DNA of 44,811 bases from Clostridia bacterium (GTDB lineage Bacteria > Bacillota > Clostridia > Christensenellales > Aristaeellaceae), in contig JAFTPN010000001.1 in assembly GCA_017463245.1 (NCBI GenBank), positions 1 to 44,811 on the forward strand. The letters are read 5' to 3'. Below are positions 1 to 44,811 of the stretch, in pieces; positions within the stretch are counted from its first letter, which is position 1; each line of letters opens with the position of its first letter. Made by a program: the position numbers and the translations under genes. Under the pieces are notes generated by a model, which was not told where the DNA came from, did no database searches, and was given only the letters and a program-made list of their open reading frames with translations.

Positions 1-66
1 CAAGGTGTGGCCATGCATAAGCCTTCCCCTTGAGGGGAAGGTGGCCGAAGGCCGGATGAGGTGGAA
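1..66. repeat. Palindromic intergenic repeat, family R1 (partial at window edge)
   Basis: The element contains the hairpin CCTTCCCCTTGAGGGGAAGG followed by GTGGCC and a GGATGAGGTGGAA end. The first 23 bases match the middle of the paired R1 units at 3047 and 4421, so the left half of a paired unit lies outside the window. The function is unknown; these elements sit only between genes. Confidence 0.75.
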
Positions 67-75
67 CGCTGCTTC

Positions 76-240
76 CCCCGCGTCGCGGCGCATCCGTTAT
101 GCGCCGTGACCCCTGCTTATATGCGTACAAAACGCTACCCCCGCATGGGTTTCGAAAGGGTCGAAGACCCTTCGTGGGGATTCTCAAGGGGCAAAGCCCC
201 TTGAGCGGTGGAGTCCAGAGGAGGCAGAGCCTCCTCTGGG
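76..240 (+). repeat. Hairpin-array repeat, copy A
   Basis: This is a unit of about 160 bases made of four successive hairpins: GGCGCA/TGCGCC (87-105), GAAGGGT-type (154-173), TCAAGGGGC/GCCCCTTGA (184-204) and CCAGAGGAGGC/GCCTCCTCTGG (215-239). The reverse complement of 8297-8453 follows the same order with compensating changes in the stems. It is therefore a dispersed repeat rather than a local structure. Nothing in it codes for protein. Confidence 0.75.
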
Positions 241-242
241 GC

Positions 243-279
243 TTGCATTGCAAGGGAGAAACATGGTATACTGTATAAT
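243..279 (+). promoter_or_regulatory. Putative secA promoter
   Basis: TATAAT is at 274-279, and an extended -10 form TG-G-TATACT overlaps it at 265-273. Possible -35 boxes (TTGCAT at 243, TTGCAA at 248) have non-ideal spacing, so the -10 assignment is the firm part. It lies 37 bases upstream of the secA start. Confidence 0.45.
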
Positions 280-315
280 GCGTTCGTATAGACACGGGCG
301 GGTTAGGAGACTATT

Positions 316-3015
<2,700 letters not shown>

Positions 3016-3046
3016 AGTCCTCTTGCAGAGGGCGTAAGCAGCGGCT

Positions 3047-3162
3047 TTCCACCTCATCAGTCCCTTCGGGACAGCTTCCCCTCAAGGGGAAGCCATGGCG
3101 TATGGCCATGCAAAAGCCTTCCCCTTGAGGGGAAGGTGGCCGTTAGGCCGGATGAGGTGGAA
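3047..3162. repeat. Palindromic intergenic repeat, family R1 (inverted pair)
   Basis: Two R1 half-elements face each other: TTCCACCTCATCAG...CTTCCCCTCAAGGGGAAG and CTTCCCCTTGAGGGGAAG...GGATGAGGTGGAA. A short spacer (ATGGCGTATGGCCATGCAAAA) lies between them. The whole unit can fold into one long stem or two hairpins. It follows secA and could act as a transcript-end structure. The remaining bases to prfB (3163-3286) show no gene or clear promoter. Confidence 0.8.
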
Positions 3163-3286
3163 ACTTACAGGCTGGAATTGATGGATAGAAAAAAGAAAGC
3201 TGGAACAACGATGACTGGATTCTTGTAACGGGTCAATGATCACACTTTTCATCCTACTTTGACATACAAGAAACGAGGTAATTACA

Positions 3287-4387
3287 ATGCTGGAACTGGA
3301 ACAGTATGCCCAGGACATCGAAGTGATCCGCAAGTCCCTGCTGGCCGCAGGCGATGCGCTGCACATTGACCACATCAAGGAGCAGATCGACGAGCTGACC
3401 GAGGAAATGAATCAGCCCGAGTTCTGGAACGATGCAGAGCGTTCCGCCAAGGTGAACCAGAAGCTGGGTCAGCTGAAAAACAAGGTGGAGCACTACGAAA
3501 AGCTGCTCTCATCTGCCGATGACATCGAGGTGATGATGGATCTGGCCAAGGAGGAGAACGACCAGGATATGGTGGACGAGGTGGGCGAAGAGCTGCAGCA
3601 CCTCCGCGAGGCCGCCGATGCCCTGGAGCTGGAGACCCTCATGCGCGGCGACTATGACGACAGCCCCGCCATTCTCTCCCTCCACGCCGGTGCTGGCGGC
3701 ACCGAGGCTCAGGACTGGACGCAGATGCTCTACCGCATGTACACCCGCTATTGCGAAAAGATGGGCTTCACCGTGAAGGTGCTGGACTACCTGGACGGCG
3801 ATACCGCTGGCGTGAAGTCCGTGACCTTTGAGGTCAGCGGCGACCATGCCTATGGCTACCTCCGCGGCGAGAAGGGCGTGCACCGCCTGGTGCGCATCTC
3901 CCCCTTCGATGCCAATGCCCGCCGCCAGACCTCCTTCAGCTCCCTGGACGTGTCCCCCATCCTGGAGGACGACGAGGGCGAGATCGAGATCAACATGAAG
4001 GATGTCCGCGTGGACACCTACCATTCCTCCGGCGCTGGCGGCCAGAACGTGAACAAGACCTCCTCCGCCGTGCGTATGACCCACTTCCCCACCGGCATCG
4101 TGGTCGCCTGCCAGACCGAGCGCGACCAGGTGCAAAACCGCGCCACCTGCTTGCGCATGCTGCGCTCCAAGCTCCTGGAACTCCGCGAGCGCGAGAAGGA
4201 ACAGCAGATGGCCGACATCAAGGGCGAAATGAAGAAGATCGAGTGGGGCAGCCAGATCCGCTCCTACGTCTTCCAGCCCTACACCATGGTGAAAGACCAC
4301 CGCACCGGCTTCGAAGTCGGCAACATCGACGACGTGATGAACGGCAACCTGGAAGGCTTTGTGACTTCCTACCTGAAGATGCAATAA
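3287..4387 (+). CDS. prfB: Peptide chain release factor 2 (no programmed frameshift)
   Basis: RF2 recognises UAA and UGA stop codons and triggers peptide release on the ribosome. The SPF tripeptide that distinguishes RF2 is at residues 205-207, and the catalytic GGQ loop is at 251-253. The protein has 366 residues, the normal full length. The usual in-frame UGA after about 25 codons, with its CUU slip site and internal Shine-Dalgarno, is absent. The reading frame runs uninterrupted from the ATG at 3287 (preceded by GAGG) through the N-terminal helices into the core. RF2 synthesis here cannot be autoregulated by +1 frameshifting. Confidence 0.97.
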   Translation: MLELEQYAQDIEVIRKSLLAAGDALHIDHIKEQIDELTEEMNQPEFWNDAERSAKVNQKLGQLKNKVEHYEKLLSSADDIEVMMDLAKEENDQDMVDEVGEELQHLREAADALELETLMRGDYDDSPAILSLHAGAGGTEAQDWTQMLYRMYTRYCEKMGFTVKVLDYLDGDTAGVKSVTFEVSGDHAYGYLRGEKGVHRLVRISPFDANARRQTSFSSLDVSPILEDDEGEIEINMKDVRVDTYHSSGAGGQNVNKTSSAVRMTHFPTGIVVACQTERDQVQNRATCLRMLRSKLLELREREKEQQMADIKGEMKKIEWGSQIRSYVFQPYTMVKDHRTGFEVGNIDDVMNGNLEGFVTSYLKMQ

Positions 4388-4420
4388 TTGCTGTGATGGC
4401 AGACGGAGCGATGCAGCAGC

Positions 4421-4537
4421 TTTCCACCTCATCAGTCGCTGCGGCGACAGCTTCCCCTCAAGGGGAAGCCAAGGTATGGCCATGCAAAAGCCTTCCCCTT
4501 GAGGGGAAGGTGGCCGTAAGGCCGGATGAGGTGGAAA
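4421..4537. repeat. Palindromic intergenic repeat, family R1 (inverted pair)
   Basis: This has the same architecture as the unit at 3047: an inverted pair of R1 hairpins with a GGTATGGCCATGCAAAAG-type spacer. Its right end (GATGAGGTGGAAA) creates a spurious in-frame ATG upstream of the next gene. Confidence 0.8.
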
Positions 4538-4576
4538 GTTGCTAATACACCCTGTTTGCAGAAAACGAATTGCTAT

Positions 4577-5266
4577 ATGACATCACGCAAACTCCTTGCC
4601 GCCTTGTGCGGCATTCTGCTTTCCCTGGCCGCTGCGGTGGCGGTGCTGGCCTTCCTGCTGGATGGCATGGGCGGCTCTGCGCCGCTGATGCACTCCCTCA
4701 TGCAGCGCCATGCCCCGCCGGAGGCCACCGGACTGCCCCAGGAACACTATCCCGCCATGGCGGAGATGATCACCGATTATCTCTCCGGCCGGGAGCAGAC
4801 CTTCCAGTTCTCCTTTGCGGATAGCGACGGCGTGAGCCGCCAATGCTTCCGGGATTACGAGCAGCAGCACATGGCGGATGTGAAGGTGCTGTTTGACCTG
4901 TGCCGCGGGGTGCTGCTGATGTCCGTGCTGGCTTTGCTGGCGCTGGGCGGCGGCGCGTATGCCCTGCGGGATCAGCGGCGACCCGTGGCGCAGGGCTTTC
5001 TGGCGGGCGTGCTGGGCGTGCTGCTGGCGGTGGTTGCGCTGGCCGTGTGGGGCGTGCTGGACTTTGAGGGGCTGTTTGTGCTGTTCCACCGCCTGTCCTT
5101 TTCCAACGACCTGTGGCAGCTGAACCCGCAGACCGACCTGCTGATCCGGCTGATGCCCCTGAACTTTTTCATCCACTATGCCGCGCTGCTGGGCGGTACC
5201 TGGCTGGGGGCGCTGGCGCTGTTTGCGCTGGCTGCCCGGCACTTATCCAAGAGGTGGAAACGATGA
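4577..5266 (+). CDS. DUF1461 / TIGR01906-type integral membrane protein
   Basis: This 229-residue membrane protein has one N-terminal transmembrane segment (about residues 7-27), an external segment of about 80 residues, and three further hydrophobic segments. The conserved family signature is visible as FHRLSFSNDLWQLNP followed by QTDLLIRLMP. The biochemical role of this family is not known to me. I place the start at 4577 because the upstream ATG at 4526 lies inside the R1 repeat; the ribosome binding site at 4577 is weak. The gene overlaps tsaD by four bases (ATGA), so the two are probably co-translated. Confidence 0.85.
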   Translation: MTSRKLLAALCGILLSLAAAVAVLAFLLDGMGGSAPLMHSLMQRHAPPEATGLPQEHYPAMAEMITDYLSGREQTFQFSFADSDGVSRQCFRDYEQQHMADVKVLFDLCRGVLLMSVLALLALGGGAYALRDQRRPVAQGFLAGVLGVLLAVVALAVWGVLDFEGLFVLFHRLSFSNDLWQLNPQTDLLIRLMPLNFFIHYAALLGGTWLGALALFALAARHLSKRWKR

Positions 5267-6321
5267 CCTATGAAGAAGCGGCGCGAAACACCGTCTCGCG
5301 CCTGAAGAAGCAAGACAAGGTGCGCATTCTGGCCCTGGAGACCTCCTGCGATGAGACCGCCGCTGCGGTGATCGAGAATGGCCGCACCATTGTGTCCAAC
5401 GTGGTGTTCAGCCAGATCGACCTCCACGCCCTGTATGGCGGCGTGGTGCCGGAGATCGCCTCCCGTGCCCATGTGGAGGCCTGCGACCGGGTGGTGGATC
5501 AGGCTGTGAAGGAAGCGGGCATGACCCTCTCCGATGTGGACGCCTTCGCCGTGACCTACGGCCCCGGCCTGGTGGGTGCGCTGCTCACCGGTGTGAACTG
5601 CATGAAGGGTCTCAGCTACGCGCTGGGCAAGCCCCTCATCCCTGTGAACCACATCGAGGGGCATGTTTCCGCAAACTACCTCACCCACCCCGACCTGGAG
5701 CCGCCCTTTGTGTGCCTGGTGGTGAGCGGCGGCCACAGCCATCTGGTGCAGGTGACGGACTATGGCGAGTATCGCCTGCTGGGCCAGACCATGGACGACG
5801 CGGCGGGCGAGGCCTTTGACAAGGCGGCTCGCGTGCTGTGCCTGCCCTATCCCGGCGGCCCCCGCATCGACGCCCTGGCCGAGGAGGGCGATCCCCACTA
5901 CCTCACGCTGCCCCATCCCCATCCCGATGGGCGGTACGATTATTCCTTCTCCGGTCTCAAGACTGCTTTCCTCAACGCTGCCCACAAAATGGAGCAGAAG
6001 GGCGAGGAGCTGCCGAAGGCGGACATGGCGGCCTCCTTCCGCTGGGCGGTGGTGTCCTCCCTGGTGGAAAAAGCCGTGCTGGCCGCCCAGGAGACCGGCG
6101 CCAAATGCCTGGCCATGGCGGGCGGCGTATCGGCCAACCGCCTGTTGCGCCGCATGATGCAGGAAGAATGCGACAAGGCGGGCATCCCCCTGTACATGCC
6201 CAAGGTCTCCCTCTGCACCGACAACGCCGCCATGATCGGCTCCGCGGCCTACTACCGGCTGCTGCGGGGCGAGGTGGCCGACCTGACGCTGAATGCCCAG
6301 CCCGCGCTGCGGCTGGTGTAA
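5263..6321 (+). CDS. tsaD: tRNA N6-adenosine threonylcarbamoyltransferase TsaD
   Basis: TsaD transfers the threonylcarbamoyl group onto A37 of ANN-decoding tRNAs, working with TsaB and TsaE. The Kae1/TsaD metal-binding motif NHIEGH is near residue 130, followed by the ASKHA-fold motifs VVSGGHSHL, DDAAGEAFDK and the late AGGVSANRLLR segment. The 352-residue length is normal. The start at 5263 was chosen because it follows AAGAGGTGG, makes an ATGA overlap with the upstream stop, and places the conserved ILALETSCDETA block about 20 residues in. The reading frame remains open upstream to 5113, but that part is the shadow of the preceding gene. Confidence 0.96.
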   Translation: MTYEEAARNTVSRLKKQDKVRILALETSCDETAAAVIENGRTIVSNVVFSQIDLHALYGGVVPEIASRAHVEACDRVVDQAVKEAGMTLSDVDAFAVTYGPGLVGALLTGVNCMKGLSYALGKPLIPVNHIEGHVSANYLTHPDLEPPFVCLVVSGGHSHLVQVTDYGEYRLLGQTMDDAAGEAFDKAARVLCLPYPGGPRIDALAEEGDPHYLTLPHPHPDGRYDYSFSGLKTAFLNAAHKMEQKGEELPKADMAASFRWAVVSSLVEKAVLAAQETGAKCLAMAGGVSANRLLRRMMQEECDKAGIPLYMPKVSLCTDNAAMIGSAAYYRLLRGEVADLTLNAQPALRLV

Positions 6322-6339
6322 CACATAGGAGGTATACCA

Positions 6340-6732
6340 ATGAAGAACAAGAACATCTGGCAGGCCATCAAATTCACCCTGTTCTCCATTTCCGCAGGCA
6401 TTGTGCAGGCGGGCAGCTTCGCCATCCTGCATGACGTGCTGGGGCTGGAGAGCTACTGGCTGAGCCACGTGCCCTCCCTGGTGCTGTCGGTGATCTGGAA
6501 TTTCACCTTCAACCGCAAGTACACCTTCAAGCCCACCAACGATATCAAGCGGGATATGCTGCTGGTGGCGCTGTATTACCTGGTGTTCACCCCTGCCTCC
6601 GCCCTGTGGGGCACCTGGCTGGAAAAGCTGGGTCTGCACGACTGGCTGATCGAGATCATCAACATGCTGGTGAACTTCGTCACCGAGTTCCTGTTCCAGA
6701 AGTTCGTGGTCTACCGGGAGAAGAAAGATTAA
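6340..6732 (+). CDS. GtrA-like family membrane protein
   Basis: This 130-residue protein has four predicted membrane segments and the GtrA-family pattern, including the WNFTFNRKYTF motif between segments 2 and 3. GtrA-type proteins are thought to move lipid-linked sugars across the membrane or to help cell-wall polymer glycosylation. Here the function is inferred from family alone. The ATG at 6340 follows a strong AGGAGG site, 18 bases after tsaD, so it probably shares that transcript. Confidence 0.88.
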   Translation: MKNKNIWQAIKFTLFSISAGIVQAGSFAILHDVLGLESYWLSHVPSLVLSVIWNFTFNRKYTFKPTNDIKRDMLLVALYYLVFTPASALWGTWLEKLGLHDWLIEIINMLVNFVTEFLFQKFVVYREKKD

Positions 6733-6813
6733 GTTTTTCTCATTTTCTTCTCATGGAAACCAACTGGAAGCGACGGGGGCAGCGTGATATCATACAGCCA
6801 TGGAGGTTGATTG

Positions 6814-7023
6814 ATGATGTTGCGACTGCTGACCTGGCCCTTCCGTGTGGCCGCTGACCTGATGGGACTGATTCTGAGCCTGGCTGGCTCCATGATCGGC
6901 CTGTGCATTGGCTTTGTGATCTGCTGCCTGGGCGTGCTCCTGTGCCTGACGGGCATTGGGATGATCATTGGCATCCCGCTGGCCATCTTTGGCGGCGGGC
7001 TGATGCTGAAGAGTATTTTCTGA
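6814..7023 (+). CDS. Small glycine-rich membrane protein, unknown function
   Basis: This 69-residue protein is almost entirely hydrophobic. It has two membrane segments (about residues 15-38 and 40-62) rich in Gly, Leu and Cys and ends in GGGLMLKSIF. GGAGG at 6802-6806 is seven bases before the ATG at 6814; a TTG at 6811 and an ATG at 6817 are alternative starts. I do not recognise the family. The terminator directly after it supports a real transcribed gene. Confidence 0.6.
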   Translation: MMLRLLTWPFRVAADLMGLILSLAGSMIGLCIGFVICCLGVLLCLTGIGMIIGIPLAIFGGGLMLKSIF

Positions 7024-7040
7024 ATAGGTTGAATGAAAAA

Positions 7041-7086
7041 GACTGGCAAGGATGAAGGGGTGCTTCTTCCTTGCCAGTTGTTTTTT
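7041..7086 (+). terminator. Rho-independent terminator after the small membrane protein
   Basis: The stem ACTGGCAAGGA pairs with TCCTTGCCAGT and is followed by a run of T at 7080-7086. Confidence 0.85.
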
Positions 7087-7128
7087 AGTGCTGCACCACC
7101 ATACAGAAAGATTTATTCCCCCTAATCG

Positions 7129-7157
7129 TTGCACACACAACCTTTTTGTGGTAAACT
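7129..7157 (+). promoter_or_regulatory. Putative promoter of the DUF362/ferredoxin gene
   Basis: TTGCAC (7129-7134), a 17-base spacer and TAAACT (7152-7157) lie just after the terminator and 36 bases before the gene start. Confidence 0.5.
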
Positions 7158-7192
7158 GACCTCAACATATGAAAATTGGAGGTCATCCACCG

Positions 7193-8296
7193 ATGGCATC
7201 GAAAGTTTATTTCTGCGACCTGCGTACCCGCCATGGCGAAACCCTGCTGCAAAAGCTCCGCCGCCTGATCAAGACTGCGGGCATGGATCAGATCGACTTC
7301 GACGGCAAGTTCACCGCCATCAAGCTCCACTTTGGCGAATTGGGCAACCTGGCCTTCCTGCGCCCCAACTATTCCAAGGTGGTGGCGGATTTCGTGAAGG
7401 AGCTGGGCGGCCATCCCTTCCTCACCGACTGCAACACCCTCTATGTGGGCAGCCGCAAGAATGCCCTGGATCACATGGACACCGCCATGGAGAACGGCTT
7501 CAGCCCCATGTCCACCGGCTGCCAGGTGATCATTGCCGATGGCCTCAAGGGCACCGACGAGGCCTATGTCCCCGTGAACGGCGACTATGTGAAGGAAGCC
7601 AAGATCGGCCGCGCGGTGATGGATGCGGACATCTTCATCAGCCTGAACCACTTCAAGGGTCACGAGGGCGCTGGCTTTGGCGGCGCGCTGAAGAACATCG
7701 GCATGGGCTGCGGCTCCCGCGCGGGCAAGATGGAAATGCACTCCGCTGGCAAGCCCTTTGTGGATCAGGATGCGTGCATCGGCTGCGCCATCTGCCAGAA
7801 GAACTGCGCCCACGAGGCCATTACCATCGAGAGCCGCAAGGCCAGCATTGACCACAGCAAGTGCGTGGGCTGCGGCCGCTGCATCGGCGCCTGCCCCAAG
7901 GATGCCACCCGCCCCGCTGAGGACGAGAGCAATGATATCCTGAACCGCAAGATCGCCGAATACGCCCAGGCCGTGGTGCAGGGTCGCCCCCACTTCCACA
8001 TCAGCCTGGTGATCGACATCAGCCCCTATTGCGATTGCCATGCCGAAAACGACCTGCCCATCCTGCCGGACATCGGCATGTTCGCCAGCTTTGACCCCGT
8101 GGCGCTGGATCAGGCCTGCGTGGACGCCTGCCTCAGGCAGCAGCCCATCCCCGGCAGCCGCCTGGACGAAATGCCCCACATCTGCGATGACCACTTCATC
8201 AACAGCCAGCCCGCCACCGACTGGCGCTCCCAGCTCGCCCACGCCGAAAAAATCGGCCTCGGCACCCGGGAGTACGAGCTTATTGAGATGCGATAA
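7193..8296 (+). CDS. DUF362 domain protein with two [4Fe-4S] ferredoxin motifs
   Basis: This 367-residue protein has a DUF362 domain over the N-terminal part and two ferredoxin cluster motifs in the middle, CIGCAICQKNC (about 193) and CVGCGRCIGAC (about 223). A further DUF362-like segment follows (DISPYCDCHAEND...). Such proteins are common in anaerobic Clostridia and are assumed to handle electrons; the true reaction is unknown. The start at 7193 follows GGAGG (spacing about 10); an upstream ATG at 7169 overlaps the likely leader and lacks a good site. The gene has its own promoter and is followed directly by a hairpin-array repeat. Confidence 0.88.
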   Translation: MASKVYFCDLRTRHGETLLQKLRRLIKTAGMDQIDFDGKFTAIKLHFGELGNLAFLRPNYSKVVADFVKELGGHPFLTDCNTLYVGSRKNALDHMDTAMENGFSPMSTGCQVIIADGLKGTDEAYVPVNGDYVKEAKIGRAVMDADIFISLNHFKGHEGAGFGGALKNIGMGCGSRAGKMEMHSAGKPFVDQDACIGCAICQKNCAHEAITIESRKASIDHSKCVGCGRCIGACPKDATRPAEDESNDILNRKIAEYAQAVVQGRPHFHISLVIDISPYCDCHAENDLPILPDIGMFASFDPVALDQACVDACLRQQPIPGSRLDEMPHICDDHFINSQPATDWRSQLAHAEKIGLGTREYELIEMR

Positions 8297-8453
8297 GCAG
8301 AGGGCTCTGCCCTCTGCACTCCCGCCCAAGGGCTCTGCCCTTGGGAATCCCGCGAAGGGACTTCGTCCCTTTCGAAACCCATCCTGTGAGAGCATACAGG
8401 GTGGGTTTTCCTTTGGGGTCACGGAGCGCAACGGGCGCTCCGCGACGCGGGGA
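8297..8453 (-). repeat. Hairpin-array repeat, copy B (inverted relative to copy A)
   Basis: The hairpins are GCAGAGGGC/GCCCTCTGC (8297-8317), CAAGGGC/GCCCTTG (8327-8343), CGAAGGGAC/GTCCCTTTCG (8353-8374) and GGAGCGC/GCGCTCC (8423-8441). The reverse complement aligns end to end with 76-240. It begins at the base after the DUF362 stop codon, so it may end that transcript. Confidence 0.75.
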
Positions 8454-8472
8454 CTGTAAGGCTATGCACTGC

Positions 8473-8535
8473 CAAAAGCCTCCCTCCCCGAGGGAGGTGG
8501 CAGCCGCTTGCGGCTGACGGAAGGAGTGGTTCTGC
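8473..8535. repeat. Palindromic intergenic repeat, family R2 (single element)
   Basis: The element has a CCTCCCTCCCCGAGGGAGG hairpin, then GCAGCCGCTTGCGGCTGACGG, and ends GGAGTGGTTCTGC. The same ends recur at 10653-10818. Confidence 0.7.
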
Positions 8536-8562
8536 CGCTTGCATCAACGCATTACTTTTCTT

Positions 8563-8610
8563 GCACATTGTAGGGGCGATCTGCGATCGCCCGCCCGCCG
8601 CACTTATGCA
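8563..8610 (+). repeat. Short palindromic repeat, family R3
   Basis: GCACATTGTAGGGGCGATC, then a GCGATCGC-type palindrome and a CCGCCGCAC end. A near-identical inverted copy of about 48 bases is at 10897-10944. Confidence 0.65.
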
Positions 8611-8645
8611 CCGTCATGCCCTTCTGCGAAAAACTGGAGAAATAC

Positions 8646-8674
8646 TTGCATTATGCCGCTATGTGTGTTAGATT
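8646..8674 (+). promoter_or_regulatory. Putative promoter of the lysA-family gene
   Basis: TTGCAT (8646-8651), a 17-base spacer and TAGATT (8669-8674) lie 36 bases before the start codon. Confidence 0.5.
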
Positions 8675-8709
8675 GAAAAAGAATTTTACAAGCGATGGAG
8701 TGATCGGTC

Positions 8710-9969
8710 ATGCCGAATTTCAATCTGACGGACGAAGTGTTTCAGGGGGCGGCGGCGCAGTTCCCCACGCCCTTCCATCTTTACGACGAGGCGGGCATCC
8801 GCCGCAATGCGCGGGCGCTGAAGGCGGCCTTTGCCTGGTGCGAGGATTTCCAGGAGTATTTTGCTGTGAAGGCCCTGCCCAATCCCACCGTGCTGCGCAT
8901 TTTGCAGGAGGAAGGCTGCGGCGTGGACTGCTCCAGCGAGACCGAGCTGCTCCTCTCCGAAGCCCTGGGCTTTGCTGGCCGGGACGTGATGTTCTCCGCC
9001 AACAACATGCCGCCCCAGGAGTTTGAGCACGCCCGCGCCATGGGTGCCTACATCAACCTGGACGACATTACCCACATCGATATCCTCAAGGAGCATGGCG
9101 GCATTCCGGAGTGCATCTGCTGCCGCTATAACCCCGGCGGAGATTTCAAGATCGGCACCGCCATCATGGGCAACCCCGGCGACGCCAAGTACGGCTTCAC
9201 CTATCCCCAGCTGCAGGAAGGTCTGAAGCGGCTGAAGGAGCTGGGCGCGAAGGAGTTTGGCCTCCACGCCTTCCTTTCCAGCAACAACACCGACAACAGC
9301 TACTATCCCACCCTGGCCAAGATCCTCTTCAAGTGCGGCAAGGATCTGGCGGAGGAGACCGGGCTGAAGCTGAGCTTCATCAACCTCTCCGGCGGCGTGG
9401 GCATCCCCTACCGTCCCGAGCAGGAGAAGACCGACATCATGCAGGTGGGCGAGGGCGTGCGCCAGGCCTACCAGGCCGTGTTCCCCAATGGCGGCGTGGC
9501 CATCAAGACCGAGCTGGGTCGCTGGATGACCGGCTCCGAAGGCTGGCTGGTGACCCATGCCACCCACCACAAGGATACCTACAAGCACTACATCGGCGTG
9601 GACGCCTGCGCCGTGAACCTGATGCGTCCCGCCATGTACGGCGCGTATCACCACATCACCGTGTGCGGCAAGAATCACCTGCCCTGCGACCATGTGTACG
9701 ACGTGGCCGGTGCGCTCTGCGAAAACAACGACAAGTTTGCCATCGACCGCGCTCTGCCGGAGATCACCGAGGGTGACCTGATCGTGATCCACGACACCGG
9801 CGCCCACGGCTATGCCATGGGCTACAACTACAATGGCCGCCTGCGCTCTGCCGAGGTGCTGTACAAGGAGGATGGCTCCTACCAGCTCATCCGCCGCGCC
9901 GAGCGCCCCGAGGACTACTTCGCCACCCTGGACATCGACCCCGTGGCGTCCAAGCTGAACCTGAAGTAA
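8710..9969 (+). CDS. lysA: Diaminopimelate decarboxylase-family enzyme (fold III PLP)
   Basis: The likely reaction is decarboxylation of meso-diaminopimelate to lysine. The 419-residue protein has the alanine-racemase/ornithine-decarboxylase type III layout: PLP lysine in EYFAVKALPNPT (K54), a glycine loop LSGGVGIPY (about 228-237), and the C-terminal HDTGAHGYAMGYNYNGR segment that matches LysA enzymes. Two details differ from textbook LysA: the HIGS-type motif reads HAFLSS, and the C-E-S motif reads CEN. A related substrate cannot be excluded. ATG at 8710 follows TGGAGTG. The phosphoesterase gene follows 12 bases later, suggesting one transcript. Confidence 0.8.
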   Translation: MPNFNLTDEVFQGAAAQFPTPFHLYDEAGIRRNARALKAAFAWCEDFQEYFAVKALPNPTVLRILQEEGCGVDCSSETELLLSEALGFAGRDVMFSANNMPPQEFEHARAMGAYINLDDITHIDILKEHGGIPECICCRYNPGGDFKIGTAIMGNPGDAKYGFTYPQLQEGLKRLKELGAKEFGLHAFLSSNNTDNSYYPTLAKILFKCGKDLAEETGLKLSFINLSGGVGIPYRPEQEKTDIMQVGEGVRQAYQAVFPNGGVAIKTELGRWMTGSEGWLVTHATHHKDTYKHYIGVDACAVNLMRPAMYGAYHHITVCGKNHLPCDHVYDVAGALCENNDKFAIDRALPEITEGDLIVIHDTGAHGYAMGYNYNGRLRSAEVLYKEDGSYQLIRRAERPEDYFATLDIDPVASKLNLK

Positions 9970-9981
9970 GGAGAGACCGAC

Positions 9982-10524
9982 ATGAAGTGGCTCATTGCCT
10001 CGGACATCCACGGCTCTGCCTACTGGTGCGAAAAGCTGCTTGATGCCTACAAGGCCGAGGCGGCCGACCGCCTGCTGCTGCTGGGCGACGTGCTGTATCA
10101 CGGCCCGCGGAACGATCTGCCGGATGGGTATGCCCCCAAGCAGGTCATTGCCATGCTCAACGCCATGAAGGAGGACATCCTCTGCGTGCGCGGCAACTGC
10201 GAGGCCGAGGTGGATCAGATGGTGCTGGACTTCCCCGTGCTGGCGGACTACGCCCTGCTGTGCGAGGGGACGAAGCTGATCTACTGTACCCACGGCCATG
10301 TGTACAACAATGCCAAGCTGCCGCCCCTGCGCAACGGGGACGTGCTGCTCCACGGCCATACCCACATCCCCGCCTGGGAGGATCACGGCAGCTACCGCTA
10401 CCTGAACCCCGGCTCGGTGAGCATCCCCAAGGAGGGCAGCTGGCACGGCTATATGCTGCTGGAAAACGGCGTGTTCACCTGGAAGGACTTTGAGGGAAAC
10501 GTGCAGCACGAGTTGGTGCTGTGA
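9982..10524 (+). CDS. yfcE: YfcE/MJ0936-type metallophosphoesterase
   Basis: This is a 180-residue calcineurin-like phosphodiesterase with the full metal-binding set: SDIHG (about 8-12), LLGDVLYHG (about 34-42), RGNCE (about 70-74), THGH and HGHTH. Family members cleave simple phosphodiesters in vitro; the natural substrate is not established. A GGAGAG site precedes ATG at 9982. It lies directly after the lysA-family gene and before a strong terminator. Confidence 0.9.
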   Translation: MKWLIASDIHGSAYWCEKLLDAYKAEAADRLLLLGDVLYHGPRNDLPDGYAPKQVIAMLNAMKEDILCVRGNCEAEVDQMVLDFPVLADYALLCEGTKLIYCTHGHVYNNAKLPPLRNGDVLLHGHTHIPAWEDHGSYRYLNPGSVSIPKEGSWHGYMLLENGVFTWKDFEGNVQHELVL

Positions 10525-10533
10525 ATAGGAATG

Positions 10534-10566
10534 AAAGAGCGCATCGCTGGGCGGTGCGCTCTTTTG
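10534..10566 (+). terminator. Rho-independent terminator after yfcE
   Basis: AAAGAGCGCA pairs with TGCGCTCTTT around a short loop, ending in TTTTG. Confidence 0.8.
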
Positions 10567-10652
10567 CGTGGCGGGGGTGGTTTTGCTGCTTGTATCATGG
10601 CGTAGCTTAGATGCCTACGGATGCAAACATAAGTGACGAAATGGAAGAAGTT

Positions 10653-10818
10653 GCAGAACCACTCCCTCCGTCAGCCGCAAGCGGCTGCCACCTCCCTCGA
10701 GAGGGAGGCTTAGCTTGTCTTCCATATGCTTTGAAGAACCCGAACAGTCGCCGCAGCGGCCAAAAGGCTCCCTCTCGAGGGAGCTGTCAGCTTTAGCTGA
10801 CGGAGGGAGTGGTTCTGC
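10653..10818. repeat. Palindromic intergenic repeat, family R2 (inverted pair)
   Basis: Two R2 elements face each other with GCAGAACCACTCC and GGAGTGGTTCTGC as terminal inverted repeats. Internal hairpins are CCTCCCTCGAGAGGGAGG and GCTCCCTCTCGAGGGAGC. A spacer of about 55 bases lies between them. The 10567-11003 gap otherwise shows no gene. Confidence 0.75.
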
Positions 10819-10847
10819 TGCTTGCATCGGGGCGCTGCTTCAATGCC

Positions 10848-10944
10848 TGTAGGGGCGAACTGTGTTCGCCCGCTACGTTGCATTTCCTGCCTGCTGTGCA
10901 TGAGTGCGGCGTGCGGGCGATCACAGATCGCCCCTACAATGTGC
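10848..10944. repeat. Inverted pair of family R3 repeats
   Basis: The left half TGTAGGGGCGAACTGTGTTCG faces the right half, which is the reverse complement of the element at 8563-8610 (10897-10944 on the minus strand). The outer ends are therefore TGTAGGGGCGA and TCGCCCCTACA. Confidence 0.65.
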
Positions 10945-11003
10945 AAAGGAGTGATTCGTGTTGCGGCAAGCGGCAGAACCATGCCTACAAGCGGCCAACT
11001 TGC

Positions 11004-11037
11004 AAAAACCGCACCCATCAGCCGATGGATGCGGTTC
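11004..11037 (-). terminator. Rho-independent terminator of the minus-strand regulator operon
   Basis: Read on the minus strand, AACCGCATCCATC pairs with GATGGGTGCGGTT across GGCT, followed by TTTTT. It lies just past the stop of the GyrI-like gene. Confidence 0.8.
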
Positions 11038-11040
11038 TCT

Positions 11041-11493
11041 TTACAGCTTCCTGATGGGGAAGCACATATAGCCCTTGCCTGTGGCGGGGTCGGTGAAGTC
11101 GTGCACGGCACCTGCCAGGGTGATGCCCTGCTGCGCCAGGTAGGCCAGCGTATCGGGGAAGGCCGTGGGGGTGCTTTCCACCCGCAGGTATTCGTAGCCG
11201 GGGATGACCCACTTCGTCCAGCCGGCGGGGGGCTGGGCATCGTCCACGCATTCAGCGCCAGCCAGGTAGAGGCCTTGGGTGAAGCCTTCCTCCCAGGGGG
11301 CAAAGCTGCGGGAGAAGTCGCTCATGACGCCCCATACGCCGCAGAGCTTTCCGTTCTCCATTTTGGCCAGGTGGGCGATCTCGCCAAAGTGGCCGTTGGC
11401 GTCCTCCCACAGGCGCTGGATGAAGCCTTCGCCCTCGCGGGTGGAGCCTTCCTTGCCGATGACGGTGAAGGCGGGCTTGATGATGCGTTCCAT
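11041..11493 (-). CDS. GyrI-like small-molecule-binding domain protein
   Basis: This 150-residue protein consists only of a GyrI/AraC-effector-binding type domain (MERIIKPAFTVIGKEG start, then GVWGVMSD, WVIPGYEYLRVES and a C-terminal AVHDF segment). Such domains bind small amphipathic or cationic ligands, either as the sensor of AraC-type regulators or as free-standing proteins. It starts three bases after the stop of an AraC regulator that carries its own copy of this kind of domain. The ribosome binding site AAAGGAG lies inside the end of that gene, so the two are translationally close and probably share a ligand theme. Confidence 0.75.
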   Translation of the reverse strand: MERIIKPAFTVIGKEGSTREGEGFIQRLWEDANGHFGEIAHLAKMENGKLCGVWGVMSDFSRSFAPWEEGFTQGLYLAGAECVDDAQPPAGWTKWVIPGYEYLRVESTPTAFPDTLAYLAQQGITLAGAVHDFTDPATGKGYMCFPIRKL

Positions 11494-11496
11494 GGC

Positions 11497-12315
11497 TTAT
11501 GCTCTCCTTTCCACCGGGAGCCACAGCTCCGCGTAGTTTTCCTCCGGGGACGTGTAGTATTCCAGGTTGCAGTTCCTGCTCAGCCGGTAGTTCCTGTTGG
11601 CGGGGAGCCACTCCTTCCACATGCGGGTGTTCACGTCCTGCAAATTGTCCATCCGGCAGGGGAAGACTGCCCAGGTGCCAGCGGGGAAGGTCACGGTCTC
11701 ATAGCCTGCGGGGACTTCCCGCCAGGGCTGGTAGACATCGGCAATGAGGTACTTGAAGTTCCTGCCGTCGGCATCGATGCAGGCGCCGAACTGGCCGCAG
11801 ACGTGGCGGTTGTCGCTTTGGAGGTACTCGCCCCAGTAGGGCGGGATCTCCTGATAGGAGGTCTCGTTGTTGAACATTTTGCCGATACCCATCAGGGTAA
11901 AGGCGGGCTTTTCCACGATTTTGTATTCCAGCATTGTTCCGCCCTCCAGCGTCAGATTGATGCGCAGAGGCGAGAAGGCGTTGAGCTTGGCGCCCTTCTC
12001 CTTTGCGGCTGAAGGGAGGACGCCGTGGAACTTCTGGAACGCCCGGGCAAAGCTGTCGGGCGAGTCGTAGCCATACTTCAGCGCCACATCGATGACCTTC
12101 GTTTCGCCCCGGGTCAGCTCCTGGGCAGCCAGGGTGAGGCGGCGGCAGCGGATGTACTCCCCCAGGGTCACGCCGCACAGGGCGTGGAAGATGCGCTGGA
12201 AGTGGTACGCGGACACATAGGCCTTCTGTGCCACGTCCTCCACCAGGATCTCCTCGGTGAGATGATCTTCGATGTAGCTCAGGGCGCTGTGCAGGCCGCT
12301 GATCCAGTCGGACAT
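11497..12315 (-). CDS. AraC-family regulator with C-terminal GyrI-like effector domain
   Basis: This 272-residue protein has two AraC-type helix-turn-helix motifs in the first 110 residues (ILVEDVAQKAYVSAYHFQRIF, then VIDVALKYGYDSPDSFARAF). An effector-binding domain follows from about residue 125 (MLEYKIVEKPAFTLMGIGKM...). This is the Rob/BmrR-like layout seen in regulators of drug and stress responses. I chose the ATG at 12315 because GAAAGGAGTGATCCC precedes it; the open frame further upstream is not supported. Its target is unknown, but the truncated MATE transporter just upstream would have been a sensible target or partner. Confidence 0.88.
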   Translation of the reverse strand: MSDWISGLHSALSYIEDHLTEEILVEDVAQKAYVSAYHFQRIFHALCGVTLGEYIRCRRLTLAAQELTRGETKVIDVALKYGYDSPDSFARAFQKFHGVLPSAAKEKGAKLNAFSPLRINLTLEGGTMLEYKIVEKPAFTLMGIGKMFNNETSYQEIPPYWGEYLQSDNRHVCGQFGACIDADGRNFKYLIADVYQPWREVPAGYETVTFPAGTWAVFPCRMDNLQDVNTRMWKEWLPANRNYRLSRNCNLEYYTSPEENYAELWLPVERRA

Positions 12316-12395
12316 GGGATCACTCCTTTCAACAGGGTCATGATACCACGGTGCAGGAGCGCCTGTCCCGACATTTTGTGCGGAAAGGTGAAGGC

Positions 12396-12662
12396 TCAGG
12401 GCTGGGCGTCCTCGCGCTGAAGAACGGCCAGGATCTCCCCATAGCGCTGCACAAGGGCGTCGTAGTTTTCCCGGCGGTGGGGAAAATCGCAGGCAGAGCA
12501 ATCCTTTACGCCGTTGTCAAGGTAGGTGAACTGACCGCCGCAGCGCTTGCCAAGGGCATACAGGGGACAATAGCAGAAAAGGCAGTTGAAATCTGCGGTG
12601 GAGCCGATAAAGTGGCAGGGGAAGTATTCGCAGGCCGTGTTTTGAAAAAACTTGCAGCTCAT
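12396..12662 (-). CDS. Cysteine-rich small domain protein (zinc-finger-like, PF04071 type)
   Basis: This 88-residue protein has nine cysteines in the family pattern: C-K-F-F-Q-N-T-A-C-E-Y-F-P-C, FNCLFCYCPLY, RCGG and KDCSACDFPH. Such proteins are predicted to bind zinc or an iron-sulfur centre; their function is not established. The start ATG overlaps the stop of the MATE remnant by four bases (ATGA). It lies upstream of the AraC regulator on the same strand, with an 80-base gap that contains the regulator's ribosome binding site. Confidence 0.8.
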   Translation of the reverse strand: MSCKFFQNTACEYFPCHFIGSTADFNCLFCYCPLYALGKRCGGQFTYLDNGVKDCSACDFPHRRENYDALVQRYGEILAVLQREDAQP

Positions 12663-12835
12663 GGTTGCTTACACCCCCATGGAAAGATGATGGATCCGCC
12701 CACACGGCCGACGACCGGGGTATCGACGAGGGAATATAGCTGCTGGAAGATATTGCCCGCCAAAATGGGCAGGGTGAAAAACAGGATCAGCTTCGCAGGG
12801 CTGCCCTGAGTCATGTCCTTGGTGCGGGAGGCCAT
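12659..12835 (-). pseudogene. Truncated N-terminus of a MATE-family efflux transporter
   Basis: The 58-codon frame begins with the recognisable MATE head: TKDMTQGSPAKLILFF, then LPILAGNIFQQLYSLVD and TPVVGRVGG. After about 48 residues the sequence turns into SIIFPWGCKQP and stops, whereas intact family members have about 450 residues and 12 membrane segments. AAGGAG lies 11 bases before the ATG at 12835, so the fragment may still be translated. The stop overlaps the next gene as ATGA. The rest of the transporter is not in the following sequence, so this looks like an internal or 3' deletion, not a frameshift. Confidence 0.8.
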
Positions 12836-12983
12836 AGCGCGGATGCTCCTTTGCTGCAAAAATGCTTCATGACGCTATTCGCGAAGGGGGTGTGGAATCC
12901 TGCCGCAGGGCGGGAAAAAAAGTTCTCTCAGGGCTTTTATTAAGATTTTGTGACGATTAAGGCGGAAATTTTACAAAAATGTC

Positions 12984-13012
12984 TGTACAATTCATCATTT
13001 TTAGGGTAAAAT
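12984..13012 (+). promoter_or_regulatory. Putative promoter for the secreted-protein operon
   Basis: TGTACA (12984-12989), a 17-base spacer and TAAAAT (13007-13012) lie in an AT-rich stretch that differs from the GC-rich surroundings, 43 bases before the start. Confidence 0.5.
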
Positions 13013-13055
13013 AAAAACTGGATTCAAGTATGGATATTATAAGAAGGAGTTTTGA

Positions 13056-14246
13056 ATGATGAAACGCCTGTTTTGCCTGATCCTGGCCATGCTGCTGCTC
13101 CCCATTCTGCCCGCCTTTGCCGAGGAAAGCACCGCCGGCGGCCTGGAATTGCAGGAGCTGCTGGACTGGGCCGAGGGCTACAAGACCCGCGCCCTTTCCG
13201 CCCAGCCCCTGAACGATCCCACCGCGCCGGAAGCCCTTTCCGAGGATGGGTACGAATTTGTTTACGAGTTCGCCACCCTGTACATGGATCGCCCGGAAAT
13301 GACCGAGGACAGCGTGCTGAAGAACCTGGTCATCACCGCCTGGGGCGAGGCTGGCCCCCGCAACACCAGCGTGGATATGTATTCCAGCGAGGTGCTGGCG
13401 GCCTATTACAACGAGAATGAAAACCTGGCTGGCGACAGGGACTTTGCCGCCCTGTATGTGAGCAACCTGATGCCCGCAGGCGCTGCCTGGGCGTGGGTGC
13501 AGCGCGACGGCCAGCGGATCATGGCCATCCAGTACGCCGTGCATGACCAGCTGGCCACCGGCGGCGAAGGCTATACCGATGCGGGCGTGGTGTACACCTT
13601 CCAGAGTGACCTGGTGGCCGCCATCCGCGCCTATGGCCTGGATGCGGTGATCGACGAGGCCGACGTGCTGGACAACCTGAGCAACGTGCAGGCCGTGATG
13701 GACGAAACCAGCTATGTGCAGTTCCCCGTGAGCTACACCGGCACCGACCTGCCCCCCTTTGGTGAAGCTGACCTGGCCTTCTCCGGCATCGACTTCCTGA
13801 GCCTGACGCCTGATTCCGCTGCCGCTGCCCTGGGCGAGTGCCGCGAGGATCTGTGGATGGAGGACGACACCGGCGAACATCTGCGGATGATGGAGTTCCC
13901 CGGCTGCGAGATCATCTTTGTGTATGATCAGAACAAGCAGAACCCCCATGTGGAGTCCCTGGCCATTATGCAGGATGGCATGGAAGGCCCCCGTGGCGTG
14001 CGCTACGGCGACTCCTTTGCCAGCGTGCTGAACCGCTTCCGCCACGGCGAGGGCGAATATGTTGACATGCAGGAGACCCTGTATGGCGATCCCGCCACCG
14101 ATACCTATGGCCAGGCCGAATACGGCGCCGATGCCTCTGCCACCCTGCGCTATGCCTTCCAGGCCGAAGGTGGCCAGAAGGTGGCGCTGCACATGAACTT
14201 CGAGTTCCTGGAGCTGCAGGAGATCCTGCTGTATATCAACGATTGA
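13056..14246 (+). CDS. Secreted protein of unknown function
   Basis: This 396-residue protein has a clear Sec signal peptide (MMKRLFCLILAMLLL..., cleavage likely after AFA near residue 22). No membrane segment follows. The mature part is acidic and rich in Tyr, Asp and Glu, and I recognise no catalytic motif. AAGGAG precedes the start; ATG at 13059 is equally possible. The gene lies 30 bases upstream of the zinc-ribbon/repeat protein and probably shares its transcript, so the two may act together at the cell surface. Confidence 0.7.
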   Translation: MMKRLFCLILAMLLLPILPAFAEESTAGGLELQELLDWAEGYKTRALSAQPLNDPTAPEALSEDGYEFVYEFATLYMDRPEMTEDSVLKNLVITAWGEAGPRNTSVDMYSSEVLAAYYNENENLAGDRDFAALYVSNLMPAGAAWAWVQRDGQRIMAIQYAVHDQLATGGEGYTDAGVVYTFQSDLVAAIRAYGLDAVIDEADVLDNLSNVQAVMDETSYVQFPVSYTGTDLPPFGEADLAFSGIDFLSLTPDSAAAALGECREDLWMEDDTGEHLRMMEFPGCEIIFVYDQNKQNPHVESLAIMQDGMEGPRGVRYGDSFASVLNRFRHGEGEYVDMQETLYGDPATDTYGQAEYGADASATLRYAFQAEGGQKVALHMNFEFLELQEILLYIND

Positions 14247-14276
14247 TCCAGCATTGGAGCATGAGAGGTGAACCCC

Positions 14277-17141
14277 ATGAAGATCGACCTGACCTGCCCC
14301 GCCGAACTGTGGCGGTATGAGCTGCCCAGGGAGGACTACCGCGCCTGCGACCTGATGATGTACAACCTTGCAGACAAGGTGATCACCTCGGTGGAGGTGA
14401 CGCTGATCCTGTTTGACAAGGCGGAGGAGGAACAGGCACGGCTGATTTATCGCGCCCATGACCTGCATGGCGAGCCGGGCAAGACCTTTGGCATTTCCGT
14501 TCCCGTGGAGGAGGACAGCACCCCCGCCACGGCGGAAGTGGTGGTGGAAAAGGTGTGGTTTGGGGATAACAGCATCTGGCGCCGCGGAAAGGCCGCCATG
14601 ACGGAATACACCTCCAATGCCCTGCCCAACAGCCGCTCCCTGGAGCTTTTGCGCTATGCGGCGGGCCCCACCGCCGTGGGCTTCCCCCAGGAGCAGGACG
14701 GCTTGTGGATGTGCGTGTGCGGCCGCCCCAATGCGGACTATACCGAGTATTGCATCCGCTGCCACAAGGAAAAGAAGTATGTGTTCCAGCAGTATTCCCG
14801 CGAAAACATCGAAAAGCTGGCCAACCAGCGTGAGCAGCAGCTGGCGCTGAAGGCCAAGGCCGCCCGCGAGGACGCCTCCCGCCTGCAATTGCAGCGCGAG
14901 GCGGAGTATACCGCGAAAAAGAAAAAGCGCCGCAGGATCACCTTTGCGGCCATTGCCCTGGTGCTGTGCGCCGCCCTGGTGTATGTGGGCGTGTTCCACG
15001 TGCTGCCCTATGTGAACTATCAGCAGGCCATCAAGGCCATGGAGGGCGGAAGCTGGCAGGAGGCCGAGGCAGCCTTTGCCGAGATGGGCGACTACCTGGA
15101 AGCCGAAGGCTATGTGAAACAGTGCCAATACCTGGCCGCCAAGGAGCAGATCACCAGCCAGGACGAGCAGGTGGTGCTGACCGCCCGCAACGCCCTGGCG
15201 GCGCTGGGCGAATACGAGGACGCTCCCGCCCTGGTGCAGCAGGCGGACTATCACCGCGCCGCGCTGCTGATGGACGCTGGCCGACTGGCGGAAGCCCGGG
15301 AGGGGTTCATCCAGCTGGGTGAGTATGAGGACAGTGCCGCCAAGGCCAACCGCTGCGCCTACCTGATGGCGGATGAACTGCTGCAAAACGCGGACTACCC
15401 CGCTGCCCGTGAGGTCTTTGCCGCCCTGGGCGACTATGAGGACGCAGCCGACAAGGCCAAGCAGGCGGTGTATCTGCCCGGCAAGGCCGCGCTGGAAAAG
15501 GGCGAGCTGGACGAAGCGCTCTCGCTTTTGACGCAGGTGCCGGACTATGCCGACGCGGCTGAACTGATCAGCCAGCTCCACTACCTGTATGGCGTGAACC
15601 TGCGGGATCAGGGCGACTATGCGGCGGCGGGGGAGAAATTCCTGCTGGCGGGCAGCTATGCCGATGCGGCTGACCAGGCCAACGCCTGCCTCTATGCCCT
15701 GGCGGATGCGGCCATGCAGAGCGGCGATTACGTCAGCGCCGAGGCGCAGTTTGCGAAGATTCTGACCTATGAGGATGCGGCGGAGAAGCGCAACGCCTGC
15801 CTCTATGCCCTGGCCACCGACCGGATGGACGACCTGGAATTCACCCTGGCGCGGGAGTATCTTGCCCAGCTGCCGGAGGACTATCAGGACGTGGCCAAGC
15901 TGCGCCAGGAGTGCTGGTATCAGCCTGCCGAAAAGGCCTATGACCGCAAGGACTATGCCGCTGCGGTGGAGGCCTATAGCCAGATCCCCGGCTACCGGGA
16001 TGCGGACAAGCAGCTGAACAAGGCGCGCTATCGCCTGGCCAAGAGCCTGGCCGACCAGAAGGACTACGCGGGCGCTATTGCCCAGTATGAGCTGCTGGGG
16101 GATTACAGCGACAGCGTGAAGCAGCTGCGCATCGTCCGCTACAACCGTGCCAACGAGCTGCTGGCCTCCGGCGACTATGCCGGCGCCCAGGCGCTGTATA
16201 ACCTGGTGGACGGCTACAAGGATACCGAGGACAAGCTGGCGGAGATCGACTACATTCAGGCCGATGCGCTGCTCACTGCCGGTGACTACGCTGCCGCCCG
16301 TCCCCTGTTTGTGGCGCTGGACAAGTATTCCGACGCGAAAACCAAGGTCAAGGCCTGCGACTACCTGGCCGCCGATGCCCTGCAAAAGGAGGGCAAGCTG
16401 CTGGAGGCTGCAGAGCTGTTTGCCGCTATTTCCGACTATGAGGACGCCCAGGTGAAGTCCGGCGAGGCGTATTACGCCCTGGGGCAAATTGCCCTGAAGG
16501 ATGGCCGCAGCCTGCAGGCGGCGGAATACTTCACCCTGGCTGGCGCTGTGCAGGATGCTGCCCAGCAGGCCGAAGCCATCTACGACCAGCACTATCAGGG
16601 CGTGGCGCAGCAGGCGCAGGAGGCCATGGACAATGGCGAATATGCGCTGACCGTGCAGCTGCTGGGTCAGCTTGACCTGACCGCGCTGCCGGAGAAGTAC
16701 GCCTCCCTGCAAAGCACCTGGCAGCAGGCCAACTACCGCGAGGCCGAGCGCCTCAACGACGCGGGCGATCCCTATGGTGCGCTGCCCTACTATCAGGCCA
16801 TTCCCGACTACAAAAACGTGGCGTCCCAGCTGGAGCGGCTGTGCTACAAGATCATCGGCACCTGGCAGACCCGGGAGGGCGAGTACTACATCTTCCGGGA
16901 AAACGGCACCTGCTCCATGGCGGGGGAAGAGCTGCACTTCAACGTGGACAGCTATGCCATGAGCACCGGCACCCAGGCCGAGGGGCTGAAGATCACCCAC
17001 CGCATTTCCTCGGTGCAGGGCAACAATGCCGTGCTCTACGATCTGCGGGATGGCACCGCCAAGGCCATCAACCTCACCCGCGCCCAGCTGCCCGAGGCTG
17101 AGCCCGAACCCACCGCCAGCGTGGAGGTTGTGGACGAATAA
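14277..17141 (+). CDS. Zinc-ribbon, single-TM, multi-repeat (TPR-like) protein
   Basis: This 954-residue protein has a modular layout. It has an N-terminal beta-type domain of about 110 residues, a four-cysteine zinc ribbon (CVCG...CIRC, about 145-165), a charged helical segment, and one membrane segment (about 221-243). About fifteen degenerate helical repeats of about 35-40 residues follow, each with a G-D-Y-x-D-A-type turn. A C-terminal beta domain (GTWQTREGEYYIF...) ends the protein. The zinc ribbon would be cytoplasmic and the repeats external if the positive-inside rule holds (KKKKRRR precedes the TM). ATG at 14277 follows GAGAGGTG. The stop overlaps the next start by one base. Function unknown; a scaffold or sensor role is inference. 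Confidence 0.72.
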   Translation: MKIDLTCPAELWRYELPREDYRACDLMMYNLADKVITSVEVTLILFDKAEEEQARLIYRAHDLHGEPGKTFGISVPVEEDSTPATAEVVVEKVWFGDNSIWRRGKAAMTEYTSNALPNSRSLELLRYAAGPTAVGFPQEQDGLWMCVCGRPNADYTEYCIRCHKEKKYVFQQYSRENIEKLANQREQQLALKAKAAREDASRLQLQREAEYTAKKKKRRRITFAAIALVLCAALVYVGVFHVLPYVNYQQAIKAMEGGSWQEAEAAFAEMGDYLEAEGYVKQCQYLAAKEQITSQDEQVVLTARNALAALGEYEDAPALVQQADYHRAALLMDAGRLAEAREGFIQLGEYEDSAAKANRCAYLMADELLQNADYPAAREVFAALGDYEDAADKAKQAVYLPGKAALEKGELDEALSLLTQVPDYADAAELISQLHYLYGVNLRDQGDYAAAGEKFLLAGSYADAADQANACLYALADAAMQSGDYVSAEAQFAKILTYEDAAEKRNACLYALATDRMDDLEFTLAREYLAQLPEDYQDVAKLRQECWYQPAEKAYDRKDYAAAVEAYSQIPGYRDADKQLNKARYRLAKSLADQKDYAGAIAQYELLGDYSDSVKQLRIVRYNRANELLASGDYAGAQALYNLVDGYKDTEDKLAEIDYIQADALLTAGDYAAARPLFVALDKYSDAKTKVKACDYLAADALQKEGKLLEAAELFAAISDYEDAQVKSGEAYYALGQIALKDGRSLQAAEYFTLAGAVQDAAQQAEAIYDQHYQGVAQQAQEAMDNGEYALTVQLLGQLDLTALPEKYASLQSTWQQANYREAERLNDAGDPYGALPYYQAIPDYKNVASQLERLCYKIIGTWQTREGEYYIFRENGTCSMAGEELHFNVDSYAMSTGTQAEGLKITHRISSVQGNNAVLYDLRDGTAKAINLTRAQLPEAEPEPTASVEVVDE

Positions 17142-18499
17142 TGAAGCGCGAAGCTTATGCGCCCTCCCCGCGGCACATCCCGGAGCTGAACGGCCTGCGG
17201 GTGCTGCTGGTGTTCGTTGTGGCGTGGTATCACTTCTGGCAGCAGAGCTGGCTCACCCCCCATGTGGGCAGCTATTCGCTGGACTACCTGGTGCGCTCCG
17301 GCTATATGCCGGTGGACGGCACCATACTGCTCAGCGGGTTCCTGCTGTTTCTGCCCTATGCCCGCAGCATGCTCCTGCAGGAGCCCGTGCCGGACAGGCG
17401 CTGGTTCTACCGGCGGCGGGTGATGCGCATCGTGCCCAGCTTTTACTTCATCACGCTGGTGATGCTCTTTGCCGTGGCGCTGCCCTGGGGCTTGTATTAT
17501 TCCCCGAAAAACATGGTGAAGGACGTGTTCATGCACTTCACCTTCACCTTTACCTTTGACCAGTATACCTACATTTCCACCCCCATCGGCGTGGCAAGCT
17601 GGACGCTGGCCATTGAAATGCAGGCGTACCTGCTGTTCCCCTTCATGGCCAGGGCGGCCATGCGCAGGCCTGCCACCACCATGGTGGGCATGGCGGCCAT
17701 CGCCTGGCTGTGGCGCGGCTGGTGCCTGTGGGCGTTTGCGGATTACGGCATGGTGGTGAACCAGCTGCCCTCCTTCCTGGACGTATACGCCCTGGGCATG
17801 GGCGGGGCGCTGCTGTATGTGCGCCTGACCCAGCTGTGGCAGAAGGTGAAACGCCCCCTGCTGTGGGAGGTGCTGGCCACCGCGCTGGTGGTGGTGTGCT
17901 TGGTGCTGCTGGAGAAGCTCCTGCGTGCCCAGGCCTACTACAGCGGCAACATTCAGGCCGGGCAGATGATCCACCGCTTCCCCCTGGCGCTGCTGCTGGC
18001 GGCGCTGGCGCTGGCGCTGCCCTTCACGGTGCTGCCCCTGCGCAAGCTCATGGGCAACCGGGTGATGGCTTTCCTGGCGGGGATCAGCATGAACTACTAC
18101 CTGATCCATCAGAACCTGGCCGTGCATCTGAAGCGGCTGGGCATTCCCTATTCCGAATACGAGCTGCCCAACCAGGCGGGCGACCTGCCCTGGCAGCAGC
18201 AATACACGGCGCTGTGCTTCGCTCTGTCCTTCCTGCTGGCGGTGCTGGTGACCTACCTCATCGAAAAGCCTGGTGCGCGGCTGCTGAAGCGGCTGTTTGA
18301 GCAGCGCGATGCCAAGCGCAAGGCGCTCTATGCCTCTGCGGCGCAGGCTGTGGCCGAGGGCGTGCAGCCGGGGGACACGGTGATCCTGCACCTGCCTGCG
18401 GATGCCGAGGCGGCGGTGTTGGACGCCCTGGGCGACAGGCCGAAGGTGGTTGTGGAAGATGGCCTGGGCGTGGGGAAGATCGATATCCTTCGACAATAA
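17141..18499 (+). CDS. Acyltransferase family 3 (OafA-like) membrane protein
   Basis: This 452-residue polytopic protein has about ten membrane segments and the acyltransferase-3 pattern: an early ELNGLRVLLVFVVAWYHFW block with the catalytic-type histidine, and a conserved RRRVMRIVPSFYF segment. Members O-acylate sugars or wall polymers from the cytoplasmic side outward. A hydrophilic tail of about 60 residues (PGDTVILHLPADAEAAVLDAL...) follows the last membrane segment and is not part of the core fold as I know it. The gene is translationally coupled to the repeat protein (TAATG) and is followed by a strong terminator. Confidence 0.88.
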   Translation: MKREAYAPSPRHIPELNGLRVLLVFVVAWYHFWQQSWLTPHVGSYSLDYLVRSGYMPVDGTILLSGFLLFLPYARSMLLQEPVPDRRWFYRRRVMRIVPSFYFITLVMLFAVALPWGLYYSPKNMVKDVFMHFTFTFTFDQYTYISTPIGVASWTLAIEMQAYLLFPFMARAAMRRPATTMVGMAAIAWLWRGWCLWAFADYGMVVNQLPSFLDVYALGMGGALLYVRLTQLWQKVKRPLLWEVLATALVVVCLVLLEKLLRAQAYYSGNIQAGQMIHRFPLALLLAALALALPFTVLPLRKLMGNRVMAFLAGISMNYYLIHQNLAVHLKRLGIPYSEYELPNQAGDLPWQQQYTALCFALSFLLAVLVTYLIEKPGARLLKRLFEQRDAKRKALYASAAQAVAEGVQPGDTVILHLPADAEAAVLDALGDRPKVVVEDGLGVGKIDILRQ

Positions 18500-18501
18500 A
18501 T

Positions 18502-18541
18502 GAACCCTCTGCATGAAATGACATCATGCAGAGGGTTTTTG
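18502..18541 (+). terminator. Rho-independent terminator after the acyltransferase gene
   Basis: The 14-base stem AACCCTCTGCATGA / TCATGCAGAGGGTT closes a 7-base loop (AATGACA) and runs into TTTTT. Confidence 0.92.
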
Positions 18542-18552
18542 GTACACATTTT

Positions 18553-18712
18553 AAGGCTCCCTTGTGTAAAGGGAGCTGCCCCGAAGGGGCTGAGGGATTG
18601 GATGTTGCAGGATTGCACAGTAACAAACGGAGTGGTGCAAGCGGCGCCAATCCCTCCGTCAGCCCTTCGGGCTGCCACCTCCCTTTACACAAGGGAGGCT
18701 TTGTGCGCCTTC
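18553..18712. repeat. Palindromic intergenic repeat, family R2 variant (inverted pair)
   Basis: The inverted pair is AAGGCTCCCTTGTGTAAAGG and CCTTTACACAAGGGAGGCTT, with inner AGGGATTG / CAATCCCT and a central unique part. The same unit is at 38723-38853. It lies between converging genes, so it could serve both as a transcript end. Confidence 0.8.
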
Positions 18713-18715
18713 TCC

Positions 18716-19543
18716 TTACAGGGTAATGGTCTCGCCGGGCTTCACGCTGTAGCGGTTGCCGTTGGTGTCGAACCACAGTTCCAGGTCGGTGGGGTTGTGG
18801 ACGGTCTGGCCGTCGGCGGAGAACACCAGGCGCTGGAAGGCCAGGTGGTAGCGGCAGATCTCGATGTTGGTGGCATACCAGATGTCCTCGTGGCCGCCCA
18901 TCTTTTCGGCAAATTCCTCAATGACGTGCCAGTTGTTGTCCGCCTCGAACTCGTAGGAATGACCCCACAGGTAGAACAGGCGGCTGCCGAAGGGGTTGTT
19001 CTCCTTCAGGAAGCGGTCGGCCAGCTCCATCAGCTTGGGATCGCCATGGTGGCAGGTGGCGCCCAGGCGCAGCCAGTCCTGGGGCATGGAGAAATCGTGG
19101 GTGGAGTTCACGGTGCGGCTGTACAGGATGCCGCAGGCGCGCAGGGCGTCCACCACCCGGTCGTTATAGGAGCCGAAGGGGTAGGCCATGCCCTGGATGA
19201 TGCCGCCGAACTCCTTTTCCAGGTTCACGCGATCCGTGTGCACCTCGTGGACGATCTGCTCGTTGGTGCATTCCACCAGGGAGGCGTGGGTCAGGCAATG
19301 GACGGCCACCTCGTGCTCGCCCTCGCCATAGAGCAGCTTGGCCTGGGACAGGGGCATGCGGCGGTGGATGGTGCCCTCGGGGTACTCGGTGCCCTCGGCC
19401 GCCCAGCAGCCGGAGTTCAGGTTGAAGGTGCATTTCAGGCCGTGGAGGTTCAGGATGGAGATCAGCTCCGCATCCTGCTCCACACCGTCGTCATAGCTGA
19501 GGGTGAGCGCCTTTTTCAGGCCGCCGGGAAAACGCATGAACAT
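18716..19543 (-). CDS. Polysaccharide deacetylase family protein (CE4-like)
   Basis: This 275-residue protein has the NodB-type motif ALTLSYDDGVEQD near residue 14 (the catalytic and metal-binding aspartates), the histidine segment VHCLTHASL, and MAYPFGSYND. The C-terminal part contains LFYLWGHSYEFE. It has no signal peptide, so it appears cytoplasmic or uses a non-classical route. The substrate is unknown. The start at 19543 was chosen because AAAGGAGG lies eight bases before it; the frame further upstream is from the R1 repeat. Confidence 0.85.
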   Translation of the reverse strand: MFMRFPGGLKKALTLSYDDGVEQDAELISILNLHGLKCTFNLNSGCWAAEGTEYPEGTIHRRMPLSQAKLLYGEGEHEVAVHCLTHASLVECTNEQIVHEVHTDRVNLEKEFGGIIQGMAYPFGSYNDRVVDALRACGILYSRTVNSTHDFSMPQDWLRLGATCHHGDPKLMELADRFLKENNPFGSRLFYLWGHSYEFEADNNWHVIEEFAEKMGGHEDIWYATNIEICRYHLAFQRLVFSADGQTVHNPTDLELWFDTNGNRYSVKPGETITL

Positions 19544-19598
19544 GGTTGGTTCCTCCTTTATGGTTAGGTAGATGATCAACTGGACGTGATGTGCGGCG

Positions 19599-19725
19599 TT
19601 CCACCTCATCAGTCGCCTTGCGGCGACAGCTTCTCCTCAAGGGGAAGCCTTTTGCTGCACCCGGCGTAGAGCCTTCCCCTTGAGGGGAAGGTGGCCGAAC
19701 GCAGTGAGGTCGGATGAGGTGGAAA
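19599..19725. repeat. Palindromic intergenic repeat, family R1 (inverted pair)
   Basis: TTCCACCTCATCAG...CTCAAGGGGAAG faces CTTCCCCTTGAGGGGAAG...GGATGAGGTGGAAA. One arm carries an extra GAACGCAGTGAGGTC segment not present in the other copies. Confidence 0.8.
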
Positions 19726-19734
19726 GCTGCACGA

Positions 19735-20169
19735 TCATATCTCTTCAGCAAGCGTGCGCAGCGCCATAATGTACCCATAGAACCCAAAGCCCACGATCTG
19801 CCCGCGGCAGGCAGAGGCCGTCATGGACTTGTGGCGGTATTCCTCCCGGGCGTGGACATTGCTCATATGCACCTCAATGGTGGGCAGGGGAATGGAGGCC
19901 ACCGCATCGTGCAGGGCAACGGAGGTGTGGGTGTAGCCGCCGGGGTTGAACACCACGCCGTCCAGGCCGTCGAAATAGGCCTTTTGCAGCGCGTCGATCA
20001 ATTCGCCCTCGTGGTTGGACTGCACAAAGCGCACCTGCACGCCCAGCTTGTCGGCCTCCTGCCGGATCTCGGCCATCAGGTCGTCGAAGGTCTTGGCGCC
20101 GTAGACGGATTTCTCCCGCAGGCCGGTGAGGTTGATGTTCGGACCATTCAAAACAAGGAAGTGCTTCAT
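19735..20169 (-). CDS. aroQ: Type II 3-dehydroquinate dehydratase
   Basis: AroQ converts 3-dehydroquinate to 3-dehydroshikimate in the shikimate pathway. The 144-residue length fits the dodecameric type II family. Visible motifs are LVLNGPNINLTGLREKSVYG (with the catalytic Arg and Tyr), FNPGGYTHTSVAL, and EVHMSNVHAREEYRHKS. The ATG overlaps the end of aroE by four bases, so the two are co-translated. Confidence 0.96.
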   Translation of the reverse strand: MKHFLVLNGPNINLTGLREKSVYGAKTFDDLMAEIRQEADKLGVQVRFVQSNHEGELIDALQKAYFDGLDGVVFNPGGYTHTSVALHDAVASIPLPTIEVHMSNVHAREEYRHKSMTASACRGQIVGFGFYGYIMALRTLAEEI

Positions 20170-20951
20170 AACAGCTTCAGCTCCTTCATCAGGGTTTGGG
20201 TCAGGTCGGCGGGCATGGGATAGCCCTGCCACAGGCTTTCGGCAGCCACCGCCTGGTCGATGAGCATATACAGTCCGGTGCATGCCGGCACGCCCGCCGC
20301 CTTGGCTGCGGCGGTGAGCAGGGTCTCCGGCGGGTTGTAGATCACGTCCACCACGCCCTTCGCCCGCGCCAGGATGCCCGGCAGCGCTGCCTGGTCAATG
20401 GGGCAGGGGTCCTTCTGATACAGCATCCCGGCGGGGGTGGTGTTCACCAGAATGCCGGAGAAGACCTCGTTCAGCCGGGCGTAGTCGATCTGCCCCTCGC
20501 CCGGGTGCCGCGACACCACGGTGACGCTCCGGGCGCCCATGGCCGTCAAAGCCGCCAGCGCGGTCTTGGCCGTGCCGCCGCCGCCCAGCACATAGCAGGA
20601 CTGCCCGGCAGGGTCGATGCCATAATGCTGCAACATGGCCGTAAAGCCCAGCACGTCCGTGTTGTGGCCGCAGACCTGCGCCCCCTTCACCACGGTGTTC
20701 ACCGCGCCAATGGCCTGCGCCGCAGGAACGATCTCGTCCAGCAGGGGCATGACCTCCTGCTTGTAGGGAATGGTAACGTTGAACCCGTCCAGCTCGTCGA
20801 TCAGCCGCCGCACCGTGGGCGCGAAATCGGCCTTGGGAATCTCGATCAGGCGATAGTCCGCATCGATATTCAGCCGCTGAAAGATGGCCTCGTGGATCGG
20901 CACGGACAGGCTGTGCCCCAGCTTTTCGCCAATGAGGGCATAATGCTTCAT
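20166..20951 (-). CDS. aroE: Shikimate dehydrogenase
   Basis: AroE reduces 3-dehydroshikimate to shikimate with NADPH. The 261-residue protein shows the substrate-binding GEKLGHSLSVPIHEA segment, the catalytic-lysine motif NVTIPYKQEV, NTDVLGF, and the nucleotide-binding VLGGGGTAKTALAAL. ATAGGAGGGATC precedes the ATG at 20951. The gene heads a two-gene unit with aroQ, which carries out the preceding step, and faces away from the polysaccharide promoter. Confidence 0.96.
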   Translation of the reverse strand: MKHYALIGEKLGHSLSVPIHEAIFQRLNIDADYRLIEIPKADFAPTVRRLIDELDGFNVTIPYKQEVMPLLDEIVPAAQAIGAVNTVVKGAQVCGHNTDVLGFTAMLQHYGIDPAGQSCYVLGGGGTAKTALAALTAMGARSVTVVSRHPGEGQIDYARLNEVFSGILVNTTPAGMLYQKDPCPIDQAALPGILARAKGVVDVIYNPPETLLTAAAKAAGVPACTGLYMLIDQAVAAESLWQGYPMPADLTQTLMKELKLL

Positions 20952-21025
20952 GGGGGATCCCTCCTATATACAGGTATTATAGCCCTTTTGGCGGCAGTTG
21001 TCCATTGGGGAGGGGCTCCTGTCAC

Positions 21026-21054
21026 TTGTCTTTTCTCTGTTCGCGGTGTATAAT
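21026..21054 (+). promoter_or_regulatory. Promoter of the surface-polysaccharide operon
   Basis: TTGTCT (21026-21031), exactly 17 bases, then a perfect TATAAT (21049-21054). It is the only strong promoter before the ten closely spaced genes 21118-30544. Confidence 0.75.
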
Positions 21055-21117
21055 AAACTTGGAATAATATATTGTAGTCCGGCCAACGGTGATTGTGTCG
21101 GGCGAAACGAAGGTAAC

Positions 21118-22047
21118 ATGAACGACGTGAAGATAGAGATCCTGCTGGCAAGCTTCCAGGGGGCGCGGTTTATCAGGGAACAGATCGACTCCATTTTGCA
21201 CCAGCAGGATACCAGGTGGCATCTGACTGTTTCAGACGATGGCTCCACCGATGGAACGACGGACATTCTGGATGCCTATGTGCAGCAGTACCCGCACAGG
21301 ATCAGCCGGGTGCGTTCCGGCCAGCGGTTTGGCCATCCGAGGGATCATTTTTTCTGGCTGATCCAGCAATGCGATGCTCCCTACATGATGACCTGCGATC
21401 AGGACGACGTGTGGCACCCTGATAAGGTAGGCAAGACGCTGGAGGCTTTGTGTGAAGCAGAAAAACGCCATGGCCAGCAAACGCCCATCCTGGTATTTGC
21501 TGATCAGACGCCCACGGATGACCAGCTCACGCCTTTGGCACCCTCGCTGGTGCGTTACCAGAATCAGTACGTTGAATCCTTCGATTATCGCAGTTTGCTG
21601 ATCCAGAACGTGGTGACCGGCTGCGCGATGGGTTTTAACCGGGCGCTGGCTGATCTGGCCAGCCGGTGCGCTGACAGCCGTCAGGTGATTATGCACGACT
21701 GGTGGATGGCTGTTGTGGCGGCACGGTTTGGTCAGGTGGTCTACATCGACCAGCCGCTGAGCGATTATCGTCAGCACGGAGACAATAGCGTGGGCGCCCA
21801 GAATGTGCGCAGCCTGGCGCACAAGCTGGGCAAGCTGGGCAAGCTGGCGCAGCTCCGCGCAGCAACCGCCGCGCGCAAGGCTCAGGCAGGCGTGTTTTGC
21901 ACGACCTACAAAGAGCAATTGAACGATAAAGACATGGCGTTTCTCACCCCCTTTACCCGGCGGCGCAGCGGTGTGCTGTTCTGCATCAGATACCGGGCGT
22001 GCTTCCACGGCTGGAGCAGGATGCTGACGATGGTGGTTGTGGGGTAG
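21118..22047 (+). CDS. Glycosyltransferase family 2 (rhamnosyl/EPS type)
   Basis: This 309-residue GT-A enzyme starts with EILLASFQGARFIREQIDSIL, carries the nucleotide-binding VSDDGSTDGT motif, and has a DQDDVW metal-binding segment near residue 98. The SDYRQHGDNSVG motif is typical of the WbbL/RfbF-like subgroup that often adds rhamnose or related sugars. The start at 21118 follows GAAGGT; the longer open frame from 20998 covers the promoter and is rejected. It is the first gene of the polysaccharide operon. Confidence 0.9.
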   Translation: MNDVKIEILLASFQGARFIREQIDSILHQQDTRWHLTVSDDGSTDGTTDILDAYVQQYPHRISRVRSGQRFGHPRDHFFWLIQQCDAPYMMTCDQDDVWHPDKVGKTLEALCEAEKRHGQQTPILVFADQTPTDDQLTPLAPSLVRYQNQYVESFDYRSLLIQNVVTGCAMGFNRALADLASRCADSRQVIMHDWWMAVVAARFGQVVYIDQPLSDYRQHGDNSVGAQNVRSLAHKLGKLGKLAQLRAATAARKAQAGVFCTTYKEQLNDKDMAFLTPFTRRRSGVLFCIRYRACFHGWSRMLTMVVVG

Positions 22048-22075
22048 AAGCAAGAAAGAATGTGAGGGTTCCCCA

Positions 22076-23530
22076 ATGGATATGAAAAAATCAAGGAAGT
22101 TGCTTGCTGTGCTGGCGGCTTGTTATTGGGCGCTGGTGCTGCTGATTTATCTGGTAGCAGGCGAGCAGTTTCATTACACGGCGGTAAAGAGTGAAGCGCT
22201 GTCGCCTTCTTCCGTGATTGGCGAGATTGTTGATGGGGTTGCGGTAACGCAGCGGCTAACTCTTCCGGCTGAAACTACGCAGGGATTGGAACTGATGGTA
22301 GGTACATATGGACGTACCAATCAGGGCACGATGCACCTGACACTTGCGGATCTTGATGGGAAAACGATAGCTTATAAGGAATTGGATATTTCCAGTTTTG
22401 CCGATGGTACTTATGTTCCGGTCGTATTTGATGAACCTGTGCAGCTTCAGGTGGAAACACAGTTCCTGCTGACGATCACCACCGAAGGCTGTGATCATGG
22501 CAATGCTGTGACGCTGTATTGTGGGAATTCCGTCAATGCAGGACGTTTCGATATTGCGCAGAGCATTGAGGCTGAAGAGCTGTATATCATTGGAAATCAA
22601 ACAGGTATGGGAAAGCTGTGCGTAAAGATAAACAGCATCAGAACGCTAAGCTTCTATAAGACATATTGGGTTGTAGTAGCGGTGCTGTTTGTGATGGCAG
22701 CAGCTATCTGTGTTGTATGGTGGCGGCGGGCACTTCAGGGAAAAACAAATCCTCTGGTATCGGTATGCACGCTATATTCCCGATATGATTTCCTGCTCAG
22801 GCAGCTGGTCAGCAGAGAGTTTAACAAAAAATACAAAAGGTCTGTGTTGGGCGTAACATGGAGCTTCTTTAATCCTTTGCTGACGATGCTTGTCCAATAC
22901 ATTGTCTTTTCTAAGCTCTTCCATAGTAATGTTCCGAACTACCCCGTATACCTGCTGACGGGCGTTGTGTTTATGCAGTTCTACACAACGGCGGTATCCA
23001 CGGGCATGAACGCGATTACGGGCAACGCATCGCTGATCAAAAAAGTGTATATGCCCAAATATATCTATCCCCTTTCAAGAATCATTTCCTCGCTGATCAA
23101 TTTCCTGATCTCGCTGATTCCCCTGTTGCTGGTGATTTTGATAACTAAAACGCCAATCCGGCCGTCTATGCTGTTGCTGGTGTTTGACATTCTGTGTATG
23201 TTGGGTTTTGTGGCTGGCATGGTGATGCTGATGACCACGGCGATGACGTTTTTCCAGGATACTCAGTTTATATGGAGCGTCCTGAGCGTGATGTGGACAT
23301 ATCTGACGCCGATCTTTTATCCGGAAACAATCATTCCTACAAAGCTTTTGCCGATTTATCATATGAATCCCATGTACCAATACATTAAGTTTGCTCGCAC
23401 CTGTATTATTGATGGTATTTCGCCGGAGCCGATTTCTTATTTGTGGTGCATTCTTACTTCTGCTGTAGTATTGTTGCTGGGTGTGCTGGTATTTAAAAAG
23501 TGCCAGAGTAAGTTTGTTCTCCATCTGTGA
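22076..23530 (+). CDS. ABC-2 polysaccharide exporter permease (Wzm/TagG-like) with N-terminal external domain
   Basis: This 484-residue protein exports a lipid-linked glycan with the ATPase encoded next. The C-terminal 260 residues are a standard ABC-2 polysaccharide permease (LVSREFNKKYKRSVLGVTWSFF..., about six membrane segments). Unusually, about 210 residues precede it: a first membrane segment (about 8-28), a beta-rich domain of about 165 residues (TQRLTLPAETTQGLELMVGT...), and a second membrane segment (about 197-220). That would place the beta domain outside the cell. The start at 22076 follows GTGAGG. Confidence 0.9.
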   Translation: MDMKKSRKLLAVLAACYWALVLLIYLVAGEQFHYTAVKSEALSPSSVIGEIVDGVAVTQRLTLPAETTQGLELMVGTYGRTNQGTMHLTLADLDGKTIAYKELDISSFADGTYVPVVFDEPVQLQVETQFLLTITTEGCDHGNAVTLYCGNSVNAGRFDIAQSIEAEELYIIGNQTGMGKLCVKINSIRTLSFYKTYWVVVAVLFVMAAAICVVWWRRALQGKTNPLVSVCTLYSRYDFLLRQLVSREFNKKYKRSVLGVTWSFFNPLLTMLVQYIVFSKLFHSNVPNYPVYLLTGVVFMQFYTTAVSTGMNAITGNASLIKKVYMPKYIYPLSRIISSLINFLISLIPLLLVILITKTPIRPSMLLLVFDILCMLGFVAGMVMLMTTAMTFFQDTQFIWSVLSVMWTYLTPIFYPETIIPTKLLPIYHMNPMYQYIKFARTCIIDGISPEPISYLWCILTSAVVLLLGVLVFKKCQSKFVLHL

Positions 23531-23540
23531 GGTGATTGAT

Positions 23541-24275
23541 ATGCAACCGATGATTGAGGTCAATAATGTATCCATGCGGTTCCGCATGGCCAATGACCGG
23601 ATCAACAGTATTAAAGAATATATGGTGCAGTTGCTGCGCGGTAAGATGAAGTATAAGGAGTTTGAAGCGCTGAAAAACGTCAGCTTCAATGTGCAGCGCG
23701 GCGAAGTGGTGGGCTTGATTGGTCACAATGGTGCGGGCAAGAGTACCACGCTTAAAGTGATATCCGGTGTTTTGCAGCCCAGCGAGGGGAATGTGATTGT
23801 GCGCGGAAACATTGCTCCCATGCTGGAATTGGGCAGCGGCTTTGACTACGATATGACAGGCAAGGAGAATATTTTTCTTAATGGCGCTATTCTGGGCTAT
23901 TCGGAAGAATTCCTGAACAGCAAGTATGATGAAATTGTTGCCTTTTCAGAGGTTGGAGAGTTTATTAACGTTCCTTTGCGGAATTACTCTTCCGGCATGA
24001 TAACGCGTCTTGCTTTTTCCATTGCAACGGTGATTGAACCGGAGATCCTGATCGTGGATGAAGTGCTTTCGGTAGGCGATGCAACTTTCCAGAAAAAGAG
24101 TCACGCGCGCATGATGGAACTGATGCATGGTGGTACCACGGTGCTTTTTGTTTCGCACAATATGAAGCAGATCAGGAATATGTGCAGCCGTGTTGTGTGG
24201 CTTGAAAATGGTCAGGTGCAGATGTTCGGGGAAACGGAATCGGTTTGCGCTGCCTATGAGAATTACAAGCGGTAA
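23541..24275 (+). CDS. ABC exporter ATP-binding protein (Wzt/TagH-like, short form)
   Basis: This 244-residue ATPase has Walker A GHNGAGKST (about 61), the signature NYSSGM (about 153) and Walker B PEILIVDEVLSVGD. The MAPMLELGSGF-like block (APMLELGSGFDYDMTGKENI) is characteristic of polysaccharide exporters. It lacks the C-terminal sugar-recognition domain found in long Wzt proteins. It starts 10 bases after the permease, with GAGGTG before the ATG at 23541. Confidence 0.94.
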   Translation: MQPMIEVNNVSMRFRMANDRINSIKEYMVQLLRGKMKYKEFEALKNVSFNVQRGEVVGLIGHNGAGKSTTLKVISGVLQPSEGNVIVRGNIAPMLELGSGFDYDMTGKENIFLNGAILGYSEEFLNSKYDEIVAFSEVGEFINVPLRNYSSGMITRLAFSIATVIEPEILIVDEVLSVGDATFQKKSHARMMELMHGGTTVLFVSHNMKQIRNMCSRVVWLENGQVQMFGETESVCAAYENYKR

Positions 24276-24296
24276 GAACGGAAGGACTTTGATGGA

Positions 24297-25946
24297 ATGA
24301 ACGGGTGGGCGTTGATCAGGAAGGCGGCATCCTTTCTAAGCAATATGGGCATAAGGGCGACCTGCCGAAAAGTCGGGCAGCGAATCCGAACGGATAAGCT
24401 CCTTTCCCAAGTCCGCATCAAACCCTACACCGCCGAGGACATTGCAGCGCAGCGCAAGGCGCAGCTGGATGGAGCGGCCACCATGCATATAGTGGCAGAT
24501 GTGCGGGGAGTATCGCGGCAGACGGTGCAGGCGCTGGTGGATTCCGTGCAGGCGCAGACATATACCGATTGGACGCTGTGTTTGGTGGGCGGTGATCCTT
24601 CGGGTCTGCCGACAGATGAACGCATTTGTGCGGCAGAGGAAGCCGAGGCTCACGGGAAGTTTATGGCGCTGCTGGCAGCAGGCGTTGTGCTGGAACCAAG
24701 TGCGCTGTATGAAGCGGTTTATGCTATGACGACGCTGGGAGCCGAACTGGTCTATTCAGACGGAACGGATGCCCAGGGCAAGGCCATGTATAAGCCGGAT
24801 TACGCGCCTGATACGCTGCGCAGCATGAACTACATCGGTGATATGATGGCGATGCGGACGGCTTTGCTGGAACGTGCGGGCGGCATTGGACAGGATGGCC
24901 TGTATGGGCTGACCCTGCGCCTGACGGAGCAAGCCAATGACATTCAACACATTCAGCGGCTGCTATATACCTGCAATGAAGCAAAAACGTCCTCAGCGGA
25001 AGAAGATATTGCGGCGCTCAGAGCACACCTGCGGCGAGTCGGATTGGCTGGCAGGGCGCAGCCGGGGCGCGTGCCAGGAACCTATCGGCAGCAATATGAG
25101 ATCAGGGAACAGGGCATGGTATCCATCCTGATCCCCAACAAAGATCACACAGAGGATTTGATGAAGTGCATCACATCCCTGCGCGAGAAAACGACCTACC
25201 CAAACTGGGAAGTGATCATCATTGAGAATAACAGCACGGAAACGGAGACGTTTGCCTGCTATGAGCAGCTCCAACAGGACGAGCGAATTCGTGTGGTGAC
25301 CTGGAAGGATGGCTTTAACTATGCGGCCATCAACAACTATGGCGAGACCTTCGCCAGGGGCGAATACCTGCTGCTGCTGAACAACGATGTGGAGATCATT
25401 ACGCCTGAATGGATCGAAGAAATGCTGATGTATGCCCAGCGGCCGGATGTGGGTGCTGTGGGTGCCATGCTGTATTTCCCGGATGATACCGTGCAGCATG
25501 GCGGCGTGATCGTTGGCCTGGGTGGCGTGGCTGACCATGCGCACAAGGGCTTTCAACGGGGTGATGCCGGTTATATGAATCGTCTGGCGGTGGTACAGAA
25601 TTATTCAGCCGTTACGGCGGCCTGCCTGCTTATGCGAAGGAACGTTTTTAAGGAAATCGGTGGCTTTGACATGGCGTATCAGGTGGCTTTTAATGACGTG
25701 GATCTGTGTATGCGCATGGGCGAAGCGGGTTATCGCATTGTGTGGACGCCTTATGCGGAGCTGTATCATTATGAGTCCAAGAGTCGCGGTTTGGACGAAA
25801 CCCGTGAGCGCTACTTCCGCTATGCGGGTGAGGTGGAGCGCTTCCAGAAGCGCTGGATGCACCGACTGGTGCAGGGAGATCCGTGCTATAATCGGAATTT
25901 GACGCAGATGCGCACGGATTTTAGCATGAGTGGGGCGGAGGGATAA
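24297..25946 (+). CDS. Two-domain glycosyltransferase family 2 with degenerate first domain
   Basis: This 549-residue protein belongs to the tandem-GT2 type found in O-antigen/rhamnan loci. Residues 1-230 resemble the first GT2 module (AELVYSDGTDAQGKAMYKPDYAPD), but the usual opening nucleotide-binding motif is poorly conserved. Residues 270-530 hold a complete second module: VSILIPNKDHTEDLMKCITSL, IIENNSTETET, LLLNNDVEII with the metal-binding acidic residues, and FNDVDLCMRMGEAGYR. Likely only the second site is active. The ribosome binding site (GGAAGG) is moderate. Confidence 0.88.
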   Translation: MNGWALIRKAASFLSNMGIRATCRKVGQRIRTDKLLSQVRIKPYTAEDIAAQRKAQLDGAATMHIVADVRGVSRQTVQALVDSVQAQTYTDWTLCLVGGDPSGLPTDERICAAEEAEAHGKFMALLAAGVVLEPSALYEAVYAMTTLGAELVYSDGTDAQGKAMYKPDYAPDTLRSMNYIGDMMAMRTALLERAGGIGQDGLYGLTLRLTEQANDIQHIQRLLYTCNEAKTSSAEEDIAALRAHLRRVGLAGRAQPGRVPGTYRQQYEIREQGMVSILIPNKDHTEDLMKCITSLREKTTYPNWEVIIIENNSTETETFACYEQLQQDERIRVVTWKDGFNYAAINNYGETFARGEYLLLLNNDVEIITPEWIEEMLMYAQRPDVGAVGAMLYFPDDTVQHGGVIVGLGGVADHAHKGFQRGDAGYMNRLAVVQNYSAVTAACLLMRRNVFKEIGGFDMAYQVAFNDVDLCMRMGEAGYRIVWTPYAELYHYESKSRGLDETRERYFRYAGEVERFQKRWMHRLVQGDPCYNRNLTQMRTDFSMSGAEG

Positions 25947-25947
25947 A

Positions 25948-27027
25948 ATGACAAGGGAAGAAAAAGTCTTCTCGGTGGTGATCCCTGCCTATGGAAATGG
26001 CGAACTGTGGAAGGTCGCGGTCGACTCGGTTCTGATGCAGGACTACCCGTCGATAGAACTGGTTTTTTCCGATGATGGGACGCCAGGATTTGACACAGAG
26101 GTCGTTCGGCAGTATATTAAGAAGGGTAAGCATGAAAATCTTGTGCGTTTTGATGTGAATACCCTGAAACAGAATATGGGGACGGTCAAGAACCTTCGCG
26201 AAGCTCACAAACGCTGTACGGGTACATATCTTACGCATATAGCGATGGATGATGCATATTGCGATGTTTCCGTCCTTTCGCGATATGCCAAGGCGCTGGA
26301 AGAGAAACCCGAAGATGTGCTGGGCGTATACGCAAAAAGCCTGGTGTGCGATGAAAAGCTCAATCCATTGGGAAGCGTATCCTTCGATACTGAGAAAGCT
26401 GCCGCCATGAACGGGATGACAGCGATCCAGCAGTTTGGTGAACTGGCGCATCGGTGCTGCATTCACATGGGCGCAACGGCATTCTTGAGGGATGAATTCA
26501 CACAGGGGGAAGATTTTGATACCGATTTCCGTTTGATTGAAGATTGGCCCTTCTTTCTCAAAGCGACACAACAGGGAAGAAGGTTTCAGTTCCTTCCGTT
26601 TGATGCGATTTTTTACCGAAACGGTGGAGTAACCGATGCTTCTTTCGCATCCCCGATAAAGAAGGTATGCTGTGAGGATCATATTCGCCTCTATGAGAAG
26701 CTGATTTTACCGCATCTGCATCTATTGCCTTGGCGTGAAAGCCTTGGAATATATGGGAAATATGCAAAAGACAGAATGGACATGGAGGCCATATATGGTA
26801 CTCTATCCGTTTTGGGGAATGTGCAGAAGGTAAGGGTTGGGATAAAGTATTTTCCTGCACACCTTGCTGTTTGGATGAAGCGTCGGAAGAAATTGTGGCT
26901 ACTTTGGTTGGCAGGGTTGGTTCTTCTGCTGATGTGTGGATCAATGTGGGGTGCGCTGATATATACGGTGGCTTTGCTGTTGGCGCATTGGTTGAGAAAA
27001 TGGCTCGGCGCTCAGAAAAGAGATTAG
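25948..27027 (+). CDS. Glycosyltransferase family 2 with C-terminal membrane anchor
   Basis: This 359-residue enzyme opens with FSVVIPAYGNGELWKVAVDS, then FSDDGTPGFD and a metal-binding AMDDAY segment near residue 105. The last 45 residues form two hydrophobic stretches (LWLLWLAGLVLLLM and LIYTVALLLAHWL), suggesting membrane attachment. The start at 25948 lies one base after the previous stop. The base composition is visibly AT-richer than the housekeeping genes. Confidence 0.87.
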   Translation: MTREEKVFSVVIPAYGNGELWKVAVDSVLMQDYPSIELVFSDDGTPGFDTEVVRQYIKKGKHENLVRFDVNTLKQNMGTVKNLREAHKRCTGTYLTHIAMDDAYCDVSVLSRYAKALEEKPEDVLGVYAKSLVCDEKLNPLGSVSFDTEKAAAMNGMTAIQQFGELAHRCCIHMGATAFLRDEFTQGEDFDTDFRLIEDWPFFLKATQQGRRFQFLPFDAIFYRNGGVTDASFASPIKKVCCEDHIRLYEKLILPHLHLLPWRESLGIYGKYAKDRMDMEAIYGTLSVLGNVQKVRVGIKYFPAHLAVWMKRRKKLWLLWLAGLVLLLMCGSMWGALIYTVALLLAHWLRKWLGAQKRD

Positions 27028-27042
27028 GATGGAGGACGCGGA

Positions 27043-27471
27043 ATGATAAATACAGGCTTAACAAGCTTCCGGGTAAATGGAAGCAAAGAATGGGGTTCCC
27101 TGATTGCCCTGGAGGGCGGAAAGGAGATTCCCTTTGATATCAAGCGAGTGTATTATATTTATGATGTGGAGCAAACGGTTCGCCGGGGCTTCCATTCTCA
27201 TAACGATCTGGAGCAGATGCTGGTCTGTGTTCACGGCAGCGTCAAGATCCTGGTCAAAACGCCTTTTGCCGAAGAAGTGGTGACGCTGGATTCGCCCGAC
27301 AAGGGTCTGTACATTGGCCCGATGATCTGGCGGGAAATGTTTGACTGGGAAAACGGTGCTGTTCTTCTGGTGATGGCAAGCAAGCATTACGATGAAAAGG
27401 ATTATATCCGCAATTACGATCAGTATGCCGAACAGGCAAAAGTGTATTTTGAATCGAGGTGTGAAAAATGA
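27043..27471 (+). CDS. fdtA: dTDP-4-oxo-6-deoxyglucose 3,4-ketoisomerase (FdtA/QdtA, WxcM-like cupin)
   Basis: This 142-residue single cupin shows the family block [19 protein letters not shown], which carries the active-site histidines. The enzyme moves the keto group of the RmlB product from C4 to C3. Sequence alone does not tell the galacto product (FdtA) from the gluco product (QdtA). The next gene is the matching aminotransferase and overlaps it by four bases. RmlA and RmlB, which supply the substrate, are both in the locus. Confidence 0.88.
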
Positions 27472-28559
27472 TGAAGGTGCCGTTTTCTACGTTTGCACCC
27501 ATGCATGGGGAAATCCGCGAGGAAATGCTGGCGAAATTTGCGCAGGTGTATGACTGTGGCTGGTTTATTCAAGGCAGCGAGTGCGAAGCCTTTGAAAAGG
27601 AATTTGCTGCGTGGAATGATGCACAGTATTGTGTGGGAGTTGCTACTGGCCTGGACGCCATCTATTTGGCGCTTAAGGCAATGGGTATTGGAGCAGGTGA
27701 CGAAGTGATCGTTCCCAGTAATACCTTTATCGCAACGGCGCTGGCGGTTAGCTATACAGGTGCTAAGGTTGTCCTGGTTGACCCGGATGAAGAAACCTAC
27801 AACCTGTGTGGCAAGGGGTTGGAAGAAGCCTATACACCTCGCTGCAAGGCTATCATCCCCGTTCATCTGTATGGTCAGGCAGCGGAAATGGATGAAATTC
27901 TTGCGTTCGCAAGGGAAAAGGGACTTTATGTGCTGGAGGACTGCGCACAGTCCCATGGCGCCACCTATAAAGGGAAAAAGGTCGGTACCTTTGGCGATGT
28001 GGGCTGCTTCTCCTTCTACCCGGGAAAGAATCTTGGTGCGCTGGGTGATGGCGGAGCGATTATCTCCAACAACGAAGAGCTGGCAAACAAGATTCGCTGC
28101 TTGGGCAACTATGGCAGCACGAAGAAATATCATCACACCTATCTGGGAACGAACAGCCGCCTGGATGAGGTTCAGGCTGCCCTGCTGCGCATCAAGCTGA
28201 CGCACCTTGATGATTACAACAAGGCTCGTAATACGGTGGCAGATAAGTATATTGCGGGAATCAGGAATCCGAAGATCCGCCTGCCCAAGACCGGCTGTGA
28301 TCGGACGCATGTGTGGCATTTGTTTGCGGTACTGTGCGACGATCGCGAAGCGCTTAAAGCGCACCTGGAAGAGCGAGGCATTGGTACGGTTTGCCATTAT
28401 CCCATTGCCATCGCTGATCAGGAATGCTACCAGAAGGAGCAGCTGGCACATCTGCCGGTGGCTGAGTACATTGCAGCAAGTGAGTTGAGTTTGCCGATGT
28501 ATTATGGCATGACTGATGAAGAAGTACAGTATGTGATTGACGCTGTGAATGCGTTTTGA
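27468..28559 (+). CDS. fdtB: dTDP-3-oxo-6-deoxyhexose aminotransferase (DegT/DnrJ/EryC1 family)
   Basis: This 363-residue PLP enzyme adds an amino group at C3 of the FdtA product. The internal-aldimine lysine is K187 in [16 protein letters not shown]. The cofactor-binding [20 protein letters not shown] and the [12 protein letters not shown] segment are present. ATG at 27468 overlaps the fdtA stop; a second ATG follows at 27471. The gene order fdtA-fdtB is the classical one for dTDP-Fuc3N or Qui3N synthesis. Confidence 0.9.
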
Positions 28560-28567
28560 GGTGCTGT

Positions 28568-29089
28568 ATGGGATATAGACTGAGAAAGCTTGAACCTAAG
28601 GATGCGGCATTTATGCTGGAATGGATGCATGATCCTGATATCAATCACGTATTTGCAGCTCCATTCGCCTCCTTTACACTTGAAAAGGTACAGGCATTCA
28701 TTGAAAACTCGGGGAAAGAGCAAGAAGAGAATCTGCATTTCGCTTGTGTTGATGAAAAGGATGAGTACCTGGGTACGATCAGCCTAAAGAACATCAATAA
28801 GAAAAATCAAAATGCAGAATATGCAGTCAGCTTCCGTAAATGCGCACATGGAACGGGAGCCTCTCGCTATGCCACGCAGGCAATTCTGCGAATAGCCTTT
28901 GAAGAGCTGGGACTGGAAAAGGTCTACTTATATGTGCTTTCTATCAATCCCCGTGCTAATCGTTTTTATCAGAAAGTTGGTTTTGTGCATGAAGGAACGC
29001 TGAGAAAGCATGTCATGCATGGCGAAGCTCTGTGTGATGAGCTCTGGTATGGCATACTGCGCAGCGAATGGGAAGCGACAAGGAGGTAA
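28568..29089 (+). CDS. GNAT acetyltransferase, probable sugar N-acetyltransferase
   Basis: This 173-residue RimJ/RimL-like GNAT has the acetyl-CoA loop region around RKCAHGTGASRYATQAIL and the common C-terminal block NPRANRFYQKVGFVHEGTLR. Its place right after fdtA-fdtB suggests that it acetylates the 3-amino sugar. In the best-known pathway that step uses a left-handed beta-helix enzyme (FdtC), so this would be a non-homologous replacement; that is inference. The ATG at 28568 follows GAGGTG. Confidence 0.8.
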   Translation: MGYRLRKLEPKDAAFMLEWMHDPDINHVFAAPFASFTLEKVQAFIENSGKEQEENLHFACVDEKDEYLGTISLKNINKKNQNAEYAVSFRKCAHGTGASRYATQAILRIAFEELGLEKVYLYVLSINPRANRFYQKVGFVHEGTLRKHVMHGEALCDELWYGILRSEWEATRR

Positions 29090-29096
29090 GTGACAA

Positions 29097-29984
29097 ATGA
29101 AAGGCATCATCCTCGCTGGCGGCGCCGGCACGCGTTTGTACCCCCTGACCATGGTCACGTCCAAGCAGCTCCTGCCCGTGTACGACAAGCCCATGATCTA
29201 CTATCCCCTCAGCACGCTGATGCTGGCGGGCATCAAGGATATCCTCATCATTTCCACGCCGGAGGATACGCCGCGGTTTGAGCATCTCTTGGGGGACGGC
29301 AGCCAGTTCGGCGTGAACCTCAGCTATTGCGTGCAGCCCTCGCCGGATGGCCTGGCGCAGGCGTTTTTGCTGGGCGAGGAGTTCATTGGTGATGAGGCCT
29401 GCGCTATGGTGCTGGGCGACAACATCTTCTATGGCAATGGCTTCAGCAAGATCCTGCGGGCGGCGGTGGAGAACGCGGAGCAGAATGCCCGTGCTACCGT
29501 GTTTGGCTATTATGTGACGGATCCCGAGCGCTTTGGCGTGGTGGAGTTTGACGAGAATGGCCGCGTGATCTCCGTGGAGGAAAAGCCCAAGCAGCCCAAG
29601 AGCAACTATGCGATTACGGGTCTGTATTTCTATCCCAAGGGCGTCAGCGCCATGGCGCACGGGGTGAAGCCCTCTGCCCGTGGGGAGCTGGAGATCACCA
29701 CGCTGAACGAGATGTATCTCAACCAGGGCGAGCTGGATGTGCAGCTGCTGGGTCGTGGCTTTGCCTGGCTGGACACCGGCACCATGGATTCCCTGGTGGA
29801 GGCGGCGGACTTTGTGCAGATGGTAGAAAAGCGCCAGGGCATCAAGATCAGCGCGCCGGAGGAGATCGCCTATAAGAATGGGTGGATCAGCAAGGAAAAG
29901 CTGCTGGAGTCTGCGGAGCGCTACGGTAAGAGCCCCTATGGCGCGCACCTGAAGGCTGTGGCAGACGGAAAGGTACGATATTAA
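29097..29984 (+). CDS. rmlA: Glucose-1-phosphate thymidylyltransferase
   Basis: RmlA makes dTDP-glucose from dTTP and glucose-1-phosphate, the first step to all dTDP-deoxysugars. The 295-residue protein shows [13 protein letters not shown] (residues 6-18), [25 protein letters not shown], and [12 protein letters not shown] very strong AAGGAGGT site lies before the ATG at 29097. It is visibly GC-richer than the genes just upstream. Confidence 0.97.
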
Positions 29985-30544
29985 TGAAGCGGATCGATAC
30001 CAAGCTGGAGGGCGTGTGCATCATTGAACCGGTGGTGCATGGCGACCATCGCGGGTATTTCATGGAGACTTACTCCACCAAGGCCTTTGCGGACATCGGC
30101 ATCGACACGGTGTTTGTGCAGGACAACCAGTCCTTCTCTGCGCAGAAGGGCGTTTTGCGGGGCATTCATTTCCAGAATGCACCCATGGCGCAGGCCAAGC
30201 TGGTGCGCGTCACCAAGGGTGCTGTGCTTGACGTGGCCGTTGACCTGCGCAAGGGCAGTCCCACCTACAAGCAGTGGGTGAGCGTGGAGCTTTCGGCAGA
30301 CAACAAGCGGATGATGTACATCCCCCGTGGCTTTGGCCATGGCTTTGTGACCCTGACGGAGAACGTGGAGTTTTGCTACAAGGTGGACAACCTCTACTCC
30401 AAGGAGTGCGACCGGGGCATCCGCTACAACGATCCCACCATCGGCGTGGACTGGGGCGAGGTCAACGAATCCCTCCTCTCCCAGAAAGACACCACCGGCC
30501 CCATGCTCGACGACAGCGACTGCAATTTCGTGTACGAAGGGTGA
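29984..30544 (+). CDS. rmlC: dTDP-4-dehydrorhamnose 3,5-epimerase
   Basis: RmlC epimerises the RmlB product toward dTDP-L-rhamnose. The 186-residue cupin has DHRGYFMETYS, QDNQSFSAQKGVLRGIHFQ with the catalytic histidine, the basic KLVRVTKGAVLDVAVDLR strand, and PRGFGHGFVTL. It overlaps the rmlA stop by one base. No rmlD reductase is in the window, so the final rhamnose step must be encoded elsewhere if it occurs. Confidence 0.96.
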   Translation: MKRIDTKLEGVCIIEPVVHGDHRGYFMETYSTKAFADIGIDTVFVQDNQSFSAQKGVLRGIHFQNAPMAQAKLVRVTKGAVLDVAVDLRKGSPTYKQWVSVELSADNKRMMYIPRGFGHGFVTLTENVEFCYKVDNLYSKECDRGIRYNDPTIGVDWGEVNESLLSQKDTTGPMLDDSDCNFVYEG

Positions 30545-30590
30545 AATTAGATTAGGCGTTTTGTGATAGCAATGGGTTAAGGCGAGATGG

Positions 30591-30618
30591 TTGTTTGAGG
30601 CAAATAACTATTTATGTT
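30591..30618 (+). promoter_or_regulatory. Possible weak promoter before the GT/TagF-like gene
   Basis: TTGTTT (30591-30596), 16 bases, then TATGTT (30613-30618). It lies in an AT-rich 103-base gap without other features. No terminator separates it from rmlC, so read-through is also possible. Confidence 0.3.
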
Positions 30619-30647
30619 CAGTAGTTTATTAATATGGAGGCTTTCTC

Positions 30648-33236
30648 ATGAACGAAAAGAAAAAAATGATTATTTTTTTTCCGCGCGAGCAGACAATTGC
30701 GGGTGGACATGTGCTGTTCTTGGGATGGGCTCGATATCTGGCTGACCAAAAACTGAGAGAGGTTTATTTTGTATACAGCAAAAAACCCAATATGAGCATG
30801 ATCAATGCGTATTATAGCGAGAATGTTCATTATGTCGACTGGGAGGATGATTCGGTCGATCGGCAAGAACTGTTCAAAGATGCGGATGTGTTTACCCCTA
30901 TCAACTATATAATGATTTTGTTGTCCTATATACCTTTTGATGCAAACTGCCGTGTATTAACCTATATCGGCAATCCGCTGGAGAAAAAATGGTTTGAGAA
31001 CAATCTGAGTTATCGGAATGTGCAGGATAGCGTTGCCCTTAACGCATGCTATGATCTTTTTGAGGCAACTAACTCGCTTTCATATATGGATTTAAGCTGC
31101 TTTGTGGAAGTGACAGGGAAGCTTTGTCCGCATGATTTTGCTTCCTATGCGCCTGTTTTTTATCAGCCTGCAGAATGTGATTATCCAGCAAAAGGGCTGA
31201 TTGGAAATGGCCGAATCAATATTGCTTGGTTAGGCCGACTTGACACAGATAAAATTGAATCGTTGCTGAACATGATTGAAAATCTGTTTAAGTGCAACAT
31301 AAATGATATGCAGATTGATCTGCATATCATTGGTGACGGTAATGCCAAAGGGAGAATCAACTTTGCAAAGTACTCACCCAAGATCCGATTCATTTTCACA
31401 TCTTATCTGTATGGCGAAACATTAAATACATATCTGTATCAAAATGCGGATTTTGCTGTGGCGATGGGTATCTCGGCATTGGATATTGCGCGTGTGAATG
31501 TGCCGGTTGCATTGCCCATTGTTGATCATAAAAGAATAACAACGAATAAGTATGTATATCTGTTTGATACCAAGGATTATACCCTGGGGATAACGGATCA
31601 GTTTATCAATATGGCGGGAATACGCACATATACCTTAGAAGAGATGTTACGATGCATATATGACGAAAACAGAAAAGAAGAACTTGCTGTGCGGTGCGAT
31701 CAATATGCACGGGAAGAGTTTTCGATTCATAATTCGTCGCAGTGTTTATTACGGGCTATGGAACAATGTACGCTTACGTTACAGCAGTTGATCAGTTCAG
31801 CGTTAATTAGCAAAGAATTGAAAAATTATGAACTATATAAAAAATTGGTACCCAGCAATGGTATCATAGAATATATCGAGTTTGTCCATCAGGAAAATTT
31901 GGCAGTTCAGCGAGGCAGGGTAGAACATCTCCTGTTTTTGCCAAAAAAAATTGGCAAGAAGGTCTATCATAAAGTTGCTACAAAGGTAATGGGAAAAATA
32001 CGGCAACATATCCGTGAAAAAGAGTATAAAACAGTTATTCAGCACTATGAAGAGGTGTTGCCTGTTGTTCAAAAACGATTAAAAGAAGAAGGAGAGCTGA
32101 AAGTAGGCTTTGTTGTTGTTTTTTCCAGTACGTTTACGTATCGTCCTATCTTTGAGGCAATGCAGAATTCTTCGGGGTTCGACCCGTATATCATTGTGGT
32201 GCCAGATGTAAGCCGTGATGAAGGATTCCGGAACGCTCAATTTTCTCAAGCAATAAATGAGTTAGAAGAGAAATATCCCGATCGGGTGGTTGCGGGATAT
32301 GACTTGACAACGGGAAAACATATTGACATTGATGAAACGTATGCGATCCTGTTTTTTGCAAACCCTTATGAGACAATGGTTGCTCCAGAGTATCAAATCC
32401 GTCACTTCTGGAAGAAGAACGTACTCATGCTTTATGCCTATTATGGTTTTGGCGCGACCACTTATGGGCGATTGGTTATGCAGACGGATGTTTACAATAG
32501 CGTATGGAAGCTGCTGCTTGATACAGAATTGAGCTTACAGGACTTGAAGATTCACCAGCCGGTTAAGGGCAAAAACGCGTTGGTTACTGGTTATGTAAAG
32601 ATGGATGAACTGGCACAAATCCCGGTGGAGAAACGGGAGCGGAAGCGAGTGCTGATCTGTCCTCATCATACAGTAATGAATTGGGACGCACTGAACCTGT
32701 CGAACTTTGTTCCATATGCAGAGGGAATTTTGGAACTGCCCCAAAAGTATCCTGATATTGATTTTGTGTTCAGGCCGCATCCGATGCTTTTCGACAACCT
32801 GCGTCGGTATAAGATTTGGACAGAAGAACAGATTCAGAGCTATCTTACGAGGTTGGAGGAAATTCCCAATATCGTCCATAGCACCGAAGGTGACTATATG
32901 GAACTGTTCGTTAACAGCGATGCAATGATACATGATTGCAGCTCTTTCATTGGAGAGTATTTGTTTACGGAGCATCCTTGCTGCTATATGTACAAACCCG
33001 AAACAAAGGTGGAAGATGTATATACTCCTTTGGGTCTGAAGTGCTTGGAGCAATACTATCCCGCCCATGCCTGGTCTGATGTCATTGACTTTATTGATCG
33101 GGTGGTGATTGGGCAGGAGGATCCTAAGGAAGTGCAGCGGAGAGCCTTTGTGAAGGAAACGCTGAAATTTGCTTATCCCAATAGTGCGCAGAATGTGGTG
33201 GATATGATCCGCGATGCAATTATATCTGCAAAATAA
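30648..33236 (+). CDS. Fusion of GT4-like glycosyltransferase and CDP-glycerol glycerophosphotransferase-like domains
   Basis: This 862-residue protein has two parts. Residues 1-370 look like a GT-B glycosyltransferase (INIAWLGRLDTDKIESLL near 190, LHIIGDGNAKG, then LYGETLNTYLYQNADFAVAMG). Residues about 484-860 resemble TagF/TarF polyol-phosphate transferases (PF04464): VGFVVVFSSTFTYRPIFEAM, ICPHHTVMNW (about 670), FRPHP (708-711) and MIHDCSSFIGEYLF (about 761). It could add both a sugar and an alditol-phosphate unit to a polymer. The gene is AT-rich compared with rmlA/rmlC. GGAGG precedes the ATG, and a terminator follows. Confidence 0.82.
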   Translation: MNEKKKMIIFFPREQTIAGGHVLFLGWARYLADQKLREVYFVYSKKPNMSMINAYYSENVHYVDWEDDSVDRQELFKDADVFTPINYIMILLSYIPFDANCRVLTYIGNPLEKKWFENNLSYRNVQDSVALNACYDLFEATNSLSYMDLSCFVEVTGKLCPHDFASYAPVFYQPAECDYPAKGLIGNGRINIAWLGRLDTDKIESLLNMIENLFKCNINDMQIDLHIIGDGNAKGRINFAKYSPKIRFIFTSYLYGETLNTYLYQNADFAVAMGISALDIARVNVPVALPIVDHKRITTNKYVYLFDTKDYTLGITDQFINMAGIRTYTLEEMLRCIYDENRKEELAVRCDQYAREEFSIHNSSQCLLRAMEQCTLTLQQLISSALISKELKNYELYKKLVPSNGIIEYIEFVHQENLAVQRGRVEHLLFLPKKIGKKVYHKVATKVMGKIRQHIREKEYKTVIQHYEEVLPVVQKRLKEEGELKVGFVVVFSSTFTYRPIFEAMQNSSGFDPYIIVVPDVSRDEGFRNAQFSQAINELEEKYPDRVVAGYDLTTGKHIDIDETYAILFFANPYETMVAPEYQIRHFWKKNVLMLYAYYGFGATTYGRLVMQTDVYNSVWKLLLDTELSLQDLKIHQPVKGKNALVTGYVKMDELAQIPVEKRERKRVLICPHHTVMNWDALNLSNFVPYAEGILELPQKYPDIDFVFRPHPMLFDNLRRYKIWTEEQIQSYLTRLEEIPNIVHSTEGDYMELFVNSDAMIHDCSSFIGEYLFTEHPCCYMYKPETKVEDVYTPLGLKCLEQYYPAHAWSDVIDFIDRVVIGQEDPKEVQRRAFVKETLKFAYPNSAQNVVDMIRDAIISAK

Positions 33237-33256
33237 TGAATTGGAATGTAACTAAT

Positions 33257-33293
33257 AAAAACCGGCATCGTTGCGAAGGATGTCGGTTTTTTT
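33257..33293 (+). terminator. Rho-independent terminator after the GT/TagF-like gene
   Basis: AAAACCGGCATC pairs with GATGTCGGTTTT (one G-T pair), followed by more T. It closes the first polysaccharide transcript. Confidence 0.85.
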
Positions 33294-33311
33294 GATGAGC
33301 TCGGATATGGG

Positions 33312-33340
33312 TTGTTTCAATGAAGATTCCATGATATAAT
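33312..33340 (+). promoter_or_regulatory. Promoter of the rmlB-tarI-SDR unit
   Basis: TTGTTT (33312-33317), 17 bases, then a perfect TATAAT (33335-33340), directly after the terminator. It makes rmlB the head of a separate transcript. Confidence 0.75.
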
Positions 33341-33410
33341 GTGATGAAACGTTTTGGGAAAAGATGTTGTGATATGTTCTTGAATATCGTTTTCGAAAGG
33401 GAGAGATAAC

Positions 33411-34430
33411 ATGACGATCATCGTGACTGGCGGTGCTGGGTTCATTGGATCCAATTTCATTTTTCATATGCTGGAGAAGTATCCGGAGTATCGGATCATT
33501 TGCCTGGACAAGCTGACCTATGCGGGCAATCTGTCCACGCTGGCGCCGGTGATGGACAATCCGAACTTTCGGTTTGTGAAGGCGGACATCTGCGACCGCG
33601 AGGCGGTGTTCCAGTTGTTTGAAGAGGAGAATCCGGACATTGTGGTGAACTTCGCTGCGGAGAGCCATGTGGATCGCTCCATCGAGAACCCCGGCGTGTT
33701 CCTGCAGACCAACATCATGGGCACGGCCACGCTGATGGACGCCTGCCGCAAGTACGGCATTCAGCGCTATCATCAGGTGTCCACCGACGAGGTCTATGGC
33801 GACCTGCCCCTGGATCGCCCCGACCTGTTCTTCACCGAGGAGACCCCCATCCACACCAGCAGCCCCTATTCTTCCTCCAAGGCGGGTGCTGACCTGCTGG
33901 TGCTGGCCTATCACCGCACCTTCGGCCTGCCGGTGACCATCAGCCGCTGCTCCAACAACTATGGCCCCTATCATTTCCCGGAGAAGCTGATCCCTCTGAT
34001 GATCGCCAATGCCCTGAACGACAAGCCCTTGCCCGTGTACGGCACCGGCGAGAACGTTCGCGACTGGCTTTACGTCACCGACCACTGCAAGGCCATTGAC
34101 CTGATCATCCACAAGGGTCGCGTGGGCGAGGTGTACAACATCGGCGGCCACAACGAGATGGCCAACATCGACATCGTGAAGATCATCTGCAAGGAGCTGG
34201 GCAAGCCGGAGAGCCTGATCACCTACGTGGGCGACCGCAAGGGTCACGACCTGCGCTATGCCATCGATCCCACCAAGATCCACTCCGAGCTGGGTTGGCT
34301 GCCGGAGACCATGTTCAAGGACGGCATCAAGAAGACCATCCAATGGTACCTGGATAACAAGGAGTGGTGGGAGACCATCATTTCCGGCGAGTATCAGCAG
34401 TATTATGAGAAGATGTATGGGAACAGGTAA
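33411..34430 (+). CDS. rmlB: dTDP-glucose 4,6-dehydratase
   Basis: RmlB turns dTDP-glucose into dTDP-4-keto-6-deoxyglucose, the branch point for RmlC and for FdtA. The 339-residue extended SDR has the NAD motif GGAGFIGSNF (residues 7-16), the RmlB-specific CLDKLTYAGNLSTL, ESHVDRSI, STDEVYGDL and the catalytic Y153-x3-K157 (YSSSK). The base composition matches the housekeeping genes. It supplies both sugar branches of the locus although it is on a different transcript from rmlA and rmlC. Confidence 0.97.
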   Translation: MTIIVTGGAGFIGSNFIFHMLEKYPEYRIICLDKLTYAGNLSTLAPVMDNPNFRFVKADICDREAVFQLFEEENPDIVVNFAAESHVDRSIENPGVFLQTNIMGTATLMDACRKYGIQRYHQVSTDEVYGDLPLDRPDLFFTEETPIHTSSPYSSSKAGADLLVLAYHRTFGLPVTISRCSNNYGPYHFPEKLIPLMIANALNDKPLPVYGTGENVRDWLYVTDHCKAIDLIIHKGRVGEVYNIGGHNEMANIDIVKIICKELGKPESLITYVGDRKGHDLRYAIDPTKIHSELGWLPETMFKDGIKKTIQWYLDNKEWWETIISGEYQQYYEKMYGNR

Positions 34431-34457
34431 GAAACCAATAATGGAAGGAGGGTGTGC

Positions 34458-35168
34458 GTGAACATCGCGCTCATCATTGCGGGTGGATCAGGACAGAGAA
34501 TGCATCAAGAGATTCCGAAGCAGTTCATCAATGTGTATGATAAGCCGGTTATTATCTATACGCTGGAGGCTTTTCAGAATCACCCGGAAATCGATGCGAT
34601 TGCAGTTGTGTGTATTGAAGGCTGGGAAGGCTTTTTGCGTGCCTATGCTAACCAGTTTGGCATTACGAAGCTTTTGTATGTTGTTCCCGGTGGTGAAAAT
34701 GGACAGGGATCAATACGCAACGGCGTTTATGAACTGGAAAAGCATTATGGCGCGGAAGACATTGTGCTGATTCATGATGCCATTCGTCCAATGGTTTCGC
34801 CCGAAATCATTACGGATTGTATTCACAAAGCACGCAAGTATGGAAGCGCTATTGCAACGATTCCCTGTGCTGAAGCCATGATGCAGACTGAAGATGGCGT
34901 TGTTTCTACGGGTAGCTATCCGCGGAACAACTTGAAACGCACGCAGACACCTCAGGGCTTTCCGATCGGGAAAATATGCGATTTGCACAGGCGGGCATTG
35001 GAGGCCGGTGTGACCAATTCGGTAGCATCCTGCACATTGATGATCGAAATGGGAGAGCAGGTGCATTTCTCCGCAGGCTCGGAAAAGAATGTAAAACTGA
35101 CGACCGTTGAAGACATCGATATTTTCAAGGCCTTGCTGAAAGCAAAACGTTCAGAGTGGCTGAAATGA
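34458..35168 (+). CDS. IspD/TarI-family cytidylyltransferase
   Basis: This 236-residue enzyme attaches CMP to a polyol or sugar phosphate; in this setting CDP-ribitol (TarI-like) is more likely than the isoprenoid IspD role. All catalytic motifs look intact: AGGSGQRM...PKQF, GSIRNGV, IHDAIRPMV, RTQTPQGF and NVKLTTVEDI. I chose the GTG at 34458 because AAGGAGG lies six bases before it; a GTG at 34452 is too close. The next gene overlaps by four bases. A paralogue with altered motifs is fused to an HTH at 41074. Confidence 0.87.
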   Translation: MNIALIIAGGSGQRMHQEIPKQFINVYDKPVIIYTLEAFQNHPEIDAIAVVCIEGWEGFLRAYANQFGITKLLYVVPGGENGQGSIRNGVYELEKHYGAEDIVLIHDAIRPMVSPEIITDCIHKARKYGSAIATIPCAEAMMQTEDGVVSTGSYPRNNLKRTQTPQGFPIGKICDLHRRALEAGVTNSVASCTLMIEMGEQVHFSAGSEKNVKLTTVEDIDIFKALLKAKRSEWLK

Positions 35169-36235
35169 TGGAGAGCAGCATGGAACTATATCAAAGCGCT
35201 ACCTACCGAGAAGACCTGGAAACGGCAGTTGAGCATATTGTAAATGCCGAAAAGCTTTGCGGCAGTACGGTATTGGTTACAGGCGCAACAGGAACAATCG
35301 GATCCTTTGTGGTGGATGCGCTGCTTTGGATGAATCGATTTCATGGAGCCAATATTCATGTGATTGTTGCCGGCAGAAACATGGAGCGGCTACGTACACG
35401 TTTTGCTTGGACTGGCGAGGAGCTGCTGACCTGTGTGCATTATGACATATATCAGCCGATAGAATTTGATTTTCCGGTTGATTATGTGATTCATGCAGCT
35501 GGGAATGCAACGCCGGGCACTTTTGCAAAGGATCCTGTGGGAACAATTGTTGGAAATGTTCAGGGAACATATGCATTACTTGCATATGGGAAAAACCATG
35601 GGATGAAACGTTTTTTGTATGTTTCCTCGGGTGAAGTATATGGCACAGGAAATGCTGAAATAGAAGCACTGTCCGAAGATTACAGTGGCCCGCTGGAAGC
35701 CACCTCCCCCAGGAGCTGCTATCCCTCCAGCAAACGGACAGCAGAAACATTGTGCGTAAGTTATGCGCAGCAGTACGATACGCAAGCAGTTATTGTGCGC
35801 CCTTGTCACACTTATGGGCCGGGAATGACGGAAAGTGATAATCGCGCCCATGCGCAGTTTTTCCGCAATGCTTTGAAGCAGGAGGATATTGTTCTGAAAA
35901 GCGCAGGAGAGCAATTGCGCTCGTATTGCTATGTAGCGGATTGTGTTTCTGGCTTGCTAACGGTACTGCTTTGTGGTGAAAATGCAAGCGCCTATAATCT
36001 GGCGAATCCTGAAGCACGGGTTACGATAGCGCAGCTTGCGCAGGAGATTGCATCGGCAGCAGGAACAAAGGCGATATTTGCCGCGGCAACAAAGGCGGAT
36101 ATCGCGCAACGCTCCCCAATTGCCAGACAGGTGCTTGCAACAGACAAGCTGGAAGCACTTGGGTGGAAAGGCGTATATTGCGTTCGCCAGGGTGTGAACA
36201 GAACAATAAAGATATTGCAAGAGGTAACTTACTAA
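35165..36235 (+). CDS. Extended SDR, NAD-dependent nucleotide-sugar epimerase/dehydratase-like
   Basis: This 356-residue protein has the Rossmann motif VLVTGATGTIGSFV (about 35-50), YVSSGEVYGTG and the catalytic Y186-x3-K190 (CYPSSK). RPCHTYGPGM and a C-terminal substrate domain follow. Translational overlap (ATGA) with the cytidylyltransferase suggests they act on the same compound, perhaps reducing or reshaping the substrate or the CDP product. Classical CDP-ribitol synthesis uses the TarJ dehydrogenase, which this is not. The substrate is therefore open. An alternative start is the ATG at 35180. Confidence 0.82.
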   Translation: MMESSMELYQSATYREDLETAVEHIVNAEKLCGSTVLVTGATGTIGSFVVDALLWMNRFHGANIHVIVAGRNMERLRTRFAWTGEELLTCVHYDIYQPIEFDFPVDYVIHAAGNATPGTFAKDPVGTIVGNVQGTYALLAYGKNHGMKRFLYVSSGEVYGTGNAEIEALSEDYSGPLEATSPRSCYPSSKRTAETLCVSYAQQYDTQAVIVRPCHTYGPGMTESDNRAHAQFFRNALKQEDIVLKSAGEQLRSYCYVADCVSGLLTVLLCGENASAYNLANPEARVTIAQLAQEIASAAGTKAIFAAATKADIAQRSPIARQVLATDKLEALGWKGVYCVRQGVNRTIKILQEVTY

Positions 36236-36239
36236 ATTC

Positions 36240-36287
36240 GCGCCCCTCCATTTCCCGTTGCAGGGTGGATGAGAAGGGGCGTTTTTT
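36240..36287 (+). terminator. Terminator at the end of the polysaccharide locus
   Basis: GCGCCCCT pairs with AGGGGCG across about 26 bases that can form an inner pairing, followed by TTTTTT. Confidence 0.7.
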
Positions 36288-36301
36288 GTTGCAACGAAAA
36301 G

Positions 36302-36826
36302 TTAAGCAATTGCCTTCTCCAGCAGCACCAGCTGCACCCCCGCAATGCCGTTGAACACGCAGGGCACAATGCCGATCTCCGCGTAGCCCAGCTTTTTGTA
36401 GAGGGCGCGGGCGGCGGTGTTGCGGGCGTTGGTGTCCATGCGGAGGAAGGGGCAGCCGTGGGCGCGGGCGTGGGCCTCGTAGAAGGCGACGAACTGGGTG
36501 GCGTAGCCGCGGCCGGCGGCCTGGGGGTGGATCACCAGGGTGTGCAGCACCATGACCTGTGCGTCGGGGGCGGGGTGCTGCCAGGGGGCGCCCTGGTAGA
36601 CATCCACCTGCTGCTGGTTGATGATGGCAGCGCCCACCACCTGGCCATCGGCTTCGGCCACGAAGAGGTCGCCGCGGGCCAGGGAGGCCTCGGCTGTCTG
36701 GCGGGTGGGGTAGACGCCGCGGATCCAGCCCACGGTGGACAGACCCTGTTCCTCGGTGGTGTGGATGGCATCGTAGATGGCGGTGATGGCGGCGATGTCG
36801 CCGGGGGTGGCGGGACGGATGTGCAT
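36302..36826 (-). CDS. GNAT N-acetyltransferase
   Basis: This 174-residue GNAT starts MHIRPATPGDIAAITAIYDA, with LHTLVIHPQAAGRGYATQFV as the acetyl-CoA binding block and NTAARALYKKLGYAEIG near the end. The substrate is not predictable. CCAGGAGG lies before the ATG at 36826. It is divergent from the sigma factor gene over a 133-base gap. Confidence 0.9.
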   Translation of the reverse strand: MHIRPATPGDIAAITAIYDAIHTTEEQGLSTVGWIRGVYPTRQTAEASLARGDLFVAEADGQVVGAAIINQQQVDVYQGAPWQHPAPDAQVMVLHTLVIHPQAAGRGYATQFVAFYEAHARAHGCPFLRMDTNARNTAARALYKKLGYAEIGIVPCVFNGIAGVQLVLLEKAIA

Positions 36827-36959
36827 GGGCGTACCTCCTGGTGGATGGCGATGAAGAAAGTATACAGCAAAAGGGTGGATAAATCTACAAAAAACATTGG
36901 GGGAAATACGATAATCCGGCGGAGTGATTCGTCTATATAGGTGCAAGGAGGTGAAAACC

Positions 36960-37484
36960 ATGAGCAATGTCAAGGGCCCTGACGGCGCTCAGATGCGGGA
37001 TCAGGCATTCGAGGAGCTGGTGGAGCAGCACCAGACGGCGCTTTTGCGCACCTGCTTCCTCTACCTGCGGGATCGGTCGCTGGCCGAGGACGCCGTGCAG
37101 GAGACCTTCCTGAAGGCGTACCGCAGCATGGGGAGCTTCAGGGGCGAGAGCAGCCAGCGGACGTGGCTCATGCGCATTGCCATGAACACCTGCCGCGACC
37201 TGAGCCGCTCCGGCTGGTTTCGGTTCCACGATCGCCGCTACACCCCGGATATGCTGCCGGAGGCCAGCGTCCCCTTCGAGGATGAAGAGGAAGGCCTGGT
37301 GGCTGCAGTGATGCAGCTGCCCCGCAAGCTACGGGAGGTGATCCTCCTGCACTACTACCAAGGCATGAGTACAGTTGAAATCGCCAGTTCGCTGGGCATA
37401 GCACAATCCTCCGTATCGGGGAGGATGAAGCGCGGGCGGGAAAAGCTCCGCGCCATGTTGGAAGGGAGGGAACCCCATGCGTGA
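36960..37484 (+). CDS. ECF-type RNA polymerase sigma factor
   Basis: This 174-residue sigma-70 family protein has region 2 (FEELVEQHQTALLRTCFLYLRD...AEDAVQETFLKAYRSM) and region 4 (QLPRKLREVILLHYYQGMS...IAQSSVSGRMKRGREKLR) joined by a short linker, with no region 1 or 3. AAGGAGG precedes the ATG at 36960. A CGTCTATA at 36930-36937 resembles an ECF -10 element, but I find no matching -35 at the right distance. The gene overlaps the next by eight bases, as expected for a sigma/anti-sigma pair. Confidence 0.93.
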   Translation: MSNVKGPDGAQMRDQAFEELVEQHQTALLRTCFLYLRDRSLAEDAVQETFLKAYRSMGSFRGESSQRTWLMRIAMNTCRDLSRSGWFRFHDRRYTPDMLPEASVPFEDEEEGLVAAVMQLPRKLREVILLHYYQGMSTVEIASSLGIAQSSVSGRMKRGREKLRAMLEGREPHA

Positions 37485-38724
37485 CGATGAACTGAAGGCA
37501 AAGCTGCCCGCAGCTGTGGACAAGCGGCTTTCTGCGCTGGAGGGCGATCCCTGGCTGGCTCGGCGGATCATTCAAGCCGAGAGAGGAGATCGACCCATTG
37601 TGAAAAAGAAGTTATCCGTGTCCTTTGCATTGATCCTTGTTTTGATGCTGCTGACCCTCAGCGCTGCGGTGGCGCTGGTGAATTCCAGCATTGCCGGGCA
37701 GCTGTTCGGCTCCCAGGAGCAAGCGCCGGAGGCAGTGCTGGAGGCCATCCACACGCCCCAGGTCACCGCATCGGCAGAGCTGGGCACATTGACCATGGAC
37801 GAGTGGCTCTACGATGGCAATGGCCTGCACACGGCCTTCACCATGAGCAATCCCACGGGTGAACCTCTGCTCTACACCCTGGACGGCATCTGGCTGAACG
37901 GGCAGCGCATTACCTACAACCACTTCCGCACCGATGGCGCCGGGGATTCCGGCTTCCTGCTGGGCGGCACGGTGGATGGCGTGGCCATGCCCACCAGCCA
38001 GAGCCTGTATAACCTGGGTGAAGAGCTGTACCAGTTTGATGAAAACGGCAAGTTCGCCGGTACCGTCCCGCTGCCGGAGGGCGAAAACAAGCTGAAGGTC
38101 TCCGTGGCGGTGTGGAAGCCCACCTCCCCCGTGGAGCTGGTGGACTATGACCAGTACGAAGGCTATGACGTGACCCAGACCAAGGATCACCTCACCGTGG
38201 ACGACAGCGGCTTTGCCAACCTGTGGCTGTTCCGTCCGGGTGAGTATAACCTGTCCACCAACGCCCTGCAGATTCCCTCTGCCGTGTATGCTCAGGCCTA
38301 CAAGGAGCTGGGCTGGATGGAGCTGGCGGACACCATCGACGTGGAGATCGACGTGAACCTGACCAAGGCTGATATGGTGCGCGCCATGCCCAAGCAGATG
38401 GAAGTGCAGGTGGGCGAGTGCCGCCTGGTCTTTACCGAGTTTGACATGACTCAGTCCGGCGGTGTGATCGATGGCTGGGTCTATGGCGAGGTGAACGCCG
38501 TGAACACCCTGATGGAGGGCGGTCTCCATGTGCTGGACGCCTCCGGCACGCTGCTTTCCAGCGGCTGCTGGTGGGACGATCAGGACGAGGGCGTAGAGGG
38601 TATGCACTTCCACATCAACCTGGCGCCCATGGCGGGCGAACTGCCCGGCAGCATCCAGCTGGCCAGCATGAAGGATATCGAGGTATACGAGGGTGTGGTC
38701 ACCCTGGAGCTGGAAAGGAAATAA
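37477..38724 (+). CDS. Probable membrane anti-sigma factor with large external domain (DUF4179-like layout)
   Basis: This 415-residue protein has a short cytoplasmic N-terminus (about residues 1-45, MRDDELKAKLPAAVDKRLSAL...), one membrane segment (about 47-69), and about 345 external residues with a beta-rich pattern. The overlap with the ECF gene and this topology point to an anti-sigma role. No zinc-binding HxxxCxxC motif is visible, so it is not a ZAS-type anti-sigma. The external part may sense an envelope signal; that is inference. R2 repeat sequence begins inside its stop codon. Confidence 0.75.
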   Translation: MRDDELKAKLPAAVDKRLSALEGDPWLARRIIQAERGDRPIVKKKLSVSFALILVLMLLTLSAAVALVNSSIAGQLFGSQEQAPEAVLEAIHTPQVTASAELGTLTMDEWLYDGNGLHTAFTMSNPTGEPLLYTLDGIWLNGQRITYNHFRTDGAGDSGFLLGGTVDGVAMPTSQSLYNLGEELYQFDENGKFAGTVPLPEGENKLKVSVAVWKPTSPVELVDYDQYEGYDVTQTKDHLTVDDSGFANLWLFRPGEYNLSTNALQIPSAVYAQAYKELGWMELADTIDVEIDVNLTKADMVRAMPKQMEVQVGECRLVFTEFDMTQSGGVIDGWVYGEVNAVNTLMEGGLHVLDASGTLLSSGCWWDDQDEGVEGMHFHINLAPMAGELPGSIQLASMKDIEVYEGVVTLELERK

Positions 38725-38853
38725 AAAGCCTCCCTTGTGTAAAGGGAGGTGGCAGCCCGAAGGGCTGACGGAGGGATTGGCTGCTGCATGACCGCAGCGC
38801 CACAACCCCTCAGCCCCTTCGGGGCAGCTCCCCTTACACAGGGGAGCCTTTTC
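38723..38853. repeat. Palindromic intergenic repeat, family R2 variant (inverted pair)
   Basis: AAAAGCCTCCCTTGTGTAAA faces TTACACAGGGGAGCCTTTT, with inner GGCAGCCCGAAGGGCTG and CAGCCCCTTCGGGGCAG hairpins. The A-run and T-run at its two ends would let it act as a bidirectional terminator for the converging genes. Confidence 0.8.
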
Positions 38854-38861
38854 TTTTGCGC

Positions 38862-40157
38862 TTACACCTTGGTCATTTTCATCTTGCGCGCCATCAGCGT
38901 CAGCACCAGCATCACGATGTACAACACGCCAATGGTGATGAACACCGCAGGCCAGCCGAAGGAGTCCTTCACCCAGCCGAACACGCTGGCCTGGATGGCT
39001 GCACCCATGTACACCGCCCAGTCCAGGATGCCCACGATGGTGGAGGAGAAGGCGCGGCCGCCCATGTCGCCAGCCACAGCCCAGATCACGCCGGTGACCA
39101 TGCCGGAGATGCCCACCAGCAGGAGCATCATGGAGGCGGGCGCCTGGCTCTTGATGAAGGGGAAGGCCAGCATGCCGATGAAGGTCACGATGGAGGCCAG
39201 AGCCAGCATGGGTTCGCGCTTGCCCTTGAAGACCTTATCGGTGATGAAGGGGAACACGAACATGGCGCAGGCCTGACCCGCAGGCAGCAGGATGGCGGAG
39301 AAGATGCCCTCCTTGATGGACAGCCCCATGGACTCGGTGAAATAGGTGGGGATCCAGGTCAGCAGGCCGTAGCGGCCAACGCCCGCGATGGCGGAGATCA
39401 GGCAGAACACAATGACCTTGGGCTCGGAGAACAGCACCTTGTAGGGGTAGAGGTAGCCCTTCTTGCTGATCTCGGCTTCCAGGGCGGCGTCACGCTGGGC
39501 GGCCTCCTGGTCGATCTCCTCAAAGGGCTTCAGGCCGATGTCCTCCGGCTTGGTCTTGAAGAACACGGCGAAGGCGATGAGCATCAGCACCATGGGGATC
39601 ATGGGATAGCGGAAGGCGGCGCGCCAGCCCCATTCGGGGTTCAGCTCCATGCAGCCCAGGATGGTCAGGTAGGTCACCACCTGCGCCACGCCGGAGAAGG
39701 CTGTGGCCAGGCCGGAGGCAAAGCCGCGCTTTTCTTTCGGCCACCATTTGTTCAAAACGCCCACGCCGTTGGACCACACCATGGACTGGCAGTAGCCGTT
39801 GAGACCCCACAGCACGGCGATCACCGGGATGGAGTGCTGGAAGGAGATGATCACATTCAGCACGGCAGAGGCCGCCACGCCGAACATCATGAACCGCTTG
39901 TAGCCGAAGAACGCGCCCAGGCGGCCGTTGATCAGCTGGCCGAAGGCATAGCACCAGAACAGCGCCGAGGATACCACGCCCATGGCCGCCGTGGTGGAGC
40001 CAAGCCCCTCGGCCATCTGGGTCAGCACCAGATTGATGTTCTGCCGGCCGTTATAGAAGAACATATAGGTCAGGCCGAAGCTGATGAGCATCTTCCAGGC
40101 GAATTCCTTGAATTTGCTGTACTCCTTGGGGGTATAACCGTAGGTGTGGGAAGTCAT
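38862..40157 (-). CDS. MFS transporter, organophosphate:phosphate antiporter (OPA) family
   Basis: This 431-residue, 12-segment transporter resembles GlpT/UhpT: an N-terminal SFGLTYMFFYNGRQNINLVL segment, NGYCQSMVWSNGVGVLNKWWPKEKRG, and a matched C-terminal half (GRYGLLTWIPTYFTES). Family members swap a sugar- or glycerol-phosphate for inorganic phosphate. The substrate is not predictable here. It lies 17 bases after the nucleotidyltransferase gene with AAGGAGG before the ATG, so both are probably one operon for taking up and activating an organophosphate. Confidence 0.9.
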   Translation of the reverse strand: MTSHTYGYTPKEYSKFKEFAWKMLISFGLTYMFFYNGRQNINLVLTQMAEGLGSTTAAMGVVSSALFWCYAFGQLINGRLGAFFGYKRFMMFGVAASAVLNVIISFQHSIPVIAVLWGLNGYCQSMVWSNGVGVLNKWWPKEKRGFASGLATAFSGVAQVVTYLTILGCMELNPEWGWRAAFRYPMIPMVLMLIAFAVFFKTKPEDIGLKPFEEIDQEAAQRDAALEAEISKKGYLYPYKVLFSEPKVIVFCLISAIAGVGRYGLLTWIPTYFTESMGLSIKEGIFSAILLPAGQACAMFVFPFITDKVFKGKREPMLALASIVTFIGMLAFPFIKSQAPASMMLLLVGISGMVTGVIWAVAGDMGGRAFSSTIVGILDWAVYMGAAIQASVFGWVKDSFGWPAVFITIGVLYIVMLVLTLMARKMKMTKV

Positions 40158-40174
40158 TGGCTTTCCTCCTTACA

Positions 40175-40915
40175 TCAGGCGAAGTAGATTGCGTCCTCCT
40201 TGTCGAAGGGCAGGATCTCCGCGGTGACACGGGTGTAGTCGTCCAGGTTGTCGATCTCGTCGATGTAGTAGCCATCGTAGGAGAAGGCGCGGATATTCAG
40301 CGCGGGGAAGATCTCGTTGAGGGCGTTCTCGGCATAGCACTTGTCCTCGCCCTTGTGGATGAACTCCACCACCTTGCCGATCCAGGCGGAAGCGGTGGCC
40401 TTTTCCAGCTTGTAGAAGGGCTGGAAGGCAAAGCAGTCCTCGTCGAAGATCTTGATGGAGACCTCCACCACCTTGCCATCTTTCACGCGGCCCTTGAAGT
40501 CCTTCTCCGGCAGCGCCTTTTTGAAGTTCACGGTGGCGGTGTTCTTCTCCTTGCTGGCCAGCACATCGTGCACCAGGCGGCGGTTGAACACCAGGTCGCC
40601 GTGGAGGAAGATCATATCGTCGTTCATGTATTCGCGCGCCAGGTACATGGAGTAGATATAGTTGGTCTTCATGTAGATATCGTTGCGGACGAAGGTGAAA
40701 TTGGCCTGGGGGAAGTCCGCTGCCTCGGCCTTGAGCTGGTCTTCAAAGGGGCCGGTGGTGACGATAAAGTCCGTCACGCCCTCGGCTACCAGCAGGCGCA
40801 GCTGGCGGTGGAAAATGGTCTCGCCGTTCTTCAGCTTGGCCATGGACTTGTGGTTGTGCTGCGTGAAGGCCTCCATGCGGTTGCCCAGGCCGGAATTAAA
40901 GATAATCGCTTTCAT
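40175..40915 (-). CDS. LicC-like nucleotidyltransferase
   Basis: This 246-residue protein has a single nucleotidyltransferase domain: AIIFNSGLGNRM with the GxGxRM loop, HNHKSM in place of the usual PK motif, NYIYSMYLAREYM, and FLHGDLVF with the metal-binding aspartate. It resembles phosphocholine cytidylyltransferases and related alditol- or phosphonate-activating enzymes. The start at 40915 follows AAGGAG. It heads the minus-strand operon with the OPA transporter and is divergent from an HTH-cytidylyltransferase-like fusion. Confidence 0.82.
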   Translation of the reverse strand: MKAIIFNSGLGNRMEAFTQHNHKSMAKLKNGETIFHRQLRLLVAEGVTDFIVTTGPFEDQLKAEAADFPQANFTFVRNDIYMKTNYIYSMYLAREYMNDDMIFLHGDLVFNRRLVHDVLASKEKNTATVNFKKALPEKDFKGRVKDGKVVEVSIKIFDEDCFAFQPFYKLEKATASAWIGKVVEFIHKGEDKCYAENALNEIFPALNIRAFSYDGYYIDEIDNLDDYTRVTAEILPFDKEDAIYFA

Positions 40916-40962
40916 GTGCGTTGATCTCCTTGAATGCATATTGCTGCGCAAACAGCATAGCC

Positions 40963-40992
40963 ATCATAACGAAAAATCAACATGAAAGTCAA
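40963..40992 (-). promoter_or_regulatory. Putative promoter of the nucleotidyltransferase-OPA operon
   Basis: On the minus strand TTGACT (40987-40992), 18 bases, then TATGAT (40963-40968), 48 bases before the start codon at 40915. Confidence 0.55.
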
Positions 40993-40993
40993 C
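40974..40993. promoter_or_regulatory. Direct-repeat half-sites in the divergent promoter
   Basis: AAATCAAC (40974-40981) and AAGTCAAC (40986-40993) match the arms of the inverted repeat at 41017-41036. They cover the -35 box and the spacer of the minus-strand promoter. A further related GTTGATCT is at 40920-40927, over the ribosome binding site region of the nucleotidyltransferase gene. Confidence 0.55.
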
Positions 40994-41012
40994 AATTACG
41001 GGGCAAAATCCC

Positions 41013-41041
41013 TTGTAAATCAACGCTTGTTGATTTATAAT
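41013..41041 (+). promoter_or_regulatory. Promoter of the XRE-cytidylyltransferase-like fusion gene
   Basis: TTGTAA (41013-41018), 17 bases, then a perfect TATAAT (41036-41041), 32 bases before the ATG at 41074. Confidence 0.7.
41016..41037. promoter_or_regulatory. Inverted-repeat operator
   Basis: The perfect arms are AAATCAAC and GTTGATTT around GCTT; one extra T/A pair extends each arm to nine bases. The repeat fills the space between the -35 and -10 boxes, the classical place for a repressor. XRE-type dimers commonly bind such sites, so autoregulation by the downstream HTH protein is the simplest reading. Confidence 0.7.
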
Positions 41042-41073
41042 ATACGCAAATGATTCAGCCGAGGTGATTTTCC

Positions 41074-42015
41074 ATGCCCGTGGGTGCGAATATCAAAAAA
41101 CGGCGGTTTGAGCTGCGGATGTCCCAGCAGGAGCTGGCAGACGCCATGGGGTACAAGACCCGCTCCACCATTGCGAAAATCGAGTCCGGGGAGAACGACG
41201 TGTCCCAGCGGAAGCTGCAGCGCTTTGCGGATGTGCTGGACACCACCGTGGAGGCGCTGATCGCCGGGTATGCCTCTACGCCTACGGTGAACGCCGCGGC
41301 GAAAAGCGCCCCCACCCGGCGCAACAGGAGCGCGGTGCTGATCCTGGCAGGTGGCAAGTCCGGGCGCAACAGGCAGAACATCCCCAGCCAGTTCATCGAC
41401 GTGCATGGCAAGCCGATCCTGGTGCATTGCATGGAGGTATACCAGCGCCACCCGGCGGTGGACGACATTTATGTGGTGTGCCTCAAGGGCTGGGACGGCA
41501 TCGTGAAGGCCTATGCGGATCAGTTTGGCATCACCAAGCTGAAGGGGCTGATCCCTGCGGGCAGCACGGGCATTGCCTCGCTGAAGAACGGCTTTGACCA
41601 CATCCGGGATCGCTATGCCCCCAGGGATGTGATCATCATTCAGGAGTCCACCCGCCCCATGGTGCGGCCGGAGACCATCTCCACCCTGCTCCAGGCCTGC
41701 GAAGAAAAGGGCAGCGCCACCATCTGCCATGCCATGAAGGACTATGTGCAGTTCAACCTCTCCGGCAAAAAGGCGCAGTATGTGAACCGCGATACCTTAG
41801 TGGCGCTGCAGTCCCCGGAGGCGCACCGGCTGTCCCTCCTGCGGGAGGTATTCGACCGGGTGGAGCAGACCCACCACCCGCTGATGGAGTCCTGCTGCGC
41901 GATGCTCTTGTATAATCTGGGGTACGACATCAATTTCATCGAGGGCAGCACCAACAATATCAAGCTGGTGAGAGAGGAGGATCTGGCGGCTTTTGCAGCG
42001 CTGGTGCGAGAGTAA
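41074..42015 (+). CDS. XRE-type HTH fused to a degenerate IspD/TarI-like cytidylyltransferase domain
   Basis: This 313-residue protein has an XRE helix-turn-helix at residues 6-62 (MSQQELADAMGYKTRSTIAKIESGE), a linker, and an IspD/TarI-like domain from about 87. The domain aligns clearly with the enzyme at 34458 (shared YADQFGITKL, NNIKL and others). Active-site positions differ, however. The PKQ lysine is S105 (IPSQF), HDA reads QES (190-192), TPQ reads SPE (247-249), and the second glycine of GxG is lost. R98 and K297 are kept. It is probably a ligand-binding regulator with little or no transferase activity; that is inference. The adjacent operator sites support DNA binding. Confidence 0.85.
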   Translation: MPVGANIKKRRFELRMSQQELADAMGYKTRSTIAKIESGENDVSQRKLQRFADVLDTTVEALIAGYASTPTVNAAAKSAPTRRNRSAVLILAGGKSGRNRQNIPSQFIDVHGKPILVHCMEVYQRHPAVDDIYVVCLKGWDGIVKAYADQFGITKLKGLIPAGSTGIASLKNGFDHIRDRYAPRDVIIIQESTRPMVRPETISTLLQACEEKGSATICHAMKDYVQFNLSGKKAQYVNRDTLVALQSPEAHRLSLLREVFDRVEQTHHPLMESCCAMLLYNLGYDINFIEGSTNNIKLVREEDLAAFAALVRE

Positions 42016-42028
42016 AAACTCATAGGAC

Positions 42029-42057
42029 TTGATTTCTATGCCATTTTGTGGTTTAAT
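42029..42057 (+). promoter_or_regulatory. Promoter of the ribozyme-nagB operon
   Basis: TTGATT (42029-42034), 17 bases, then TTTAAT (42052-42057). Transcription would begin near 42064, leaving about 40 bases 5' of the ribozyme cleavage site. Confidence 0.6.
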
Positions 42058-42100
42058 AGCATATGTAAAACAGCTGCTCCGGAAAGGAGAAGGTGGAGGG

Positions 42101-42340
42101 CTGTTAGCGCCAGGCTCGGCTGCGGGCATCGGGCTTTGCTGCTGCCGGAACGATGAAGGTTCCGGCGGGGAGCAGGAAAGCGGCGGTGATCGCGGCATGG
42201 GTGACGAGGATTGGCAGTTGTCGAAAGACTCGGCGGATGCTGCCACGGCTGGGGTGTGCAGGGGCATGCCCATCGGTGAGCCGACAGAGAGAAAGCAAAA
42301 AGCGGAATCCAACACCGCAACAGAGGTTCTCTTGCCACTG
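42101..42340 (+). ncRNA. glmS-type self-cleaving ribozyme upstream of nagB
   Basis: This RNA cleaves itself when glucosamine-6-phosphate binds, which lowers expression of the gene behind it. The conserved core is clear. AGCGCC is at 42106-42111, with the expected cut between A42106 and G42107. GGGTGACGAGG is at 42199-42209, followed by GGCAG-TTGTCGA...CGGCGGATG-CTGCC (42213-42244), where GGCAG/CTGCC forms the core helix. A CGGCT/AGCCG stem follows (42246-42282), then a purine-rich ACAGAGAGAAAGC stretch. A peripheral hairpin GCCGGAAC/GTTCCGGC is at 42144-42166. The 3' limit is approximate. The next gene is nagB, not glmS. Confidence 0.9.
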
Positions 42341-42350
42341 AAAAAAGCAT

Positions 42351-42373
42351 ATGTGTTTCTATTGGAAACACAT
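42351..42373 (+). other. Perfect hairpin between ribozyme and nagB
   Basis: The nine-base arms ATGTGTTTC and GAAACACAT enclose a 5-base loop. No T-run follows, so it is not a standard terminator. It lies in the 3' cleavage product and might affect that RNA's stability. The remaining bases to 42430 show nothing else. Confidence 0.5.
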
Positions 42374-42445
42374 GGGAGGCCTTCATCCGCTGGCGGGAGA
42401 AGGTCTGTGGCTTTGTGCAGTTAAGAATAGAGGAGGCTTATCAAC

Positions 42446-43237
42446 ATGAGAGTTGTTATTCAGGAAGATTATAGCAGAATGTGCCAGTGGGCAGCGAACT
42501 ATATCGCGGCCAAGATCAATGGTCACAAGGAGGATCGTCCCTTTGTGCTGGGTCTGCCCACGGGCAGCTCCCCCATCGGCGTTTACAAGGAGCTGATCCG
42601 CAAGAACAAGGCGGGCGAGGTTTCCTTTGCCAATGTGGTGACCTTCAACATGGACGAATACCTGGGCCTGCCCAAGGATCACGATCAAAGCTACTGGTAC
42701 TTCATGCACGACAATTTCTTCAACCACCTGGTGGACATGAAGCCGGAGAACATCAACATTCTCAACGGCATGACGGATGATCCCGAGGGCGAATGCGCAC
42801 GCTATGAGGAGAAGATCGCCTCCTACGGCGGCATCGACCTGTTCATGGGCGGCATTGGCGTGGATGGCCACATCGCCTTCAACGAGCCCTTCACCAGCCT
42901 TTCCTCCCGCACCGGCCTGCGGGCGCTGACCACCGATACCCGCATTGTGAACAGCCGCTTCTTCGGCAACGATCCGGAGAAGGTGCCTGCCATGGCGCTG
43001 TCTGTGGGTGTGGGCACGGTGACCGATTCCAAGGAAGTGCTGATCCTCATCAACGGCCACAACAAGGCTCGCGCCCTGGCCGCCACGGTGGAGGGCAATG
43101 TGAGCCACAAGTGGACCTGCTCTGCCCTGCAGATGCACAATGGCGCCATCATCGCCTGCGATGAGGCTGCCTGCGGCGAGCTGACCGTGGACACCTACAA
43201 GTATTTCCTGGACATTGAAAAGAAGGAGCGTCTGTAA
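42446..43237 (+). CDS. nagB: Glucosamine-6-phosphate deaminase (possible biosynthetic role)
   Basis: NagB interconverts glucosamine-6-phosphate and fructose-6-phosphate plus ammonia. The 263-residue protein keeps the catalytic residues D70 (NMDEYLGL), D140, H142 and E147 ([11 protein letters not shown]), plus the phosphate loop [16 protein letters not shown] precedes the ATG at 42446. It is preceded by a GlcN6P-sensing ribozyme and followed by GlmU-type acetyltransferase and glmM genes. That context suits GlcN6P synthesis better than amino-sugar breakdown, where nagA and sugar uptake genes would be expected. Direction of flux is inference. Confidence 0.93.
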
Positions 43238-43239
43238 GG

Positions 43240-43905
43240 ATGTATACGATCGCCGATCTTTATGATCTGGAGCATACGCTTGCCAAGGACTATCTTTCCC
43301 AGTTCACCTATCCCTGGGAGGCGCTGAAGGGCATCAAGGATATGATCATCGCCCTAGGCGCCAAGCTGGATCCGGAAGAGTATGTGGAGCGGGAACCCCA
43401 GGTGTGGGTGCATAAGACTGCCAAGGTCTTCCCCACGGCTTATCTGGGTGCGCCCTGCATCATCGGCCCCAACACGGAGGTGCGCCATTGCGCGTTCATC
43501 CGCGGCAGCGCCCTGGTGGGTGCCGACTGCGTGGTGGGCAACAGCGTGGAGCTGAAGAACGTGATCCTCTTCGACCATGTGCAGACGCCCCACTACAACT
43601 ACGTGGGCGACTCCATCCTGGGCTATTACAGCCACATGGGCGCGGGCTCCATCACCTCCAACGTCAAGTCCGACAAGACGCTGGTGGTCGTCCGCGACGG
43701 CACCGAGAAGATCGAGACCGGGCTGAAGAAGTTTGGCGCCATGCTGGGCAACTATGTGGAGGTCGGCTGCAACTCCGTGCTGAATCCCGGCACGGTGGTG
43801 GGCTGCAACAGCAATGTGTACCCCACCTCCTGCGTGCGGGGCGTGGTGCCTGCCAATTCCATCTGGAAGAATAACGGCGAAGTCATCCACAAGGAGGAAC
43901 GCTAA
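43240..43905 (+). CDS. GlmU-type left-handed beta-helix acetyltransferase (no uridylyltransferase domain)
   Basis: This 221-residue protein has a short helical start and then hexapeptide-repeat coils from about residue 50. HYNYVGDSILGYYSHMGAGS resembles the GlmU C-terminal active-site block (histidine, YxGD, GAG), so acetylation of glucosamine-1-phosphate is likely. The N-terminal nucleotidyltransferase half of standard GlmU is missing. The UDP-transfer step must be done by another protein or elsewhere. It starts two bases after nagB and is followed by glmM after one base. Confidence 0.85.
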   Translation: MYTIADLYDLEHTLAKDYLSQFTYPWEALKGIKDMIIALGAKLDPEEYVEREPQVWVHKTAKVFPTAYLGAPCIIGPNTEVRHCAFIRGSALVGADCVVGNSVELKNVILFDHVQTPHYNYVGDSILGYYSHMGAGSITSNVKSDKTLVVVRDGTEKIETGLKKFGAMLGNYVEVGCNSVLNPGTVVGCNSNVYPTSCVRGVVPANSIWKNNGEVIHKEER

Positions 43906-43906
43906 T

Positions 43907-44811
43907 ATGGGCAAGTATTTTGGTACCGACGGCTTCCGCGGCGAGGCCAACAAGGATCTGAATTTTGAGCATGCGGTCAAGATCGGCCGCTTCCTGGGCT
44001 GGTACTACGGCAAGCGGCTGGACAAGAAGGCCAAGGTGGTCATCGGCAAGGACACCCGCCGCTCCAGCTATATGTTTGAGTATGCCCTCTGCACGGGTCT
44101 GATGGCCAGCGGCGCGGATGCCTACATCATGCACGTTACCACCACCCCCTCCGTGGCCTACATCACCCGCGTGGATGATTTCGACTGCGGCATCATGATC
44201 TCCGCCTCCCACAATCCCTATTACGACAACGGCATCAAGCTGCTCAACGGCAATGGCGAGAAGATGGACGAGGAGACCATCCTGAAGGTGGAGGACTACA
44301 TCGACGGCAAGATCGAGGTCCCCGTGGCCGAGCGCAACGAGATCGGCCGCACGGTGGACTATGTGGCTGGCCGCAACCGCTATGTGGGCTACCTGATCTC
44401 TATGTCCAAGTATAGCTTCAAGGACGTGCGCGTGGGCATCGATGCTGCCAACGGCGCCTCCTGGCAGATCGCCAAGGCTGTGTTCGACGCCCTGGGCGCC
44501 AAGACCTATGTGATCAACGCTGAGCCCGATGGCTACAACATCAACACCGATTGCGGCTCCACCCACATTCACCATCTGCAGAAGTATGTGGTGGACAACA
44601 AGCTGGACGTGGGCTTTGCCTTCGACGGCGACGCCGACCGCTGCCTGGCCGTGGACGAGAAAGGCAACGAGATCACCGGCGACCACATCCTCTACATCTA
44701 TGGCCTGTACATGAAGGAGCGCGGCAAGCTGCTGAACAACAAGGTGGTCACCACCATCATGAGCAACTTCGGCCTGTACAAGGCGCTGGACAAGGTGGGC
44801 ATTGAGTACGA
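43907..44811 (+). CDS. glmM: Phosphoglucosamine mutase (3' end outside window)
   Basis: GlmM converts glucosamine-6-phosphate to glucosamine-1-phosphate. The first 301 codons are present. They include FGTDGFRGEAN at the start, the phosphoserine loop ISASHNPYYDNGIK (about residue 97-110), and the metal-binding FDGDADR (about 241-247). AAGGAGG lies before the ATG at 43907. The frame is open to the window end; intact proteins have about 450 residues. It completes a route from GlcN6P to GlcNAc-1-P with the two genes upstream. Confidence 0.95.
   Translation, partial: MGKYFGTDGFRGEANKDLNFEHAVKIGRFLGWYYGKRLDKKAKVVIGKDTRRSSYMFEYALCTGLMASGADAYIMHVTTTPSVAYITRVDDFDCGIMISASHNPYYDNGIKLLNGNGEKMDEETILKVEDYIDGKIEVPVAERNEIGRTVDYVAGRNRYVGYLISMSKYSFKDVRVGIDAANGASWQIAKAVFDALGAKTYVINAEPDGYNINTDCGSTHIHHLQKYVVDNKLDVGFAFDGDADRCLAVDEKGNEITGDHILYIYGLYMKERGKLLNNKVVTTIMSNFGLYKALDKVGIEY

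Follow-up and report, generated by a model that had tools for sequence, protein, structure and literature searches.

The glmS ribozyme is the textbook example of one RNA for one gene. McCown et al., in 2011, are said to have found nearly all known glmS ribozymes in glmS mRNAs. In Bacillus subtilis, according to excerpts of PMC6171935, GlcN6P-driven cleavage reduces glmS expression, and the data suggest that GlmR stimulates GlmS. For NagB (glucosamine-6-phosphate deaminase), excerpts of PMC4281351 list seven residues of the GlcNAc6P site of the Escherichia coli enzyme, among them S151, R158 and K160, and describe the Giardia lamblia enzyme as anabolic and indifferent to GlcNAc6P, with a Km of 19–23 mM for ammonium, and Gram-positive NagBs without a known activator as catabolic. 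The NagB of Akkermansia muciniphila, by the excerpted text of PMC5902328, shows no GlcN6P synthesis at physiological conditions (Km 41.3 mM for NH4 and 5.5 mM for Fru6P) and is not activated by GlcNAc6P, and the organism, which lacks GlmS, requires GlcNAc. In view of the Akkermansia and Gram-positive enzymes, loss of the GlcNAc6P site is therefore no mark of an anabolic NagB. The Giardia enzyme is the precedent for an aminating NagB, and the Akkermansia enzyme is a strong counter-precedent.

Here we analysed a window of 44,811 nucleotides, the whole of contig JAFTPN010000001.1 of a Clostridia bacterium (Aristaeellaceae), in which nagB stands behind a glmS-class ribozyme. We propose that this NagB probably synthesizes GlcN6P from ammonia, with product feedback exerted via the ribozyme leader. 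The glmS ribozyme class, the NagB family and an anabolic NagB have each been described; in the open-access literature searched we found no report of a glmS ribozyme before nagB, or of a clade in which nagB is its main target.

The ribozyme leader and the putative nagB operon

A search with the covariance model RF00234 gave a match at 42168–42343 of the forward strand (41.1 bits, gathering score 37, E 2.3e-6), the sole match in this 2.7-Mb genome. Reading the sequence, we found AGCGCC upstream of the match, GACGAGG at 42203–42209 and CGGCGGATG at 42231–42239 (Table 1). CGCC at 42108–42111 is complementary to GGCG at 42232–42235, as in the P2.2 pseudoknot, whereas AAAGCGGC, placed at the cleavage site in the Rfam alignment, lacks this complementarity. 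The 91-nt stretch between AGCGCC and GACGAGG is filled by a single long hairpin, an 89-nt P1 (−53.9 kcal/mol over the 97 nt folded). Rfam missed the AGCGCC at 42106 because of the length of this hairpin, and we dropped its 5′ boundary at 42168, which lies inside a stem, in favour of the AGCGCC, which fits both P2.2 and P1. The window RNA thus has the cleavage-site motif, P1, GACGAGG and the P2.2 pseudoknot of the class. On the pattern of the described glmS ribozymes, the predicted scissile bond is A42106/G42107.

The 3′ end of the ribozyme lies 102 nt from the start of nagB; the position upstream of glmS/GFAT is usual, though not defining, for RF00234 and is not the one found here. The window nagB scores above the TIGR00502 equivalog cut-off and is the only match to that profile in its genome. 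Three claims of an earlier note made from this DNA held, namely the glmS ribozyme match, the AGCGCC as the likely cleavage site and a NagB with all catalytic residues (see below) as the product of the gene behind it. A promoter scan of 41950–42460 returned no site that passed its rule. On the minus strand, a terminator-like hairpin with a T-run lies at 42351–42373, between the ribozyme and nagB.

The two genes downstream were assigned with scores below the cut-offs of their profiles. For the putative left-handed beta-helix (LbH) acyltransferase, the TIGR03992 match spans only profile positions 212–393 (cut-off 292.1 bits), and the profile searches returned no nucleotidyltransferase match in this protein; GlmM, truncated by the contig end, falls short of the TIGR01455 cut-off of 447.55. 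The same leader and gene order were found in another genome of the genus (G064), with a NagB 97% identical to that of the window. Upstream of the ribozyme (41074–42015, plus strand) lies a gene for an XRE-type helix-turn-helix fused to an IspD-like nucleotidyltransferase, a 94% identical copy of which occupies the same position in G064. Further upstream, on the minus strand, a gene for a MobA-like nucleotidyltransferase (40175–40951) adjoins one for an MFS transporter (38862–40157; best NCBIfam match TIGR00881, below cut-off).

Table 1. Features of the putative nagB operon and its leader in the window
Feature	Position	Strand	Basis
AGCGCC, predicted self-cleavage A42106/G42107; CGCC pairs with 42232–42235 (P2.2)	42106..42111	+	Sequence; layout in 49/49 model hits
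Expanded P1 hairpin	42114..42202	+	Folding, z −4.70; length comparison over model hits
glmS ribozyme core: GACGAGG, P2a/P2b, P2.2 partner 42232–42235, P3, P4	42203..42343	+	RF00234; covariation in relatives
GAGGAGG, likely ribosome-binding site, 9 nt 5′ of nagB start	42430..42436	+	Read from sequence
nagB, 263 aa, glucosamine-6-phosphate deaminase family	42446..43237	+	TIGR00502 378.9 bits, cut-off 236.9
LbH acyltransferase, C-terminal GlmU-like	43240..43905	+	TIGR03992 139.1 bits; Pfam Hexapep
glmM, phosphoglucosamine mutase, cut by contig end	43907..44811	+	TIGR01455 354.3 bits, profile 1–298/442

Recurrence, covariation and gene order

As a baseline we took 391 genomes of the window's class and called the first of five query genes on the strand of each ribozyme. 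RF00234 matched in 148 genomes, with 150 matches in total and 149 without that of the window. GFAT was the gene called for 143 of these 149 (141 by tblastn and two at contig edges by eye), and the others preceded nagB (two), LbH-glmM (one) or none of the genes (three). Both nagB cases, G509 and G386, are genomes placed under other families. The match in G386 is weak (30.1 bits, below the gathering score) and stands before an early-ending nagB, followed, as judged by eye, by a transposase-like ORF. Two genomes of the sample carry two glmS ribozymes each, G406 (C39:2273–2521 and 3851–4098) and G549 (on two contigs).

Within the family, 20 of 200 sampled genomes had an RF00234 match under stricter filters, and the first gene behind the ribozyme among those tested (NagB, LbH, GlmM and GFAT) was nagB in nine, LbH in four and GFAT in five. 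Of the remaining two ribozymes, one meets a contig end (L014) and one, in G005, has none of the tested genes behind it. The latter (L104, 6603–6723), in a genome listed as 100% complete, follows glmM; with no GFAT in that genome at 1e-60, it is apparently an orphan. Ribozyme-nagB is thus a recurrent exception, concentrated in the family of the window.

A covariance model, R1, was built from 19 family sequences (alignment A2) and matched 49 of 100 loci, made up of 10 of 20 regions from family genomes, some of which had also supplied training sequences for R1, and 39 of 80 named loci recruited by NagB protein, two of which (L128 and L168) duplicate family-sample regions. When the 39 named-locus genomes picked by their R1 hit were re-checked with RF00234, all 39 matched, 38 of them above the cut-off. 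All 49 hits have the order AGCGCC, P1 helix, GACGAGG, with 14–21 nt between the two motifs in 46 and 59–92 nt in three, of which two come from the genus of the window and the third from G013. Covariation was analysed in 32 ribozymes of nagB loci. The rest of the 49 were set aside, ten on account of their length (seven by a 175-nt limit and three by hand), the three with a long P1, two that duplicate other loci and two whose locus has no nagB. On a hand-written structure, 96.3% of cells were paired and 16 of 29 pairs had changed on both sides. The double-change cells numbered 108, against a mean of 30.9 in shuffled alignments (none of 500 as high) and 9–24 in a control with the partners slid. 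The P2.2 pairing was present and invariant in all 32, and is therefore uninformative for covariation either way. In the mixed 19-sequence set, which includes the window, double changes were found in 16 of 20 predicted pairs.

A relic or a chance match without function would agree with a window score just 4 bits over the gathering score and with the ribozyme of G005, but it is scarcely credible given the covariation and the invariant core across the class (the window itself, with its long P1, stands outside the 32-row alignment); moreover, the low score is associated, at least partly, with the long P1.

The ribozyme and this NagB occur together at 47 loci, including two pairs of identical DNA and thus 45 distinct loci. 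The order behind the ribozyme was nagB first in 36, LbH-nagB in seven, LbH-glmM-nagB in three and glmM-nagB in one. At five loci (L124, L130, L154, L159 and L166) the sequence downstream of the ribozyme contains nagB but gave no match to LbH, GlmM or GFAT (2.1 kb examined for L159, 6.0 kb for each of the other four), indicating that nagB itself is a target. These counts bear on the idea that the ribozyme serves glmM and the acyltransferase, with nagB as a catabolic bystander in the same operon. Ribozyme-LbH-glmM loci without nagB do exist (L105, the same as L010, and L342, with 2.8 kb examined), and 11 of the 47 loci start with LbH or glmM. However, nagB is first in the other 36 and dispenses with glm genes, within the sequence examined, in the five loci above, which makes a passenger role for nagB quite improbable.

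GlcN6P synthesis by NagB would agree better with the company that the gene keeps. Within the locus sequence examined, GFAT lies on the same strand as nagB at 6 of 98 nagB loci (L118, L126, L151, L171, L173 and L181), and nagA occurs at none of the 49 loci with a ribozyme and at 5 of the 51 that lack one. In L137 the order is ribozyme-nagB-YvcK/GlmR (TIGR01826, 268.2 bits). G226 is the one named-locus genome, out of 39, with two ribozymes: the first stands before nagB (C22:2945–3098, L159) and the second 33 nt before GFAT (C11:26064–26215, L357); the latter reads AACGAGG in place of GACGAGG. GlmM, the acyltransferase, the GFAT at six loci, the paired ribozymes of G226 and the YvcK/GlmR of L137 all belong to synthesis. 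These neighbours also bear on a switch in which NagB lowers GlcN6P and GlcN6P lowers NagB, committing the cell either to breakdown of amino sugars or to wall synthesis. Such mutual inhibition is what one would expect of a deaminase behind a glmS ribozyme, and the NagB family is mostly catabolic according to excerpts of PMC4281351, but we hold a switch of this kind to be very improbable with glmM and the acyltransferase in the same cluster, and with GFAT in the cluster at six loci, where a deaminase would create a futile cycle.

The carriers of ribozyme-nagB are a group of bacteria of the gut, in most cases of the rumen. Among them is Ruminococcaceae bacterium P7 (L142, G215), which NCBI files under Clostridia. 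It has the locus ribozyme-nagB-LbH-glmM and two GFAT genes that both lack a ribozyme, and gave no match to nagA. Its record carries no MAG tag, and we take P7 to be a cultured rumen strain, in which case this locus would make the hypothesis directly testable.

The NagB protein and the GFAT and nagA inventory

The best-scoring solved chain for the window NagB was 7lqm, 60% identical over 258 aligned residues, and its numbering, assumed equal to that of E. coli, is used here. D72, D141, H143, E148, R172 and K208, which we take to be the catalytic residues, are kept in all 99 aligned NagBs, including that of the window. The changes S151T, R158G and K160R in the GlcNAc6P allosteric site are present in 96 of the 99, the window NagB among them, which is therefore not of the E. 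coli allosteric type; the three NagBs without these changes come from Spirochaetales loci. The same changes occur in stand-alone and nagA-linked NagBs of the clade, and we discarded the idea that they set the ribozyme group apart, since they span the whole clade except those three loci. The residue changes therefore mark the clade and not the ribozyme, and are weak evidence on the direction of the enzyme, because catabolic NagBs without GlcNAc6P activation exist. In a quick tree with modest support, 47 of 48 ribozyme rows clustered in a group of 72 rows (drawn open, support 88), and a 24-row group (support 85) held four of the five nagA-linked rows and no ribozyme row.

The earlier note had nagB standing in place of glmS. 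This was wrong for the window genome, which has a complete GFAT elsewhere (787.7 bits, profile 1–607), with no ribozyme of its own. The genome also has nagA (259.4 bits), and the window NagB may also serve GlcNAc breakdown.

We then compared 49 distinct ribozyme-nagB genomes (12 of the family sample and 39 of the named loci, minus two duplicates), whose nagB DNA showed no additional identical or near-identical pairs; the genome-level search covered 50 of the 80 named loci, all 39 with the ribozyme and 11 without. GFAT was over the cut-off in 38 genomes (in G203, G210, G216 and G220 the best match is without the N-terminal part of the profile), present as fragments only in two (G223 and G230), and absent or matched by partial domains only in nine. 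NagA was matched in 19 of the 38, one of the two and eight of the nine respectively, counting as present G207 and G214, where it fell below the HMM cut-off; the difference between GFAT-less and GFAT-bearing genomes gave a Fisher p of 0.059, with genomes that are not independent. Each absence call depends on a single HMM and on draft assemblies, with a nagA threshold of 1e-10.

Replacement of GlmS by NagB in the absence of glmS is thus ruled out by the GFAT of the window genome and of 37 others of the 49, in which NagB is dispensable as an entry. Eight of the nine GFAT-less genomes have nagA, so GlcNAc salvage is possible there and synthesis by NagB is not proven; in G201 neither GFAT nor nagA was matched, and in a genome of this kind NagB would, if our proposal is right, be the sole entry. 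In the family sample GFAT was missing at E 1e-60 in 83 of 200 genomes (35 of the 103 good ones), for which widespread loss, salvage dependence and assembly gaps are candidate causes. It was missing in 18 of 47 genomes with the long NagB form and 65 of 153 without, no more than expected by chance, and in only 3 of the 12 ribozyme-nagB genomes. Absence of GFAT was accordingly dropped as decisive for synthesis by NagB.

The inventory bears on a further possibility, that NagB operates close to equilibrium, in either direction, while the ribozyme does no more than adjust the enzyme level. At low GlcN6P the enzyme would then synthesize from ammonia, and incoming amino sugars would be returned to glycolysis, with synthesis a side role. 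The reaction is reversible according to excerpts of PMC4281351 and PMC5902328, the active site is unchanged, and the window genome has nagA with its single TIGR00502 nagB. Shut-off at high GlcN6P, however, would block precisely the catabolic half, and 19 of the 49 ribozyme-nagB genomes combine a GFAT above the cut-off with the lack of any nagA match at 1e-10; we therefore consider this rather unlikely. In those 19 genomes a deaminase would be of little use except in a futile cycle, unless free glucosamine is imported.

Product feedback on NagB and the described systems

A leader that destroys its message at high GlcN6P is sensible for a maker of GlcN6P and has the wrong sign for a remover, so that the feedback logic of the earlier note, by which the ribozyme makes sense only if NagB makes GlcN6P, holds and is strengthened by the gene order at 45 distinct loci. 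Of its proposed NagB-based entry into amino-sugar synthesis, the ribozyme-nagB pairing and this logic stood and the replacement of GlmS fell, with the aminating direction of NagB a probable reading. In the mechanism that we propose, the glmS-class ribozyme would be the 5′ leader of an operon, presumably read as one message, in which nagB is followed by the GlmU-C-like acyltransferase gene and glmM. Abundant GlcN6P, the likely ligand, would bind the leader and bring about cleavage at A42106/G42107, and the message would be lost, as for B. subtilis glmS. As a second entry alongside GFAT that spares glutamine, NagB would run mainly from Fru6P and NH4+ to GlcN6P, and GlmM and the putative acyltransferase of the same message would pull the reaction forward.

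We give about an even chance to the wider proposal that wall amino sugar derives directly from free ammonium in a clade of gut and rumen bacteria, with a glutamine-independent NagB, its GlcNAc6P site remodelled, and the ribozyme moved from GFAT to NagB; a search for a published figure for rumen ammonium found none. If NagB aminates, ammonia assimilation would be joined directly to wall synthesis, in parallel with the ammonia- and glutamine-dependent enzyme pairs of other pathways. A recurrent second target with the opposite textbook function would also mean that the logic of a regulator predicts the direction of an enzyme.

Among the described systems, A. muciniphila resembles the GFAT-less genomes in that NagB is the sole candidate for the step between Fru6P and GlcN6P; unlike the window, no ribozyme is mentioned for it in the excerpts of PMC5902328. 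The G. lamblia NagB makes GlcN6P and is insensitive to GlcNAc6P, and in the clade of the window the corresponding site is remodelled, as judged from sequence alone. The Giardia enzyme is, however, eukaryotic, a monomer, dimer or tetramer, and the excerpts of PMC4281351 mention no ribozyme. With the hexameric E. coli-type NagB (TIGR00502) the window NagB shares its length, active-site residues, Y121 and Y254, and differs in S151T, R158G and K160R, its biosynthetic neighbours and its ribozyme leader. Finally, the RNA has the same core, P1, P2a, P2.2, P3, P4 and 5′ leader position as the glmS ribozyme of Gram-positive glmS mRNAs (RF00234), but its target is nagB, or a glm operon holding it, instead of glmS, and P1 is expanded to ~90 nt in the window and in the two other ribozyme-bearing genomes of its genus.
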